Source of the DNA: Desulfobulbaceae bacterium
GTDB taxonomy: Bacteria > Desulfobacterota > Desulfobulbia > Desulfobulbales > Desulfocapsaceae
Length of the DNA stretch: 64,000 nucleotides
Direction of reading: 5' to 3'
NCBI GenBank assembly: GCA_009773475.1
Contig: WSXV01000002.1
Coordinates: 310,001 to 374,000, forward strand
In this document: one piece after another, positions 1 to 64,000 of the stretch
Numbering within the stretch: the first letter of the stretch is position 1
How the letters are laid out: every line of letters starts with the position of its first letter
Made by a program: the position numbers and the translations under genes
The notes under the pieces: model-generated
Told to the model about the DNA's origin: nothing
Database searches by the model: none
What the model saw: only the letters and a program-made list of their open reading frames with translations

Positions 1-1276
1 CTATGGGTGTCATTGTAAAGAGTTCTTCCATGGTGTAGCCAATCTGCTGGATTCCGCCCTGGTTGATATAGATAAAACGCAGGGAATCAGGCAGGAACAT
101 AAAAACACAATCCATGATCTGATCCAGGGTTACCTTGAATTCGTTAAGATTTTTTTCAATGCGGGAGCGCTGGGCAAGTTCATGGTCAAGGACGGTCATG
201 GTCATTCGCAGGCGGCGATTCAGCGCAATAAAATAGAGGCTTCCTCCACAGATCAACACCAGAAGAAGAAGGGCTCCTGAAAACCAGGGCCAGTAGCCAT
301 GGAGTAATTGTTGGAAAGTCATTTCTTCTTCCACATCATAGGGGTCGAACTTGATTTTTTTCAGGCAATCATGCACCGATTGATAATCCAGGGGGATGGT
401 CCAGCCCATCATGTTGGCGACCCTGGCGGCCTTGTCCGTGGGCTGGAGCTGGAGCAGGGCGACGACCACGTCCCGGGCCAGTTCTTCATCGGTGTGACTT
501 AGTTTGGCAAAGGGCCATTCCGGATAGAGAACGGTTGTGTGCATAAGATTGAAATCAGAGGATGTCCCGATTTTGTCATCCAGTACCCGGAACTGGTGGA
601 GGGTGATCTTGCCTTCCATGGCCATCTGCTCCAGAGTGCTGGTTCGCACCGTCCCCGCATCGACGGTCTTGTTCAACACAGCCATGACCACTGCGTCGTG
701 GGTGCCGCCAGTGGTGAAACTCTTGAAATCCCGGTCAGGTTCAATACCATGATCGAGCAGATGCCGCCAGGCCATGTGCCAGCCCCCGAATGACTTGTTG
801 TCCACCGCCATAAATCGTTGCCCTTTCAGGTCGTTAATCGACTGGATGTCGTCCCGGTCGCTGCGGCAAAAAAGAACCCCTCCGAACTTGGTCAGACCCA
901 TACCCAGGGTGTCGGTCTTCATGGTGGCGATGCGGGTATTGCCGAAATGGGCCTCAAGGCTGACATACATGGAGGAGTTGGTGATGGTGAAATGAACCTG
1001 TTTTTTCTCCACGGCCCTGCCAATCTCATCAAAATCCAAGGGGACAATGGTGAAGGTGTGGCCCGGGATTTTCCTGGTCAGATACTGCGCGGTGGCGTTC
1101 CATTGATCGAGACATATTTCTTTTCCGCGCAGGGCCAGGACGCCGATTCTGATTTCGGTCGGTTCATCGGGGAGCTCTGTTTCAGCTGGAGAGGAAAGGG
1201 GAAGAAATAGAGAAAGAAAGAGTAGGGCAAGGAAAAATCTGCGACGAGTGAAGATCGAGAGAGGTTGCTTCTTCAT
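1..1276 (-). CDS. PhnD-like periplasmic-binding / PAS sensor protein, 3' end beyond window
   Basis: The reading frame starts at the ATG complementary to 1274-1276 and runs off the left edge, so only about 425 N-terminal residues are visible. It opens with a basic signal sequence (MKKQPLSIFTRRRFFLALLF) and a substrate-binding domain of the phosphate/phosphonate (PhnD/TtrS) type, recognisable by EIRIGVLALRGKE near residue 41 and GGVLFCRSDRDDIQSINDLKG. A membrane helix follows around residues 335-357 (WFSGALLLLVLICGG), then a coiled linker and the beginning of a PAS domain (LNEFKVTLDQIMDCVFMFLP). Such proteins usually continue into a histidine kinase or diguanylate cyclase, which cannot be seen here. 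It lies 45 bp downstream of the MFS gene on the same strand and may be co-transcribed with it. The ligand is unknown. Confidence 0.8.
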   Translation of the reverse strand, partial: MKKQPLSIFTRRRFFLALLFLSLFLPLSSPAETELPDEPTEIRIGVLALRGKEICLDQWNATAQYLTRKIPGHTFTIVPLDFDEIGRAVEKKQVHFTITNSSMYVSLEAHFGNTRIATMKTDTLGMGLTKFGGVLFCRSDRDDIQSINDLKGQRFMAVDNKSFGGWHMAWRHLLDHGIEPDRDFKSFTTGGTHDAVVMAVLNKTVDAGTVRTSTLEQMAMEGKITLHQFRVLDDKIGTSSDFNLMHTTVLYPEWPFAKLSHTDEELARDVVVALLQLQPTDKAARVANMMGWTIPLDYQSVHDCLKKIKFDPYDVEEEMTFQQLLHGYWPWFSGALLLLVLICGGSLYFIALNRRLRMTMTVLDHELAQRSRIEKNLNEFKVTLDQIMDCVFMFLPDSLRFIYINQGGIQQIGYTMEELFTMTPI

Positions 1277-1321
1277 AATTACCTGCATGGGTTGAATGAA
1301 TGCGGCGGTCCTGAAAAAAAC

Positions 1322-2581
1322 TCAGGACAGTATACCCGTTTTGTTTTTCTTCGGCAAAAAAGCAGAGAGAATGACGGCGATTCCCGCCATGGCGGCAGCC
1401 AGAAGAAAGCTGCCGGAGAAGCTTCCGCTCATCTCCGCCAGGATCCCAGCGAGAAAGGGACCGATAATCTGACCAAGACCAAAGATGAAGGTGACGAACC
1501 CAAAAATAGTTGCCACCCGTTCAGCCCCGGCGTAGTCTCCCACCAGGGCCGCCATGATGGAGGGTACGCTCCAGACTACTATGCCGTAGCAGCCGATGGA
1601 GAGATAGAGAAAAAAGGGTGGAAGGTCGAGGGCGATGAGAAGGTAGGCCAGGGCCTGGATGGAAAAAACCAGCATGAGTGCCGGGCTGCGGCCAAAACGG
1701 TCGGAAAGACCTCCAAAGACCGGGCCGGAGACAAGGCTGAGCAGGCCCACCCAGGACCAGAAGTTGCCGGCCACGGCCTCGCTGAGCCCTTTCTCTGTTA
1801 CCAGGGTGGTGACAATAAAGGTCGCGTAGATCACATAGGTGAAACCGAAGAGAAAATAGATGGCGGCGCAGTGCAGGAATATCCTGGAGCGCCGTCCGTG
1901 GTTCGGCTGGCCGAGAAGATTATGTGCTTTGCCTGCCTGCAATTCCGTCATGCCCACCGGAAGGAGGCCTAGCTCCTGCGGATTGTTTCTGAGGACGAGG
2001 GCGCAGATGCCTGCCACAATAAGGACAAGGATTCCGAGGACCAGCCAGCTTGTGCGCCAGCCGTGTTCCTGGATGTTGTTGAGGTAGGGAATCAGTTTGC
2101 CGGAGAGGATAATCGCAAAGCCGCTGCCGATGGCCACAAATCCGGCCGCCCGTCCCCGTTTACTGCTGGCAAACCAGGAGGAGATCAGAGACACCATCGG
2201 CACATTGGAGAGGCCGCTGCCGATGCCCGTCAGGAGATAGAGGGCAAGGATCAGGGGCAGGCTTTTGGCCTGACTGATGAGGAGCATGGAGAGCCCGATG
2301 CCGACGAGAGCCATGCTGATCAGCCTGCGGGCGCCAAAACACCTGCTCAGTCTGCCGCAGAGCAGCACCGCCAGCAGATAGCCGATAAAGTTGAGGGTGC
2401 CGATCAGCCCCATCTGGCTATAGGAGAGGTGCAGATCCCGTCCCATGGATGGCAGCAGCACCCCTAGAGAAAATCGGCCCAGACCCAGACTGGCAAAGAG
2501 GCAGAGGGTGCCGGTGACCATGATGAACCAGCCGTAATGGATGGCGGCCCGGTCGTTGCGGGAGATTTTGTCGGGGCTCAT
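1322..2581 (-). CDS. MFS transporter (YbfB/YjiJ-type)
   Basis: A 419-residue inner-membrane protein with about 12 hydrophobic segments. The start (HYGWFIMVTGTLCLFASLGLGRFS read from residue 15, with the family-typical GLGRFSLGVLLPSM) fits the YbfB/YjiJ branch of the major facilitator superfamily. The loop between helices 2 and 3 has the reduced MFS motif GRLSRCFGARR, and the second half repeats it as GGLSDRFGRSPAL. Members are proton-coupled exporters or importers of unknown substrate. The ATG at 2581 has only a weak ribosome-binding site. The sensor gene follows 45 bp downstream on the same strand. Substrate cannot be deduced. Confidence 0.85.
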   Translation of the reverse strand: MSPDKISRNDRAAIHYGWFIMVTGTLCLFASLGLGRFSLGVLLPSMGRDLHLSYSQMGLIGTLNFIGYLLAVLLCGRLSRCFGARRLISMALVGIGLSMLLISQAKSLPLILALYLLTGIGSGLSNVPMVSLISSWFASSKRGRAAGFVAIGSGFAIILSGKLIPYLNNIQEHGWRTSWLVLGILVLIVAGICALVLRNNPQELGLLPVGMTELQAGKAHNLLGQPNHGRRSRIFLHCAAIYFLFGFTYVIYATFIVTTLVTEKGLSEAVAGNFWSWVGLLSLVSGPVFGGLSDRFGRSPALMLVFSIQALAYLLIALDLPPFFLYLSIGCYGIVVWSVPSIMAALVGDYAGAERVATIFGFVTFIFGLGQIIGPFLAGILAEMSGSFSGSFLLAAAMAGIAVILSAFLPKKNKTGILS

Positions 2582-2802
2582 TGCTTGATAGGTCTTTCTT
2601 TTCCTGGGCTGGCAGGGTTGAGGAAAGGGAGGTCGGGGCCGCAGTATGAAGCGGTTCGCTTTCTCAAGATGATAGCAGATTCTCCCCCTTTCTCCACCTC
2701 TTTTTCTTCCATAAAATTCCGATGCTTCCCATGCAAGTCAGTTGACACCTCCTTCTTGTTGCGGGTATTGTGACTTAACTTATTCATCAGGGAGACAGCG
2801 CT

Positions 2803-3357
2803 ATGCGGGCAGTTATTCAACGGGTCAGCCGGGCGACGGTGACGGCCAGGGACGGCCTAATGCCGCTGGAGCCAGGGACGCAGGGCAGGGATGCCCAAGT
2901 GCCGCTTGCTCCAGGGATGGAAAAAGAGCGGCTGGTGGGAGCGGTGACGGATGACGGGGAACAGATCGGGGCCATCGGGCCGGGCCTGGTCGTCTTGCTG
3001 GGCATCCATCGCGATGATGGGCCGGCGGATGTGGACTGGCTGGTGGACAAGATCGTTCATCTCCGGGTCTTTGCCGATGGGGAGGGAAAGATGAACCGTT
3101 CCCTACTCGATACCGGTGGGGCCATGCTCATTGTTTCACAGTTTACTCTCTATGGAGACTGCCGTAAGGGGCGTCGGCCCGGGTATTCCCAGGCGGCCCG
3201 GCCCGAGCAGGCGGAGGCCCTGTACGAGGATTTTATCAAGGCCGTGCAGAAACACGGTATTCAGACGGCAACGGGTCGTTTTCAGGCGGACATGGCGGTG
3301 CAACTGGTCAATGACGGACCGGTCACCCTGCTCCTGGATTCGGCAAAGATCTTTTAA
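2803..3357 (+). CDS. dtd: D-aminoacyl-tRNA deacylase with an in-frame insertion
   Basis: Hydrolyses D-aminoacyl-tRNAs in the cytoplasm. The family start MRAVIQRVSRATVT, the core IGAIGPGLVVLLGIHRDD, the catalytic-loop motif SQFTLYGDCRKGRRPGYSQA and the end motif LVNDGPVTLLLDS are all present. The protein has 184 residues, while the family is usually about 145-150. The excess lies at residues 16-50, in the beta-hairpin after the first strand, and is encoded by an internally repetitive GC-rich segment listed separately. The reading frame stays open and all catalytic motifs are intact, so the enzyme is probably functional. The ATG at 2803 is the only start giving the conserved N terminus. The M16C peptidase gene starts 24 bp later. 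Confidence 0.93.
   Translation: MRAVIQRVSRATVTARDGLMPLEPGTQGRDAQVPLAPGMEKERLVGAVTDDGEQIGAIGPGLVVLLGIHRDDGPADVDWLVDKIVHLRVFADGEGKMNRSLLDTGGAMLIVSQFTLYGDCRKGRRPGYSQAARPEQAEALYEDFIKAVQKHGIQTATGRFQADMAVQLVNDGPVTLLLDSAKIF
2848..2952 (+). repeat. Repetitive in-frame insertion inside dtd
   Basis: The segment adds about 35 codons absent from normal Dtd. It contains two 18-nt near-copies, TGCCGCTGGAGCCAGGGA at 2861-2878 and TGCCGCTTGCTCCAGGGA at 2900-2917 (three differences), plus further CCAGGGA/CAGGGAT words at 2846, 2881 and 2886. This resembles dispersed CCAGGGAYGG-type repeats known from intergenic regions of many proteobacteria. That it is a copy of a mobile small repeat is inference. Confidence 0.6.
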
Positions 3358-3381
3358 TACTACGGACTCTTGCAACTACTT

Positions 3382-6315
3382 ATGGATTTTATTCCCGGTC
3401 ACTCCTATTCCTCCTTTACCCTTAAGCGACAGGCGCACATCGCCGAGATCGACGCCGATGTCTATCTTTTTGAGCATGATCTCCTTGGCTGTCCCCTGCT
3501 GGCCATCAAAAACAGTGATGCCAACAAGACCTTTGCCGTTGCCTTCAACACCGTTCCCACCGATTCCACCGGCGTGGCCCATATCCTTGAGCATTCGGTG
3601 CTCATGGGGTCAAAGAAGTATCCGGTGAGCGATGTCTTCGGCGAAATCAACAAGGGCGGGCTGATGACCTTTCTCAACGCCATGACCGGTTCGGATATCA
3701 CCTACTATCCCTTCGCCACCCGTAATCTGAAAGAGTATTTCAACATCATGGATGTCTACTGTGATGTGGTTTTTAATCCGCTCCTCAGCCGTTCCACCTT
3801 TGAGCAGGAGGGCTGGCATTATCATCAGGATGAGGAGACCGGGGAGCTGGAGTTTCAGGGCGTGGTTTATAACGAGATGAAGGGTGCTTTTTCCGATCCC
3901 ATTCGACTGCTCTTCCATCATATCTTTGGCGGGCTTATGCCCGGCTCCACCTATGCCCATGAGTCGGGCGGTGACCCGAAAAATATCCCCGATCTCTCCC
4001 ATGAGGCCTTTTGCGATTTCCATAAGGGCCATTATCATCCCTCCAACAGCACCTTTTTTGTCTATGGGGATGCGCCCCTGGCCGAAGAGCTGAGCTATCT
4101 CCAGGAACATTTCCTCAGTCGTTTCCAGGAACGTGAAGAGCGGGCGGAGATTGAAGAAGGGCTTGATGTTGAGCAGATTACCTTTATTGAAGACTGCTAC
4201 GGGGTGGAGGGCGAGGATAACGGCACCGCAACCATGGGCAAGACCTTTCTGGCCGTGGGCCAGAAGGTCTCAACGGTGCTCAATCGGCAGGAGAACGCCG
4301 CTTTTCAGGTTATTGCCGGAATTCTCTATAACTCCGATGCCTCGCCCCTGAAAAACCGGATCGTCTCCAGCGGTCTGGGCAAGGACTTCGGCGGGCTCTA
4401 TCTGTGCACCTCAAGTTTCAAAACCTTTATGATCACCTATCTGGTGGGCAGTGATGCGGACAAGCGGGATGCCTTCCTTGCCCTCTATAACGAAACCCTG
4501 CGCGAGATGATCAGTCAGGGGCTGGATCGCGAGCTGCTGCTTTCGGAACTGAACAAGTATGAATTTTCGGTGCGGGAAGAGGCCAGTCGGGCGCAGCGGG
4601 GGCTGGATCTGTTCGGCAAGGTCATGCCGGCCTTCAAGTATGGCACCGATCCCTTCGAGACCCTGGAGATTGAAGAGCTGTTCCGGGTCATTCGTCACAA
4701 GGCTTTAGAAGAGGGATATTTTGAGGAGCTGATTAAAAAGTATCTTCTGGAAAACAAGGCCACCGTGGTGGTGACCTTGATCCCTGATCCTGACAAGCCG
4801 GCACGCACCCAGGCAGAAGAGAAGGCCAGGCTGGCGGGATATGCGGCCACTTTAAGTATTGATCAGCGTCATCAGCTGGTTGCCAGAACCGCGGAACTGC
4901 AGGCCCAGCAGCAGACAGCCAACAGCCCGGAAACCCTGGCCCTGCTGCCCCATCTCAGCCACTGCGATCTGGAAGCCGATTTGCACTTTCACACGGTGCG
5001 ACCCACCCGGATGTTTGGCGGCACTGAGGTTCTGGTCAGTGAGTTGCCCACCGAACATATCTCCTATGTGGATATGGGCTTTGACATTGCCTCGGTTCCC
5101 ACCCGGCTTCTGCCCTGGCTCGATCTTTTTGGCACCATTGTCACCGAGATTGGGACCAAAAAGATGGACTTTATGCATCTGGCCCGCGAGCTGGGCACCT
5201 GTACCGGTGATTTCGCGCACTCCTTCAACTCCTACAGCAAGGTCGGTAACGCGGAGTCGGTGCGACCAGTGCTCTGGTTTCGGATGAAGTGTCTGCCGGA
5301 ATATCAGGAGAGAGCCCTCCATTTGATGGCGGAGATCTTTGCTGAGCTGTCTCTCTCTGATAGAACCCACATCCGTGAGATTGTGCAGCGGGAATTTGCC
5401 TGGTCGGAACACAGTGCCCAGAGTGAAGGGTACAGTCTTGCCACCAGCCGTGCCTTTGCCAGGCTCAGTCCGGCCGGCGCCTATAACGAGATGATCTCGG
5501 GCGTTAGCTCTTATCGGGCCGAAAAAGAGCTGGAACAGCATTACGGGGAAAAGGAAGAGGAGTTTTTGGCCGCCCTGCAAGAGATGGCCACCCTGATCTT
5601 CAACCGGCGGAACCTGATTCTGGCCCTGACCGCTGACCCGGAGGAGATTGAGTCCTTTTCCCGTCATGGCGAGTCTCTGGTGATGGCCTTACCAGACCAT
5701 CCGGTCAGCCGGGAGATCCTGGTTCTCCCGGAATTCCCGGCGCATGAGGCCCTGATTACCTCAGCCGAGATTGTCTTTGCAGTCCAGGCCGGCCTGCTGC
5801 TTCCCAATGGGGCCGGGTACAACGGTCATTTCGAGGTGTTGAAAAATTATCTTTCCCGCGATTATCTGTGGAATACGGTGCGGCAGATGGGCGGGGCCTA
5901 TGGCTGCTTTATTCAGTTCAGCCATATTACCGGAAACTTGGGGATTGTCAGTTACCGCGACCCCCAGGTGCGCAAGACCTATGACAGCTATGCGGCGATT
6001 CCCCAGATTATTTCAGGCTTGCAGCTTTCGGAGAAGGTTCTCGAGCAGCTGGTTATCGGCACCTATGGAAATTTTGACCCATTGCAGAGTTCTGCCGCCA
6101 AGGGGGCCACGGCCAGGGATGAATATCTGAGCGGGATCACCGCAGCCATGAAGCAGCAGCGGATCAAGGAAATTATCGCGACGCGGGTTGAGGATATGCA
6201 GGCCTTTGCCCCGGCCTTTACCCGGATGCTGGCCACTTCTCACCGGGTCACCATTGGCAATCGTGTCAAGATTGAGAAGGATGCGGATCTGTTTGATCGG
6301 ATCAGTGAGCTGTAA
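3382..6315 (+). CDS. M16C-family zinc metalloprotease (PreP/Cym1-like)
   Basis: About 977 residues in the two-half closed-barrel architecture of presequence-protease-like M16C peptidases, which cut short unfolded peptides. The inverted zinc motif HILEH is at residues 67-71, with the supporting Glu in VVYNEMKGAF, and the C-terminal half has the partner motif RDYLWNTVRQMGGAYGC. I chose ATG 3382 (MDFIPGHSYSSF) over the in-frame TTG at 3370 because homologues start near this motif; neither has a strong ribosome-binding site. It follows dtd closely on the same strand. No signal peptide is visible, so the site of action is probably the cytoplasm. Confidence 0.9.
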   Translation: MDFIPGHSYSSFTLKRQAHIAEIDADVYLFEHDLLGCPLLAIKNSDANKTFAVAFNTVPTDSTGVAHILEHSVLMGSKKYPVSDVFGEINKGGLMTFLNAMTGSDITYYPFATRNLKEYFNIMDVYCDVVFNPLLSRSTFEQEGWHYHQDEETGELEFQGVVYNEMKGAFSDPIRLLFHHIFGGLMPGSTYAHESGGDPKNIPDLSHEAFCDFHKGHYHPSNSTFFVYGDAPLAEELSYLQEHFLSRFQEREERAEIEEGLDVEQITFIEDCYGVEGEDNGTATMGKTFLAVGQKVSTVLNRQENAAFQVIAGILYNSDASPLKNRIVSSGLGKDFGGLYLCTSSFKTFMITYLVGSDADKRDAFLALYNETLREMISQGLDRELLLSELNKYEFSVREEASRAQRGLDLFGKVMPAFKYGTDPFETLEIEELFRVIRHKALEEGYFEELIKKYLLENKATVVVTLIPDPDKPARTQAEEKARLAGYAATLSIDQRHQLVARTAELQAQQQTANSPETLALLPHLSHCDLEADLHFHTVRPTRMFGGTEVLVSELPTEHISYVDMGFDIASVPTRLLPWLDLFGTIVTEIGTKKMDFMHLARELGTCTGDFAHSFNSYSKVGNAESVRPVLWFRMKCLPEYQERALHLMAEIFAELSLSDRTHIREIVQREFAWSEHSAQSEGYSLATSRAFARLSPAGAYNEMISGVSSYRAEKELEQHYGEKEEEFLAALQEMATLIFNRRNLILALTADPEEIESFSRHGESLVMALPDHPVSREILVLPEFPAHEALITSAEIVFAVQAGLLLPNGAGYNGHFEVLKNYLSRDYLWNTVRQMGGAYGCFIQFSHITGNLGIVSYRDPQVRKTYDSYAAIPQIISGLQLSEKVLEQLVIGTYGNFDPLQSSAAKGATARDEYLSGITAAMKQQRIKEIIATRVEDMQAFAPAFTRMLATSHRVTIGNRVKIEKDADLFDRISEL

Positions 6316-6317
6316 CG

Positions 6318-6340
6318 CTAACCCCGATGAACGGGATAAG
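6318..6340 (+). repeat. 3'-end repeat (CTAACCCCGATGA..CGGGATAAG)
   Basis: Directly after the stop codon of the M16C gene. A nearly identical sequence (one substitution) follows the stop of the RdgC-like gene at 33742-33764 on the minus strand, and a shorter version (GCTAACCCCGGCAAACC) follows the methyltransferase stop at 7121. CCCG/CGGG can form a small hairpin. Confidence 0.5.
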
Positions 6341-6349
6341 TGCCTTTCG

Positions 6350-6389
6350 CAGGTTATTTTCTTGTAAAAAAAAACAAGAAAATAACCTG
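6350..6389 (+). terminator. Perfect 15-bp inverted repeat, probable transcription stop
   Basis: CAGGTTATTTTCTTG (6350-6364) pairs perfectly with 6375-6389 around a 10-nt A-rich loop. It sits between the M16C peptidase and the methyltransferase genes. There is no U-tract after it on the plus strand, so terminator function is less certain than the hairpin itself. A second, weaker inverted repeat (ATTCAAGAC / GTCTTGAAT) lies at about 6409-6460. Confidence 0.5.
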
Positions 6390-6483
6390 TAAGTCACTAA
6401 ATCGCATTCAAGACATCACCATTCATCTGCTGCGCTGCGTGGCTTCTTGGTCTTGAATTGACTGCAACTGTAAGGAAAGAATC

Positions 6484-7110
6484 ATGAGTGAAAAACATTT
6501 TGACAAGGCGGCGGCGGGCTGGGATCAAAAACAGCGCCGCATTGAGATGGCTGCCAAGATCGCTGGTGCCATCAGCAGCACCCTGCCGTTAACCCAGACA
6601 ATGAAGGCCATGGAGTACGGCTGCGGCACCGGGTTAGTCGGGCTGGCCTTGGCCCCGCAGCTTGCCTCGCTCACTGCCGTGGACACCTCTGCTGGAATGC
6701 TTGAGGTTCTTGCCCGCAAGATTGACGAAGAAAAGATTGCCAACGTCACCCCGCTGCGTCTTGACCTGCTGGATCAACCTTGCACGGACAGGTTCAATTT
6801 GATCTTCTCGGCCATGGTTCTGCACCATGTTCAGGAGACCGAAAAAATCCTGGAACGTCTCTGTGCTCTTCTGGTTGAGGGCGGATATCTGGCCGTGGCG
6901 GATCTGTGGGAAGAGGATGGCTCATTTCATGATGCAAGCGTGGAAGGAGTCATGCACCACGGGTTTGACCCGGTAGATCTGGCCGCGCGGCTTGGTGGCC
7001 TCGGTATGCAAGAGGTGTCGTACACAGAGGTGCACTCCATTATCAAGACCAATGAGGCTGGAGCTGAGCGGGGCTACCCGGTATTTCTCCTCACTGGCAG
7101 GAAGGGATAG
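6484..7110 (+). CDS. Class I SAM-dependent methyltransferase
   Basis: A 208-residue Rossmann-fold methyltransferase. Motif I is MEYGCGTGLVGLALAP (residues 40-55), the acidic residue of motif II is in LTAVDTSAGML, and the post-motifs include DRFNLIFSAMVLHHV and GGYLAVADLWEEDGSFH. This is the Methyltransf_11/25 type and resembles small-molecule methylases such as UbiE/Tam-like proteins; the substrate is unknown. The ATG at 6484 is preceded by GGAAAG at suitable distance. The next gene starts 31 bp after the stop. Confidence 0.85.
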   Translation: MSEKHFDKAAAGWDQKQRRIEMAAKIAGAISSTLPLTQTMKAMEYGCGTGLVGLALAPQLASLTAVDTSAGMLEVLARKIDEEKIANVTPLRLDLLDQPCTDRFNLIFSAMVLHHVQETEKILERLCALLVEGGYLAVADLWEEDGSFHDASVEGVMHHGFDPVDLAARLGGLGMQEVSYTEVHSIIKTNEAGAERGYPVFLLTGRKG

Positions 7111-7141
7111 AACTGGTTGCGCTAACCCCGGCAAACCTGTC

Positions 7142-7444
7142 ATGAATCCCAGGAAAGTGAATCGAAGCTGTGTCGCAGTGTTGACAGACCTCCCCAACAT
7201 AGGGAAGGCCAGTGCTGAGGATTTAAGACTGATTGGGATCTATGAGCCAGGGCAGCTTGTGGGAAAATGTCCCTTTGAGATGTATGACAAGCTGTGCGAA
7301 AAGACAGCAATGCATCATGATCCATGTGTTATTGATGTTTTCATATCTGTTGTTCGTTTTATGGATGGTGAAGAGCCTCGCTCGTGGTGGACGTACACGG
7401 AAGAGCGAAAACGTTTGCTCAGACAGAGAAGCAGGAATCTATGA
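7142..7444 (+). CDS. Cdd1-type helix-hairpin-helix protein
   Basis: A 100-residue protein of the 'pathogenicity locus'/Cdd1 family. The helix-hairpin-helix is VLTDLPNIGKASAEDLRLIG, followed by the family signature DPCVIDVFISVVRFMDG and the tail PRSWWTYTEERK. The family is predicted to bind nucleic acid; its physiological role is unknown. I chose the ATG at 7142 (MNPRKVNRS); the frame is open further upstream into the methyltransferase 3' end, but the conserved part begins here. Confidence 0.8.
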   Translation: MNPRKVNRSCVAVLTDLPNIGKASAEDLRLIGIYEPGQLVGKCPFEMYDKLCEKTAMHHDPCVIDVFISVVRFMDGEEPRSWWTYTEERKRLLRQRSRNL

Positions 7445-7520
7445 AATCTCTTTTTTGAATCTTCTTTTTGCACCTGTAATTCTTGTTCCATTTTTTATGA
7501 ATCTCTCATAGGAGACACAT

Positions 7521-8213
7521 ATGCTCTATACCTCGGAAGTTCAAAAGATGTGTCCGGTGGCTCAGGGCGCCTGTCACGGACCGGCGCCCATTCCCCAGGA
7601 AGGCGGCTGGACGAAGGCGCGTGAGATCAAGGATATCAGCGGCCTCACCCATGGGGTTGGCTGGTGCGCACCACAGCAGGGCGCCTGCAAGCTGACTCTG
7701 AATATCAAGGCCGGGATCATTGAAGAGGCCTTGATCGAGACCCTGGGCTGTACCGGGATGACCCATTCTGCAGCCATGGCCTCGGAGATCCTGCCCGGCA
7801 AGACCATTCTTGAGGCCTTAAATACCGATCTGGTCTGTGATGCCATTAACACCGCCATGCGTGAGCTGTTTCTGCAGATTGTCTATGGTCGCAGCCAGTC
7901 GGCCTTTTCCGAGGGCGGGTTGCCCATTGGCGCCGGTCTGGAGGATCTGGGTAAGGGGTTGCGCTCGGTGTGCGGTACTACTTATGGCACCAGACTCAAG
8001 GGGCCCCGTTACCTGGAAGTGACTGAGGGGTATGTGCTGGAACTGGCCCTTGATGGTGACGATGAGATTATCGGGTACAAGTTTGTCCATTTGGGGCGGA
8101 TGATGGATGCGATTAAAAAGGGAATAGATCCCGGGCAGGCCCTGGCAGATGCCACCGGCACCTATGGCCGCTTTGATGAAGCGGTTAAAACCATTGATCC
8201 CCGCAAGGAATAA
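7521..8213 (+). CDS. NifU/IscU-like iron-sulfur scaffold paired with GGGtGRT
   Basis: A 230-residue protein annotated in related genomes as an iron-sulfur cluster assembly scaffold. The core GIIEEALIETLGCTGMTHSAAMASEIL places a Cys-Thr-Gly motif where NifU-N/IscU proteins have their first ligand cysteine, and the N terminus is cysteine-rich (QKMCPVAQGACHG, GVGWCAPQQGACK). The ribosome-binding site AGGAGA precedes ATG 7521. It is followed after 11 bp by the GGGtGRT gene, a pairing seen in several anaerobe genomes. The biochemical role of the pair is not established; Fe-S handling is inferred from the fold. Confidence 0.7.
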   Translation: MLYTSEVQKMCPVAQGACHGPAPIPQEGGWTKAREIKDISGLTHGVGWCAPQQGACKLTLNIKAGIIEEALIETLGCTGMTHSAAMASEILPGKTILEALNTDLVCDAINTAMRELFLQIVYGRSQSAFSEGGLPIGAGLEDLGKGLRSVCGTTYGTRLKGPRYLEVTEGYVLELALDGDDEIIGYKFVHLGRMMDAIKKGIDPGQALADATGTYGRFDEAVKTIDPRKE

Positions 8214-8224
8214 GGAGAAGGCCG

Positions 8225-9220
8225 ATGGCACTGTTTGAAAGTTACGACCGGCGGATAGAGCAGATCAAACCTGTCCTGGCGAAATATGAGATAGCGAGTC
8301 TGGAAGAGGCCAAAGCAATTTGCGACGCCTATGGCGTTGATGTGGCCACCCTGGTGCGCAAGATCCAGCCCATCTGCTTTGACAATGCCTGCTGGGCCTA
8401 TACCTTGGGCGCGGCCATTGCCATCAGAAAAGGGGAGACAAAGGCGGTGGATATTGCCATCACCCTGGGTGAGGGCTTGCAGGCCTTCTGTATCCCGGGA
8501 TCGGTGGCGGATTCCCGGCAGGTGGGGATAGGACATGGCAATCTGGCCTCCATGCTGCTACGGGAAGAGACCAAGTGTTTTGCCTTTCTTGCCGGCCATG
8601 AATCCTTTGCCGCAGCGGAAGGCGCCATCGGCATTGCCCGATCAGCCAACCGGGTGCGCAAGGAGCCGCTGCGGGTGATCCTGAATGGTCTGGGCAAGGA
8701 TGCGGCCCAGATTATCTCGCGGATCAACGGCTTCACCCATGTGGAGACCGTCTATGATTATGCTGCAAGTACCCTGACCGTGGTGGAAGAGAAGGCGTAT
8801 TCCCTGGGGGAACGGGCGGCGGTGCGCTGTTATGGTGCCGATGATGTGCGTGAGGGGGTGGCCATTAATCATCTCGAAGGAGTGGATGTCTCCATTACCG
8901 GCAATTCCACCAACCCCACCCGCTTCCAGCATCCGGTGGCCGGTACCTACAAGAAAGAGTGCGTGCAGCTGGGCAGGAGATACTTTTCGGTGGCCTCCGG
9001 CGGTGGTACCGGACGCACCCTGCATCCCGATAATATGGCTGCCGGTCCCGCCTCCTACGGGATGACCGACACCATGGGGAGGATGCATTCGGATGCCCAG
9101 TTTGCCGGTTCCTCTTCCGTCCCTGCCCATGTGGAGATGATGGGGCTTATCGGCATGGGCAATAATCCCATGGTCGGTGCCTCGGTGGCAGTGGCGGTGG
9201 CCCTGGAACAGGCCGCTTGA
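8225..9220 (+). CDS. GGGtGRT family protein
   Basis: A 331-residue member of the GGGtGRT family, named for its signature, seen here as VASGGGTGRTLHPDN around residue 260. Other conserved blocks are FDNACWAYTLGAAIAIRKG, IPGSVADSRQVGIGHGNLA and the alanine/methionine-rich end GLIGMGNNPMVGASVAVAVA. No membrane segment or known catalytic site is visible. It is cotranscribed with the Fe-S scaffold-like gene (11-bp gap, ribosome-binding site AAGGAGAA). Function is unknown. Confidence 0.85.
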   Translation: MALFESYDRRIEQIKPVLAKYEIASLEEAKAICDAYGVDVATLVRKIQPICFDNACWAYTLGAAIAIRKGETKAVDIAITLGEGLQAFCIPGSVADSRQVGIGHGNLASMLLREETKCFAFLAGHESFAAAEGAIGIARSANRVRKEPLRVILNGLGKDAAQIISRINGFTHVETVYDYAASTLTVVEEKAYSLGERAAVRCYGADDVREGVAINHLEGVDVSITGNSTNPTRFQHPVAGTYKKECVQLGRRYFSVASGGGTGRTLHPDNMAAGPASYGMTDTMGRMHSDAQFAGSSSVPAHVEMMGLIGMGNNPMVGASVAVAVALEQAA

Positions 9221-9369
9221 CATGATAAGGCCGGTTGGACTCCTTTATTCCATCTCTAAATCAAAAATGGAATAGAATCCCTGGTATGTCAAAGTACTTG
9301 GCTCCGTCGCTGTTTAACGAGCATAAGTCTAAGTCTGGCCAAGGTGTCGGGTCTATGATTTTTTGTCGT

Positions 9370-10284
9370 TCAGGTTTGGGCCTGTTTTTCCCGGCAGATC
9401 TCTGCCAGGGCTTCCTGCTCGAAGGGGTAGTGCTGGTTGCAGAAATGACAGGTGAGGGTGACCGGGAAGGGCCCGTTGGCGCGCATGTCTTCAAGATCTG
9501 CCAGTGACAGGTGCAGTAGAAGGAGGCGCATGCGTTCGGCGTCACAGCGACAGCGGTAACGGATGGTTTTTTTCTCCAGCATGAAAGGCAGGAAGGGGGC
9601 GAGCTGTTCTTCCAGCCATGGTTCGATCGTGTGGCTTTCTGCCAGGGATTTGCCCAGAGATGGCAGAGTTTGGGCCTGTTGCTCAAGAGTTGCAAAGATG
9701 TTTTTATTGGCCCCGGGCATGGCCTGTAACAACAGGCCACCGGCCCCGGCAAGCTTCCCAAGAGGATCAAAAAAAATCGAAAGGTGAACGGCGGTGGGGG
9801 TCTGTTCGGAAATCCGATAATAGGTGGCGATTTCAGTCGCGATATTGCCGGATTGTAGGGCGAGGCTGGAACTGAAAGGCTGCCTGCCTTCTTCCATGAA
9901 ACGGGTTATGGTGAGAAAACCTTCCCCCCACAGGGGCTCGAGAGGGTTCGTTTCTTCAAAGGATGTCAGGGGGGTGGACAGGGGAATTGGAAGCTGTTTG
10001 AGATAGCCCCGCACCTCCCCGGTGGCGGTGGCCTCCACCACAAGACCTTTGACCGGCCCAGAGCAGTCAATGCGCAGATTGATCTCATCCTGTCCTTTCA
10101 GCGTGGAGGCCATAAGGGCTGTCCCCAGCAGGGCCTGTCCAAGGAGCATCGTTTCCAAGGCGCCCAGGTCATGTCGACTCTGCATCTCCCGAACCAGCGA
10201 TGTGCCTTCTAAGATGACTCCCCGGACTGTTTTTTCAGCCAGCAAAAAAGAGGAAGCGATGCCGGCTTCAGAGGGTGATTCCAT
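9370..10284 (-). CDS. hslO: Hsp33 redox-activated chaperone
   Basis: A 304-residue cytoplasmic holdase switched on by oxidation. The C-terminal zinc-binding cysteines are present as YRCRCDAER and TCHFCNQHYPF (CxC and CxxC). The N-terminal part has GQALLGTALMASTLKGQDEINLRIDCSGPVKGLVVEATATGEVRGYL in the family order. Length is typical. It lies alone between the GGGtGRT gene (convergent) and the universal stress gene (same strand, 69 bp upstream). Confidence 0.93.
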   Translation of the reverse strand: MESPSEAGIASSFLLAEKTVRGVILEGTSLVREMQSRHDLGALETMLLGQALLGTALMASTLKGQDEINLRIDCSGPVKGLVVEATATGEVRGYLKQLPIPLSTPLTSFEETNPLEPLWGEGFLTITRFMEEGRQPFSSSLALQSGNIATEIATYYRISEQTPTAVHLSIFFDPLGKLAGAGGLLLQAMPGANKNIFATLEQQAQTLPSLGKSLAESHTIEPWLEEQLAPFLPFMLEKKTIRYRCRCDAERMRLLLLHLSLADLEDMRANGPFPVTLTCHFCNQHYPFEQEALAEICREKQAQT

Positions 10285-10353
10285 TGTTTAGCCGGGGAAC
10301 GTTCTCTATGAATGTGGATCCCAGGAGTATTGTGCCCTGGGATTGACAGAAGC

Positions 10354-10839
10354 CTATGATGTGGCGCTGCAGGTGTATGGGTTCACCGTCATGATCGGGC
10401 AGGGGGCGGCCTTGACCACTTTGTCGGCAATGCTTCCGAACATAACCTTTTCCAGACCCTTATACCCATGGGTACCCATGACGATCAGATTCCCTTGCGC
10501 CTGGACGGCGTATTCTATAATCTTCTCAGCGACATCCCCCATCAAAATTTTAGAGTGCAGGGCGGTGACCCCCATGGCCTTGAAAGCCATTTCGTTCTCC
10601 TGGATAAATGTGTCCATCCGTTCCTCGGCACTGGTAAATAATTCCTGTACCAGATCCGGGGCGTTCATCTGGGGAACAAAGAATCCGGAGTAATCGGCAA
10701 AATCCTGAACCACAAAAATCAAATTCAGCGCGGCCTTGAAGGTTCCGGCGACATAAGCGGCGGACTCAGCAATTAACTGGGCATTTTCAGAAAAATCAAT
10801 GGGGGTAATCACTTGTTTGATATCAACGATTCTTTTCAT
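10354..10839 (-). CDS. Universal stress protein (UspA family)
   Basis: A 161-residue single-domain USP. The ATP-binding signature G-2x-G-9x-G-S is seen as GTHGYKGLEKVMFGSIADK, and the N terminus has the conserved Asp in ITPIDFSENAQLIAES. Such proteins bind ATP and help survival under stress or anaerobiosis. It is upstream of hslO on the same strand with a 69-bp gap, so the two could form a small stress operon. The 171 bp upstream (10840-11010) hold no gene. Confidence 0.9.
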   Translation of the reverse strand: MKRIVDIKQVITPIDFSENAQLIAESAAYVAGTFKAALNLIFVVQDFADYSGFFVPQMNAPDLVQELFTSAEERMDTFIQENEMAFKAMGVTALHSKILMGDVAEKIIEYAVQAQGNLIVMGTHGYKGLEKVMFGSIADKVVKAAPCPIMTVNPYTCSATS

Positions 10840-11010
10840 AGCTCACCTTTCAACGGTCAAGGATTGATTTGTGGTACATCTGCATCATCTGCTTCCTTAA
10901 TAAAATATTCGCACAATTTGCTGCTGGATGCAACCCCTTAGGGGGGTGGTTCAAAGAAACAGGGCGCCAACGCAGGGGATTATCTGACTTGGCATTTTTT
11001 AAGTTTTGAG

Positions 11011-13197
11011 TCAATCTCCCGCTGCATCCTTTTCCTTCAGCTCAGGAAGAATGGCGGCTTCATTTTTTTCAGGAACGGGCTCTTTGATATCCCCCCCTGC
11101 CGACGGTACGTCTTCCAGATGCTGTATTGCCGTTTCCGGGGGTAGAAACTGGGTCACGTTTGCTGTCTGCGTCAGCGCAGAATAAGGGCCGGATATTCTG
11201 TAAGGGACAACTGCCAAAGCGCTGGCGCTGGATTCGCCTGCGTCACTTTTCTTGTCCAGGGTGGCCGTCGTTTCAAGGGGAAGTGAGACGTTGAGCATAA
11301 AGTCGACTTGCCGGGCGGGCAGGTCGACAGTACCACCACCGTGTATCTGCATGGTGTCTGAGCTCACGGTGAGATCGTCATTGGAGAGGATGCCCTCTTT
11401 TATCAGGGCGGTGCCGGTCAGATGGGTAAATTCAGTGCCCTTGTCATCTGGAGTGGTCTTTGCTGACGGATCTTGGAGGGGTGCTATTGCCGCCGCCAGG
11501 GTTGTGTTGATTTGCTGTCTGACCGGGAATGCTTTGAGGTTCCCGTTCAGGATTTCCAGGCGCAGGGTTCCATTCATATGCTGTAAAAGATCATCCCAGC
11601 CCAGGCCGCTGGTATTCAGATCAGCATTGAGGAATGCCGTTCCTGCCATGTCCTCTGTGCCGGTCATGTCCTGATAGAGGGGTTTTAGTTTAACCTTGTT
11701 GATTCGCGGCTTGAGCTGAATCTGGGGCACATCTCCGGTGACATCCAGCCTTGCTTCAAGTTTTATCGTGCCATCGTACCCATTGGCCGTGAGCGGTGCC
11801 AGTTGAATCAACCCGTCTTTGCCGTTGAGTTTTATTTGGAGCTGCGAAAGTGTCGCTCCTCCGACCTTCAGGGTATCGAGTTGCAGATCCAGCTGGAGCA
11901 GAAGGTCGTCGAGCAATTGAACGGGAATGTCGGGAGGATTGGTGGCTGATTTTCCGCTATAGTAACGGTCAAGATCCAGCTGGTTTAAATGAATGGCAGC
12001 CTCATACGCTGGATTTTTTATATCCTTGATCGTTACGGCCCCGGTCACTGTCGTTGCATCCACCATCATTGTCAGGTCGCTCAGCTCTAGCAGATCCCTG
12101 TTCCCTTTGACCAGCATGTTTCCACTCAGCAGGGTAAAGGCGTCTTTGTTTTGGACCAGGGGCAGGGTGGTTTTTATCTGCTTTAGGATCGATTGCGGCG
12201 AACACTCAGGGATCTTGAGTGCCATGGAAAATTGAGGGTTGTTGAAATTCTCCAGGGTACCACTGCCTTGCAGGGTGGCATTGTCCTGGCTCAACGAAAA
12301 ATCTTTGATCGTTACTTTCTGCTCGCGCAGATGAATGTCACTGTTTGTGGTAATGCCGATTTTCATGCCTCGCTTGGGCAGGGATTTTCCTTTGAGCGTT
12401 GCGTCCATCCGGAGATCTTCGAGGAGCAGGCGCCGTTCCTGCCAGAACAGGGTGGCATTGCCCTGCATGGTGATCTCCCCGGAACGCGGCAGGGTCGTCT
12501 TCTTGCCATGATTATCCAAGGTAAGGTTAAAGTCAGCCTCAATGGGAAAGGGGATATTTTCTCTGAGTCGTCCGGTCTTGATCTGGACATCTTTGAGGAA
12601 GACGATGGTATCGGTCTGGCGATTGTCGTAACGCATATTGACATGGGTGAGATGGAGCTTGCCAAAATCAAGCCCATTGACACCGAGGAGGAATCTGGTC
12701 AGGGGGGGCGTCCCCTTGGGAATCTGGGTGTCGGTGCGGGGAGAGTCGCTACCTTGGTCGCTGGCTTCCACCTTTTCGCCGGACAATTTGTTGATTCTTT
12801 GCCAGTTGTTCCCCCCCTCCTTGTTTTGGAGAAGGTTCAGGGTCACTCCATCGAGCATGATGGAGGCCATGTGCAACCGTTTTTGAAGCAGCAGGGGCAG
12901 AATGGATAGCTCAATTTTCGTCAGTTCGCTGGCGATGCAGGTGCTGTTTGTAAAAAGCGTATTACCGGCCAGACGCACTTTGTTGAGGGTACAGGTAGCA
13001 TTGAGCCATGGGGAGGTCTGGACCTGGATATCCCCGGCGATCTCCAGTTGCTTTCCTGTCTTTTCTTTGACCAGCTCAATGAGCTGGTCTTTATAATCAT
13101 TGGGGTTGAAAAAGACTGGAATGGCCAATATCAAAACGTAAATGGATACGCAAAGAATAAAGAAAAGGCCTACAATCCATCGCACAAAGGTGATCAT
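11011..13197 (-). CDS. AsmA family envelope protein
   Basis: A 728-residue protein with one N-terminal membrane helix (WIVGLFFILCVSIYVLILAIPVF) and a long periplasmic beta-rich body. The N-terminal AsmA domain has IPVFFNPNDYKDQLIELVKEKTGKQLEIAGDI, and the C-terminal AsmA_2 region has GNLKAFPVRQQINTTLAA and LPARQVDFMLNVSLPLE. The family bridges the inner and outer membrane and is implicated in lipid transport and outer-membrane assembly. It stands alone, with 210 bp of apparently non-coding sequence between it and the upstream ligA end. Confidence 0.88.
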   Translation of the reverse strand: MITFVRWIVGLFFILCVSIYVLILAIPVFFNPNDYKDQLIELVKEKTGKQLEIAGDIQVQTSPWLNATCTLNKVRLAGNTLFTNSTCIASELTKIELSILPLLLQKRLHMASIMLDGVTLNLLQNKEGGNNWQRINKLSGEKVEASDQGSDSPRTDTQIPKGTPPLTRFLLGVNGLDFGKLHLTHVNMRYDNRQTDTIVFLKDVQIKTGRLRENIPFPIEADFNLTLDNHGKKTTLPRSGEITMQGNATLFWQERRLLLEDLRMDATLKGKSLPKRGMKIGITTNSDIHLREQKVTIKDFSLSQDNATLQGSGTLENFNNPQFSMALKIPECSPQSILKQIKTTLPLVQNKDAFTLLSGNMLVKGNRDLLELSDLTMMVDATTVTGAVTIKDIKNPAYEAAIHLNQLDLDRYYSGKSATNPPDIPVQLLDDLLLQLDLQLDTLKVGGATLSQLQIKLNGKDGLIQLAPLTANGYDGTIKLEARLDVTGDVPQIQLKPRINKVKLKPLYQDMTGTEDMAGTAFLNADLNTSGLGWDDLLQHMNGTLRLEILNGNLKAFPVRQQINTTLAAAIAPLQDPSAKTTPDDKGTEFTHLTGTALIKEGILSNDDLTVSSDTMQIHGGGTVDLPARQVDFMLNVSLPLETTATLDKKSDAGESSASALAVVPYRISGPYSALTQTANVTQFLPPETAIQHLEDVPSAGGDIKEPVPEKNEAAILPELKEKDAAGD

Positions 13198-13407
13198 GTT
13201 TTTTCTCTGTGAATTTGAGTTGTGTCTATCAGATACGTTGGCGGCAGTTAATGTGAAATAAACACTACTTTATTGCATATAGTACGATCCGGGTCAGGCA
13301 CGCCCGATGTCGCCTGCTCCTATAAGGGATGAAGAGCGACCGGCTCCTTATACCGCCTCTGATACCCAGAGGGCAATAGGATTTCACAGGCGTAAGGCAG
13401 ATACTTT

Positions 13408-15438
<2,031 letters not shown>

Positions 15439-15627
15439 TTATTTTGGCGCCTGAAGCAAGGTTCCGCCTTTGGCGATGTTTTCATGTTCAACTTCATCGA
15501 TGAAGATAAGGATGGCTTCAGGCGGCTTGGCTGCTTCCCTGGCAATGACCTCGGTGACTCCCTTGCAGATATTTTCTTTCTGCTTCTTGCTCAACTTGCC
15601 GGCAACGCGAATGTTTACGTATGGCAT
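15439..15627 (-). CDS. 4-oxalocrotonate tautomerase-like protein
   Basis: A 62-residue small tautomerase. After removal of the initiator Met the catalytic Pro1 would be exposed (MPYVNIRVAGKLS), as the family requires, and the conserved arginine-containing core is present as GVTEVIAREAAKPPEAILIFIDEV. These enzymes tautomerise 2-hydroxymuconate-like acids; the physiological substrate here is unknown. A good ribosome-binding site (AAGGAGAT) precedes the ATG. It is located between the unknown hemA-linked gene and ligA. Confidence 0.88.
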   Translation of the reverse strand: MPYVNIRVAGKLSKKQKENICKGVTEVIAREAAKPPEAILIFIDEVEHENIAKGGTLLQAPK

Positions 15628-15691
15628 TTTGTATCTCCTTTTTAGTTCAAGTTTTGTGGTTTTTTTGTTCCAGCGGGTGCTCCGCGTTTTT

Positions 15692-16246
15692 CTATTCAGG
15701 GCAGATCTGGTGGATATCTCCAGGAATCAGTTCTTCGCTTATCCCCAGCTCATGGGCAAAGAGGAGGACTTCGTCAATGGTGCAGTTGAACACGAAGGCC
15801 AAGGAGGGGCAAGCGTTGTTGGGGCCTGGGATGGCGGCAGAACAATCAGCGGTAGGCTCGACCTTGCCACTGCTCTGCCCGGTTTTTTGCAGTAAAAGCA
15901 GAAACGCCTCTGCCACTGCATCACGTAAATCGTTGCAGTCTCTCTCCTGCCGCTTACAAAAAGCGGTCAGGCGCTGCCAGTTGAACAGGGCCCGCTTGAT
16001 CCCGCGATAGACCGGGAGTTTTCGTTGCTCATAGCAAAGATCGCGGAGCAGGATCTCCCGATAGCGGGCAATGGCAGCCTCCTGGAGCGTCTGTATCTCG
16101 TCGGTTTCGAGATGCAGGCGTGGCCCATGCGGATCTTCAGTGAGATGGTGCAGGGCCGAGTGAAAGGCAACCTCTGGAAGTTCTCCCGAATGGCGGACAA
16201 TGAACCATTCTTCCTCCAGCAGTTCCTGTCGCGAAGGATACATCAA
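15692..16246 (-). CDS. Unknown protein translationally coupled to hemA
   Basis: A 184-residue soluble protein with no domain I recognise. The first 110 residues look alpha-helical (ELPEVAFHSALHHLTED, IARYREILLRDLCYEQR, YRGIKRALFNWQRLTAFCKRQ). The second half has three isolated cysteines (DCSAAIP, NACPSLA, FNCTIDE) and ends in ICPE. Its ATG overlaps the hemA stop by 4 bp (ATGA at 16243-16246), so the two are probably co-translated, suggesting a role near tetrapyrrole synthesis. That role is inference only. Confidence 0.7.
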   Translation of the reverse strand: MMYPSRQELLEEEWFIVRHSGELPEVAFHSALHHLTEDPHGPRLHLETDEIQTLQEAAIARYREILLRDLCYEQRKLPVYRGIKRALFNWQRLTAFCKRQERDCNDLRDAVAEAFLLLLQKTGQSSGKVEPTADCSAAIPGPNNACPSLAFVFNCTIDEVLLFAHELGISEELIPGDIHQICPE

Positions 16247-17514
16247 AGCTCGACCCTGAGACCAAAGGCGGCCCGGATCATCTCTATCTTGATATTATTC
16301 TGATCCCTGCAGTTCTCTTCTTTCAGATAGGTGACGGGATCATGCAAGAGCTTTGAGCTGATGGATAGGGCCATTTTTTCAATAATCTTCTGCTCATCAG
16401 GGCTGAGGTGTAGACGGCACAGGGTTCGTTCCAGCTCGCCCTGACAAATGTCATCGGCTTTTTTGCGGAGGGCGGCAATGGTTGGAACCACAGCCAGCCC
16501 ATCCAGCCAGGCCTGAAATTTCAAGGCCTCTTCATCGACAATCCGGCGGGCTTTGATGGCCTCCTTGTCACGCTCCGATTTGTTGACTTCCACGACATTT
16601 TGCAAATCGTCGATGTCGTAGAGATAGACATTGTCCAGATCGTTGAGTCCTGGGTCCAGATCACGGGGCACCGCGATGTCGATAAAAAAGATTGGCTCAT
16701 TGCGCCGCGCCCGCATGATTGGTTTCATGTCCTGTTTATGGAGGATGATATTGGGCGCTCCGGTGGAGCTGATGACGATATCCGCCTGTTCAAGCTGGGA
16801 GAATAATTCCTCCAGGGGGGCTGCGCTGCCATTGAATCGTTTGGCCAGATCCATGGCTCTGGACAGGGTTCTGTTGACCACCACCACCTGGTGCACCCCT
16901 TGGCCGACCAGATGCTCAGCGGCAAGTTCCGCCATCTCGCCTGCTCCGATGAGAAGGACATTCTTATCTTCTAAAGTGCCGAAGATCTTTTTGGCCAGTT
17001 CCACTGCCGCGTAGCTGATGGAGACGGCAGAGGCGCCTATCTGGGTTTCACTGCGGACCCGTTTGGCTACGGAAAAGGATTTGTGGAGCAGCTTGTTCAG
17101 GATCGGCCCGGTGTATTTGGCCTCAGTGGCATGACGATAGGCTTCCTTCAGTTGACCGAGGATCTGGGCCTCTCCCACAATCATTGAATCGAGGCTGGTG
17201 GCGACCATGAAAAGATGGTGCACGGCTTCAAGGTTACGGTACGTGTAAAGATACTTCTGACGTTGTTCGGGGGCGACGGAGGTACCGAAAAGCAGTTCCG
17301 TGACCCGGTCTTCCACCTGATCATTCTCATGGGCAATCATAAGAATTTCTACCCGGTTACAGGTGGAAAGAAGGTAGCACTCCTTGCACCCGGCGATGTT
17401 GTGCAGGGCGTGCAAAGGCTCTGCGTACCCTTTGCCCAGGGCTAATTGCTCTCGCACGGCCAATGGGGTTGTTTTATGGTTAACCCCGAGGAGCAGGATG
17501 GTATCACTGGGCAT
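16243..17514 (-). CDS. hemA: Glutamyl-tRNA reductase
   Basis: First enzyme of C5 tetrapyrrole synthesis: reduces glutamyl-tRNA to glutamate-1-semialdehyde with NADPH. The 423-residue protein has the catalytic cysteine in LLSTCNRVEIL, the family motif SLDSMIVGEAQILGQLKEAY, the nucleotide-binding LLIGAGEMAELAAEHL and the C-terminal dimerisation helices. It overlaps the CcsA-like gene by 11 bp upstream and an unknown gene by 4 bp downstream. Since downstream haem genes are not here, the operon probably supplies early steps for haem and sirohaem. Confidence 0.96.
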   Translation of the reverse strand: MPSDTILLLGVNHKTTPLAVREQLALGKGYAEPLHALHNIAGCKECYLLSTCNRVEILMIAHENDQVEDRVTELLFGTSVAPEQRQKYLYTYRNLEAVHHLFMVATSLDSMIVGEAQILGQLKEAYRHATEAKYTGPILNKLLHKSFSVAKRVRSETQIGASAVSISYAAVELAKKIFGTLEDKNVLLIGAGEMAELAAEHLVGQGVHQVVVVNRTLSRAMDLAKRFNGSAAPLEELFSQLEQADIVISSTGAPNIILHKQDMKPIMRARRNEPIFFIDIAVPRDLDPGLNDLDNVYLYDIDDLQNVVEVNKSERDKEAIKARRIVDEEALKFQAWLDGLAVVPTIAALRKKADDICQGELERTLCRLHLSPDEQKIIEKMALSISSKLLHDPVTYLKEENCRDQNNIKIEMIRAAFGLRVEL

Positions 17515-18334
17515 AGCTATGGATACCTCCGAGCAGAAAGGTCACTCCCCAGAGGGTAAAAAGGACGGAGGCAAACCCGATGATGGCCATAACGGCTGCC
17601 CGTTTACCTCGCCAGCCGGCGGAAAATCGCTGATGAATCTGGGCGGCGTAAAGAAACCAGGTGATCAGCGACCAGGTCTCTTTGGGATCCCAGTGCCAGT
17701 AAGTTCCCCAGGCCTGACGGGCCCATATGGAGCCGGTGATGATGCCAAGGGTCAGGAGCACAAAACCGATGGCCAGGCAATGGCTGTTGAGTTGATCAAG
17801 GGCATCCAAGGAGGGCAGTCGGGTAAAGAAGTAGCCGAATCGTTTGCTTTTCAGCTCGTGTTCCTGCAGGAGATACATGATCCCGCCGCAAAAGGCGAGG
17901 GCCAGGAAACCATAGGAGATGACGGCTACTCCGGCATGCACCGGCAGCCATAAGCTTTGCAGGGCCGGTGCCAGCGGATTGATGGAGCGGGGCGCAATAC
18001 TTGCAACCAGGAGCAGAATACAAACAAAGGCGGTGATGAAGAGGCCGAAGTTCTTGACCGTATATCGCCAGCGGAAGGAAAGGTAGGCCCAGGTCACCGA
18101 CCAGGCAAAAAAGACGATGGTTTCATGTTGTGAGGTGATGGGTGTATATCCGGCCTCGAAGTAACGAAGGAGAATATAGAGCGTCTGCAATACCCCGGCG
18201 GCAAGAAGGGCCTTTCTGGCAAGATGGCGGAGTTTTTCCTGTTGATTGACAAAAAAGACGCCATATACGACCAAGGCCAGGAGACTTGTCCCCAGAACCA
18301 TATAAAAAAGAAGATGACTTGTTTCATCCATCAT
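17504..18334 (-). CDS. CcsA/HemX-type cytochrome c assembly membrane protein
   Basis: A 276-residue integral membrane protein with about eight helices. It contains the tryptophan-rich haem-handling motif (WGTYWHWDPKETWSLITW, near residue 215), and histidines in SLWLPVHAGVAVISYG and ITSQHETIVFF typical of CcsA/CcsC (ResC, HemX) proteins. In the System II pathway CcsA exports and presents haem for cytochrome c maturation; the shorter HemX relatives sit next to hemA, as here. The 11-bp overlap with hemA indicates tight coupling. No CcsB/ResB partner is in the window, so the HemX-like role is equally possible. Confidence 0.85.
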   Translation of the reverse strand: MMDETSHLLFYMVLGTSLLALVVYGVFFVNQQEKLRHLARKALLAAGVLQTLYILLRYFEAGYTPITSQHETIVFFAWSVTWAYLSFRWRYTVKNFGLFITAFVCILLLVASIAPRSINPLAPALQSLWLPVHAGVAVISYGFLALAFCGGIMYLLQEHELKSKRFGYFFTRLPSLDALDQLNSHCLAIGFVLLTLGIITGSIWARQAWGTYWHWDPKETWSLITWFLYAAQIHQRFSAGWRGKRAAVMAIIGFASVLFTLWGVTFLLGGIHSYAQ

Positions 18335-18414
18335 GGGTTTTCAGCTTACGGAATAATAAGGGGATGAATATCAGCGGAAGAGAGTAAAATGCAGATAAAG
18401 GGTATGACATACAC

Positions 18415-19104
18415 TTACTCCTCTCGCATCTTCTGGATCAAAGAAGCCACATTCATTTCCTGCGGCAGAATTTCAAACAGTTTTTCATGCAGCTGCGCCC
18501 ACTCTTTTTCCTTGAGAAGATCAAGAACACTGGTTCGGAGGATTTTTTCAAGCAGCAGCTTTTGCTTCTCCTGAGAAGTAGTCTGGCCCACTGTCCGTTG
18601 CCGGATCAGGGAAAGCAGTTTCACCAAATAACCATACTCTGGTCCATACTGCAATTCCAGTTCTTTGCGAATGGTGGCGGCTAGGGCCGGACTGCCGCCA
18701 CCGGTTGAAATTGAGATCAGCAAGTCGCCTTGACGGACAGTGGCGGCAGTTTGAAAGGTGCAGGCCTGGGGATTGTCACCGATATTTACGGGAATTCCCA
18801 GTTCCAGGGCCTCTGTATTGATCTGTTCCTGGATCGCCGGACAATCAGTCAAGGCAAAGGCAAGGGTTGCTCCCTGTAAATCACCGTGCTGATAGGGCCG
18901 GGGTATCCATTCCAGTTTATGCTTGTCGTAGTGCTGTTGTACTCCGGCTGAGAGCTCCGGGCTGACAACCCGGATTCTTGGAGCGCAGCACAGAAGAGCA
19001 TTTATCTTGCGCGCTGCAACGGTGCCGGCACCTATGATCACGCAGAGTTTACCACTGATATTCAGATTGATGGGATACAGGGCCATAGCTTTTTTGGGGA
19101 TCAC
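18415..19104 (-). CDS. Precorrin-2 dehydrogenase / sirohydrochlorin ferrochelatase
   Basis: A 229-residue protein equivalent to the N-terminal half of CysG (Met8p type), converting precorrin-2 to sirohaem. The NAD-binding motif is LCVIIGAGTVAARKINALL, followed by RIRVVSPELSAGV and the family block PVNIGDNPQACTFQTAATVRQGDLLISISTGGGSPALA, which carries the catalytic Asp. No methyltransferase domain is attached. Sirohaem is needed for sulfite reductases, fitting a sulfur-metabolising host. It overlaps the preceding methyltransferase gene by 4 bp. Confidence 0.9.
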   Translation of the reverse strand: MIPKKAMALYPINLNISGKLCVIIGAGTVAARKINALLCCAPRIRVVSPELSAGVQQHYDKHKLEWIPRPYQHGDLQGATLAFALTDCPAIQEQINTEALELGIPVNIGDNPQACTFQTAATVRQGDLLISISTGGGSPALAATIRKELELQYGPEYGYLVKLLSLIRQRTVGQTTSQEKQKLLLEKILRTSVLDLLKEKEWAQLHEKLFEILPQEMNVASLIQKMREE

Positions 19105-19796
19105 ATCTTTTTGCGGGACAGACGATTGACAATAATGGTGATGGTCTGATCCTGTTTTTTGATCACCTGCTTGGCAATGGTGATGTCAAAATCATTTTTT
19201 GCAAGATTTAGAAAAATAGGCAGGCTCCGGCGGGTGGCGTCATGGGCGAGATAGATGAAGCCCTCCGGTTTAAGATATTTCTTGAATACATTGAGCAGGG
19301 GGGCAAAGAACTCTTCCCGGAACAGGATCTCTGCTCCTATCAGGTAGTCAAACGGGGCAAGATCGGGTGGATTCAGCCAGTCAAGATGGGCGAAGGTGAT
19401 ATTGTGCAGGCCGGATGCGGCAGCGCTCACCTTTTGAAAGTCCATGATCATTGCTTCATAGTCGGAAATGGTGACGTCAAACCCGGCAGCAGCGGCGGCA
19501 AGGCCAGGTGCACCCAGGCCCGCTCCCAGCTCAAGGACGCTTTTTCCCTTGGGGTCGGGTAGTCGGTGCATGACATACGAAAGCACCATGGCCGCTTCCC
19601 AGAGTTTCACCCAGAAGGGGAACTCAGAGACATTGGCGAAGGGATCTTTGCCTTCAAGTAATTCCTCTATATCGGCTATTTTCAGAAGGCGCAGGGTATT
19701 GTCTCCCACCTTCAGGCGATCAAAGGTGAGTTTGTATTTTGTCTTAATCTTGTTGTAGAGTTCCCGTTCAGGTTCAGGGAAGGTTCGAATATCCAT
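19101..19796 (-). CDS. METTL21/nicotinamide-N-methyltransferase-like methyltransferase
   Basis: A 231-residue class I methyltransferase of the Methyltransf_16 group. The SAM motif is VLELGAGLGAPGLAAAAAG, preceded by the group's typical PFWVKLWEAAMVLSYVMH, and followed by DVTISDYEAMI and FDYLIGAEILFREEFFAPLL. Relatives methylate protein lysines or small molecules; the substrate here is unknown. It is the first gene of the tetrapyrrole run (4-bp overlap with the siroheme gene), so a role in that pathway or on one of its enzymes is possible but unproven. Confidence 0.82.
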   Translation of the reverse strand: MDIRTFPEPERELYNKIKTKYKLTFDRLKVGDNTLRLLKIADIEELLEGKDPFANVSEFPFWVKLWEAAMVLSYVMHRLPDPKGKSVLELGAGLGAPGLAAAAAGFDVTISDYEAMIMDFQKVSAAASGLHNITFAHLDWLNPPDLAPFDYLIGAEILFREEFFAPLLNVFKKYLKPEGFIYLAHDATRRSLPIFLNLAKNDFDITIAKQVIKKQDQTITIIVNRLSRKKM

Positions 19797-19881
19797 GGTT
19801 TAAAGGTTCTGAAAGATGTGGGCATCCCTTGAGAAGGGCTTCAGTGGCTTTTGGTAAAGGCCGTACAAGAAGACTTTCGAG

Positions 19882-19924
19882 GGAAAAAAAGAGGGGCTGA
19901 TTGATAAACTTCAATCAGCCCCCT
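19882..19924 (-). terminator. Intrinsic terminator of the small exported-protein gene
   Basis: A perfect 12-bp stem (GGGGCTGATTGA at 19893-19904 with 19911-19922) and, reading the minus strand, a following CTCTTTTTTTCCC tract. It lies downstream of the 20068-20301 gene and upstream of the methyltransferase start. Confidence 0.8.
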
Positions 19925-20067
19925 GAAACTAACGTAAGTCCGTGTTAAAAAGTACCACTCACTCTCCTTGGTAACAACGACTAACGAAGTTTTGACGATA
20001 GAGTTACGTAGGTAAATGAAATTTCAAAACAGCTTGTAATACAGAGCGTATGTCGATTGGAGCGTGA

Positions 20068-20301
20068 TTAGCAACCTTCAATGGCCTTTTTCTTGGCTGG
20101 AGCTACTTTACCATCTTTGATTGTTACCTTGTCACCAACCTTGGCGGCACCCTCAGCCATCATCTCTTTTCCATCTTCGCAGGTTACAGTTACTTTGGTA
20201 CCATCAACGGCTTTTACTTTTCCGTTACAGGCAAAAGAAGACGTAGCGGCACACACCATGAATGATAAAGCGACAACCACAGACACGATTCCTTTTTTCA
20301 T
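20068..20301 (-). CDS. Small exported protein of unknown function
   Basis: A 77-residue product with a clear signal peptide (MKKGIVSVVVALSFMVCAATSSFA). The mature part of about 53 residues is a small predicted beta-barrel-like chain, CNGKVKAVDGTKVTVTCEDGK and KVGDKVTIKDGKV, ending in IEGC; it has three cysteines, one directly at the predicted cleavage site. The repeated pattern of short beta strands with KV.. and DG turns suggests an OB-like fold. A good ribosome-binding site (AAGGAGT) precedes the ATG and a terminator follows. I do not recognise a function. Confidence 0.75.
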   Translation of the reverse strand: MKKGIVSVVVALSFMVCAATSSFACNGKVKAVDGTKVTVTCEDGKEMMAEGAAKVGDKVTIKDGKVAPAKKKAIEGC

Positions 20302-20418
20302 TTTTTACTCCTTAAAAGAGGGGTTTTTCTTATCTGGATTTCTCCAGGATTTATATAATTATTGTGTGAAAAATTTACTAATTGCCACGGCGTCTGTCAA
20401 ATAAAAATCATAGGAAGG

Positions 20419-20922
20419 TCAATTCATTATTTGATTGATGTCCCGTTCAAGGATTGAGTGAGGAATATAGCCTGGATATTTTTTTACAATATTCCCCTCT
20501 TTATTAACCAGAAATGAGGTGGGGATGCCGACGATTCCCCCAAAGTTCTGGGCAGTGCTTTCATCTGCCATTAACACAGGGTAGTTGATGGATCGTTTTG
20601 TGACGAGTTTGGCCACCACTGAGGCTCCTTCCTGGTCCACGGACATTGCAATGACCGAAAAATTATCCTTGGAGAAGTGTTGGTGGAGTTCAATCAGGGT
20701 TGGGATTTCTTGCATGCAAGGGGGGCACCAGGTTGCAAAGAATGTTATAAGCAGGGTCTTTCCGTTAAAATTCGAACTGTTAACGGCAGCCCCGCTGACG
20801 GCATCCGGGAGACTGAAGGAGGGCATTTTGGTTGCGGCGTAGCCTGAGCTTATGGAAAGTAGCAGGAAGGCAGTGGCGATGCAGGCTGCTTTTTTAAGAA
20901 AATCGCCAAAAAATTTTTTCAT
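20419..20922 (-). CDS. TlpA/ResA-like periplasmic thioredoxin
   Basis: A 167-residue exported thiol-disulfide oxidoreductase. A signal sequence (MKKFFGDFLKKAACIATAFLLLS) is followed by the TlpA motif TKMPSFSLPDAVSGAAVNSS, the active site FFATWCPPCMQEIPTL and the cis-Pro region GGIVGIPTSFLVN. The frame is open ten codons further up, but ATG 20922 has GGAG 8 nt before it and starts the signal peptide properly, so I prefer it. Such proteins keep cysteines reduced, for example in cytochrome c maturation, which fits the CcsA-like protein encoded nearby. Confidence 0.88.
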   Translation of the reverse strand: MKKFFGDFLKKAACIATAFLLLSISSGYAATKMPSFSLPDAVSGAAVNSSNFNGKTLLITFFATWCPPCMQEIPTLIELHQHFSKDNFSVIAMSVDQEGASVVAKLVTKRSINYPVLMADESTAQNFGGIVGIPTSFLVNKEGNIVKKYPGYIPHSILERDINQIMN

Positions 20923-20952
20923 GGACATGACTCCGGAGGTTGTGAAAAACAT

Positions 20953-21371
20953 TAAACGAAAACACCATTACTTGGGGGTACAATAGGGTATTTGTCCAGA
21001 AAGTCAATCGGAAAGCATGGGCGAGGGTGATGTCATTCTTGAGCGTACCAAGGTTCTCTTCGTTTTGCCAAGGGAGTGCTTTTAAGATGATGTGGCTAAA
21101 TAAATTTTATGGTACATTTGCTTTTTTTTCAGGAGCCTTTACCATTGAGTTTCTGAGTTAGGGTCAAGCTCTATGGGAATCTTGACGCTGGGAACTGCTT
21201 GAGGGTTTTTTGATGTTGAGAAAATTTCTTTTTCTATCGCAAAACAATACGCGAAAGGCTAAAGATGTAACGTTTTCTTATGTTGTTTTTGTCATTGTAA
21301 GGTGGTCTTTTTTTGATGAAAAATAATGGCTGGTTGATCATTTTTTATTCTTTTTAATACAAGGTGCCCCT
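20953..21371. other. Gene-poor spacer, 419 bp
   Basis: AT-rich stretch between divergent TlpA-like and SurA-like genes. It must hold both promoters. A short hydrophobic ORF (from ATG 21088 on the plus strand, about 23 codons, with FAFFSGAF) is visible but has no clear ribosome-binding site. I see no RNA gene. Confidence 0.4.
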
Positions 21372-22394
21372 ATGAATATCTTTTCAGGTATGAATCGTTG
21401 TTTCAGAACTTTTTCCGGCGCTGTTATCATATGTGCTTTAATCCTGGTCTGTCCCGGTAAAGGGCAGGCTGAGTTAGTTGATCGGGTAGTCGCCGTTGTG
21501 AATGATGATGTGATTACGATGTCTGATGTCAATGAGGAGGGGAAGGCATTTTTTCAGAAGATTACGGAGCAGGCCCCAGCCAATGAGCTCTCCGGAGCTC
21601 TCAGGCGTGCCAGGGAAGACGTGCTGAACGGACTGATAGATAAAAAATTGATTTCTCAGGAGGCGGCAAAGCAGAAGGTCTCGATCTCGAACGAGGAAGT
21701 CGATGCCGCCTTCAAGCAGATGAGTGTCAGCAATCAGATGAGTCCGGAGCAGTTTCGTGATCAATTGAAAAAGGTTGGCATGACCGAGGCGGTATATCGG
21801 GAAAATTTGCGGAATCAGATGTTGCAGAGCAAGTTGCTCAACTATGAAGTGCGTTCCAAGATTATCATTACAGACGACATGATCCTTGATTACTATGATA
21901 CCCACTATACCAATCAGGTCGACCAGGGTGGGTATTATCTGCTGCAGATGGGTTTTGTCGCTAAAAAAGACTCGCAGAGTTCCGGCAAGGTCGATGCGGC
22001 CACAAAGCTTGAGGCCAAGAAAAGAGCGGAGCGGGTGCTCAGTCTAGTTGAGAGTGGCCAGGATTTTTCCAGTTTGGCAAAGAAGTTCTCCGAGCTCCCC
22101 TCGGCTGCTGATGGAGGGAATATCGGTACATTTCAGGAAGACGAAATGGCCGAGAACATGAGGGCTGCTGTGACTTCCCTGAAGCCTGGGCAGGTCAGTA
22201 AGCTTGTGGAAACGCCGGACGGATACCAGTTCTTTAAACTTCTTTCCAGTCAGGAAGGTGGTGTTGTCGTTCAGGCCCCGTATGATTCGGTAAAAGAAGA
22301 GATCAAAAAAACGCTTTATGATGAAAAGCTGAAAGCGGAATTTGAGGCCTGGGTCAAAAAAATTAAAGACGCCGCATATATTAAAAAGATGTAA
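21372..22394 (+). CDS. SurA-like periplasmic peptidyl-prolyl isomerase/chaperone
   Basis: A 340-residue exported protein. The signal sequence (TFSGAVIICALILVCPGKGQA) is followed by the SurA N-terminal chaperone domain, opening with LVDRVVAVVNDDVITMSDV, and a single parvulin (PpiC) domain from about residue 190 (VESGQDFSSLAKKFSELPSA, GGNIGTFQEDEM, PGQVSKLVETPDGYQFFKL). E. coli SurA has two parvulin domains; this shorter form has one. It assists folding of outer-membrane proteins. recO follows 19 bp downstream. Confidence 0.9.
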   Translation: MNIFSGMNRCFRTFSGAVIICALILVCPGKGQAELVDRVVAVVNDDVITMSDVNEEGKAFFQKITEQAPANELSGALRRAREDVLNGLIDKKLISQEAAKQKVSISNEEVDAAFKQMSVSNQMSPEQFRDQLKKVGMTEAVYRENLRNQMLQSKLLNYEVRSKIIITDDMILDYYDTHYTNQVDQGGYYLLQMGFVAKKDSQSSGKVDAATKLEAKKRAERVLSLVESGQDFSSLAKKFSELPSAADGGNIGTFQEDEMAENMRAAVTSLKPGQVSKLVETPDGYQFFKLLSSQEGGVVVQAPYDSVKEEIKKTLYDEKLKAEFEAWVKKIKDAAYIKKM

Positions 22395-22413
22395 CGATCT
22401 TCCCCGGCTGTGT

Positions 22414-23355
22414 ATGTCCCCTACGAGTAAAGAGATTGCTGCGATAGTCCTTGATTGTCAAGACCATGGAGAGTCGGATCAGATAGTCACTTTTTTCTGC
22501 GAGGGTATCGGGCGGATGATGGGTATCGCCAAGGGGGCGAAACGGAGTCAAAAGCGCTTTGTCAACAAGCTGGAACTGTTTAGCTCCCTGCGTCTTCGCT
22601 ATACAGAATCCAGAAGAAGTAACCTGGTCTTCATTGTTGAAGCGGAGCTTGTGGATAGCTTCCTCCGGCTCCGCCAGAACACATCTCTGTATATGGCGGC
22701 CACGGTCATCCGCGAGCTGACGTTGTCGGCAACCCGTGATCTGGAAGGGGATGAGGGCTTTTTTGCCCTTCTGCAATGGGGGTTACGGACAATGGATGGG
22801 CAGCGGCTGCATGCCAGTCGGGACGTCAAGTATCACAAACGGCCACCTTTAAACGGCTGCTCCTGTGCCCTTCCCGGGGCGGCCCCCAAGATAAGCCGCC
22901 CGCCCCTGGTGGGCGTTCCTGGACGGCGGCCACTCGTACCCCATTTCAGGAGCGAGGGGCATTCAAGCCTGCCGGTCCAGCTCTCAGTGATGAATATTCT
23001 GGCTCTGTTTCAGATAAAATTTTTTGAGCAGATAGGCTACAGGCCCAATCTGGATTCCTGTCTGCGATGTCATCAGCCCTTCAGCGTCGCTCAGGAGTAC
23101 GGTTTTGACAGCAGAGGAGGGGGGATAGTCTGCGGAAGATGTCAGAAGGAGCAGGGGCAATCTTCGGTGATGCCCCTTTCCAGGGGAACAATCAAAATCC
23201 TGGCCTCAGCGCAGGACCAGCCGCTGCATCGTCTCCACTGTCTGCAGCTCTCAGGCTCCGGGCTGCGCGAGGCCCTTTCCCTGTTAACGCATTATGGTCA
23301 TCATTTGTTGCAGCGAGAGATTTGCTCCTTAAAGCCATTCAGTGATCTTCACTGA
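22414..23355 (+). CDS. recO: DNA repair protein RecO with an in-frame insertion
   Basis: Recombination mediator that loads RecA with RecF/RecR. From ATG 22414 (MSPTSKEIAAIVLDCQDHGE) the protein has 313 residues, while the family is usually about 240-255. The N-terminal OB fold (SDQIVTFFCEGIGRMMGIAKGAKRSQKRF) and the C-terminal zinc-ribbon (CLRCHQPF..GIVCGRCQ) are intact. The excess of about 50 residues (137-187) is proline- and glycine-rich and listed separately. The frame is open before 22414, but the conserved start is here. It converges on birA, 9 bp apart. Confidence 0.9.
   Translation: MSPTSKEIAAIVLDCQDHGESDQIVTFFCEGIGRMMGIAKGAKRSQKRFVNKLELFSSLRLRYTESRRSNLVFIVEAELVDSFLRLRQNTSLYMAATVIRELTLSATRDLEGDEGFFALLQWGLRTMDGQRLHASRDVKYHKRPPLNGCSCALPGAAPKISRPPLVGVPGRRPLVPHFRSEGHSSLPVQLSVMNILALFQIKFFEQIGYRPNLDSCLRCHQPFSVAQEYGFDSRGGGIVCGRCQKEQGQSSVMPLSRGTIKILASAQDQPLHRLHCLQLSGSGLREALSLLTHYGHHLLQREICSLKPFSDLH
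22822..22974 (+). repeat. GC-rich in-frame insertion inside recO
   Basis: About 51 codons with composition unlike the rest of recO, rich in CCGCC/GGCGG words and proline, glycine and arginine codons (PPLNGCSCALPGAAPKISRP). It interrupts the helical middle of RecO between RLHASRD and VQLSVMNILALFQ. The edges are estimated from the family consensus remembered, so each may be wrong by a few codons. Confidence 0.55.
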
Positions 23356-23363
23356 CAGGAACG

Positions 23364-24338
23364 TCATAAAAGCTCTGAAGTCCCCTGTAGTTTTGTTATG
23401 TTATTCAGATAGTGTAATTCCCCGCTATGTTCGATGATTTCCGTGCCGTCGTTCAATCGCATGACGATGGCCCCATCGCTTTTTATCCCCGTTACGACTG
23501 CTTCATATAAAGGCTTCTGCTGAATATCATATCCGTAGAGGACCTTTTTGCCGATGGTGTCGGACAGTTTTTTCCATTGATCAAGCAGGAGATGGCCTGC
23601 CTGATTTTCCTGATCCTCCGCCCCGTCCCATTGGTGCAGTTCGCGTTCTTCCTCATGACAGAGCAGCCCGATGTTCCAGGCCAATTTAGCCAGGAACGAA
23701 AGGGTGAAGCCCGATAAATCCACCGGGGCATCAAGAATCCGGCTGAGAGAGATGGCATTATCGGTCAGCTCATCGGGGAAAGAGTTGTTGTTGATGTTGA
23801 TGCCAAAGCCAAGCAGGTGAAAGGCCTCACCGTGGCGGGGGCCGCGAAAGCTTTCCACCAGGAACCCGGCCAGTTTTTGTCCGCGCACCAGGACGTCGTT
23901 AACCCAGCGCACATGGGCATCCTGGACGCCAAGACCGCGAACGGCCTCACAACAGGCAATGCCCAAGGCCATAGGCAGCAGGGTTCTGGCGCGGGTGAGA
24001 AAGGTGTCGGCCAGGATCATGCTGCCCCAAAGCCCGCCTGGCGGGGCATGCCAGCTGCGGGCAAAGCGTCCTTTCGAGTGAATCAGGGTGTCAGCAAGAA
24101 TAACCGTCCCGCTGATGACTGATGTCCCTTGCGATTCAGAGTAAGCGATATGGCGGCGGGCATGTTCCATGGTTCGCTCCAGAGAGGAGTGGCATTGGAT
24201 TGCCGAGCCGACAAAGGCTCCATAACGAAGGATTGTTTCTGGAGGTGGTAACCGGAGGCTCTTTTTGCGTTCTAAGAGCTCACGTGTCCAGAGATATTCC
24301 TGGAGAGAGGCTGGATGGAGGAAATTGTTTGCCGTCAT
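23364..24338 (-). CDS. birA: Biotin-protein ligase
   Basis: A 324-residue ligase that adenylates biotin and attaches it to carrier lysines. The biotin/ATP loop region is present as ILADTLIHSKGRFARSWHAPPG, followed by GGLWGSMILAD, the RWVNDVLVRGQKLAGFLVE block and LLGFGININNN. The C-terminal SH3-like domain ends with AVVTGIKSDGAIVMRLNDG. The N-terminal 60 residues do not look like the winged helix of E. coli BirA, so repressor function is doubtful. The biotin carrier gene lies 168 bp upstream on the same strand, its probable substrate. Confidence 0.9.
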   Translation of the reverse strand: MTANNFLHPASLQEYLWTRELLERKKSLRLPPPETILRYGAFVGSAIQCHSSLERTMEHARRHIAYSESQGTSVISGTVILADTLIHSKGRFARSWHAPPGGLWGSMILADTFLTRARTLLPMALGIACCEAVRGLGVQDAHVRWVNDVLVRGQKLAGFLVESFRGPRHGEAFHLLGFGININNNSFPDELTDNAISLSRILDAPVDLSGFTLSFLAKLAWNIGLLCHEEERELHQWDGAEDQENQAGHLLLDQWKKLSDTIGKKVLYGYDIQQKPLYEAVVTGIKSDGAIVMRLNDGTEIIEHSGELHYLNNITKLQGTSELL

Positions 24339-24506
24339 GACTGGAGTCTGTTTTCAGGTGGCCGGCGCCGCATTGCAGAGGTGAGATGCACAGAAACGGT
24401 CGGCCGTCTGGGTTCTCTATTAGTTTTGAAGTTCCGGGGCGGCAGCAAATGGCGGGACGAGAAAGAGAAAATGACCTGAACTTATAGTTGGCTTGGAGCC
24501 ATTTGA

Positions 24507-25181
24507 CTATTCTGCGTGAACCGGATCAATCAGTTTGTCCCAGTCTGCCTTGACCCTGGTGATGACCTTCTGGATCAGGGGTAACTTGTCAGAGGCGCAG
24601 ATGCCGATAAGCGCTTGTCCCTGATCCATGGAGACCCCCGGGGTAAAATAGACCGAATGGATCACGCCGGCTTCACCGGTATAATAGATGGGGGTATCAC
24701 GTTTCATCAATGACATGATGATAATCTCATCGCCAGGCTGGATGGTCAGGGCCTTTGACCCTCTTTTTTCGATACGGGACTGAATATCAAGGGAGAAGAA
24801 ATATTTAGCCCGTTCAGGTGCGGGGAAAAGGTAGAGCACTTCCTTGAGGATATTTTCTATAACCTCTTTCTTTTTCAGGGGATGCCGGATAGTCAGCAGC
24901 TTTTCTCCTGCCTCCACGAATTGGCCTTCCAGCTCTGTTCGTATGGACGAGATGGTGCCGTTGGTCTTGGCGGTTATCAGTTTGGTGTTGCGTTCTCTGG
25001 TGATCTCAAAAAGGGGGCTGCCGGGGATATGCTGCCATTCACCGCTGGTGCAATTAACCGAGCTTCCCTCTTCTACTTTAAAAGTGACTACGCCGGTATG
25101 GGACGCGCAAATTTCCGCATAATCATAAGGGTCAGCGCGATACTTGCTTAATATCGCATCAAAATCTATCTCTTCAGCCAT
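24507..25181 (-). CDS. Biotin carrier protein with biotinyl/lipoyl-like domains
   Basis: A 224-residue protein with one degenerate barrel in the first half (ASHTGVVTFKVEEGSSVNC, LEGQFVEAGEKLLTIRHP) and a C-terminal biotinyl-type domain. The acceptor is probably Lys160 in IIIMSLMKRDTPIYYTGEAG, followed by the hammerhead GVIHSVYFTPGVSMDQGQALIGI; the usual EAMKM is changed to SLMKRD. The upstream position to birA supports biotinylation. It could serve an acyl-CoA carboxylase or oxaloacetate/pyruvate carboxylase encoded elsewhere. No carboxylase is in the window. Confidence 0.75.
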   Translation of the reverse strand: MAEEIDFDAILSKYRADPYDYAEICASHTGVVTFKVEEGSSVNCTSGEWQHIPGSPLFEITRERNTKLITAKTNGTISSIRTELEGQFVEAGEKLLTIRHPLKKKEVIENILKEVLYLFPAPERAKYFFSLDIQSRIEKRGSKALTIQPGDEIIIMSLMKRDTPIYYTGEAGVIHSVYFTPGVSMDQGQALIGICASDKLPLIQKVITRVKADWDKLIDPVHAE

Positions 25182-25573
25182 CCATCAACCTTGTTTGTAG
25201 AAATATTCCAACGCTGCCGTGTCGCGGCCCTTCATGGTTTATGTTGGAAAAAATATTGGTGAAATTGTTTGTGTCGATCAAATTTTTTCAAATTTAGCCG
25301 GTCTGTCATGAAAACAATCCTATTTTATACTTAGATAACTGCCACATGGCAAGATTATTCTTTCTTCTGCCGGACGGATTTTTTTGGTCCTGCTGGGCCT
25401 GTGAGTATCATTTCGTTAGGGCTCCTTCCACCGTTTCAGGTATTATAGAAGAGTAACCTTAATGGGATGAGTGGCTTGCCATGGCCTGCAGTTTCTGCCA
25501 TTCCTTGAATGGATGAGAGGGTGTCCGGGTGGGCAAGTTGTGGATGGGTTCTTGAGCGAAAAGAGGGGATGAA
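25182..25573. other. Gene-poor spacer, 392 bp
   Basis: Divergent region between the biotin carrier gene (minus) and the selenoprotein gene (plus). It must hold both promoters. I see no convincing small gene; short open frames on both strands lack ribosome-binding sites. Confidence 0.4.
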
Positions 25574-25906
25574 ATGAAGATTGAATGGGCATATTTTCGG
25601 AAAGGCTGAGCATCCTGTATCAAGGCCCGTGCGGCTCTTGGGCAGGTTGAGATTGCAGAGGAAGTTGATGCAAAAAAAGAGGTGTTTGGTGCAGAGGCTG
25701 CCTGGGAAAGGTTGCAGGGCGCGGAAAAGGTCTGTGTCGGCAGAGGGCAGAAGGTGCATGCGTACCTGCCCGATGTGACATCAAAAGATGAGATCATGCA
25801 TGAAGTTTTGGGTCGGACCGGGAATTTGCGGGCCCCGACATTAAAAATTGGGAACAGCTATTACATTGGCTACAATGAGGCCATGTATAAGGAGTTGATG
25901 TTATGA
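25574..25906 (+). CDS. ArsC/Spx-fold selenoprotein with UxxC redox motif
   Basis: The frame starts at ATG 25574 (AGAGGGG 5 nt upstream) and reads MKIEWAYFRKG, then TGA at 25607-25609, then ASCIKARAALGQVEIAEEV and on to a normal stop at 25906, 110 residues in all. Reading TGA as selenocysteine gives Sec12-Ala-Ser-Cys15, in the position of the thioredoxin-fold CxxC. The C-terminal part (GRTGNLRAPTLKIGNSYYIGYNEAMY) is the conserved end of ArsC-like (seleno)proteins, with the cis-Pro in RAPT. A stem-loop suitable as bacterial SECIS follows the TGA. An automatic caller would give only a 74-residue fragment from GTG 25682. Its stop overlaps the next gene's start (ATGA). Probably a thiol/selenol oxidoreductase; the substrate is unknown. 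Confidence 0.85.
25607..25646 (+). promoter_or_regulatory. Candidate bacterial SECIS element
   Basis: Directly after the in-frame TGA: CCTG (25614-25617) pairs with CAGG (25643-25646), CAAG (25621-25624) with CTTG (25637-25640), and GCC (25625-25627) with GGC (25633-25635), leaving apical loop CGTGC (25628-25632) with the expected G/U. The loop starts 19 nt after TGA, within the 16-37 nt known for SelB recognition. Confidence 0.7.
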
Positions 25907-26715
25907 ACTGGAAAAGTCTGTTTGTCCCCGGAGCCAATATGAGTCCGGCGGAAGCACGGAGCTTTATGGCCGATCAGCCAAGGGATGCGTACCAGATCCT
26001 TGATGTTCGCCAGCCCTCGGAATATGAACAGGGGCATCTGCCCGGCGCCTTGCTCATGCCGGTGAAGGAGGTGAACACGAGGATGGCGGAGCTGGATCCG
26101 GAAAAGCCGCTCCTGGTGTATTGTCATTCCGGGGTGCGCAGCAAGGCCGCCTGTCAGCTGTTGCTGGCCCAGGGGTTCAAGGATGTCTATAACATGAGTG
26201 GCGGCATTATAGCCTGGCAGGGCGAGAAGGTCGGCGGTGGAGAATTGCAGGGCCTGGAGTTTTTTATGGATCGGGAATTTGGAGATGTCTTTCAGATGGC
26301 CAATGCCATGGAAGAGGGACTCCGGCAGCTCTATCTGGCCCTGGTGGACAGGGCTGCCGATGAGAGCAGCCGGAAACTTCTGGAGCGTTTAGCCGCCTTT
26401 GAAAAGGGACATAAGGCTCAGCTTGCGGCCATGTTTTCCCCGGTTGATTTTATTGATAAAGGTAAGGCCGGGGTGGTGGAGGGCGGCTTTGATCAGCAGG
26501 AGATTCTGGCCCATTTCAGTACGCAGATAGCAACGATGAAAGACATCCTGCAATTGGGGATAATGCTGGAGGCCCAGGCCCTTGATCTCTATACCCGCTT
26601 GGCGAGAAAGAGTGAAGAGGGTGCAAGCAGGGAGCTTTTTCAGTTTCTCGCCAAAGAGGAGGCCATGCATCTGAGCTATCTGACCGATGAGCTAGATAAA
26701 GTCCTGGCCGCATAG
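25903..26715 (+). CDS. Rhodanese domain fused to ferritin-like domain
   Basis: A 270-residue protein. Residues 14-110 form a rhodanese domain with active Cys74 in LLVYCHSGVRSKAACQ and the N-terminal ILDVRQPSEYEQGHLPGAL. Residues 125-270 form a rubrerythrin-like four-helix ferritin domain (FQMANAMEEGLRQLYLALVDRA, MLEAQALDLYTRLA, FLAKEEAMHLSYL) with Glu/His residues suited to a di-iron site. The start overlaps the selenoprotein stop by 4 bp, so both are co-translated. The pair probably handles sulfane sulfur or peroxide with the UxxC protein as redox partner; this is inference. Confidence 0.88.
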   Translation: MNWKSLFVPGANMSPAEARSFMADQPRDAYQILDVRQPSEYEQGHLPGALLMPVKEVNTRMAELDPEKPLLVYCHSGVRSKAACQLLLAQGFKDVYNMSGGIIAWQGEKVGGGELQGLEFFMDREFGDVFQMANAMEEGLRQLYLALVDRAADESSRKLLERLAAFEKGHKAQLAAMFSPVDFIDKGKAGVVEGGFDQQEILAHFSTQIATMKDILQLGIMLEAQALDLYTRLARKSEEGASRELFQFLAKEEAMHLSYLTDELDKVLAA

Positions 26716-26800
26716 AAGACGCTGTTGCGACGAAAGAACCTGCGTTGTGAGCGGGCTTGAAATGAGTTGAAGGAAGCTGATGCCCGCCCGATGCCTGCGT

Positions 26801-27430
26801 TTATGTCGTTGCCGGTGGTGAAGGCGGAACAGGGGGGACTGGTGGAGCGGGTGGGGCCGATGACAGCGGAAATTGTTTGTTGCGCAGTCGTTGTTCGTAG
26901 ACGGCAAGAACAAGGAAGGTTGCCAGCGGCTGGGTAAACAGGATCGCTACCAGCATGCTGCTTCCCACTGAGACGATGGCCAGATAGAGCACGGTGAGGA
27001 TGATCTGGTCGGTCCAGGGTTCCTGGGTGGCCATCTCCCAGGAACCTTTCAGCGCCTCCATGAGTCCCAAACCCTTATCGGTCATCAGGGGAACCATGTA
27101 GAGCGTGCCGAAGACAAGGGCTGCGGTCATGAGAATGCCGGGCAGAATCAGGAAGGTGAAGCCGATCATCAGGGCGAGCATCACCAGAAAACCAAAGCCG
27201 ATCAGGGGCAGAAACAGCCGCATTTCCGAAAAAAGGTCTTTGATCTCCGGCTCCCGTCCCTGACGCAGGGCCAGGAGCAGGGATCGCATATAGCCGGCCA
27301 TGGTCACCGGGGCCATGATTCCCAGGCTGAAGGTGCTTATCAGCAGTTGAGCCAGGGTCAGGAGAACCACCGGACCGATAAATTTCAAGGTGCTCTTCCA
27401 GGCTGTTTCCAGATGTTCTTTAAAATCCAT
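26801..27430 (-). CDS. Polytopic membrane protein with Pro-rich tail
   Basis: A 209-residue protein with about five hydrophobic segments, for example FIGPVVLLTLAQLLISTFSLG, LPLIGFGFLVMLALMIGFTFL and IILTVLYLAIVSVGSSMLVAIL. The pattern LPGILMTAALVFGTLYMVPLMTDKGLGLMEALKGSWEM is typical of the DUF975/glycerophosphodiesterase-membrane-domain group. The C terminus is a cytoplasmic proline-rich tail (PPAPPVPPVPPSPPATT). It is transcribed after radA, which ends 39 bp upstream. Function unknown. Confidence 0.75.
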   Translation of the reverse strand: MDFKEHLETAWKSTLKFIGPVVLLTLAQLLISTFSLGIMAPVTMAGYMRSLLLALRQGREPEIKDLFSEMRLFLPLIGFGFLVMLALMIGFTFLILPGILMTAALVFGTLYMVPLMTDKGLGLMEALKGSWEMATQEPWTDQIILTVLYLAIVSVGSSMLVAILFTQPLATFLVLAVYEQRLRNKQFPLSSAPPAPPVPPVPPSPPATT

Positions 27431-27469
27431 TCCGCCCTCCTGTTGTCCAATACATATCTGCCTGCCGGG

Positions 27470-28837
27470 TTAATTGAAAATTATTTCCAGTACATCCTGA
27501 ATGGTGGTTACTCCCTGCAGGTCCATTTTGCTCTTCCAGGTGAGGCGCTCAAGGTTGCCCCGGGGGAGAATAAAACGGGTGAAACCGAGGCGTTCGGCCT
27601 CCCGTACCCGCATCTCGATATGGCTTGTGGCCCGGATCTCACCGGCTAAGCCCACCTCGCCGCAGACCACAGTGGTGGAGGGGATCGAGCGGTTCAGAAG
27701 ACTGGAGGCCAGGGCGCAGATGACGCCAAGATCCAGGGCCGGCTCTTCAATACGGATGCCGCCGGCGATATTGAGGAAGATATCATTGCCGTAAAGGTTC
27801 AGTCCGGCCTTTTTTTCGAGCACCGCGCAGAGCAGGGATAAACGCTGGGGATCAGCGCCGATGGCGGTGCGCCGGGCGGTGCCGAGATTGGTGGGGCTGA
27901 CCAGGGCCTGAACTTCAACCAAAATGGGCCGCGTTCCCTCAATGCTGGGCAGCACCACCGAGCCGGGGACGTCTAAGGGGCGTTCGGCCAGGAATATTTC
28001 AGAGGGATTGTCCACCTGCACCAGCCCCTCTTCCTTCATCTCAAAGACCCCGATCTCATTGGTGGAGCCAAACCGGTTCTTGACGGTGCGCAGGATGCGG
28101 AAGGCGTGATTACGGTCGCCTTCAAAGTAGAGCACCGTATCAACCATGTGTTCCAGGACTTTGGGGCCGGCCAGGGCGCCGTCCTTGGTCACATGACCGA
28201 CCAGGATGGTGGGGATGTTCTCCTGTTTGGCCATGGCAAGAATGCGGGCCGCCGATTCCCGTACCTGGGTCACCGAGCCGGGGGCTGAGGGGAAATCTTC
28301 ACAGGCCAGGGTCTGGATGGAATCCACTGCCAGCAGCGCTGGCCGCATCTCGCAGGCCATGGCGATGATCGCCTCGACCCGGTTTTCGCAGGCCAGATAT
28401 TCCAACTCGTGCATGGCATTGAGGCGCTTGGCCCGCAGCTTGATCTGGTGCGCCGATTCCTCGCCGGAGACGTAGAGAACGGGCCGGTTCTGTGCGGCGA
28501 TGGCCGCCAGCAGGTGCAGGAGCAGGGTGGATTTGCCGATGCCGGGATCGCCACCAATAAGCACCACCGAGCCGGGGACAATGCCGCCGCCCAGAACCCG
28601 GTCGAGTTCGCTGATGCCGGTGGGAATCCGTTCTTCGTCACAGTCCGGAGCCAGGTGCAGAGGAACCGGCTTGCCGTTCAGGGCTGGCCGTCCTCCCCTT
28701 TGGGGCGGCACAATCAGCTCCTCCACCATCGACTCCCACTCCCCGCACTGGCCGCAGCGGCCCAGCCATTTCAGGCTCTGATACCCGCATTTCTGGCAGA
28801 TAAAAACGGTTTTTTCTTTCTTTTTTGGTATATTCAT
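27470..28837 (-). CDS. radA: DNA repair protein RadA
   Basis: A 455-residue branch-migration helicase of homologous recombination. Four-cysteine zinc finger at the N terminus (CQKCGYQSLKWLGRCGQCGEW), Walker A in LIGGDPGIGKSTLLLHLL, the RadA-specific VKNRFGSTNEIGVFEM, and a C-terminal Lon-protease-like domain (GLNLYGNDIFLNIAGGIR, VCGEVGLAGEIRATSHIEMR). Length is normal. A divergent membrane-protein gene begins 70 bp upstream. Confidence 0.96.
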   Translation of the reverse strand: MNIPKKKEKTVFICQKCGYQSLKWLGRCGQCGEWESMVEELIVPPQRGGRPALNGKPVPLHLAPDCDEERIPTGISELDRVLGGGIVPGSVVLIGGDPGIGKSTLLLHLLAAIAAQNRPVLYVSGEESAHQIKLRAKRLNAMHELEYLACENRVEAIIAMACEMRPALLAVDSIQTLACEDFPSAPGSVTQVRESAARILAMAKQENIPTILVGHVTKDGALAGPKVLEHMVDTVLYFEGDRNHAFRILRTVKNRFGSTNEIGVFEMKEEGLVQVDNPSEIFLAERPLDVPGSVVLPSIEGTRPILVEVQALVSPTNLGTARRTAIGADPQRLSLLCAVLEKKAGLNLYGNDIFLNIAGGIRIEEPALDLGVICALASSLLNRSIPSTTVVCGEVGLAGEIRATSHIEMRVREAERLGFTRFILPRGNLERLTWKSKMDLQGVTTIQDVLEIIFN

Positions 28838-28906
28838 AAGGGATCAGGATTCAGAAGCTGAAGGTCAGCAAGCAGTTAACGTTGTCACTCTCAAACAGGG
28901 AAAATC

Positions 28907-29704
28907 ATGGACACAATATCAAGCAGTATGCCTATCTCGCCGTCTCCTGTCAAATGGATTCCGCTCTGGTCGTCCGTGGGCTTTCTTTGTCGCAGCCCAA
29001 GGCTCCTCGGCTGGAGTTTTCTCATGGTGGTTCTCACCTTTGGGCTCACCTGGGGCGGCTATTTGCTGGCCGTGGGCTTTGTGGATGGCCTGACGTCCGG
29101 CTTTTTTCAGCAGGCCCCGGATGCCGCCGGATTTTTTGGCTGGATAAAGCATTTGGGCTGGCAGGCGATGAAGTGGACTTTTTTCCTGGTGACCCGTATT
29201 GTCGCCTTTTATATGGCCTTTATGCTGGCCTATACCCTAAGCGCGCCCGGCTATGTTTTTTTGAGCAGTGCGGCGGAAAAGAAGTATGTCGGGGATGACT
29301 TTGAGAAAGATGCGCCCTTGAATCTCAAGGGGATCATGACCGATATTCTGGAGGGATTAAAGATCGGTGTCCTCGGGCTGCTGGTCACCATGGTGGCCTT
29401 GACCGTCGGGTTTATTCCCCTCTTCGGTCAAATCGCCGTCCTCTTTTTGTACACCGGTTACTCGACGCTGATGTTTCTCGATTATCCGACCTCACGTCGT
29501 CGATGGAGTCTGGGGCGCAAGATGGGCTGGCTGCGCAGACACGGCCGGGCCGCCATGCATCTGGGTGTTTTTCCGGCAGTGGTCAGCCTGGTGCCCATTG
29601 TGAATATCTTCCTTATGGCCTTGCTGTTTCCCCTGTTCACGGTGCACACCACCCTGAATTTCATCGCCCTGGAGCAGGCTGAAAAAGACGACTCCCTCGG
29701 ATAA
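28907..29704 (+). CDS. EI24/CysZ-like membrane protein
   Basis: A 265-residue protein with four to five long hydrophobic segments (LLGWSFLMVVLTFGLTWGGYL, VAFYMAFMLAYTLSAPGYVF, GVLGLLVTMVALTVGFIPLFG, PIVNIFLMALLFPLFTV). The sequence order SAPGYVFLSSAAEKKYVGD followed by GFIPLFGQIAVLFLYTGYSTLMFLDYPTSRR matches the EI24/CysZ family (PF07264). CysZ is a sulfate permease in enterobacteria; other members are uncharacterised, so the substrate is left open. It is convergent with hemW. Confidence 0.8.
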   Translation: MDTISSSMPISPSPVKWIPLWSSVGFLCRSPRLLGWSFLMVVLTFGLTWGGYLLAVGFVDGLTSGFFQQAPDAAGFFGWIKHLGWQAMKWTFFLVTRIVAFYMAFMLAYTLSAPGYVFLSSAAEKKYVGDDFEKDAPLNLKGIMTDILEGLKIGVLGLLVTMVALTVGFIPLFGQIAVLFLYTGYSTLMFLDYPTSRRRWSLGRKMGWLRRHGRAAMHLGVFPAVVSLVPIVNIFLMALLFPLFTVHTTLNFIALEQAEKDDSLG

Positions 29705-29717
29705 CCGACCCAAAGCT

Positions 29718-30845
29718 TTACACCAGCTCGGCCATCACCTGGTTGGCGAACATCCGTCCCCTGGCGGTCAGCCGCAGGTGGCGGGCGGTGAGTTCCAGCA
29801 TTCCCTGGTTAATAAGACGGACGAGGGTTTCTTCATAGTACCCCTCCACATCCAGCCCATAGCGGCTTTGCAGGTTCTCCCGTGACACCCCGCAGAGCAT
29901 CCGCAATCCCATGACCACGGTCTCTCTGAATGAGGCCGCTGGTTCCAGACATTCTTCTTCCATAATCACCGACTGGCCCGATTCGATGCGCTCGCAGTAG
30001 CGGAGCGGGTCGTTGATCTTTTGGCGGCGACACCCATTCATGCAGGCCACCGCTCCGGCGCCCAGCGCCAGATAAGGGCCATTCTGCCAGTAGTTGATGT
30101 TGTGTCGGCATTCAAATCCGGGGCGGGCGTAATTGGAGATTTCATAGTGGACGAGTCCCGCTTCCCGGCACAGCGTTGCGGTGAGTTGGTCCATGTCGGC
30201 CACGGCTTCATCGTCCGGCAGCTGCAGCAGCCCCTGTTCCTGTTGCTGATAATAGGGGGTACCCTGTTCGATGGTCAGTTCATAGAGGGAGAGATGGGTA
30301 GGCTCAAGGGATATGGCCCGCTCCAGGGTGTTGCGCCACGAGTCGGGAGTCTGGCCGGGCAGTCCATACATCAGGTCGAGGCTGATATTGGTGAAGCCTG
30401 CATCTTTGGCAAGGCGCAGGGCATGGGCAGCGTCCTCTGCCGAATGGGGGCGGCCCAAAAGACGCAACTCCTGGTCCTGGAAGGATTGCACACCAATGGA
30501 GAGCCGGTTGACGCCGCTTGCGCGCAGCAGCAAAAGTTTTGCGGCATCGATGGTTCTGGGGTTGGCTTCAATGGAGATTTCCGCGTCATGTTCCAGTCCA
30601 AAAAGTCCCGCGCAACCGGTGATGATTGTGGCCAGGGCCTCACCGGAAAAAATGGTGGGGGTGCCGCCGCCCAGAAAGAGGGTGGTCAGGGGCGCATCAG
30701 GATGGTTTCGGCAGAGTTCTTTCGCCTCCCGGAGCAGGGCGTTCACATAGCGCTGGTGCAGCTCGTTCATCCCCGCATGGGAGACAAAGGAGCAGTAGGG
30801 ACATTTGGAGAGGCAAAACGGGATGTGAATATAGAGAGAAGGCAT
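29718..30845 (-). CDS. hemW: Radical SAM haem chaperone HemW
   Basis: A 375-residue protein related to coproporphyrinogen III dehydrogenase but of the HemW type, which delivers haem to acceptor proteins. The [4Fe-4S] motif is PFCLSKCPYCSF (CxxxCxxC), followed by LTTLFLGGGTPTIFS, the family block SIEANPRTID, RLSIGVQSFQDQELRLLGR and SLDLMYGLPGQTPDSW. The C-terminal HemN-C domain is present. radC starts 15 bp downstream on the same strand, followed by no further overlap. Confidence 0.93.
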   Translation of the reverse strand: MPSLYIHIPFCLSKCPYCSFVSHAGMNELHQRYVNALLREAKELCRNHPDAPLTTLFLGGGTPTIFSGEALATIITGCAGLFGLEHDAEISIEANPRTIDAAKLLLLRASGVNRLSIGVQSFQDQELRLLGRPHSAEDAAHALRLAKDAGFTNISLDLMYGLPGQTPDSWRNTLERAISLEPTHLSLYELTIEQGTPYYQQQEQGLLQLPDDEAVADMDQLTATLCREAGLVHYEISNYARPGFECRHNINYWQNGPYLALGAGAVACMNGCRRQKINDPLRYCERIESGQSVIMEEECLEPAASFRETVVMGLRMLCGVSRENLQSRYGLDVEGYYEETLVRLINQGMLELTARHLRLTARGRMFANQVMAELV

Positions 30846-30860
30846 GAGTCAGGGCTCTTT

Positions 30861-31592
30861 TCAGCGCAGTTTCTGCGTGAGCTCCCGGCATTCCTGCTGG
30901 ATCTCGGTCATCAGTCCTTGATCGGCAAAGGAGTAGCTGCCATTGCCGATGATCAGATGGTCAAGGAGCTGGATCTGCATCAGCGAACAGAGCAGGCAGA
31001 GGGTGCGGGTCAGATGGCGGTCCTGGGGTGAGGGTTCAAGGCTGCCGGAGGGGTGATTATGGGCCACGATAAGGGCGGCGGCGTTTTGCTCCAGGGCGCG
31101 GCTCATCAGCTCGCGCGGATAGACGGTGTTGACGTTGAGGGTGCCCTCGGCCAGTATCTCGGAGTCGATGATGGCGTGGGAAGAATCAAGGTAGATAACG
31201 GTGAAGACTTCTTTTTTGAGGCCCCGCATGGAGTGGAGCAGATAGTCCCGGACTTCGGTGGAGGAGTGAAGATAGCGCTTGCCCTGGAGCCGTTCTTTCA
31301 GATAGCGGCGGGCGACTTCCTGGACAAAGTGGATGGCAAAGCTGTTTTTCGGGCCGATGCCGGGGATCACCTGGAGGGCGGGAATGGAGGCCTCAAAGAC
31401 GGCGGCAAAGGAGCCGAATTCCGCCAAGGCAAGACGCGCGGCCTCTTTACAGTCGCTGCGCGGGGTGCCGAAGGTGAGCAGCAGCTCGAGGACTTCGGCG
31501 TCGGTGAAACCGTCGAGGCCGCGTTCAAGAAAACGATCCCGCAGGCGCTGCCGGTGTCCTTCTCCCTTTTTCTGCCACTCTTCCTTGTCCAC
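30861..31592 (-). CDS. radC: RadC family JAB-domain protein
   Basis: A 243-residue protein (UPF0758). An N-terminal helix-hairpin-helix part (QVIPGIGPKNSFAIHFVQEV) is followed by the JAB metalloprotease-like domain with the metal motif IVAHNHPSGSLEPSPQDRHL and a preceding Glu in ELMSRALEQNAAALI. The historical link to DNA repair is doubtful, and function is unsettled. It lies 8 bp after gatB and 15 bp before hemW on the same strand, so gatB-radC-hemW form an operon. Confidence 0.92.
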   Translation of the reverse strand: MDKEEWQKKGEGHRQRLRDRFLERGLDGFTDAEVLELLLTFGTPRSDCKEAARLALAEFGSFAAVFEASIPALQVIPGIGPKNSFAIHFVQEVARRYLKERLQGKRYLHSSTEVRDYLLHSMRGLKKEVFTVIYLDSSHAIIDSEILAEGTLNVNTVYPRELMSRALEQNAAALIVAHNHPSGSLEPSPQDRHLTRTLCLLCSLMQIQLLDHLIIGNGSYSFADQGLMTEIQQECRELTQKLR

Positions 31593-31600
31593 CGGGATTG

Positions 31601-33025
31601 TTACCCCGCCAGTTCCTGGCTGAAGAGCTTGTTGGCCAGCGCCGGATTGGCCTGTCCCTTGGTCTTCTGCATCAGCTGGCCGACAAAGTAGCTCATCAGT
31701 TTGGTCTTGCCGCCCTTGAAGTCGGCCACCTGGCCGGGGTTGTCGGCAATAATCTGGCGGACGATGGTGAGCAGCTCGCCCTCATTGGAGACCTGCCCCA
31801 GGTTCTTCTCCTGCACCACGGTTTCCGGTGATTTGCCGCTTGCCATCATCTCCAGAAAGACAGTCTTGGCGATCTTGCCGCTGATCGTGCCTGCTTCCAC
31901 CATAGTGACAAGGGCGCCCAGGTGCTCGGCCGTGACCTTGCAGGCGGTGAGGTCTTCGCCCTTGAGCTCGCGCGTCAGCTCGGTCATGATCCAGTTGGAG
32001 ACCTTCTTGGGCTGATTGCAGGCGGCCGCCGCCTTCTCGAAATAGTCGGCCAGCTCGCGGGAGGCAGTGAGCAGACCGGCATCATGCTCGGGCAATTCGT
32101 ACTCCAGCATAAAACGGAGCCGCCGTTCATTGGGCAATTCGGGCAGGGTGGCGCGGATGGCCTCAATCCAGGCGTCGTCAATCTCCACCGGGACCAGGTC
32201 GGGACAGGGGAAATAACGGTAGTCGTGGGCCTCTTCCTTGCCGCGCATGGATTCGGTGCAGTTGCGGTCCGGGTCCCAGAGCAGGGTCTCCTGGCGGATA
32301 GAGCCGCCATCCATAAGGATGTCCCGCTGCCGTCGCACCTCGTATTCGAGGGCGCTCTGCACATTGCGGAACGAGTTCATATTCTTGAGCTCGGTGCGGG
32401 TGCCAAGCTTGGTCTCACCCATGGGCCGCAGGGAGATGTTGGCGTCGCAGCGGAAGCTCCCCTCCTGCATGTTGCCGTCGCAGATGTCGAGATAACGGAG
32501 GATGGCGTGGATCTTGCGCAGATAGGCGGCGGCCTCTTCGGGAGAGCGTAGATCAGGCTCGGAGACGATTTCCAGGAGCGGGGTGCCGGTGCGGTTGAGA
32601 TCCACATAGGAGACAGGTTCACGGTCGTCGTGGATGAGCTTGCCGGCATCCTCTTCCATATGCATGCGGGTGATGCCGATCTCCCGTTTTCGGCCATCCA
32701 CTTCGATCTCCACCTGGCCGTGCTCGATGATGGGCAGGTCAAACTGGGAGGTCTGATAGCCTTTGGGGAGATCCGGGTAGAAATAGTTTTTACGGGCGAA
32801 CTGGTTGAATTTGTTGATGGTCGATCCCGTGGCCAGCCCCATTTTGATGGCAAACTCCACCACCTTTTTATTGAGCACCGGCAGGGTGCCGGGCAATCCC
32901 AGGCAGACCGGGCAGGTATGGGTGTTGGGCGGCGCTCCGTACTTGGTGGAGCAGCCGCAGAAGATCTTGGATTCGGTCTTGAGTTGGGCATGGATTTCCA
33001 GCCCGATGACGGTTTCAAATTCCAT
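31601..33025 (-). CDS. gatB: Asp/Glu-tRNA amidotransferase subunit B
   Basis: A 474-residue subunit of the GatCAB complex, which amidates Glu-tRNA(Gln) and Asp-tRNA(Asn). The N terminus [20 protein letters not shown] is canonical. Cysteines for a zinc site are in [18 protein letters not shown]. Further motifs are [28 protein letters not shown] and [14 protein letters not shown], and the tail YqeY-like domain ends [18 protein letters not shown]. GatA and GatC are not in the window. Confidence 0.97.
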
Positions 33026-33107
33026 AATGTTGTGTTCTGGTTTTTCTTGTTGTCAACCCGCGAAAAAAATCTAGCCCTCAGACTTTTGTTCTATTCTCTT
33101 TCCTGAT

Positions 33108-33677
33108 TTAATTTCTCTCTTCTGCGATCATGCCCTTGGCGTGCACCCACTTGCGAATCTTGACCAGTTCATCCTTCCAGCCCTGATCGACGCGAACCTC
33201 AAGGAACATGCGAAAAAGGGCCTGGACCAGGCGGACCAGCTCTTCAAAGAGGAAGATGCGTTCGAGAATCCGGCCCTCTTCCTCTTCCGGGCTGTCTCCA
33301 CCATCCTGAGCGGCGGCGGTCTTGGGCAGTTTGACGTTGCGGAACTCCATGATGGCCGCGGCCATGGTGAAATTCCACTCATAATCACTGTGCACCAGCT
33401 GGATCCGCGCCTGCTCCAGCTTTTTGCCCATGATCAGGCCGGTGCGGCCTTCTTTGAGTTCGCTTTGCAGGCCGCTGCAGATACATTTTTCGCTGGACTC
33501 TCCCTCGCCGTATTCGAGAAGCAGGTGCTTTTCAAAGACCACGGTGATGTCGCCGGAAAGGTCTTTCGCCCCGGTCAGGGCAACGCTGCCGCCCCGTTCT
33601 TCGCTCTTCCACCACAGCCAGGTCAGAAACTCCTGGCCGACAAATCGTTTTTCCGCAATAAGATCTACTAAATCCAT
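33108..33677 (-). CDS. Conserved partner protein of the RdgC-like gene
   Basis: A 189-residue soluble protein of unknown function. The beginning (VGQEFLTWLWWKSEERGG), the middle (EKCICSGLQSELKEGRTGLIMGKKLEQARIQLV) and HSDYEWNFTMAAAIMEF match, from memory, hypothetical proteins encoded next to rdgC-like genes in Desulfovibrio and relatives. The tail is helical and ends in VHAKGMIAEERN. It lies 83 bp downstream of the RdgC-like gene on the same strand. Confidence 0.7.
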   Translation of the reverse strand: MDLVDLIAEKRFVGQEFLTWLWWKSEERGGSVALTGAKDLSGDITVVFEKHLLLEYGEGESSEKCICSGLQSELKEGRTGLIMGKKLEQARIQLVHSDYEWNFTMAAAIMEFRNVKLPKTAAAQDGGDSPEEEEGRILERIFLFEELVRLVQALFRMFLEVRVDQGWKDELVKIRKWVHAKGMIAEERN

Positions 33678-33741
33678 AAGGTATTCACTTTATAAGCACC
33701 AGCGCCGATGATGGCCTAGCGAGGCTGAAGGTTGTAAGTCG

Positions 33742-33764
33742 CTTATCCCGGTCATCGGGGTTAG
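33742..33764 (-). repeat. 3'-end repeat, second copy
   Basis: Minus-strand copy of the sequence found after the M16C gene at 6318-6340, with a single substitution; it overlaps the stop codon of the RdgC-like gene. The CCCG/CGGG arms can form a small hairpin. Confidence 0.5.
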
Positions 33765-34366
33765 ACGAAGATGTCAGGGGTAATGGCAGCCAGACGTTGA
33801 CAATCATCGTCGTCGAGCAGATGCTCCGCCATGTAATAGGGGATCTGCTGGACCAGAAGCAGGCCGAAGGTCTCTTTGAACAGGTCTTCCAGCAGGGCGT
33901 GGGCCTTTTTGTTGGTGCTGAAAAAGAGCAGAGTCGATTCCGACAGGTTCCAGCACAGGTCATACACCGCCGGAACGGGCGCCGCCTTTTTCATCAGCTC
34001 GCTGTTGATCCGCTCCCTGATCTCGACCTTCAAGGTGCGGCTGATCTTGGGAATCTGTTTTTCCTTCTTGATCCGTTCTTCTTCTTTCTGGCTGAATTTC
34101 TTGAGGATGGCCGGGGCCACCTTGCGCTCATCACTGCGCAGGGACAGGGTGACATAATCGCCGCTGGCATAGGATGCGAAATTGAAATCGGCGTCAAACA
34201 TGTTCTGCACCGAGACCCAGCCCACGGAAAATTCATCGTAGGTGTCATCAATATCCTTAAAAGAAAAGGCCTGGATCCGTTCAGCGGCGAAATCCCAGAA
34301 ATTTTCCGGAAGATCACCTTCGACGCTGAAACGGACAAAACTTGCCGAACCATTGAGAAACCCCAT
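33761..34366 (-). CDS. RdgC-like recombination-associated protein
   Basis: A 201-residue protein. The start MGFLNGSASFVRFSVEGDLP and the following SFKDIDDTYDEFSVGWVSVQNMFD agree with the short RdgC homologues annotated in deltaproteobacteria; further blocks are YVTLSLRSDERKVAPAILKKFS, KISRTLKVEIRERINSELM and LLFFSTNKKAHALLEDLFKETFGL. E. coli RdgC (about 300 residues) is a ring-shaped DNA-binding protein that restrains RecA. This shorter form is assigned by remembered similarity, so moderate confidence. A 33-kb neighbourhood with radA, radC and recO is otherwise ordinary. Confidence 0.65.
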   Translation of the reverse strand: MGFLNGSASFVRFSVEGDLPENFWDFAAERIQAFSFKDIDDTYDEFSVGWVSVQNMFDADFNFASYASGDYVTLSLRSDERKVAPAILKKFSQKEEERIKKEKQIPKISRTLKVEIRERINSELMKKAAPVPAVYDLCWNLSESTLLFFSTNKKAHALLEDLFKETFGLLLVQQIPYYMAEHLLDDDDCQRLAAITPDIFV

Positions 34367-34639
34367 ACACTACTCCTGCCCTGAAATCTGTAAAAAGTCT
34401 ATTTGGAGAAGATAACTGATTGATTAGTAAGGAAATACTTTCAATTCATGACGAAAACGCTGTTTAATATACATCATTCACTTTCTGTGGTCACATCAAA
34501 AATCGTCGATTAGCCCGGTTCCCATTATTATACTGCAAGAGTATCGGCGGGCCCGTGATGGACCCAATCTTGATTGTAAGGAATTCCCTTGACTTGCATG
34601 GTGTTGAATGATAAATGCTTTCAAGATCAAGTTTTTCTA
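34367..34639. other. Upstream region of the tRNA genes
   Basis: Between the RdgC-like gene (minus) and the tRNA promoter. It must carry the promoter of the RdgC-like gene. A second possible -35 (TTGACT at about 34589) is present. No gene seen. Confidence 0.4.
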
Positions 34640-34668
34640 TTGACAGACAAGCGATGACTTTGTATAAG
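34640..34668 (+). promoter_or_regulatory. Sigma-70 promoter of the tRNA pair
   Basis: TTGACA at 34640-34645, 17-nt spacer, TATAAG at 34663-34668 with a TG one base upstream (TGTATAAG). Transcription would start about 6 nt before tRNA-Lys. Confidence 0.8.
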
Positions 34669-34680
34669 CCTTTGCTTTAC

Positions 34681-34756
34681 GGGTCGTTAACTCAGTTGGT
34701 AGAGTATCTGACTTTTAATCAGAGAGTCGCGCGTTCAAGTCGCGCACGACCCACCA
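34681..34756 (+). tRNA. tRNA-Lys (TTT)
   Basis: Acceptor GGGTCGT/ACGACCC, D arm with ACTCAGTTGGTAGAGT, anticodon arm TCTGA-CTTTTAA-TCAGA with anticodon TTT, T arm GCGCG-TTCAAGT-CGCGC, and an encoded CCA end. All stems pair. Confidence 0.97.
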
Positions 34757-34767
34757 TTTTTATACTG

Positions 34768-34843
34768 GTCCCCATCGTCTAGAGGCCCAGGACACCGGCC
34801 TTTCACGCCGGTAACACCGGTTCGACTCCGGTTGGGGACGCCA
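34768..34843 (+). tRNA. tRNA-Glu (TTC)
   Basis: Acceptor GTCCCCA/TGGGGAC, anticodon arm CCGGC-CTTTCAC-GCCGG with anticodon TTC, T arm ACCGG-TTCGACT-CCGGT, discriminator G and encoded CCA. It lies 11 bp after tRNA-Lys and shares its promoter. Confidence 0.97.
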
Positions 34844-34876
34844 TATAATTAGCTGTAAATCTGCTGGACAAGATTA

Positions 34877-34919
34877 AAAAGGGGCATTCAGATTCATTCT
34901 GAATGCCCCTTTTTTTTTG
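34877..34919 (+). terminator. Terminator of the tRNA operon
   Basis: AAAGGGGCATTCAGA with an inverted copy ending GAATGCCCC, followed by nine T. Stem of 13 bp around 34881-34909. Confidence 0.9.
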
Positions 34920-35072
34920 CCGATATTGCCTTCCGCTCTTCTTTCCTTCGCGTGTACCGTTGTTGCTCCTCCTCCTTTTTGTGTTCTTGCATAAAACTTG
35001 TAGCTTTCTGCCGTGGTATGGGCAAAGGTGGAAGTCTTTTACCATCCGGTTTTTTCTCTCCAGGAGGAAAGC

Positions 35073-36041
35073 ATGAATACCTTTGATCGCATCTACGAGT
35101 TGCGTGCCATTTTTCAGTCCCATCGTTATCCGGTTTCGGCGGAGGATCTTGCGGCGCAGATGGAGTGCTCCTGGCCGACAGTCAAGCGCGTGATGAAAAA
35201 GATGCGCGATGAACTGGGGGCACCTATCCGCTACGACCGAAAACAGAAGGGCTATATTCTTGATCGGGCCGGTGATGGTCAGCATGAATTGCCCGGACTC
35301 TGGTTCAGCCTTTCCGAGCTACATGCTCTTTTGACCCTCCATGAGTTGCTCAACCGGATGCAACCGGGCCTGCTCAGGCAGGAGTTCTCTCCCTTTCGTC
35401 AGCGGATCGAGTCGATCCTGAAGGGCAGGAAAATGTCCACAGGCGAGGTCTTTCGCCGGTTCCGTTTTTTCAGTGTGGGTGCGCGCGCCTGCCTGCCCGA
35501 CAATTTTCACCTCGCTGCCTCCGCCACCCTGCAACGCCGTAAACTCGACTTTTGTTATCAAAATCGCGCCGCCGAGAGTTCCTCCCGTCGGATTGTTTCC
35601 CCGCAGCGCCTCATCTATTACCGGGAAAACTGGTATCTCGACAGCTGGTGCCATCAGGCCGGGGACTTCCGCACCTTTGCCCTGGATCGGGTCAGTGAGA
35701 TTGCCCTGCTCGATGAAACGGCGCTGGAGATTGCCGATGAAGAACTCGATGACCATTATGCCGGAGCCTTCGGGATTTTCTCCGGCCCGGCCACCAGGAC
35801 TGCCGTCCTTCGCTTTACGCCTAAGCGCGCCCGCTGGATTGCTGCCGAACAGTGGCACCCGGAGCAGCAGGGAAGCTGGCTTGAGGACGGTTCCTATCAA
35901 CTCTGCCTTCCCTATGGAGACTCTCGTGAGTTGGTGCTGGATATTCTCCGCTATGGCCCGGATGTGGAGGTGCTCGCCCCAGATGATCTGCGGCGCGAGG
36001 TCAGGGCGAGACTGACGGCTGCCCTCAAACAGTATGAATAA
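35073..36041 (+). CDS. WYL-domain transcriptional regulator
   Basis: A 322-residue regulator. N-terminal winged helix (FDRIYELRAIFQSHRYPV, AAQMECSWPTVKRVMKKMRDE), then a WYL domain with LIYYRENWYLDSWCHQAG and DFRTFALDRVSEIALLDE, and a C-terminal WCX region (VLRFTPKRARWIAAEQWHPEQ, ELVLDILRYGPDVEVLAPDD). AGGAGG at 35062-35067 supports ATG 35073. WYL proteins bind nucleotides or single-stranded nucleic acid and often control phage-defence loci. Its place 0.9 kb upstream of cas5 on the same strand suggests it regulates the CRISPR-Cas genes. Confidence 0.88.
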   Translation: MNTFDRIYELRAIFQSHRYPVSAEDLAAQMECSWPTVKRVMKKMRDELGAPIRYDRKQKGYILDRAGDGQHELPGLWFSLSELHALLTLHELLNRMQPGLLRQEFSPFRQRIESILKGRKMSTGEVFRRFRFFSVGARACLPDNFHLAASATLQRRKLDFCYQNRAAESSSRRIVSPQRLIYYRENWYLDSWCHQAGDFRTFALDRVSEIALLDETALEIADEELDDHYAGAFGIFSGPATRTAVLRFTPKRARWIAAEQWHPEQQGSWLEDGSYQLCLPYGDSRELVLDILRYGPDVEVLAPDDLRREVRARLTAALKQYE

Positions 36042-36170
36042 AATAATAAAAAAGATTTGCCGGATCATATTTTGAGCCACCTCTCGGGTAGGATGAGCAG
36101 ATGAAAGAGGACGGCATGCGGAAGATTGGGGGTAAGCAAGGCCAAGATTCAGTGAGGAGGGGCAAGCGAA

Positions 36171-36473
36171 ATGAAATCGACTCTGGCGGGGCTGTTTCTC
36201 GCCGTATGGCGCTTTTGCTCATTCCATTGGGCTGTGTTGAGTGCTCGTAGATACCTGGCGTGCGGGAGGCAACAGCGAATATCATTGATCACCGATCCAT
36301 CACAAGTAAGTGGCTATTATCTGCCAAAGGGACTCAGGGCAGATGACTGCTGGTTTTTTCATGTTGATGACCAGTCAGTCTCGGTTGACAGCCTGCGGGT
36401 TGGTGCATCGCGGGTGCTTTGCCTGCGGCGGAAAGACGGGGCGGTGGTTTCTGACCGGTATTGCGGGGAGTAG
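36171..36473 (+). CDS. Doubtful hypothetical protein
   Basis: A 100-codon frame with a ribosome-binding site (AGGAGGGG 9 nt before ATG) and a hydrophobic, signal-like start (MKSTLAGLFLAVW). The second half (YYLPKGLRADDCWFFHVDD, SRVLCLRRKDGAVVSDRYC) looks protein-like. I do not recognise it. It may be a real small exported protein or the relic of one. Confidence 0.35.
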   Translation: MKSTLAGLFLAVWRFCSFHWAVLSARRYLACGRQQRISLITDPSQVSGYYLPKGLRADDCWFFHVDDQSVSVDSLRVGASRVLCLRRKDGAVVSDRYCGE

Positions 36474-36594
36474 GAGGGCTTTGATGTGAAAATTGCAATG
36501 TATTTTCTCTTTCTGTATTTGCGCCTTAGGTGATTTGAAAGATGAGTGATACAAGGATGTGTTGTTGTAATTTTAGAGAGTCAGGAAAATGCAC

Positions 36595-36665
36595 AAGACT
36601 GGATTGTTATCGGCCAGGGGATTTTTGCACCTTTGTCCTGGATCGGGCCTATGCAAACGATTCTC
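36595..36665 (+). pseudogene. Fragment resembling the neighbouring WYL domain
   Basis: The frame reads LDCYRPGDFCTFVLDRAYA, close to DSWCHQAGDFRTFALDRVS of the intact regulator at 35638-35700; about 27 of 31 bases match in the core (36618-36648). No complete WYL gene is present, so this appears to be a relic of a second copy. Confidence 0.45.
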
Positions 36666-36966
36666 AGTCAAACCATGGCGGCCTTGATTGCCAAGAATGG
36701 TCCGGGGATGGCCCCACTCGAGGGAGATTTCTTCGGACCGCTGGCAATTGCTAGAACTCCCTGCGATCCCGGCAGGAGAGAAGCACGGGCCCATAAACTG
36801 TTTCGTCAAGCAGCAATTGCAAGGGTTCCGGAACCGCATCAGTAGATGGCCGACGCCAGCCGTGGCTTAAAGACTCTGGTGCCCGAGATCCTAGCGATGT
36901 ATGTGGAATGGCTGGAATGGAGAGATGATAATGTATGTCAATAACATGCAAGCAACAGGAGAAAAC

Positions 36967-37620
36967 ATGAAACCATATCAAGTGACAATGGAAATTGCGG
37001 GGTCAACCGCTATGTGGACACGACCGGACACAGGGGATTGTCCGGTGAGTTATCCTGCTCCCACGTATTCTGCGGTCAAAGGGATTTTTGAGTCAGTTCT
37101 CTGGGGGCCAGCAATTGAGATTGTGCCTTTCAAGGTTGAAATCTGTAAACCGCTGCACTTTCACAGCTATGCCACAAATTATAATGGCCCGTTGCGCAAA
37201 AGCGGAACCGATGGAGCCTACCAATTTCTTGCCACCGTCTTGACAGATGTCTGTTACCGGTTGTTTGCGCATGCATATCCTGCACGGAATAAAGATGTTT
37301 TGGATGAAAAGGCACAGGCTTGGGACAGGAAAACAACATCCCCTGGTCATGCCTATGCTGCAATGTTTGAGCGACGGCTCAAAAGAGGTCAGTGGTTTGT
37401 GATGCCTTGTCTTGGCTGGAAAGAGTTCACTCCGTCCTATGTTGGCCCCTTCCGTGAAGAAACAGCGGTGCAGGAAGACATCAATACTTTTCTTCCTTCA
37501 ATGTTGCGGCAGGTTTTCAACGGCAGCCGTGAAAATCCGGTAAAATTTTCATATGATCAGAATGTCAAGATTGAACGGGGGGTTCTGCACTACAATCTGA
37601 AGGAGGTAATCAATGATTGA
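36967..37620 (+). CDS. cas5c: Type I-C Cas5c (crRNA-processing endonuclease)
   Basis: In type I-C systems Cas5c (Cas5d) both cuts the pre-crRNA and caps the 5' handle in Cascade. The 217-residue protein begins MKPYQVTMEIAGSTAMWTRP and contains the conserved PAPTYSAVKGIFESVLWGP, the processing-site region FHSYATNYNGPLRKSG and a glycine/proline-rich end (LGWKEFTPSYVGPF). AGGAGA precedes ATG 36967; the in-frame upstream codons to 36901 are not conserved-looking. It overlaps cas8c by 8 bp. Unlike in most type I-C loci, cas3 does not precede it. Confidence 0.9.
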   Translation: MKPYQVTMEIAGSTAMWTRPDTGDCPVSYPAPTYSAVKGIFESVLWGPAIEIVPFKVEICKPLHFHSYATNYNGPLRKSGTDGAYQFLATVLTDVCYRLFAHAYPARNKDVLDEKAQAWDRKTTSPGHAYAAMFERRLKRGQWFVMPCLGWKEFTPSYVGPFREETAVQEDINTFLPSMLRQVFNGSRENPVKFSYDQNVKIERGVLHYNLKEVIND

Positions 37621-39721
37621 TGAACTGGTCAAAGTTGCTAATGCTATGAATGAGGCTGGTATCGTGGCCAAGAATTGGCATCCGAAACTAAAGGTGCTGC
37701 CGCAAGTTTCGAAGAAATCTCCATGCGTGAGAGTCTGGCTCACGGCTGATGGTCATGTCAAGGATGTGGATTTACTGCGGGAAGAACAGGTTGTTTTCTT
37801 ACGCAAATACGAACCGGATAATGGGAGATCGTTGCCAGGATTCAATGTGCGCCCCCTTTATCGATTGGTGAGGTCGCAAGATGAATGTAGGAAAGATGTC
37901 AAAGAAATAGAGGATGCGTTGAAAAATGGAAATTTTGACTGGGTACCCCCCTGTATGCGGCGGCCGGAAGACGACTTCTGGGCGAAAACACGCGATGGAT
38001 TAGAGCGGTGTTTTGGCGCGGTGCGGGAGGAACTCGAACATATTTGCGTAGACCGCTTGTACGAAGGAGAAGCACTCCAGCTGTTTTTTGACGCGGTACG
38101 CCAGATTGATGTCCAGCAATTTCAAGAGGAATACAGAAATGTTGTGAAACGAAAGGTTGAGATGGGAGAACTGCCGCTTTCTCTCATGTGCTACTTTGTC
38201 ACCGAGGAGAAAAAACAAAAAGAAGATGCGGATTCACGCATGCCGGTGCCGAAGTTTTCCGTCTTCTTGGACATGGTTGATTATCATAATTATCCGGTTT
38301 CTCATGAGAAAACGATCAACAGACTCAATTGCCTGTTGATGGATAGCGTTGGATCTGCGGATAGTGCCGAGATTCCCACGAATAGTATAGATGCTTATGG
38401 GCTGGACGCGCACCAGATGGCTGATAAATTTCCCAGTGTGGCGCTACCGTTTTTGGGTGGGGTGATTCTCCGTTCCCAAGCAAAAACAATTCCTGCCCAG
38501 AATCGATACCATCAATGTGAAAGTGTGACTTTCCCTGTGGGGGCAAGGATTCGTGAGAGGGTTAAGGCGGCGTTGGAATGGATTACGGATAAAAAACATG
38601 ACGGAGAGACATATGGTATTGCAGGTGATGGGGAGTTGCTCTTTGCTTATCCGCCCATTCTACCAAAGGATAAAATACCTTTTGTCAAAATGTTTGGTGC
38701 GCAACCTGATGATGGTCTCAGGGAGGATAAATTTGAACGACTTGCAGAGAGCGTGATCGAGCAGTTGAAAGGTTTAGGGCGTGGGGCGGCGGAAGCGGAA
38801 CTCGAAATTTTTTCTTTGCGAAAAATGGATAAGGCCCGCACCAAGGTGGTCTATTACCGCAATACCACGGTGGCGTCGCTCGAAACTGCTTCTAAAATTT
38901 GGCACGATGGGTGCCGGAATATCCCGTCGCTGGATATAGGGGATTGGAGCGAGGCGAAAGATGAGCAGACAGGCAAGTCCTACCCTGTTCTCGCGAAAAG
39001 TGAGACAGTATTTCCTGTCAAACTGCATCGCTATTTAAACACGGTTTGGAAACGCAATGGCGAGCAGGCAGGTAAAGTCAGGATTTTTGAACCCGCGGAC
39101 GGCTTGAGGTTGTTGCTTGAAGAGCCATGCCAAGCATTAGCCGCTCATATGGTAGGGTGCTTTATGCAACATGCGCAGGGATATTTTCTATTGCTCTGTC
39201 AGAGTTTGGGAAAACACGAGGTCGGCAAACTGCCGGATAAAAATTATTACTCGGGAATCTTGGGGCTATTGTTATTTAAATTAGGAAATCAAAAGGAGAT
39301 ATTTATGAAAGAAAGCGCGTTTCTCTTGGGGCGTTTCCTGCGGGTCGCCGATGAAATTCATCGGTTGTATTGCGAGGTAGTGCGCAAAAAGGATTTGCCG
39401 CCGGAACTGTGCGGTAGCTCGATGCTGGTCAGTATGATGGAGGCTCCAGGTATGGCTCTTGATCAACTGGCCATGCGTTCCGCGCCGTATGTGAAATGGG
39501 CGAGCGCCTACCATGATGATGAGAAAGGTGGTCTGGTGCATTACTGGATGCAGCAGTGGTCTGAAATTGCCGATCAGCTTCACAAGCAGGAATGGTCGAC
39601 ACGGATGGGTGCGGAAGACCGTGCCCAGGTATTTTTGGGTTATCTGGCGTCTTTTCCAAAAAGAGAAAAAACGAGTGAATCAAAGTCCAATGCTGAAAAT
39701 ACAAGCAATCAAGGAGAGTAG
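37613..39721 (+). CDS. cas8c: Type I-C Cas8c large subunit
   Basis: Large subunit of the I-C Cascade (Csd1), which recognises the PAM. The 702-residue protein starts MIDELVKVANAMNEAGIV, with AAGGAGG 6 nt upstream. Csd1 features are the KYEPDNGRSLPGFNVRPLYRL region, FSVFLDMVDYHNYPVSHEKT and VYYRNTTVASLETASKIW. It is longer than the 570-620 residues usual for the family, mostly in the N-terminal half. The C-terminal 138 codons form the small subunit, with their own start (listed separately). Four bases separate it from cas7c. Confidence 0.88.
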   Translation: MIDELVKVANAMNEAGIVAKNWHPKLKVLPQVSKKSPCVRVWLTADGHVKDVDLLREEQVVFLRKYEPDNGRSLPGFNVRPLYRLVRSQDECRKDVKEIEDALKNGNFDWVPPCMRRPEDDFWAKTRDGLERCFGAVREELEHICVDRLYEGEALQLFFDAVRQIDVQQFQEEYRNVVKRKVEMGELPLSLMCYFVTEEKKQKEDADSRMPVPKFSVFLDMVDYHNYPVSHEKTINRLNCLLMDSVGSADSAEIPTNSIDAYGLDAHQMADKFPSVALPFLGGVILRSQAKTIPAQNRYHQCESVTFPVGARIRERVKAALEWITDKKHDGETYGIAGDGELLFAYPPILPKDKIPFVKMFGAQPDDGLREDKFERLAESVIEQLKGLGRGAAEAELEIFSLRKMDKARTKVVYYRNTTVASLETASKIWHDGCRNIPSLDIGDWSEAKDEQTGKSYPVLAKSETVFPVKLHRYLNTVWKRNGEQAGKVRIFEPADGLRLLLEEPCQALAAHMVGCFMQHAQGYFLLLCQSLGKHEVGKLPDKNYYSGILGLLLFKLGNQKEIFMKESAFLLGRFLRVADEIHRLYCEVVRKKDLPPELCGSSMLVSMMEAPGMALDQLAMRSAPYVKWASAYHDDEKGGLVHYWMQQWSEIADQLHKQEWSTRMGAEDRAQVFLGYLASFPKREKTSESKSNAENTSNQGE
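39305..39721 (+). CDS. cas11c: Internal Cas11c small subunit within cas8c
   Basis: Inside cas8c, AAAAGGAG at 39291-39298 stands 6 nt before an in-frame ATG at 39305. Translation from it gives 138 residues (MKESAFLLGRFLRVADEIHR onwards), an all-helical C-terminal domain. Separate translation of the small subunit from the 3' end of cas8 has been shown experimentally for type I-C and relatives. Two to three copies line the Cascade belly. Here the internal ribosome-binding site is as good as that of cas8c itself. Confidence 0.75.
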   Translation: MKESAFLLGRFLRVADEIHRLYCEVVRKKDLPPELCGSSMLVSMMEAPGMALDQLAMRSAPYVKWASAYHDDEKGGLVHYWMQQWSEIADQLHKQEWSTRMGAEDRAQVFLGYLASFPKREKTSESKSNAENTSNQGE

Positions 39722-39724
39722 AAA

Positions 39725-40651
39725 ATGAGCGAAACGACAATCAAGCGCGTGACTGGTTTGTTGATAATTGAAGCGGTGAACTCCAATCCAAATGGTAATC
39801 CGGATCAGGAAAGTGATCCCCGGGTGCGCGGTAATGGACAGGGAGAAATCTCGCCGGTTTCATTCAAGCGTAAATTGCGTGATCTGGTGGAACTTACGGA
39901 AGGCCCTGTTTTTCAGACTGTGACCAAGGATTTGCCGGATGTCCCGGATGGCTACCAGTTCGGGATTCTGGAATCTCGCGGACGCGATCGAGAAGCGATT
40001 AAAAAAGAAATGGAACAGAGACAACCAAAAAGAAAAAAAGGGACAAAAGAAGAAATTGAGTTTGATCAATCTGTTTTTTTGGATTGCCCTTTCGTTAAGA
40101 AATACTGGGATGCGCGCCTGTTTGGAAATACTTTCTTGGAAGAGGGTGGAAGCAAGGGGTTCATCAAGACCGGTATTGTTCAGGTCAGCATGGGACTCTC
40201 GGTTGCAACCGTACGTATTCAGCGACATACAAACACAAACAAAGCAGGAGTACAGGAAGGGAAAAATCAGGGTATGGCACCGTTAGCCTATCGCGTGGTG
40301 GAACATGGTGTTTATGTGATGCCGTTCTATATCAATCCCAGCTTTGCGCATAAGTCTGGCTGCAAGCCCTGTGATGTGGAGTTATTCAAGCAGTTGATCC
40401 CATATGCCTATGACCATACACGCTCCGCAATCCGGCCTGATGTGCGGATTCGCCATGCTTGGTGGATGGAGCATAAGAATTCGCTGGGCAGTTGTCCTGA
40501 CTACCTGTTGATTGACGCGCTGACACCCAAGCGCAAAGGGGGCGATCCTTTGATGCCCTCTTCTACGTGGGGAGATTATGATGACGATGCAGCAGTATTG
40601 CCCGATGAACTGAAACAGAAGGTCACTTGCATGGACCTGATGGCCCAATAA
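39725..40651 (+). CDS. cas7c: Type I-C Cas7c backbone protein
   Basis: The Csd2-type RAMP protein that polymerises along the crRNA spacer. 308 residues starting MSETTIKRVTGLLIIEAVN, with the family motif NSNPNGNPDQESDPRV, then GEISPVSFKRKLRDLV, an FGNTFLEEG turn, a GIVQVSMGLSVATV strand and the block PYAYDHTRSAIRPDVRIRHAW. GGAG precedes the ATG. cas3 starts 2 bp after its stop. Confidence 0.92.
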   Translation: MSETTIKRVTGLLIIEAVNSNPNGNPDQESDPRVRGNGQGEISPVSFKRKLRDLVELTEGPVFQTVTKDLPDVPDGYQFGILESRGRDREAIKKEMEQRQPKRKKGTKEEIEFDQSVFLDCPFVKKYWDARLFGNTFLEEGGSKGFIKTGIVQVSMGLSVATVRIQRHTNTNKAGVQEGKNQGMAPLAYRVVEHGVYVMPFYINPSFAHKSGCKPCDVELFKQLIPYAYDHTRSAIRPDVRIRHAWWMEHKNSLGSCPDYLLIDALTPKRKGGDPLMPSSTWGDYDDDAAVLPDELKQKVTCMDLMAQ

Positions 40652-40653
40652 CT

Positions 40654-42846
40654 ATGCAGTATTTTGCCCGCAGCGCATCAACCGGTGACGACATCCCATC
40701 TCAAAGTTATCTGGAGCATGTTCTGCATGTTTTGGTGCGGAGCCGGTGTTATCTGCGCAAAGTGTTGTTCTATTCGCTGAAATGGGATGCGGCCACTGTT
40801 CGTCGAATTCTGGAACTTGCGGCGGAATATCACGACCTCGGCAAGCTCGTTGATGAAAATCAGCGTGTGCTTGCTGGGGAAACGCAAGCGGGGCGTCTTC
40901 CGATACCCCATGCCGATGCTGGAGTGGCGCATTTAATTCATTGCGATGCATGGTTTTCCGCTTTGCTCGTCTTTGCCCATCACGCAGGGTTGCCGGATTT
41001 CGGCGAAATCAATGTGCGAGGCATACGCAACCCACACATAGAGCATCAGATCGATCAAGCATTACCAGAATTATTATCACGGCACGAGGTGAGCGTGCGT
41101 CCAGCCATTCGTATCAAAGATACTCCAAATGAAACACCATTACTGAAGCCTGCCGATGTCCGCATGTTGTTTTCCTGTCTGGTGCATGCTGACCACGGGG
41201 ACGCCGCCCGAGCAACCAATCAGGTTCCACAAAGGAACTGCGTACCAAAATTGCGTGCAACAGAGCGCCTTACCGCGTTGCGTCGTTATATCAAAGGCCT
41301 TTCTGTTGACGGAGATGTTTCGGAACGAAACAGGATGCGTTCTGATTTTTTTGAAACATGTTCCAGTGGTATGTGTGAACATGCGATTGCGATTTGTGAT
41401 GCGCCGGTGGGGACGGGCAAGACTACTGCCGTGATGTCGTATCTTCTGAGTATGGCAGCCCGGCACAATTTGCGACGAATCTTTGTGATTCTGCCGTTTA
41501 CCAATATTATTACGCAATCTGTGCAGGTGTACCGCAAGGCGTTGATTCTGGAAGGTGAAAGAGCCGAGGATGTAGTCGCAGAGATTCACCATCGTGCCGA
41601 CTTTGAGAGTCTCGCGAGTCGTAAGCTCACGGCGCTATGGGATGCACCGATCATCATTACAACGGCTGTCGCCTTTTTTGAAACCCTGGCATCGGCCTCT
41701 CCATCAACTCTGCGGCGATTGCAGAATCTTCCTGGCAGCGCGGTCTTTCTTGACGAGGCCCATGCCATGCTGTCGGTAAAATTACTGCCATTGGCCTGGC
41801 AATGGATAAAGCATGCGGCTGAATTTTGGGCTTGTCGTTGGGTGTTGGCGTCAGGTTCGCTCTGCCAGTTTTGGGGATTGGAAGAATTCGGCGAAGTCCA
41901 GCTTCCGAATCTTTTACCGGTTGAGGAGCAGGACAGGCTAAAACAGTTTGAAATTTCGCGTGTTCGTCACCGTTACCGCCCGGAGCGTATGAGCCTGGAT
42001 GATTTGGCGATATGGCTGAAAGACTTGGATGGTCCCGTGCTTGTCGTGCTGAACACAGTGTATACTGCGGCAGCAGCGGCGAGGGCAGCGGAACGAGTAT
42101 TTGGAGAGGGGAATGTGTTGCATCTTTCTACTTCGCTGACACCTGAAGACAGAGAAATCACCTTGGATTTGGTGAGGGCGCGCCTACGGTATAAAGCGCA
42201 CACGCAATGGTGCCTTTTTGCTACTTCATGCGTTGAAGCAGGTGTGGATTTATCGTTTAGAACTGGCGTGAGGGAATGCGCTTCACTTCTGTCGTTGTTG
42301 CAACTTGCCGGACGGGTAAATCGGAACTCGGAGCATATCGATGCGGATGTGTGGACGGTCTTATTAAGTGCTAACGATAGTGGGGTGCGCAGAAATCCGT
42401 CCCTTGCGTGTTCGGAGAGAATTTTATGTGATTTTTTTGAGCAAGACAGGGTGATTTCTCCAGAACTCAGTACAGAAGCCATGAAGAAGGAAATGCGTGA
42501 ACAGGGTACTTTTACGACTCAGTTGAGTAACGACGAAAATATATATGCATTCAAAGTTGTTGAAAAGGGCTTTAAAGTAATCGAGGATGAATCTTTGATC
42601 ACCGTTGTCAACCAGAAATTACTCTCGCAAATTCGCAATTACGAAGAAGTTTCATGGCAAGAAATCCAGAATGGCAGTGTACGAATTCGTAAAAATATTT
42701 GTGAGCGACTCAAGATTGAGGAGTCGCAGCGTTTTCCTGGCGTGATGTTATGGTTTGAAGGTGCCAAATATTCATCGTTTCTCGGATATATGGAAGCCGT
42801 GCTGGACTTGGATGATTTTGACAAAGCGGGATGTGCCATTATTTAG
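40654..42846 (+). CDS. cas3: Cas3 HD nuclease-helicase
   Basis: Degrades target DNA after Cascade binding. The 730-residue protein has an N-terminal HD nuclease (LAAEYHDLGKLVDENQRV; HADAGVAHLI; FAHHAGLPDF) and a superfamily 2 helicase with Walker A CDAPVGTGKTTAVMSYLL and DEAH box in AVFLDEAHAML, motif III-like VLASGSLCQF, and motif VI QLAGRVNRNS. ATG 40654 is 2 bp after the cas7c stop; the upstream in-frame ATG at 40627 overlaps cas7c. In type I-C cas3 normally comes first; here it is fourth. Confidence 0.93.
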   Translation: MQYFARSASTGDDIPSQSYLEHVLHVLVRSRCYLRKVLFYSLKWDAATVRRILELAAEYHDLGKLVDENQRVLAGETQAGRLPIPHADAGVAHLIHCDAWFSALLVFAHHAGLPDFGEINVRGIRNPHIEHQIDQALPELLSRHEVSVRPAIRIKDTPNETPLLKPADVRMLFSCLVHADHGDAARATNQVPQRNCVPKLRATERLTALRRYIKGLSVDGDVSERNRMRSDFFETCSSGMCEHAIAICDAPVGTGKTTAVMSYLLSMAARHNLRRIFVILPFTNIITQSVQVYRKALILEGERAEDVVAEIHHRADFESLASRKLTALWDAPIIITTAVAFFETLASASPSTLRRLQNLPGSAVFLDEAHAMLSVKLLPLAWQWIKHAAEFWACRWVLASGSLCQFWGLEEFGEVQLPNLLPVEEQDRLKQFEISRVRHRYRPERMSLDDLAIWLKDLDGPVLVVLNTVYTAAAAARAAERVFGEGNVLHLSTSLTPEDREITLDLVRARLRYKAHTQWCLFATSCVEAGVDLSFRTGVRECASLLSLLQLAGRVNRNSEHIDADVWTVLLSANDSGVRRNPSLACSERILCDFFEQDRVISPELSTEAMKKEMREQGTFTTQLSNDENIYAFKVVEKGFKVIEDESLITVVNQKLLSQIRNYEEVSWQEIQNGSVRIRKNICERLKIEESQRFPGVMLWFEGAKYSSFLGYMEAVLDLDDFDKAGCAII

Positions 42847-42938
42847 GCAAACTGATTCGCGATTTCGGAAAGCACACAATCGCCGCGCTGACCCAGGCAT
42901 ATATGCCACAAGTGGTTGATCTCATTGATAAACTGTAG
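42843..42938 (+). pseudogene. 3' tail of an unidentified gene after cas3
   Basis: The frame overlapping the cas3 stop reads YLGKLIRDFGKHTIAALTQA, then YMPQVVDLIDKL and TAG at 42936-42938. It looks like the helical end of a protein whose main part is missing, left by an insertion or deletion at the cas3 3' end. Identity unknown. Confidence 0.4.
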
Positions 42939-42967
42939 TCATCTTGTTCCGCAGAGTGGGGGAGGAT

Positions 42968-43795
42968 ATGGAAAGCAAACTGGTAGTGTTTAAGGGCATG
43001 GAAATCCGGCGAACCCTGCACGATAACGAGTGGTGGTTTTCGGTCGCCGATGTTTGCAGGGCGCTCACCGGCAGCGCCGATGCCGGTGCATACTGGCGCA
43101 AGTTGAAGCAGCGGCTCAATGCGGAGGGGAATGAACCCGTGACATTTTGTCACGGGTTGAAACTCCCAGCGCCTGATGGCAAAATGCGGCAAACCGATTG
43201 CGCCAACACCGAGGGCATCTTCCGCATCATCCAGTCCATCCCCTCGCCCAAGGCCGAGCCGTTCAAACGCTGGCTGGCCAAGGTCGGCTATGAACGGGTG
43301 CAGGAGATTGAAGACCCTGAGTTGGCCACCAAACGGACAAAAGCTATCTATCGGGCCAAGGGCTATTCCGAGGCCTGGATCGAGAAGCGGATGCGCGGGA
43401 TCGCCGTTCGGGCCGAGTTGACTGATGAATGGAAGCAGCGCGGCGTGAACGGCGAGCCGGAATACACCATCCTTACCTCGGAAATCTCCAAGGCTGCCTT
43501 TGGCCTTGCCCCGTCTGAGTATAAGAAGCTGAAAGGCTTGGAGCGGGAGAATCTGCGGGATCACATGACTGATCTGGAGCTGATTTTTTCCATGTTGGGC
43601 GAGGCGGCCACCACCGAGATCGCAAGAAAACAGGATGCCCAGGGGTTTGACAAAAACAAGGTAGCGGCCCGCAAGGGAGGCCGCATTGCCGGAGATGCCC
43701 GGCAGAAGCTGGAACTGGAAACCGGCGACACGGTGGTGAGTTCGGAGAACTATCTGACGGAGCCGGAAAATAGAAAACGCTTGCAGAAGAAATGA
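42968..43795 (+). CDS. BRO-N domain antirepressor-like protein within the cas locus
   Basis: A 275-residue protein of the phage antirepressor type. The BRO-N domain is at residues 1-100 (MESKLVVFKGMEIRRTLHD, WWFSVADVCRALTGSADAG, YWRKLKQRLNAEGNE, TEGIFRIIQSIPSPKAEPFK). A central conserved block follows (YRAKGYSEAWIEKRMRGIAV, EYTILTSEISKAAFGLAPSE) and a C-terminal DinD-like tail (ARKGGRIAGDARQKLELETG). GGAGG sits 2 nt before ATG 42968. It separates cas3 from cas4, is GC-richer than cas5-cas3, and is probably an insertion from a phage or other element. Its effect on cas expression is unknown. Confidence 0.82.
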   Translation: MESKLVVFKGMEIRRTLHDNEWWFSVADVCRALTGSADAGAYWRKLKQRLNAEGNEPVTFCHGLKLPAPDGKMRQTDCANTEGIFRIIQSIPSPKAEPFKRWLAKVGYERVQEIEDPELATKRTKAIYRAKGYSEAWIEKRMRGIAVRAELTDEWKQRGVNGEPEYTILTSEISKAAFGLAPSEYKKLKGLERENLRDHMTDLELIFSMLGEAATTEIARKQDAQGFDKNKVAARKGGRIAGDARQKLELETGDTVVSSENYLTEPENRKRLQKK

Positions 43796-43820
43796 AATCC
43801 AGTGCCTAAGTCGCCGTTGT

Positions 43821-44087
43821 TTAAGGTTTTATTAGCACTGTGCAACTGGTCAACCCCTGATGAATTGCCTCTTCCATTTCGGCAAGGCTTTTTGCCTTGC
43901 CTTGAAAGGGGAGACATGCTGCGACCTCGTCGAGGGTGGTTGGCCCGAATGGTTTTACGGGTGTGAGCAAAATACCCTCGCCGGAATCAATGACTTCAAG
44001 TTGTTGACCCGGTTTCCAGTTGTGGGTATTGCGAAAGGGTTGAGGAATAATAACCTGACCTTTGCTTGAAAGCGTTGTGTGTGCCAT
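43821..44087 (-). CDS. Orphan AbrB/SpoVT-type (VapB/MazE-like) antitoxin
   Basis: An 88-residue protein with the swapped-hairpin AbrB domain at the N terminus (MAHTTLSSKGQVIIPQPFRN, WKPGQQLEVIDSGEGILLTP) and a C-terminal tail (ACLPFQGKAKSLAEMEEAI) typical of antitoxins that bind PIN-domain VapC toxins. The place where the toxin gene should follow, below 43821, is only 25 bp from the BRO gene stop, so the toxin is missing. GGAGAT precedes its ATG. It is divergent from cas4 and shares its promoter region, so it could regulate cas4-cas1-cas2. Confidence 0.85.
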   Translation of the reverse strand: MAHTTLSSKGQVIIPQPFRNTHNWKPGQQLEVIDSGEGILLTPVKPFGPTTLDEVAACLPFQGKAKSLAEMEEAIHQGLTSCTVLIKP

Positions 44088-44097
44088 GGGTATCTCC

Positions 44098-44113
44098 TAG
44101 TATAAAATTACTA
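44098..44113. promoter_or_regulatory. Palindrome in the abrB-cas4 divergent promoter
   Basis: TAGTA, six bases, TACTA, in AT-rich DNA between the antitoxin ATG (minus) and cas4 (plus). On the minus strand TATACT provides a -10-like element. AbrB-type antitoxins bind such palindromes in their own promoters; binding here is inferred. Confidence 0.45.
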
Positions 44114-44138
44114 AAATATTTAACGGAGAGGGTGTTAG

Positions 44139-44807
44139 TTGTCAATGGCTGAGTGTGTCTCTCTATTGCCGCAGGAATTTAGCGAAGACGATCTGCTGCC
44201 GCTTTCCGCTCTGAATCATTACCTGTATTGTAAGCGACGATGCGCCTTTATCCACATCGAGCAGGTTTGGGCGGAAAACCTGTTCACCGCCGAAGGTCGC
44301 GTTCTGCACGAGCGTGCCGACAGCGGGGAACGGCAGAGTCGCAATACTATTCGCATCGAAACGGCGGTTCCTCTGCGTTCCTTGCTGCTTGGCCTGTCTG
44401 GTAGGGCAGACGTGGTTGAATATCATCGGGATAATCAGGGCAACTGGCAACCCTTTCCGGTGGAGTACAAGCGGGGAAAACCCAAGGCTGCGAACTGGGA
44501 TCAGGTGCAACTTTGCGCCCAGGCCATGTGTCTTGAAGAAATGTTACATTGTGTTGTCGGGGAGGGCGCACTTTTCTACGGAACAAATCGCAGGCGGCAG
44601 GCGGTCTGCTTTGACGAGGCCTTGCGCTGGGAAACGACTCAGGCGGCAGCTCGTCTGCATGAACTTATTCGTTCCGGCATAACTCCGCCAGCCCGATATG
44701 AAAAAAAGTGTGACAGCTGTTCGCTTGTGCAATTTTGTCTGCCAAAAGTGGCGGGGAAAGGGAAGAGTGTGGGCCAATATCTTGCCCACGCATTGGTAGA
44801 AGGATGA
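44139..44807 (+). CDS. cas4: Type I-C Cas4 nuclease
   Basis: RecB-like Fe-S exonuclease that trims prespacers and helps select the PAM. The 222-residue protein has N-terminal ligand cysteine in LSALNHYLYCKRRCAFIH, the nuclease motifs GRADVVEYH and FPVEYKRGKPK, the QLCAQAMCLEEM helix and the C-terminal cluster CDSCSLVQFC. The start is ambiguous: TTG 44139 has GGAGAG 8 nt upstream, ATG 44145 has it 14 nt upstream. It opens the adaptation gene group after the antitoxin promoter. Confidence 0.93.
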   Translation: MSMAECVSLLPQEFSEDDLLPLSALNHYLYCKRRCAFIHIEQVWAENLFTAEGRVLHERADSGERQSRNTIRIETAVPLRSLLLGLSGRADVVEYHRDNQGNWQPFPVEYKRGKPKAANWDQVQLCAQAMCLEEMLHCVVGEGALFYGTNRRRQAVCFDEALRWETTQAAARLHELIRSGITPPARYEKKCDSCSLVQFCLPKVAGKGKSVGQYLAHALVEG

Positions 44808-44843
44808 TCAATGTGAAAAATCCCAAAGAAGCAAGGCAGTGAA

Positions 44844-44987
44844 ATGAGGCAATCCGATTTTACCAGCGCTCTTGATGTGCATCTCCAGGATAAAACAGGC
44901 AGGCTGACGTTGAATCAGATCGCAAGGTTATTCGGATGGCAAAACCTACCAAATCTCCATAACCGGCTGAGAAGGGACGAGTCATGA
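44844..44987 (+). CDS. 47-residue helix-turn-helix-like protein coupled to cas1
   Basis: A small frame between cas4 and cas1. ATG 44844 (AAGG 8 nt upstream) opens MRQSDFTSALDVHLQDK, followed by TGRLTLNQIARLFGW and NLPNLHNRLRR, ending DES. The second half has the spacing of a helix-turn-helix (LTLNQIARLFGWQ as first helix and turn, NLHNRLRRD as basic recognition helix). The stop overlaps the cas1 start as ATGA (44984-44987), the usual sign of translational coupling. I know no Cas protein like it. It might also be the N-terminal relic of a longer regulator. Confidence 0.55.
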   Translation: MRQSDFTSALDVHLQDKTGRLTLNQIARLFGWQNLPNLHNRLRRDES

Positions 44988-46015
44988 AAAAACTCCTCAA
45001 TACCCTGTACGTGACCACCCAAGGGGCCTATCTGGCGCGGGAGGGCGAGACCGTGCTGGTGCGGGTGGAAAAGGAAACAAAGTTGCATCTGCCCATCCAT
45101 ACCCTTTCCGGGATCGTCTGTTTCGGTCAGGTTTCATGCAGTCCTTTTCTGCTCGGTTTGTGCGCGGAGCGTGGGGTTGGGGTCAGTTTTTTAACGGAGT
45201 ATGGGCGGTTTATGGCGCGGGTGCAGGGGCCGGTTTCCGGCAATGTCCTCTTGCGGCGGGAGCAGTACCGCTGGGCGGACGATGAGGCCAGATCGGTTGA
45301 CCTGGCCCGGTCGGTGCTGATCGGGAAGATTGCCAACAGCCGGGCCGTTTTGCGGCGGGCCATCCGCGATCATGCCGAAAAGCCGGGTGCCGGCGCTCTG
45401 GAGACAGCGGCGGGCAGGCTGCGGTTTTCTCTTGATCAGCTTTCCTCGTCTCATACGCTTGATGTGCTTCGTGGTGTTGAAGGAGAATCCGCGGCCACCT
45501 ATTTTTCGGTATTTGATCATTTGATTACCTCGCAGAAGGAGGACTTCCAATTTCATGAACGGAGTCGTCGACCACCGCTGGACAAGGTGAATTGTCTGTT
45601 GTCGTTTTTGTACACCCTGCTCATGCACGATGTGCGCGGGGCTTTGGAGTCCGTGGGCCTCGATCCGGCTGTGGGTTTTCTTCACCGTGACCGGCCGGGA
45701 AGATCCAGCCTTGCCCTTGATTTGATGGAGGAGTTTCGACCTGTTCTGGCCGATCGGTTGGCGTTGTCCCTTATTAATCTTGGCGTGGTAAAAAAGGCGG
45801 GATTTACCCAGAGTGAAAGTGGTGGGGTGACCATGGATGATGATACCAGGAAAGCCCTGCTGGTGGCTTACCAGAAGCGAAAACAGGAGGAAATCCATCA
45901 CCCATTTTTGAATGAGAAAGTGGAAATCGGTCTGCTGCCTTTTGCTCAGGCCTTGTTGTTGGCACGGCATGTGCGAGGCGACCTTGACGGGTACCCGCCA
46001 TTTCTCTGGAAATGA
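44984..46015 (+). CDS. cas1: Type I-C Cas1 integrase
   Basis: Metal-dependent integrase that inserts spacers at the leader end. 343 residues from MKKLLNTLYVTTQGAYLARE, with the N-terminal beta domain (LHLPIHTLSGIVCFGQVSCS) and the catalytic helical domain: Glu/His/Asp region around DKVNCLLSFLYTLLMHDVRG, GFLHRDRPGRSSLALDLMEE and FRPVLADRLALSLINLG. cas2 begins 10 bp later. It overlaps the small upstream frame by 4 bp. Confidence 0.96.
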   Translation: MKKLLNTLYVTTQGAYLAREGETVLVRVEKETKLHLPIHTLSGIVCFGQVSCSPFLLGLCAERGVGVSFLTEYGRFMARVQGPVSGNVLLRREQYRWADDEARSVDLARSVLIGKIANSRAVLRRAIRDHAEKPGAGALETAAGRLRFSLDQLSSSHTLDVLRGVEGESAATYFSVFDHLITSQKEDFQFHERSRRPPLDKVNCLLSFLYTLLMHDVRGALESVGLDPAVGFLHRDRPGRSSLALDLMEEFRPVLADRLALSLINLGVVKKAGFTQSESGGVTMDDDTRKALLVAYQKRKQEEIHHPFLNEKVEIGLLPFAQALLLARHVRGDLDGYPPFLWK

Positions 46016-46025
46016 GGTGTGTTGA

Positions 46026-46316
46026 ATGTTTGTATTAGTGAGCTATGATGTCGCCACTTCTGCGCTTGGTGGGCAAAAGCGATTGCGAAGAGTGGCCAGG
46101 GTCTGTAAGAATTACGGACAACGGGTACAGTTTTCAGTCTTTGAGTGCATCGTTGATCCAGCGCAGTGGACCGCTTTGCGGGAACAATTGCTGGATGAGA
46201 TTAACCCGGAGGAAGATAGCCTTCGCTTTTACTTCCTTGGTTCCAATTGGCGGCATCGGGTGGAGCATGTTGGCGCAAAATCCGGAATAGATCAGGAGGG
46301 TCCGTTAATCCTTTGA
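46026..46316 (+). CDS. cas2: Type I-C Cas2
   Basis: Small ferredoxin-fold dimer that bridges two Cas1 dimers. 96 residues: MFVLVSYDVATSALGGQKRL with the conserved Asp8, then VARVCKNYGQRVQFSVFECI and EEDSLRFYFLGSNWRHRVEH. The stop at 46314-46316 lies within the first copy of a motif repeated in the leader. The array begins 184 bp downstream in the same orientation. Confidence 0.96.
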   Translation: MFVLVSYDVATSALGGQKRLRRVARVCKNYGQRVQFSVFECIVDPAQWTALREQLLDEINPEEDSLRFYFLGSNWRHRVEHVGAKSGIDQEGPLIL

Positions 46317-46500
46317 GGAAAATTGCGAACCTCAAGCGAGCAGGAAATCCTTGGTGGGTTCGCATTGTTGTTAATTGTATGATTTAGTTTAGAAAAGTAA
46401 TAATAATTTAGTTGTTAAACTCGAAAATCGAGTGCGTCGGTAGGAGGTTCGCAAAAAGCCGACGTCTAATCCTTTGTTGGTAAGGGATTGCGAAGTAGGG
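46317..46500 (+). promoter_or_regulatory. CRISPR leader
   Basis: AT-rich sequence between cas2 and repeat 1. It contains the words TAATCCTTTG (46306 and 46467) or AATCCTTGG (46347), each followed 7-11 nt later by TTGCGAA or its complement TTCGCA (46323, 46359, 46448, 46488). The last TTGCGAA ends 6 nt before repeat 1. Small perfect hairpins are at 46419-46433 (ACTCGA/TCGAGT) and 46435-46464 (CGTCGG/CCGACG). Confidence 0.8.
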
Positions 46501-51154
<4,654 letters not shown>

Positions 51155-51299
51155 AGCCATACGGACAAAGTGTAGGCTGCTTTCCATGAAAAATCAAAGC
51201 TGGAAAATATGTGGATTATTGTTTGGTCCGATGCAGAAGGTGGGGTGGTGTTAGCAGGGCCAGTCATCATTTGTTTTTGTGATGGATGAAAAAAACTGT
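51155..51299. other. Trailer of the array
   Basis: Sequence after the last repeat up to the perR promoter. Its first base is A like most spacers. No gene or terminator-like hairpin with a U-tract is visible. Confidence 0.4.
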
Positions 51300-51347
51300 T
51301 TGACAAACCTCAGGGATAGTATATTCTTGCACTTAAGAATATTTCTT
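51300..51347 (+). promoter_or_regulatory. perR promoter with overlapping operator
   Basis: TTGACA at 51300-51305, 16-nt spacer, TATTCT at 51322-51327. The -10 is part of an inverted repeat TATTCTT, six bases, AAGAATA (51322-51341), which overlaps a second palindrome AAGAA-TAT-TTCTT (51335-51347). The arrangement fits autoregulation by the Fur/PerR-type protein encoded next. Confidence 0.65.
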
Positions 51348-51367
51348 ATTTATCTTTGCCGTACTTG

Positions 51368-51850
51368 ATGACCATGCCTGAAGCCGCTAAATCGAACCAT
51401 GCATTACAGCACCAGATGGAATCCTTTGAGAAGTCCTGCCGGGCAGCCGATCTCAAGTTGACCCATCAACGGCTGGAGATTTATCGAGAGCTGGCACAGG
51501 CCACCGATCATCCCTCGGCGGAGACTCTGCACAAACGATTACACCAGAGTATGCCCACTCTGTCGCTGGATACGGTCTATCGCACCCTGACCACCTTTGA
51601 ACAGCATCACCTGATCAAAAAGGTAGAGACGGTTGACAGTCAGGCTCACTACGAGGCGCAGATGCAGCAGCATCATCACCTTATCTGCGATACTTGTAAG
51701 GAGATCATGGATTTTCAGTGGAGCTCGTTTGATGCCGTCAGTGTCCCGGAGGATATCCGGCAATGGGGCGCGATAAAAAATAAGAGCATTACCATTTATG
51801 GCACCTGCCGGAAGTGTCAGGCGCTGAAGGAAATGAAAAAAACAGAATAG
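51368..51850 (+). CDS. perR: Fur-family peroxide regulator (PerR-like)
   Basis: A 160-residue Fur-family repressor. Winged helix in residues 20-85 (LTHQRLEIYRELAQATDHPS, TLSLDTVYRTLTTFEQHHLI), the metal-binding stretch HYEAQMQQHHHLICDTC, and a second CxxC (CRKCQ) near the end giving a structural zinc site. Adjacent rubrerythrin and catalase genes favour the PerR rather than the Fur type. Start: ATG 51368 or 51374, both without a strong ribosome-binding site; an upstream TTG (51356) is also in frame. Confidence 0.85.
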   Translation: MTMPEAAKSNHALQHQMESFEKSCRAADLKLTHQRLEIYRELAQATDHPSAETLHKRLHQSMPTLSLDTVYRTLTTFEQHHLIKKVETVDSQAHYEAQMQQHHHLICDTCKEIMDFQWSSFDAVSVPEDIRQWGAIKNKSITIYGTCRKCQALKEMKKTE

Positions 51851-52058
51851 GCTTGGCTCTTTTTTTTAGTCGATCGATAGTAAAAGTTACTACTTAGTAT
51901 TTTTAATTATGTGCATTTGGTTGTTATTTTTGTACGTGTACCAACCCCCTTGGATTTGAGGAACAAATAGGCTATACCAAAAAAGAATGGACAGAAAATT
52001 TGGGGAAAATGTCTTTCTCCGAAATAATTAAGTAAACATCAATACAGGAGATCATCAG

Positions 52059-52634
52059 ATGGCCAGTTTAAAAGGAACCCAAACCGAAAAGAACATTTTG
52101 ACCGCCTTTTGCGGAGAGTCACAGGCTCGGAATCGTTACACCTATTTTGCCTCCCAGGCCAAAAAAGAAGGATATGTTCAGATTGCTGATATCTTTGAAG
52201 AGACCGCCAATCAGGAAAAAGAACACGCCAAGCGTCTTTTTAAACTGCTCGAGGGTGGTGAGGTCGAAATCAGTGCAGCTTTCCCAGCCGGAGTTATCGG
52301 AACCACGACGGAGAACCTTATGGAGGCCGCTGGTGGTGAGCATCACGAACACACTATCATGTATCCAGGTTTTGCGAAGGTGGCCAGAGAAGAAGGCTTC
52401 CCGGCCCTGGCCGTTATCTTTGAGGCCATTGCCGTGGCCGAAAAGCAACATGAAAAACGCTACCTCGATTTAAAGGCCAACATTGAGGCAGGGCGCGTTT
52501 TTCAGCGGGAAGACAAGGTTACCTGGCGCTGCCGCAACTGTGGGTATATTCATACCGGCAGCAAGGCCACCGAAAAATGTCCAGCCTGTGATCATCCCCA
52601 GGCCCATTTCGAATTGCTGGCTGAAAACTGGTAG
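52059..52634 (+). CDS. rbr: Rubrerythrin
   Basis: A 191-residue cytoplasmic peroxidase of anaerobes. The di-iron ferritin-like domain covers residues 1-145 ([55 protein letters not shown]), and the C-terminal rubredoxin site has [10 protein letters not shown] and [14 protein letters not shown] precedes ATG 52059. Its position after perR and before catalase indicates a peroxide-stress regulon. Confidence 0.95.
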
Positions 52635-52645
52635 TCCATTGCAGA

Positions 52646-52708
52646 CTGTCAACCCCTGTTGACAGGTATTGTCTCTCTGAGCCCCCCATCGTGTGGGGCT
52701 CAGAGAGA
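52646..52708 (+). terminator. Two consecutive hairpins after rubrerythrin
   Basis: CTGTCAAC/GTTGACAG (52646-52665, 4-nt loop) and a 14-bp perfect stem TCTCTCTGAGCCCC with its complement (52672-52685, 52695-52708). No long U-tract follows, so efficiency is uncertain. Confidence 0.55.
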
Positions 52709-52945
52709 AGCCTTCTCTAAAAAAGTCGCCTTCAAGTCCAGACCGTTGTTGACTCCACCGTGCGGCCCTTCTTCGTTGTTCTTGTCGTATCTCGCAGCCG
52801 CTTATCTTGTTCTTTTGTGTTTAATCAGAAGGTTACGTGGAGTGAAGTGTTCTTTTGAAATCAAGGATCGAATCAATCCGCTGGAGATGTTGAAGAGGTA
52901 AAACGTACAGGCTGAACCACACTCAACCCGTAAAGGAGAAAAATC

Positions 52946-54409
52946 ATGAGCGACAAGTCGAAAAAGAAACTGACCACCAACGCCGGCGCGCCGGTCCCTG
53001 ACAATCAAAATGTCCTGACTGCCGGCCCCCGCGGCCCGCAACTGTTGCAGGATGTCTGGTTCCTCGAAAAACTTGCCCACTTTGACCGGGAGGTCATCCC
53101 CGAGCGGCGGATGCACGCCAAGGGCTCCGGGGCCTACGGAACATTCACCGTCACCCATGACATCAGCAAGTACAGCAAGGCCAAAATTTTTTCCAAGATC
53201 GGCAAGAAAACCGAGCTCTTTGCCCGCTTTTCAACGGTTGCCGGTGAGCGCGGAGCCGCCGATGCCGAGCGCGATATCCGGGGCTTTGCCCTGAAATTTT
53301 ATACCGAAGAGGGCAACTGGGACATGGTGGGCAACAACACCCCTGTCTTCTTCCTGCGTGATCCCCTCAAATTCCCGGATCTTAACCATGCCGTCAAGCG
53401 TGACCCCCGCACCAACATGCGCAGCGCCAAAAACAACTGGGATTTTTGGACCTCACTGCCCGAGGCCCTGCATCAAATCACCGTGGTCATGAGTGACCGC
53501 GGAATCCCAGCCAGTTATCGGCACATGCACGGATTCGGTAGCCACACCTTCAGCCTGATCAACGCCAAGAATGAGCGGTTCTGGGTCAAGTTTCACTTTG
53601 TCTGCCAGCAGGGGATCAAAAACCTGACCGACGCCGAGGCTGAGGCCCTGGTGGGTAAGTGCCGCGAAAGTCATCAGCGCGATCTCTATGAGAGCATTGA
53701 AAAGGGAGACTTTCCCCGCTGGAAGCTCTGCATTCAGGTCATGCCCGAAAAGGACGCGGCCACCTGCCCCTATCATCCCTTCGATCTCACCAAGGTCTGG
53801 CTGCACAAGGATTATCCGCTCATTGAGGTCGGGATGTTTGAGCTGAACCGCAATCCGGAGAATTATTTTGCCGAGGTCGAACAGGCCGCCTTTAATCCGG
53901 CCAATGTGGTGCCCGGCATCAGCTTTTCGCCGGACAAGATGCTCCAGGGCCGCCTCTTTTCCTACGGGGATGCCCAGCGCTACCGCCTTGGCGTCAATCA
54001 TCACCTGATTCCGGTGAATGCCTCCCGTTGCCCTTTCCACAGCTATCATCGGGATGGCGCCATGCGCGTTGACGGCAACCATGGCAGCACCCTTGGCTAT
54101 GAGCCGAACAGTTATGGCGAATGGCAGCAGCAACCGGATTTCGCCGAGCCGCCTCTTGCTCTGGAAGGGGCGGCCGATCACTGGAATGCCCGGGAGGATG
54201 ATACCGATTATTACAGCCAGCCAGGAAAGTTATTCCGACTGATGAGCAAGAAACAGCAGAAGGTGCTCTTTGAGAACACCGCCCGTGGCATGGGCGATGC
54301 CCCTAAAGAGATCAAGATTCGCCATATCGGCAACTGCCTGAAGGCTGATCCTGCTTATGGAAAGGGCGTGGCGAAAGCGCTGGGAATTTCCCTTGATGAG
54401 GTGAAATAG
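52946..54409 (+). CDS. katA: Catalase (monofunctional, haem)
   Basis: A 487-residue small-subunit catalase that dismutates hydrogen peroxide. Catalytic His in [14 protein letters not shown], Asn in [11 protein letters not shown], haem-ligand Tyr in [16 protein letters not shown], and the family stretch [20 protein letters not shown]. Ribosome-binding site AAAGGAG precedes ATG 52946. The 311-bp region upstream (52635-52945) holds two hairpins and presumably a promoter, but no gene. It is followed by a terminator shared with the convergent decarboxylase gene. Confidence 0.97.
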
Positions 54410-54441
54410 GGAAAGAAGTCATACGGAGTGGATGAACCTGG

Positions 54442-54489
54442 GGCCGGAATTTTTTTCGCAAATACCATGAAAAGAATTCCGGCCTTTTT
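54442..54489. terminator. Terminator between katA and the decarboxylase gene
   Basis: GGCCGGAATT (54442-54451) pairs with AATTCCGGCC (54475-54484), extended by A/T pairs with one mismatch; TTTTT follows on the plus strand. A/T runs on both sides allow bidirectional use. Confidence 0.8.
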
Positions 54490-54493
54490 GTCT

Positions 54494-56743
54494 TTACCCT
54501 TCGATCTTTACGCAGTCCATGGCGTAGACCATCTTGCCGTCTTTCTCTTCTTTGACCAATCCATGAATATCCGTTTCAAATCCAGGGAATTTTTCATTAA
54601 AACTACGGGCAAATTTCAGATATTCGACAATCGTCTTATTGACCCGTTCGCCCGGGATCAACAGGGGGATCCCTGGTGGATAGGGGGTCAGCAGGATACT
54701 GGTGATACGGCCTTCCAGGTCATCGATTTCCACCCGCTCAATCTGGTTATGCACCATCATCGCATAGGCATCCGCCGGTTTCATGGCCGGTTCCATGTGC
54801 GAGACATACATCTCGGTGGTCAGCCGGGCCACATCGTTTTCCTTGTACATGGTATGGATCGATTCGCACAGATCCTTGAGGCCGATGCGCTCATAGCGGG
54901 GACACTTGGCGATAAAGGCAGGAAGAACCCGCCACAGTGGGGCATTGCGGTCAAAGTCATCCTTGAACTGCTGCAAGGCTGTCACCAGGGTGTTCCATCG
55001 CCCTTTGGTGATCCCGATGGTGAACATGATGAAAAACGAGTAGAGGCCTGTTTTTTCAACAATAACGCCATGTTCTGACAGGTAGCGGGTGACGATGGCC
55101 GCTGGAATGCCGGTGGCCGCGAAATCGCCGTTGACCGCCAGGCCCGGGGTAATAATTGTGGCCTTGATCGGATCGAGCATATTGAAGCCATCGGCGAGTT
55201 TGCCAAAGCCATGCCAGGTCTCCTTGGCGCGCAGAATCCAGTCATCGCGCTCACCCATTCCTTCTTCTGCCAGCTCTTCCGGGCCCCAGACCTTGAACCA
55301 CCAGGAAGCCCCGAACTCCGCATCCACCTTGCGCATGGCCCGGCGGAAATCCATGGCCTCGAGGATGGACTCCTCCACCAGGGAGGTCCCGCCCGGCGGC
55401 TCCATCATCGCCGCCGCCACATCGCAGCTGGCAATGATCGCATACTGCGGACTGGTGGAGACATGCATCAGGTAGGCCTCGTTGAACTGGCTGCGATCAA
55501 GGCGTCTGGTGGGTGATTCCTGTACCAGGATCTGGCTGGCCTGACTTAAGCCCGCCAGCAGCTTGTGGGTTGACTGGCAGGCATAGACCATGGGCCCTTC
55601 CGAAAGGCGGGTGTCGCGGCCGATGGCGTGCATGCCCTCGTAGAACTCATGGAAGGTGGCATGGGGCAGCCAGGCCTCGTCAAAGTGGAGATTTTCAACA
55701 CTGGTGCCCAGGATCTCCTTGATCGTATCAACATTGTAGAGGATTCCGTCATAGGTGGACTGGGTGAGGGTCAGCATCTGCGGCTTGCCTTTCAGATCCT
55801 TGGCGATGGGGTGGGCGGCGATCTTGGCGGCGATGGTCTCGGGCAGGAATTCGGATTTTGGAATCGGCCCGATAATGCCATAGTGATTGCGCTTGGGCAT
55901 GAGAAAGACGGGCACCGCGCCAGTCATGATGATGGCATGGAGGACCGACTTATGACAGTTCCGATCCACCACCACGATATCGTTATCGGCCACATTGGCA
56001 TGCCAGACGATCTTATTCGAGGTGGAGGTGCCGTTGGTGACAAAAAAGAGATGATCGGCGCCGAAGATCCGGGCCGCGTTCTGTTCCGAGGCCGCCACTG
56101 CGCCGGTATGGTCCAGCAGCTGGCCCAGCTCGTCAACGGCGTTGCAGACATCGGCGCGCAGCATGTTCTCGCCAAAAAACTGGTGGAACATCTGGCCCAC
56201 CGGGCTTTTGAGGAAGGCGACGCCGCCGGAATGGCCGGGGCAGTGCCAGGAATAGGAGCCATCGGCGGCATAGCCGGTGAGCGCCCGGAAAAACGGCGGC
56301 GCCAGGCTGTCCAGATAAACCTTGGCCTCACGGATGATGTGGCGGGCCACAAATTCCGGGGTGTCTTCAAACATATGAATAAACCCATGCAGTTCCTTGA
56401 GCACATCATTGGGGATGTGACGGGAAGTGCGGGTCTCCCCGTACAGGAAGATGGGGATATCCTCGTTGCGCCGCCTTATCTCACCCACAAACATCCGCAG
56501 CTTGTCGATGGCCTCTTTTTTATGACTTTCATCGGAAAACTCGTCATCATCGATGGAGAGAATAAAGCAGGAGGCCCGGTTCTGCTGCTGGGCAATCATC
56601 GCGGTATCGCCAAAACTGGTGATCCCGAGGGTCTCCATCCCTTCATGTTCAATGGCCTCGGCCAGGGCGCGAACGCCGGAGCCGGAGACATTCTCGGAGC
56701 GAAAATCTTCATCAATAATGACGACTGGGAAACGAAATTTCAT
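54494..56743 (-). CDS. Orn/Lys/Arg decarboxylase, AdiA/LdcC-like
   Basis: A 749-residue PLP enzyme of fold type I. N-terminal receiver-like wing domain (VVIIDEDFRSENVSGSGVRA), PLP-domain motifs DGSYSWHCPGHSGGVAFLKS, LFFVTNGTSTSNKIV, LHFDEAWLPHA, and the Schiff-base Lys394 in YACQSTHKLLAGLSQAS. C-terminal domain ends with TPYPPGIPLLIPGERV. Length is that of arginine decarboxylase AdiA (about 755). It produces agmatine, cadaverine or putrescine; the exact amino acid cannot be assigned. It is single-gene, convergent with katA. Confidence 0.88.
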   Translation of the reverse strand: MKFRFPVVIIDEDFRSENVSGSGVRALAEAIEHEGMETLGITSFGDTAMIAQQQNRASCFILSIDDDEFSDESHKKEAIDKLRMFVGEIRRRNEDIPIFLYGETRTSRHIPNDVLKELHGFIHMFEDTPEFVARHIIREAKVYLDSLAPPFFRALTGYAADGSYSWHCPGHSGGVAFLKSPVGQMFHQFFGENMLRADVCNAVDELGQLLDHTGAVAASEQNAARIFGADHLFFVTNGTSTSNKIVWHANVADNDIVVVDRNCHKSVLHAIIMTGAVPVFLMPKRNHYGIIGPIPKSEFLPETIAAKIAAHPIAKDLKGKPQMLTLTQSTYDGILYNVDTIKEILGTSVENLHFDEAWLPHATFHEFYEGMHAIGRDTRLSEGPMVYACQSTHKLLAGLSQASQILVQESPTRRLDRSQFNEAYLMHVSTSPQYAIIASCDVAAAMMEPPGGTSLVEESILEAMDFRRAMRKVDAEFGASWWFKVWGPEELAEEGMGERDDWILRAKETWHGFGKLADGFNMLDPIKATIITPGLAVNGDFAATGIPAAIVTRYLSEHGVIVEKTGLYSFFIMFTIGITKGRWNTLVTALQQFKDDFDRNAPLWRVLPAFIAKCPRYERIGLKDLCESIHTMYKENDVARLTTEMYVSHMEPAMKPADAYAMMVHNQIERVEIDDLEGRITSILLTPYPPGIPLLIPGERVNKTIVEYLKFARSFNEKFPGFETDIHGLVKEEKDGKMVYAMDCVKIEG

Positions 56744-57041
56744 TGCTTTATCCTCAAATGGAAACCCTTGATATTCTGTTTGTAATACACAGGTCTTTTA
56801 AACTTTTTTTGTTTAAAAAACGAAAAAATTCTATACCATGCAGGGGGCAAGGACACAAGTTACAAATCGGTTCAGACGGTGAAGAAAAGTGGGCTGTCAT
56901 TTCTTCTTTGGTCGGCCCCTTGTTGACATGGGAAACGAACTAGGGTTTGTATAAATAACTTGAATAAACAGGCGTAGTTGACTGGACGCTTTTGGCTGTT
57001 AAAACTTTTCCAGGCCTTTGTGGCCGCTTTGTATCCCTGAA

Positions 57042-58508
57042 ATGTCTTTTGATATTGAGAACGCTCTTCAGATCCTCGAACATGAGGTGCAGAATTATCA
57101 GGTGCCGGTGGTGGATCTGATTGCCGTCCAGACCCGTGATCCGTTTAAGGTTCTGGTGGCCACCATTCTTTCGGCCAGAACCAAAGACGAGGTCACCGCC
57201 CAGGCCGCCTCCCGTCTCTTCGCCCAGGCCGCCACCCCGCAAGCACTGGCCGGGCTCGATGAGTCGACCCTGCAAAAACTCATCTATCCCGTTGGATTTT
57301 ACAAGAACAAGGCCGGCTATCTGGCCGCCCTGCCCGGGGCTTTGGAAAAGAACTTCGCCTCAAAGGTCCCGGATGAGATCGACCAGCTGGTTACCCTGCC
57401 CGGGGTTGGTCGCAAGACCGCCAATCTGGTGCGGGCCATCGCGTTTCACAAACCGGCCATCTGTGTGGATACCCATGTCCATCGGATCATGAATATCTGG
57501 GGATACGTGCAGACGAAAAACCCTCTGGAAACCGAGATGGCCCTGCGCGAAAAACTTCCCGAACAGTACTGGATCCGGGTTAATTCTTTACTGGTGGCCT
57601 TTGGGCAGGGGACCTGCCGGCCGGTGGGGCCGCACTGTGAACGTTGCGTGCTGGCTTCTTTTTGTCCCCGCATCGGTGTGACCCCGCGAAAATTGCGGGC
57701 CCTGCCGAAGGGGCAAGACGCCCCCAACTTGCTGGAGACAACCGCGATTAAGCGGATGATCTCCTGGAATGTCAATGGCCTGCGAGCGGTGGCCAAGAAC
57801 GGCTTTACCGAGATTGTGCGGGATTTGGCCCCGGATATCCTGGCCCTGCAGGAGATCAAGGCGGTGCCGGAGCAGCTGCCGGACTCAGTACGGGAGATGG
57901 CCGGGTTCACCGCCTATTTCCATCCGGCCCAGAAAAAAGGCTACTCCGGTGTTGCCACCTATAGTCGCATCCCGGCGGATACCGTTCAGCATGGGATTGG
58001 TGATCCGCGCTTTGATGAAGAGGGGCGGGTTTTGACCCTGGAGTTTGCGGATTTTTATTTCGTGAACTGCTATTTCCCCAATTCCCGGCATGATTTGAGC
58101 CGGCTGGATCTGAAACAGGAGTTCAATCTGGCAGTACAGGCGTTTGTGAAAGGGCTGGCGATCAGGAAATCGGTGGTCATCTGCGGTGATTTCAACGTTG
58201 CCCACACCGAAAGAGACCTGGCCAATCCCGCCGCCAATGTCAAGAATGCCGGCTTCACCCCGGAAGAACGGCAATGGATGGACGTTTATACTCATGAGGG
58301 CTGGATAGACACCTTCCGGGCCTACAACCAGGAACCCGGCCGCTACTCCTGGTGGAGTTATCGCAGCAATGCCCGCGAGCGGAACATTGGCTGGCGTATT
58401 GATTACTTCTTCGTCGATCCTGCCAGCCGGGCCCGTATGGTGGGGGCGGATATCCTCGATGATATTCCGGGGTCGGATCACTGCCCGGTGGTCCTTGATT
58501 TTAGATGA
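57042..58508 (+). CDS. Fused endonuclease III (Nth) and exonuclease III (Xth)
   Basis: One 488-residue frame joins two base-excision repair enzymes. Residues 1-212 are endonuclease III: helix-hairpin-helix LVTLPGVGRKTANLV with catalytic Lys125, Asp143 in CVDTHVHRI, and a [4Fe-4S] cluster at Cys192, 199, 202 and 208 (C-x6-C-x2-C-x5-C). A short linker (LPKGQDAPNLLETTAIK) leads to an exonuclease III/AP endonuclease domain from Met239: ISWNVNGLRA, LALQEIKA, CGDFNVAHTERDL, WRIDYFFVDP and GSDHCPVVLDF. Glycosylase/AP lyase and AP endonuclease would act in one chain. The start is ATG 57042; an upstream in-frame TTG (57018) is unlikely. Confidence 0.93.
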   Translation: MSFDIENALQILEHEVQNYQVPVVDLIAVQTRDPFKVLVATILSARTKDEVTAQAASRLFAQAATPQALAGLDESTLQKLIYPVGFYKNKAGYLAALPGALEKNFASKVPDEIDQLVTLPGVGRKTANLVRAIAFHKPAICVDTHVHRIMNIWGYVQTKNPLETEMALREKLPEQYWIRVNSLLVAFGQGTCRPVGPHCERCVLASFCPRIGVTPRKLRALPKGQDAPNLLETTAIKRMISWNVNGLRAVAKNGFTEIVRDLAPDILALQEIKAVPEQLPDSVREMAGFTAYFHPAQKKGYSGVATYSRIPADTVQHGIGDPRFDEEGRVLTLEFADFYFVNCYFPNSRHDLSRLDLKQEFNLAVQAFVKGLAIRKSVVICGDFNVAHTERDLANPAANVKNAGFTPEERQWMDVYTHEGWIDTFRAYNQEPGRYSWWSYRSNARERNIGWRIDYFFVDPASRARMVGADILDDIPGSDHCPVVLDFR

Positions 58509-59187
58509 TGCCTCACTGTTTGAACGGTAAGATGAAATAAGAATCAGGGTCTCATAACATCTTAAAATGATTCTGAAATTCCATTGTTAATCCGCACTAC
58601 TGTTCCTTATTCTTTTTTCCTTTTGTAACTCCTCTGCAAGTCAATATCAGCATCTTTCCGGAAAACCGGAAAGATGCTGATATTGAAAGTCTTGTTATTC
58701 CTATGGTTTGCAATTATTTTTCCGATATTCCGATTTTATTTTTCCGTAAAAATGAACACGTATCTTTTTGAATTGGGATTTTTCAGCGTTATTTCATTTT
58801 TTCGAGCAAACCGTTCTTTTCTTTACGGAGAAGATTATGATCAAAAAAACATTAACACTCTGTATTGTATATCTTTTTTTAAAACACTAATTTATGGTTG
58901 TTTTTGGGGAAAAAGATTTAGATCTGGTATCTAATTTGCAGAAAAATTGAGAAACAGTATGGGACTGTTTCGGAAGCATCTGTGCGGAATGCTGTGTTTG
59001 ATCCATCTTACACAGGACAAATATTGGACAGGGATTGTCCGGGGAGGGGAGCAGACGAACAAAATAAATTAAAGGTGTCAAGAGGTAATGCATCCTTCGC
59101 TGTGATGTGAGGCGGAGCAAGAGTGAACGATGATTGAGTAATGAGGGGGTACGTGTTTATTAAAAATTCTTTTTAACGGAGGGGATT
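58509..59187. other. Gene-poor region, 679 bp
   Basis: Contains a perfect 21-bp inverted repeat at 58641-58686. A frame at 58674-58934 (86 codons, starting inside the inverted repeat) has no ribosome-binding site and poor protein-like character. The ribosome-binding site GGAGGGG of the next gene is at 59178. Confidence 0.5.
58641..58686. repeat. Perfect 21-bp inverted repeat with AAAA loop
   Basis: Left arm begins TCAATATCAG and ends TTTCCGG (58641-58661); loop 58662-58665; right arm 58666-58686 is the exact complement. It could be the terminator of the nth-xth gene, but there is no U-tract immediately after it. Confidence 0.8.
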
Positions 59188-60219
59188 ATGAATAAAATGA
59201 TGTTGGGTCTGGCGGCAGGTCTGTTATTGATACCCACTATTGGTCAGGCTGATAGCCTGATGCCCAGTGCGGTCACAGCTACAATGGAAGTGGGTCAAAG
59301 TATTACAATCCCTAAAACATTAACGGTCTCAGAGGAGCCAGGCGCTTTGGCGCCGGTTGATGTGTTTTTCCTGGCAGATACGACCGGTAGTATGTGGCCG
59401 ACAATTGGCGCAGTTAAGACAGGTGCTGCGCAAATCATGTCTGATACGGCTGGGTTGGGAGCTGTTCACTATGCCGTAGGGGAGTACAAGGATGTTGGTG
59501 ATTCCTACGTATACCGATTGAATACCGACCTCACCGGCAATACAACAACCGTTCAGAACGCTATTAATATGTGGGATGCATCAGGTGGGGGTGATTTGCC
59601 GGAAGCCAACCTGTTCGCTTTGGAAACGGTAGCAGAGAATACCACGTGGCGTGCCGATTCAACCCGCATCATGGTCTGGTTTGGTGATGCTCCGGGACAT
59701 GATCCCCGTTTAGGATCAACAGAGGCAAGTGCCACTGCGGCGCTGGTGGATAAAGGTATCGTTGTTGAGGCGCTTGATATTGGTAATTTAGATGGTACAG
59801 GCCAGGCAACTCGTATTGCTGCAGCCACTGGTGGTGATTATTTTGACGGTATCAATGTAGACAATATTGTTCAAACCATTACCGATGCCATTACCGCTAT
59901 AGTGAATGAGTACACCACGGTAGCCCTTGATCTTAGTATGGTTCCGGTCGGTCTGAGCGCAACGGTTAATCCTGTGAGCTATATAGGTGACTACGATCGT
60001 TCGGTTGAGCGTATATTCAACTTTGATGTCGTGCTCACCGCTGATGCGGATGGTTTCTATAGCTTTAATATTTATGGGCTGGTCGACGGGGTGCGGGTTG
60101 CCACTGAGAGCGATCGTATCACCGTTACTTCCGTGCCTGAGCCTGCAACCATGCTGTTGTTTGGCACAGGGCTGGCTACCCTTACCGGTTTCATCAGGAG
60201 AAGAAGGAATCAAGGGTAG
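59188..60219 (+). CDS. PEP-CTERM exported protein with VWA domain
   Basis: A 343-residue exported protein. Signal peptide MNKMMLGLAAGLLLIPTIGQA, then a von Willebrand factor A domain (residues about 52-230) with MIDAS motif VFFLADTTGSMWPTIGAV and a conserved VWFGDAPGHDPRLG loop. The C terminus is a PEP-CTERM sorting tag: VPEPATMLLF, a hydrophobic stretch and the basic end IRRRRNQG. Such tags direct export and processing by exosortase EpsH, not present in the window. GGAGGGG precedes ATG 59188. Function outside the cell is unknown; VWA suggests protein binding. Confidence 0.9.
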   Translation: MNKMMLGLAAGLLLIPTIGQADSLMPSAVTATMEVGQSITIPKTLTVSEEPGALAPVDVFFLADTTGSMWPTIGAVKTGAAQIMSDTAGLGAVHYAVGEYKDVGDSYVYRLNTDLTGNTTTVQNAINMWDASGGGDLPEANLFALETVAENTTWRADSTRIMVWFGDAPGHDPRLGSTEASATAALVDKGIVVEALDIGNLDGTGQATRIAAATGGDYFDGINVDNIVQTITDAITAIVNEYTTVALDLSMVPVGLSATVNPVSYIGDYDRSVERIFNFDVVLTADADGFYSFNIYGLVDGVRVATESDRITVTSVPEPATMLLFGTGLATLTGFIRRRRNQG

Positions 60220-60246
60220 CAACGAGGTGTAACTATTGCTATTATC

Positions 60247-60278
60247 AAAGGCAGATGGAATCTCATCTGCCTTTTTTC
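60247..60278 (+). terminator. Terminator of the PEP-CTERM gene
   Basis: AAAGGCAGATG (60247-60257), 6-nt loop, CATCTGCCTTT (60264-60274), then TTTC. An 11-bp stem. Confidence 0.9.
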
Positions 60279-60323
60279 TTTTAAGTCCTTTTCGTTATTG
60301 ATCACTACACAGGGTGTGACATC

Positions 60324-62222
60324 ATGATTGTACTCTCTTGTGCTCAGCAGTTGCGTTCTTTTTCATTGGTTCTTGTCAGCCTTATCTCGTTAAGCCTGGG
60401 AGCCACCATTTCGTCGGCCACTCAGCAGGTAGGGGGGGGAGATCTGGAAAGCACTCTCTCTCATTCGATGGCCATGCCTGAGATGGAAAATCTTCTCCAG
60501 TCGGCTGAGGACCCGATGTTTGACTTTTCCCAGGAATCTGAAATAACCGTCGATACCAAAAATCTGGTGACCGCCCAGTCTCTTGTGAAAAAGAAAGAGT
60601 ATGTCGAGGCACAAAGACAGGCAGAGCAGTTTATTCGAAAAAATCCAACCTATGGCCCCGGGTATGAAATTCTTGGCCTTATTTTTCTCCTGCAAAATCA
60701 ACTTGATGACGCGGTAAAGGCCTTGACGAAAGCCGTTGACCTGGACCGGAAACACAGTTCCGCCCTCACCTATCTGGGCAGTATTTATATGGGGAGAAAC
60801 CAGTTTGAAAAAGCAAAAGAGACCTTGCTGAAGGCTGTTGCGAGAAACCCCAATGATCGTTTCGCCTACCAGCGACTCGGCATGCTCAGTGAAAAGGATA
60901 ACGATACAGACAGGGCGGTGTCCTATTTCGAACAGGGGCTGAAGGGAACAGCTGCAGACTATATCGGTATCAAAGTGAATCTGGCCCGGCTTTATAATAT
61001 CAAACGACAATTCAGTAAAACTATTGCGCTCCTTGAACCGGTTCTGACTCCGGCGTCGAAAAATGCTCCAGCTCATATCCTCCTTGGCACGGCATATTTG
61101 TCTACTCATCAGACAGACAAGGCGATCGAGCAATATCGGACGGCAGCGACAATTGATCCTGCCCAGGGGAATGTTCCATTGGGCATTGCCTATCGGATAT
61201 CGGGCAAGTTGGGCGAGTCACGGCAAGCGTTATTGGAAGCTGAAAAGGTGAAATCTACTGACCCCGTTATTCAGTTTGAAATTGCGGAGACCGCCAAACG
61301 GCAAGGGAAATATGAAGAGGCTCAGGAGAGAATTCTCAAGGCAATTGAGACAGGGTATCCGAAAGTACGGGGGCTGCGCAGTCTTGCTGCACTCCAAATG
61401 CAAAACAAGAAATATGATGAAGCCGTTCAGACACTAAAGCAGATCATTTCCAGCAAGGAATCAACCATGGAGGATCAATTTGTCCTTGCTGAAGCCTTGC
61501 AATTCAGCGGGCAGTTCAATGCCGCCGAGAAACTTCTTCTGTCTCTGTCTAAGCAGCATTCAAAGGACGCCGCGCCCTGGTATCGCCTCGGGCTTCATTA
61601 CGGGTTGACACGCGACTATGATGCGGCAATTGTTCATTTTAATAAAGCGAAGGCAATTGCACCGGATAATCCTGATATATTGAAAGCGCTCGCCTTAGCC
61701 TATCTCCAGAGCGGAAAAAAGGATGAAGCGGTAAAGCTGGCCGAGGAGGTCCATCGTCTCACTCCCAAAAATGTGAATAATGCGTTTTTTCTGGCCTCTT
61801 TGTATCAGGATAGGGGAAAGACGGGAGAGGCTGTTAAAGGCTATAAAAATATCATTGCAGAGACACCAGCGCATGGCCCCAGTCTTAACAATCTTGCCGA
61901 TTTGACAGCACAAAGCGGAGATATTCCTGCCGCCTTGCAACTGGCAACTCAGGCAGTGGCAACTGATCCTGAAAATAGTCGATATCTTGATACCTTAGGG
62001 TGGATATTCTTTCTGGGAGGCGATTTTGATGCAGCTGCAAACACTTTGGAAAAGGGGCTCAGTCTTGCCCCTGATTCTCCTTTGCTGAGCTTTCATCTTG
62101 GCAAGGTGTATCTGCAAAAGGGGAACACAGAAAAAGCAAGGATGCTTCTTCTGTCGTCAATCAAGCAATCGACAACTTCCGCCTGGAGTGACGAGGCAAA
62201 AAAAATACTGGAATCGATGTAG
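60324..62222 (+). CDS. Exported TPR-repeat protein
   Basis: A 632-residue protein with a signal-type N terminus (SLVLVSLISLSLGATISSA) and about 14 tetratricopeptide repeats from residue 75 onwards, for example YEILGLIFLLQNQLDDAVKA, ALTYLGSIYMGRNQFEKAKE, APWYRLGLHYGLTRDYDAAI and YLDTLGWIFFLGGDFDAAAN. The architecture recalls the TPR proteins (PrsT type) of PEP-CTERM/exopolysaccharide systems, but those are longer and often lipoproteins; no lipobox cysteine is visible here. Its place after a PEP-CTERM gene supports a related export role. The terminator in between suggests separate transcription. Confidence 0.85.
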   Translation: MIVLSCAQQLRSFSLVLVSLISLSLGATISSATQQVGGGDLESTLSHSMAMPEMENLLQSAEDPMFDFSQESEITVDTKNLVTAQSLVKKKEYVEAQRQAEQFIRKNPTYGPGYEILGLIFLLQNQLDDAVKALTKAVDLDRKHSSALTYLGSIYMGRNQFEKAKETLLKAVARNPNDRFAYQRLGMLSEKDNDTDRAVSYFEQGLKGTAADYIGIKVNLARLYNIKRQFSKTIALLEPVLTPASKNAPAHILLGTAYLSTHQTDKAIEQYRTAATIDPAQGNVPLGIAYRISGKLGESRQALLEAEKVKSTDPVIQFEIAETAKRQGKYEEAQERILKAIETGYPKVRGLRSLAALQMQNKKYDEAVQTLKQIISSKESTMEDQFVLAEALQFSGQFNAAEKLLLSLSKQHSKDAAPWYRLGLHYGLTRDYDAAIVHFNKAKAIAPDNPDILKALALAYLQSGKKDEAVKLAEEVHRLTPKNVNNAFFLASLYQDRGKTGEAVKGYKNIIAETPAHGPSLNNLADLTAQSGDIPAALQLATQAVATDPENSRYLDTLGWIFFLGGDFDAAANTLEKGLSLAPDSPLLSFHLGKVYLQKGNTEKARMLLLSSIKQSTTSAWSDEAKKILESM

Positions 62223-62301
62223 TAGATTTATTTCTCTTTGCCCTGCCTTTATAAGGTCTGAATGCAAGTGATAAGTAAATAACTTTGTGAATTTTTCATA
62301 T

Positions 62302-62400
62302 TCAGTCCAGTAGCTTTTTCAAATAGGCCTCATAAGGGGTTTGAGATCCCAAGCATTTGCGAGGTCGGCGAGTGAGTTTGTAAACGGCTTTCATTACCAG
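62302..62400 (-). pseudogene. IS30-family transposase, C-terminal remnant
   Basis: The minus-strand frame reads MKAVYKLTRRPRKCLGSQTP, then YEAYLKKLLD and TGA at 62302-62304, matching the end of IS30-type transposases (RPRKCLG..TPYE). The rest of the gene is absent. A 9-bp inverted repeat AGTATGGGC/GCCCATACT at 62406-62434 marks the upstream break. Confidence 0.8.
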
Positions 62401-62450
62401 TTGAAAGTATGGGCCGGGTTACTTTGCCCATACTCAATATCGCCCCTTGA

Positions 62451-63251
62451 TTATCTGTGCTGACTACGGCTACGAATAAGCCAGATCAGGCTGCCGCCCA
62501 GAATCATTGCCATACTTAGAAGCTGGCCCATGGTCAGTGAGCCAAAGAGAAATCCGAGCTGCGGGTCCGGTTCGCGGGCCAATTCCACCAGAAACCGGAA
62601 CAGTCCGTAAACGATGAGAAAGAGGCAACCCAGACTGCCGTGCGGCCATCCCCGCTGATTCTGCCAGGGCCTGTATTTCTGCGACCAGAGAATGGTAAAC
62701 AGAACCACGCCTTCCAGCAGCATCTCGTAGAGTTGCGAGGGGTGGCGGGGCAGGGGGCCGCCACCGGGGAAGATCATCCCCCAGGGCAGATCGGTGGTGC
62801 GGCCAAAGAGTTCGCCATTGATGAAGTTGCCCAGCCGTCCCAGCCCCAGGCCAATGGGGATGGTCACCACATAGATGTCCGCCACCTTCCAGTAATTAAT
62901 CTTTTTCTTGCGCAGATAGAGCCAACCGCCGAGCATTACCCCGATACAGGCGCCGTGAAAGGACATGCCGCCGGTCCAGGTGGCTGGAATCTCCAGGGGA
63001 TGGCGGAGGTAATAGGAAAAATTATAAAAAAGGACGTAACCCAGGCGGCCGCCCAGGACCACCGAGAGGATGAGGGTAAGGTTCAGGTTTTCAAACCAGG
63101 GTTCCAGCTCCCGAAAGGAAAATTGCTGAATCTGGCGTTGGACGAAAAAGTAACTGGCCATAAAACCCAGGACATACATCAGTCCATACCAGCGAACATG
63201 GAGGGGGCCTACGGAGAAAAGAATCGGATCAATGTTGGGGAAGGCTATCAT
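62451..63251 (-). CDS. lgt: Prolipoprotein diacylglyceryl transferase
   Basis: Inner-membrane enzyme that transfers diacylglycerol to the lipobox cysteine. 266 residues with seven membrane segments. Start IDPILFSVGPLHVRWYGLMY, the signature GRLGNFINGELFGRTTDLPWG with essential Arg and Asn, PRHPSQLYEMLLEGVVLF, and the end VYGLFRFLVELAREPDPQLG with its conserved Arg-Glu-Pro-Asp. It lies 10 bp downstream of mnmG on the same strand. Confidence 0.96.
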   Translation of the reverse strand: MIAFPNIDPILFSVGPLHVRWYGLMYVLGFMASYFFVQRQIQQFSFRELEPWFENLNLTLILSVVLGGRLGYVLFYNFSYYLRHPLEIPATWTGGMSFHGACIGVMLGGWLYLRKKKINYWKVADIYVVTIPIGLGLGRLGNFINGELFGRTTDLPWGMIFPGGGPLPRHPSQLYEMLLEGVVLFTILWSQKYRPWQNQRGWPHGSLGCLFLIVYGLFRFLVELAREPDPQLGFLFGSLTMGQLLSMAMILGGSLIWLIRSRSQHR

Positions 63252-63261
63252 TTTCGGCTGC

Positions 63262-64000
63262 TTACCCTCTTCGTTCTATTCTCTTCAAATGCACCTGCAA
63301 CACCGAGATGGCTGCCGGCGTGATCCCAGAAATGCGTGAGGCCTGGCCCAGGGAGGTGGGCCGGACGGTGGAGAGCTTCTGCACCACTTCATTGGAGAGT
63401 CCGGCCAGCCCTTTATATTCCAGGTCTTGCGGCAGGACCATTGCTTCCATCTTTTTGAACCGTGCCACTTGTTCTTCCTGGCGCTGGATATAGCCATGGA
63501 ATTTGATCTGCAGCTGAATCTCTTCCCGGACTCCTGAGTCCGCGAGCTCCTGGATGCGTCCCTGATTTTCCGCGCCCAAGGGGAGTCGTGCCAATTCTCT
63601 GAGGCCCAGTTCGGGACGGCGAAGGAGTTCGGCCAGCGACATCTTCTGCTTGAGTTCCACGCTTGCCATGGTTTGCAGGGCCTCATTGACTTCCTGGCCG
63701 GGCCTGACAAGTATCGATTCGAGGAGCAGCACCCCCTGCTCAATGGCGGCCTGTTTTTTCTCGTACCGGTGATAGCCGGCGTCACTGAGGAGCCCGATAT
63801 TATGGCCGATGCGGCAGAGGCGGGTGTCGGCATTATCCTCGCGTAGGAGCAGTCGGTATTCGGCCCGGGAGGTGAAGAGCCGGTAGGGCTCTTTGGTGCC
63901 ACAGGTGATCAGGTCATCGATCAGAACCCCGATATAGGCCTGGGAGCGGTCGAGCACCAGGGGCTCCTGCCCGCGCACATAATGGACGGCATTGATTGCC
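63262..64000 (-). CDS. mnmG: tRNA uridine-5-carboxymethylaminomethyl modification enzyme, 5' part outside
   Basis: The last 245 or so residues of MnmG (GidA), which with MnmE modifies U34 of tRNAs. The frame is open beyond 64000 and enters as AINAVHYVRGQEPLVLDRSQ, followed by AYIGVLIDDLITCGTKEPYR, MFTSRAEYRLLLR-like LFTSRAEYRLLLREDNADTR, and the C-terminal helical domain binding MnmE (GLAGLSNEVVQKLSTVRPTS, QASRISGITPAAISVLQVHL). The FAD-binding N terminus is outside the window. The GTG at 63978 is not the real start. Confidence 0.97.
   Translation of the reverse strand, partial: AINAVHYVRGQEPLVLDRSQAYIGVLIDDLITCGTKEPYRLFTSRAEYRLLLREDNADTRLCRIGHNIGLLSDAGYHRYEKKQAAIEQGVLLLESILVRPGQEVNEALQTMASVELKQKMSLAELLRRPELGLRELARLPLGAENQGRIQELADSGVREEIQLQIKFHGYIQRQEEQVARFKKMEAMVLPQDLEYKGLAGLSNEVVQKLSTVRPTSLGQASRISGITPAAISVLQVHLKRIERRG

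Follow-up and report, generated by a model that had tools for sequence, protein, structure and literature searches.

Does the in-frame TGA at position 25607 of the window (the whole 64,000-nucleotide stretch of DNA that was analyzed) end a reading frame, or is it decoded as selenocysteine within a gene that standard annotation would truncate? The frame in question spans positions 25574 to 25906 of the forward strand. It opens with an ATG at 25574, is translated as MKIEWAYFRKG-U-ASC at its start, carries exactly one internal TGA (25607-25609, residue 12), has a cysteine at residue 15, and closes with a TGA stop at 25904-25906. A Shine-Dalgarno-like GAGGGG sequence at 25563-25568 is located 5 nucleotides upstream of the ATG. 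The sequence-only reading of this locus had proposed a complete 110-residue gene reached by TGA read-through, with a ribosome-binding site and a Sec12-x-x-Cys15 motif, and all of these elements are present as described. It had also predicted that a standard gene call would start at the GTG at 25682, and the ORF list indeed holds only one standard ORF of at least 60 amino acids in this frame, which runs from 25682 to 25906 and encodes 74 residues. Such a call drops the N-terminal third of the protein, including the active site, whereas read-through restores the gene. We consider it highly probable (roughly 0.88) that 25574-25906 encodes a selenoprotein of the NF041106 (ArsC/Spx-related) class, an estimate that covers selenoprotein status and class but not the partner of the protein.

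The read-through protein matches the NCBIfam model NF041106 (ArsC_rel_Se_1, 'ArsC family (seleno)protein') with an E-value of 1.6e-31 and 109.1 bits (the curated cut-off is 85), and the match spans profile positions 1-107 of 107. In a six-frame search of the genome the locus scores 101.4 bits, and no other stretch matches NF041106 at E up to 0.001. Its UASC sequence conforms to the UxxC/CxxC motif used to judge membership, and all 34 aligned homologues match the model as well. When 14 control genomes were searched with NF041106, three gave matches and none of these rose above the cut-off. The 34-sequence alignment leaves out two loci on the same contigs as other members (L042 and L044, paired with L012 and L010) and two that score below the cut-off (L045 and L046). 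The latter two belong to a second, distinct ArsC/Spx-like group from the same phylum that carries a UTTC motif.

A scan of genome contigs recovered eight loci with 54-86% identity, under titles that name Desulfobulbaceae, Desulfocapsa, Desulfocapsaceae, Desulfoarculaceae or Desulfofustis. Among 395 genomes sampled from the phylum, 36 have an NF041106 match, which is above the cut-off in 28. Every one of these 28 matches contains exactly one in-frame TGA, a degree of conservation far above what chance would give, and the eight weaker matches include five with one TGA and three with none. Within the order, 165 of 257 genomes carry the family over the cut-off, and one TGA is present in 145 of the 150 order matches listed. 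The remaining five, all from one genus (G617-G621), have a cysteine codon at the Sec column (TGT in four and TGC in one).

The same pattern is seen in a collection of 76 distinct loci (84 given, of which eight were duplicates), a non-random sample that takes in the best scorers and some genomes picked from the window's family. Here the Sec column reads TGA in 71 loci, TGT in four and TGC in one. Thus, the check for Cys or Sec at this column that had been recommended earlier yields five homologues with a cysteine codon and TGA in the others. The three residues that follow the column are most often TSC (27 loci), ASC (17), VSC (11) or KSC (11), with 10 loci carrying others, and so the Ala-Ser spacer, whose standing had been left open, is one of the common forms. 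As a separate observation, the genus with cysteine codons (loci L066, L084, L087, L088 and L089) also includes a genome that keeps the TGA (G301; locus L037), which points to a Sec/Cys switch inside one genus.

Constraint on the coding sequence was assessed by comparing the window with the eight loci from the contig scan (eight pairs). For the ten codons that precede the UGA, we counted 4 nonsynonymous differences over 195 sites and 18 synonymous differences over 45 sites (pN/pS of 0.051), and the ten codons after it give a pN/pS of 0.30. These values indicate strong purifying selection on the codons 5' of the UGA, which fits translation that begins upstream of it. If the UGA instead reflected faulty sequencing or marked a pseudogene, the real gene would begin at the GTG at 25682, and in favor of this explanation is that the GTG ORF is the lone standard one of at least 60 amino acids in this frame. 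We rejected this candidate as highly improbable in light of the single TGA retained by every over-cut-off match in the phylum sample, the constraint on the upstream codons, and the genus in which cysteine codons replace the UGA.

Selenocysteine insertion also depends on the host genome, and the sequence-only reading had advised a search for selA, selB, selC and selD. We found selA (622.3 bits), selB (392.1 bits) and selD (375 bits) over their cut-offs in the same genome, together with a tRNA-Sec gene (69.1 bits, anticodon TCA). The selD gene itself contains an in-frame UGA, early in its matched stretch. Neither of the two outcomes named earlier as evidence against a selenoprotein, a genome without selB or selC and homologues that start later and lack a CxxC or UxxC motif, was encountered. 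The genome additionally contains a second tRNA-Sec-like gene (L002:1501-1598, equivalent to G000:C4:41122-41219) with a CUUCAAA anticodon loop (UCA). This gene scores 47.9 bits, just over the gathering score of 47, has mismatches in the acceptor stem, and is not called by ARAGORN. Inspection by eye places an HdrA-like frame upstream and an MvhD-like frame downstream of it, and similar DNA turns up in eight of 91 family genomes, seven of which belong to the window's genus.

Folding predicts a bSECIS-like hairpin at 25611-25649 on the forward strand, with the apical loop CGUGC at 25628-25632. The SECIS hairpin proposed earlier is therefore present, although its loop starts 18 nucleotides after the UGA and not 19. 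Published bSECIS elements, as defined in PMC13188914, have an apical loop of 3-9 nucleotides with a G in one of the first two positions, located 16-37 nucleotides after the UGA. The window hairpin falls within this definition, but 45% of its synonymous controls also pass the hairpin test described below. When compared with dinucleotide shuffles, 14 of 200 fold at least as well (z of -1.45), and the comparison with synonymous controls gives a z of -2.04. The hairpin evidence from the window sequence alone is modest and not decisive.

Homologues provide additional information on this structure. The register of the hairpin seems to shift between members, and so each sequence was tested singly against 200 synonymous recodings of itself. 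The test called for at least four paired bases beside the loop, whose length could range from 3-14 nucleotides in real and control sequences alike. It was passed by 26 of the 34 homologues, compared with 11.0 expected from the controls, figures that translate into no strict probability because the homologues are related; the mean energy z is -1.03, and the other eight homologues fail. The passing loops are 3-6 nucleotides long, even though the range allowed was wider than the published 3-9. RNAalifold predicted no pairs, and hence no consensus structure, from the 34-sequence alignment, and a search of the whole window with Rfam at gathering thresholds returned only two tRNAs.

What kind of protein is encoded? 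Pfam models yield only sub-threshold matches of the glutaredoxin type to the window protein, and the Spx regulator models TIGR01617 and PRK01655 are not among its NCBIfam matches at E up to 1. Among other members of the family, TIGR01617 does find matches (25 of 34 sequences with E no higher than 1, the best at 2.3e-9). A comparison of the profile with solved structures places Spx at the top (E of 2.6e-5, with the best five between 2.6e-5 and 4.4e-5), followed at lower ranks by YffB, a glutaredoxin and a putative arsenate reductase. The profile match to the Spx regulators (PDB 1z3e and 3l78) extends over most of the length, and the Spx CxxC motif aligns with UxxC, whereas the LRRP stretch of Spx corresponds to LRAP in the NF041106 family. 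Columns that are invariant among the 34 sequences include W5, Y7, R9, G11, residue 12, A18 and G83, as well as L85, R86, A87, P88 and G99, with Sec written as Cys in the alignment. An AlphaFold model built with this alignment as input has a mean pLDDT of 94.7, and it positions a helix (13-22) directly after Sec12, while a strand (89-92) follows the LRAP residues without a gap. We take the window protein to be an oxidoreductase, most likely with a thioredoxin-like fold. The earlier assignment to an ArsC/Spx-related selenoprotein of the UxxC type has held up, both through the NF041106 match and through the Sec machinery of the genome, but the profile comparisons indicate that 'ArsC' denotes a distant resemblance and that Spx regulators are the best solved relatives.

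These relationships bear on whether the protein might be a true reductase of arsenate or another metalloid oxyanion, in which Sec replaces the catalytic cysteine of ArsC. The family name and its distant ArsC similarity encourage this idea, given that 23 of the 34 homologues have a PF03960 (ArsC) match with E no higher than 1 (best value 0.0011), and the relevant entry of PMC13188914 terms NF041106 arsenate reductase-like. However, PF03960 gives no match to the window protein itself even at E of 1, and this protein does not reach the Pfam gathering score, and belongs to a profile whose best solved relatives are Spx proteins. Moreover, the residue directly before the LRAP proline is Ala87 in all 34 aligned sequences, where Spx has Arg. 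In ArsC, we take an Arg directly before the cis-proline, at the position that corresponds to Ala87 by way of the Spx alignment, to be catalytic, and its absence here argues against arsenate chemistry. At this locus, furthermore, both flanking genes can be typed and neither is an ars gene: the divergent upstream gene (24507-25181, reverse strand) encodes a biotin/lipoyl-carrier-like domain (PF00364, E of 1.5e-7), and the downstream gene is described below. We therefore regard it as quite unlikely that the window protein reduces arsenate.

The gene immediately downstream (25903-26715, forward strand) overlaps the selenoprotein stop through the four bases ATGA. Its 270-residue product combines a rhodanese domain (PF00581, E of 9.4e-22) with a rubrerythrin/ferritin-like domain (PF02915, E of 5.1e-9). 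The rhodanese active site of this product is Cys74 (codon TGT at 26122-26124, within VYCHSGVRS), and several relatives have TGA at this codon. In a 24-sequence alignment inspected by eye, an E, ExxH, E, ExxH pattern is evident in all but one partial sequence (L115), and we take this pattern to be that of a di-iron ferritin-like domain.

A tblastn search of up to 1.5 kb downstream of the 76 distinct loci, which were not randomly sampled, found a rhodanese-rubrerythrin gene immediately 3' with the same ATGA overlap in 15, the window included. The downstream proteins of the other overlap loci share 51-93% identity with that of the window. A pattern search had recovered such a neighbor at only 7 of 75 loci, missing the Sec forms and some of the Cys forms. 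The remaining 61 of 76 loci have other or unresolved genes in this position (BioF-like and ComM-like genes are examples recognized by eye), and two of them (L018 and L021) had less than 400 nucleotides of downstream DNA. By coordinates, selenoprotein and rhodanese matches are also side by side in two genomes (G483 and G484) and on different contigs in two others (G493 and G495).

Selenocysteine appears to extend to the second gene in some of these bacteria. Within the window's family, a rhodanese-rubrerythrin gene occurs in 68 of 93 genomes at E up to 1e-30, and 37 of the 79 family matches listed contain at least one in-frame TGA. In the Sec forms examined (11 rows, or 10 distinct genes since L085 and L107 are the same gene, plus five more), the TGA takes the place of the rhodanese active-site cysteine codon; the position in L117 was not placed by patterns. 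The hairpin test is passed by 9 of the 11 rows, with 2.1 expected for 11, or by 8 of the 10 distinct genes. At six loci (L081, L082, L085, L094, L095 and L097), both overlapping genes carry an in-frame UGA.

A mechanism can be proposed from these observations. SelB and tRNA-Sec would decode the UGA at 25607 as selenocysteine, aided by the hairpin just downstream. Sec12, just before the first helix, would most likely serve as the attacking nucleophile, and Cys15 would resolve the resulting selenenyl-sulfide, roles suggested by the UxxC motif, the natural Cys replacements, and the relation of the profile to Spx. The second cysteine is replaced by Ser in two loci (L040 with UASS and L089 with CASS), and thus the Cys15 step is not universal and part of the family may rely on one chalcogen only. 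The selenoprotein might then reduce a persulfide or disulfide on Cys74 of the rhodanese. Because the genes overlap, the rhodanese and di-iron-like protein is the most likely partner that we can name in this organism, although this is a tentative choice to which we assign somewhat less than an even chance.

A Sec-to-rhodanese relay is a plausible hypothesis, but the rhodanese cannot explain the whole family, given the 61 loci that lack it downstream. The protein may instead act as a general reductase of the glutaredoxin kind that is not specifically linked to the rhodanese, in which case the operon would be an accident of lineage. The many loci with other neighbors agree with this possibility, as does a resemblance to glutaredoxins of the YruB type (31 of the 34 members match TIGR02196 with E no higher than 1). 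It is harder to reconcile with a four-base overlap that is kept in 15 loci while downstream identity falls as low as 51%, and with the six of those loci that read Sec at both active sites. We view a general reductase as a real possibility that falls short of an even chance. The fullest form of the partner proposal is a dedicated chalcogen relay for persulfide or peroxide handling in Desulfocapsa-like bacteria, wherein a Sec-containing ArsC/Spx-like reductase would recharge a rhodanese and di-iron protein whose own catalytic position alternates between Cys and Sec. This specific version is speculative, and we consider it rather less likely than not.

The selenoprotein family is already catalogued. 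An 'Arsenate reductase-like protein, NF041106, UxxC' is tabulated in a 2026 review (PMC13188914), and PMC9312934 lists an arsenate reductase-like UxxC protein. Earlier entries include, in PMC1794560 (from 2006), an ArsC-like selenoprotein of Desulfotalea psychrophila and a protein of Desulfuromonas acetoxidans that is distantly homologous to ArsC, as well as ArsC selenoproteins in ocean data, one of which has a UxxS motif (PMC2398784). The window protein, full-length over the NF041106 cut-off and with a UxxC motif, differs in nothing essential from the entry in the review, apart from its Ala-Ser spacer and the overlap with the rhodanese-rubrerythrin gene. It thereby adds a member to the family, and its spacer is ordinary. 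The D. psychrophila protein is comparable as far as its table entry goes, being likewise ArsC-like and deltaproteobacterial.

We did not find an overlap between such a selenoprotein and a rhodanese-rubrerythrin gene in a search of a library of open-access papers, which is weak evidence of absence. Rhodanese-like selenoproteins with a UxxG motif (forms 2 and 4) are listed in PMC13188914, and relatives of the downstream gene likewise read Sec at a UxxG rhodanese active site. Compared with the description given there, the proteins considered here differ in having a rubrerythrin-like domain attached, and the window representative has Cys. The overlapping partner gene is the part of this locus worth following. 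It gives a mostly prediction-based family a concrete candidate partner, and gene pairs that carry Sec at either active site or at both, along with natural Cys versions of each, would permit a direct test of what Sec contributes to a thiol/persulfide relay.
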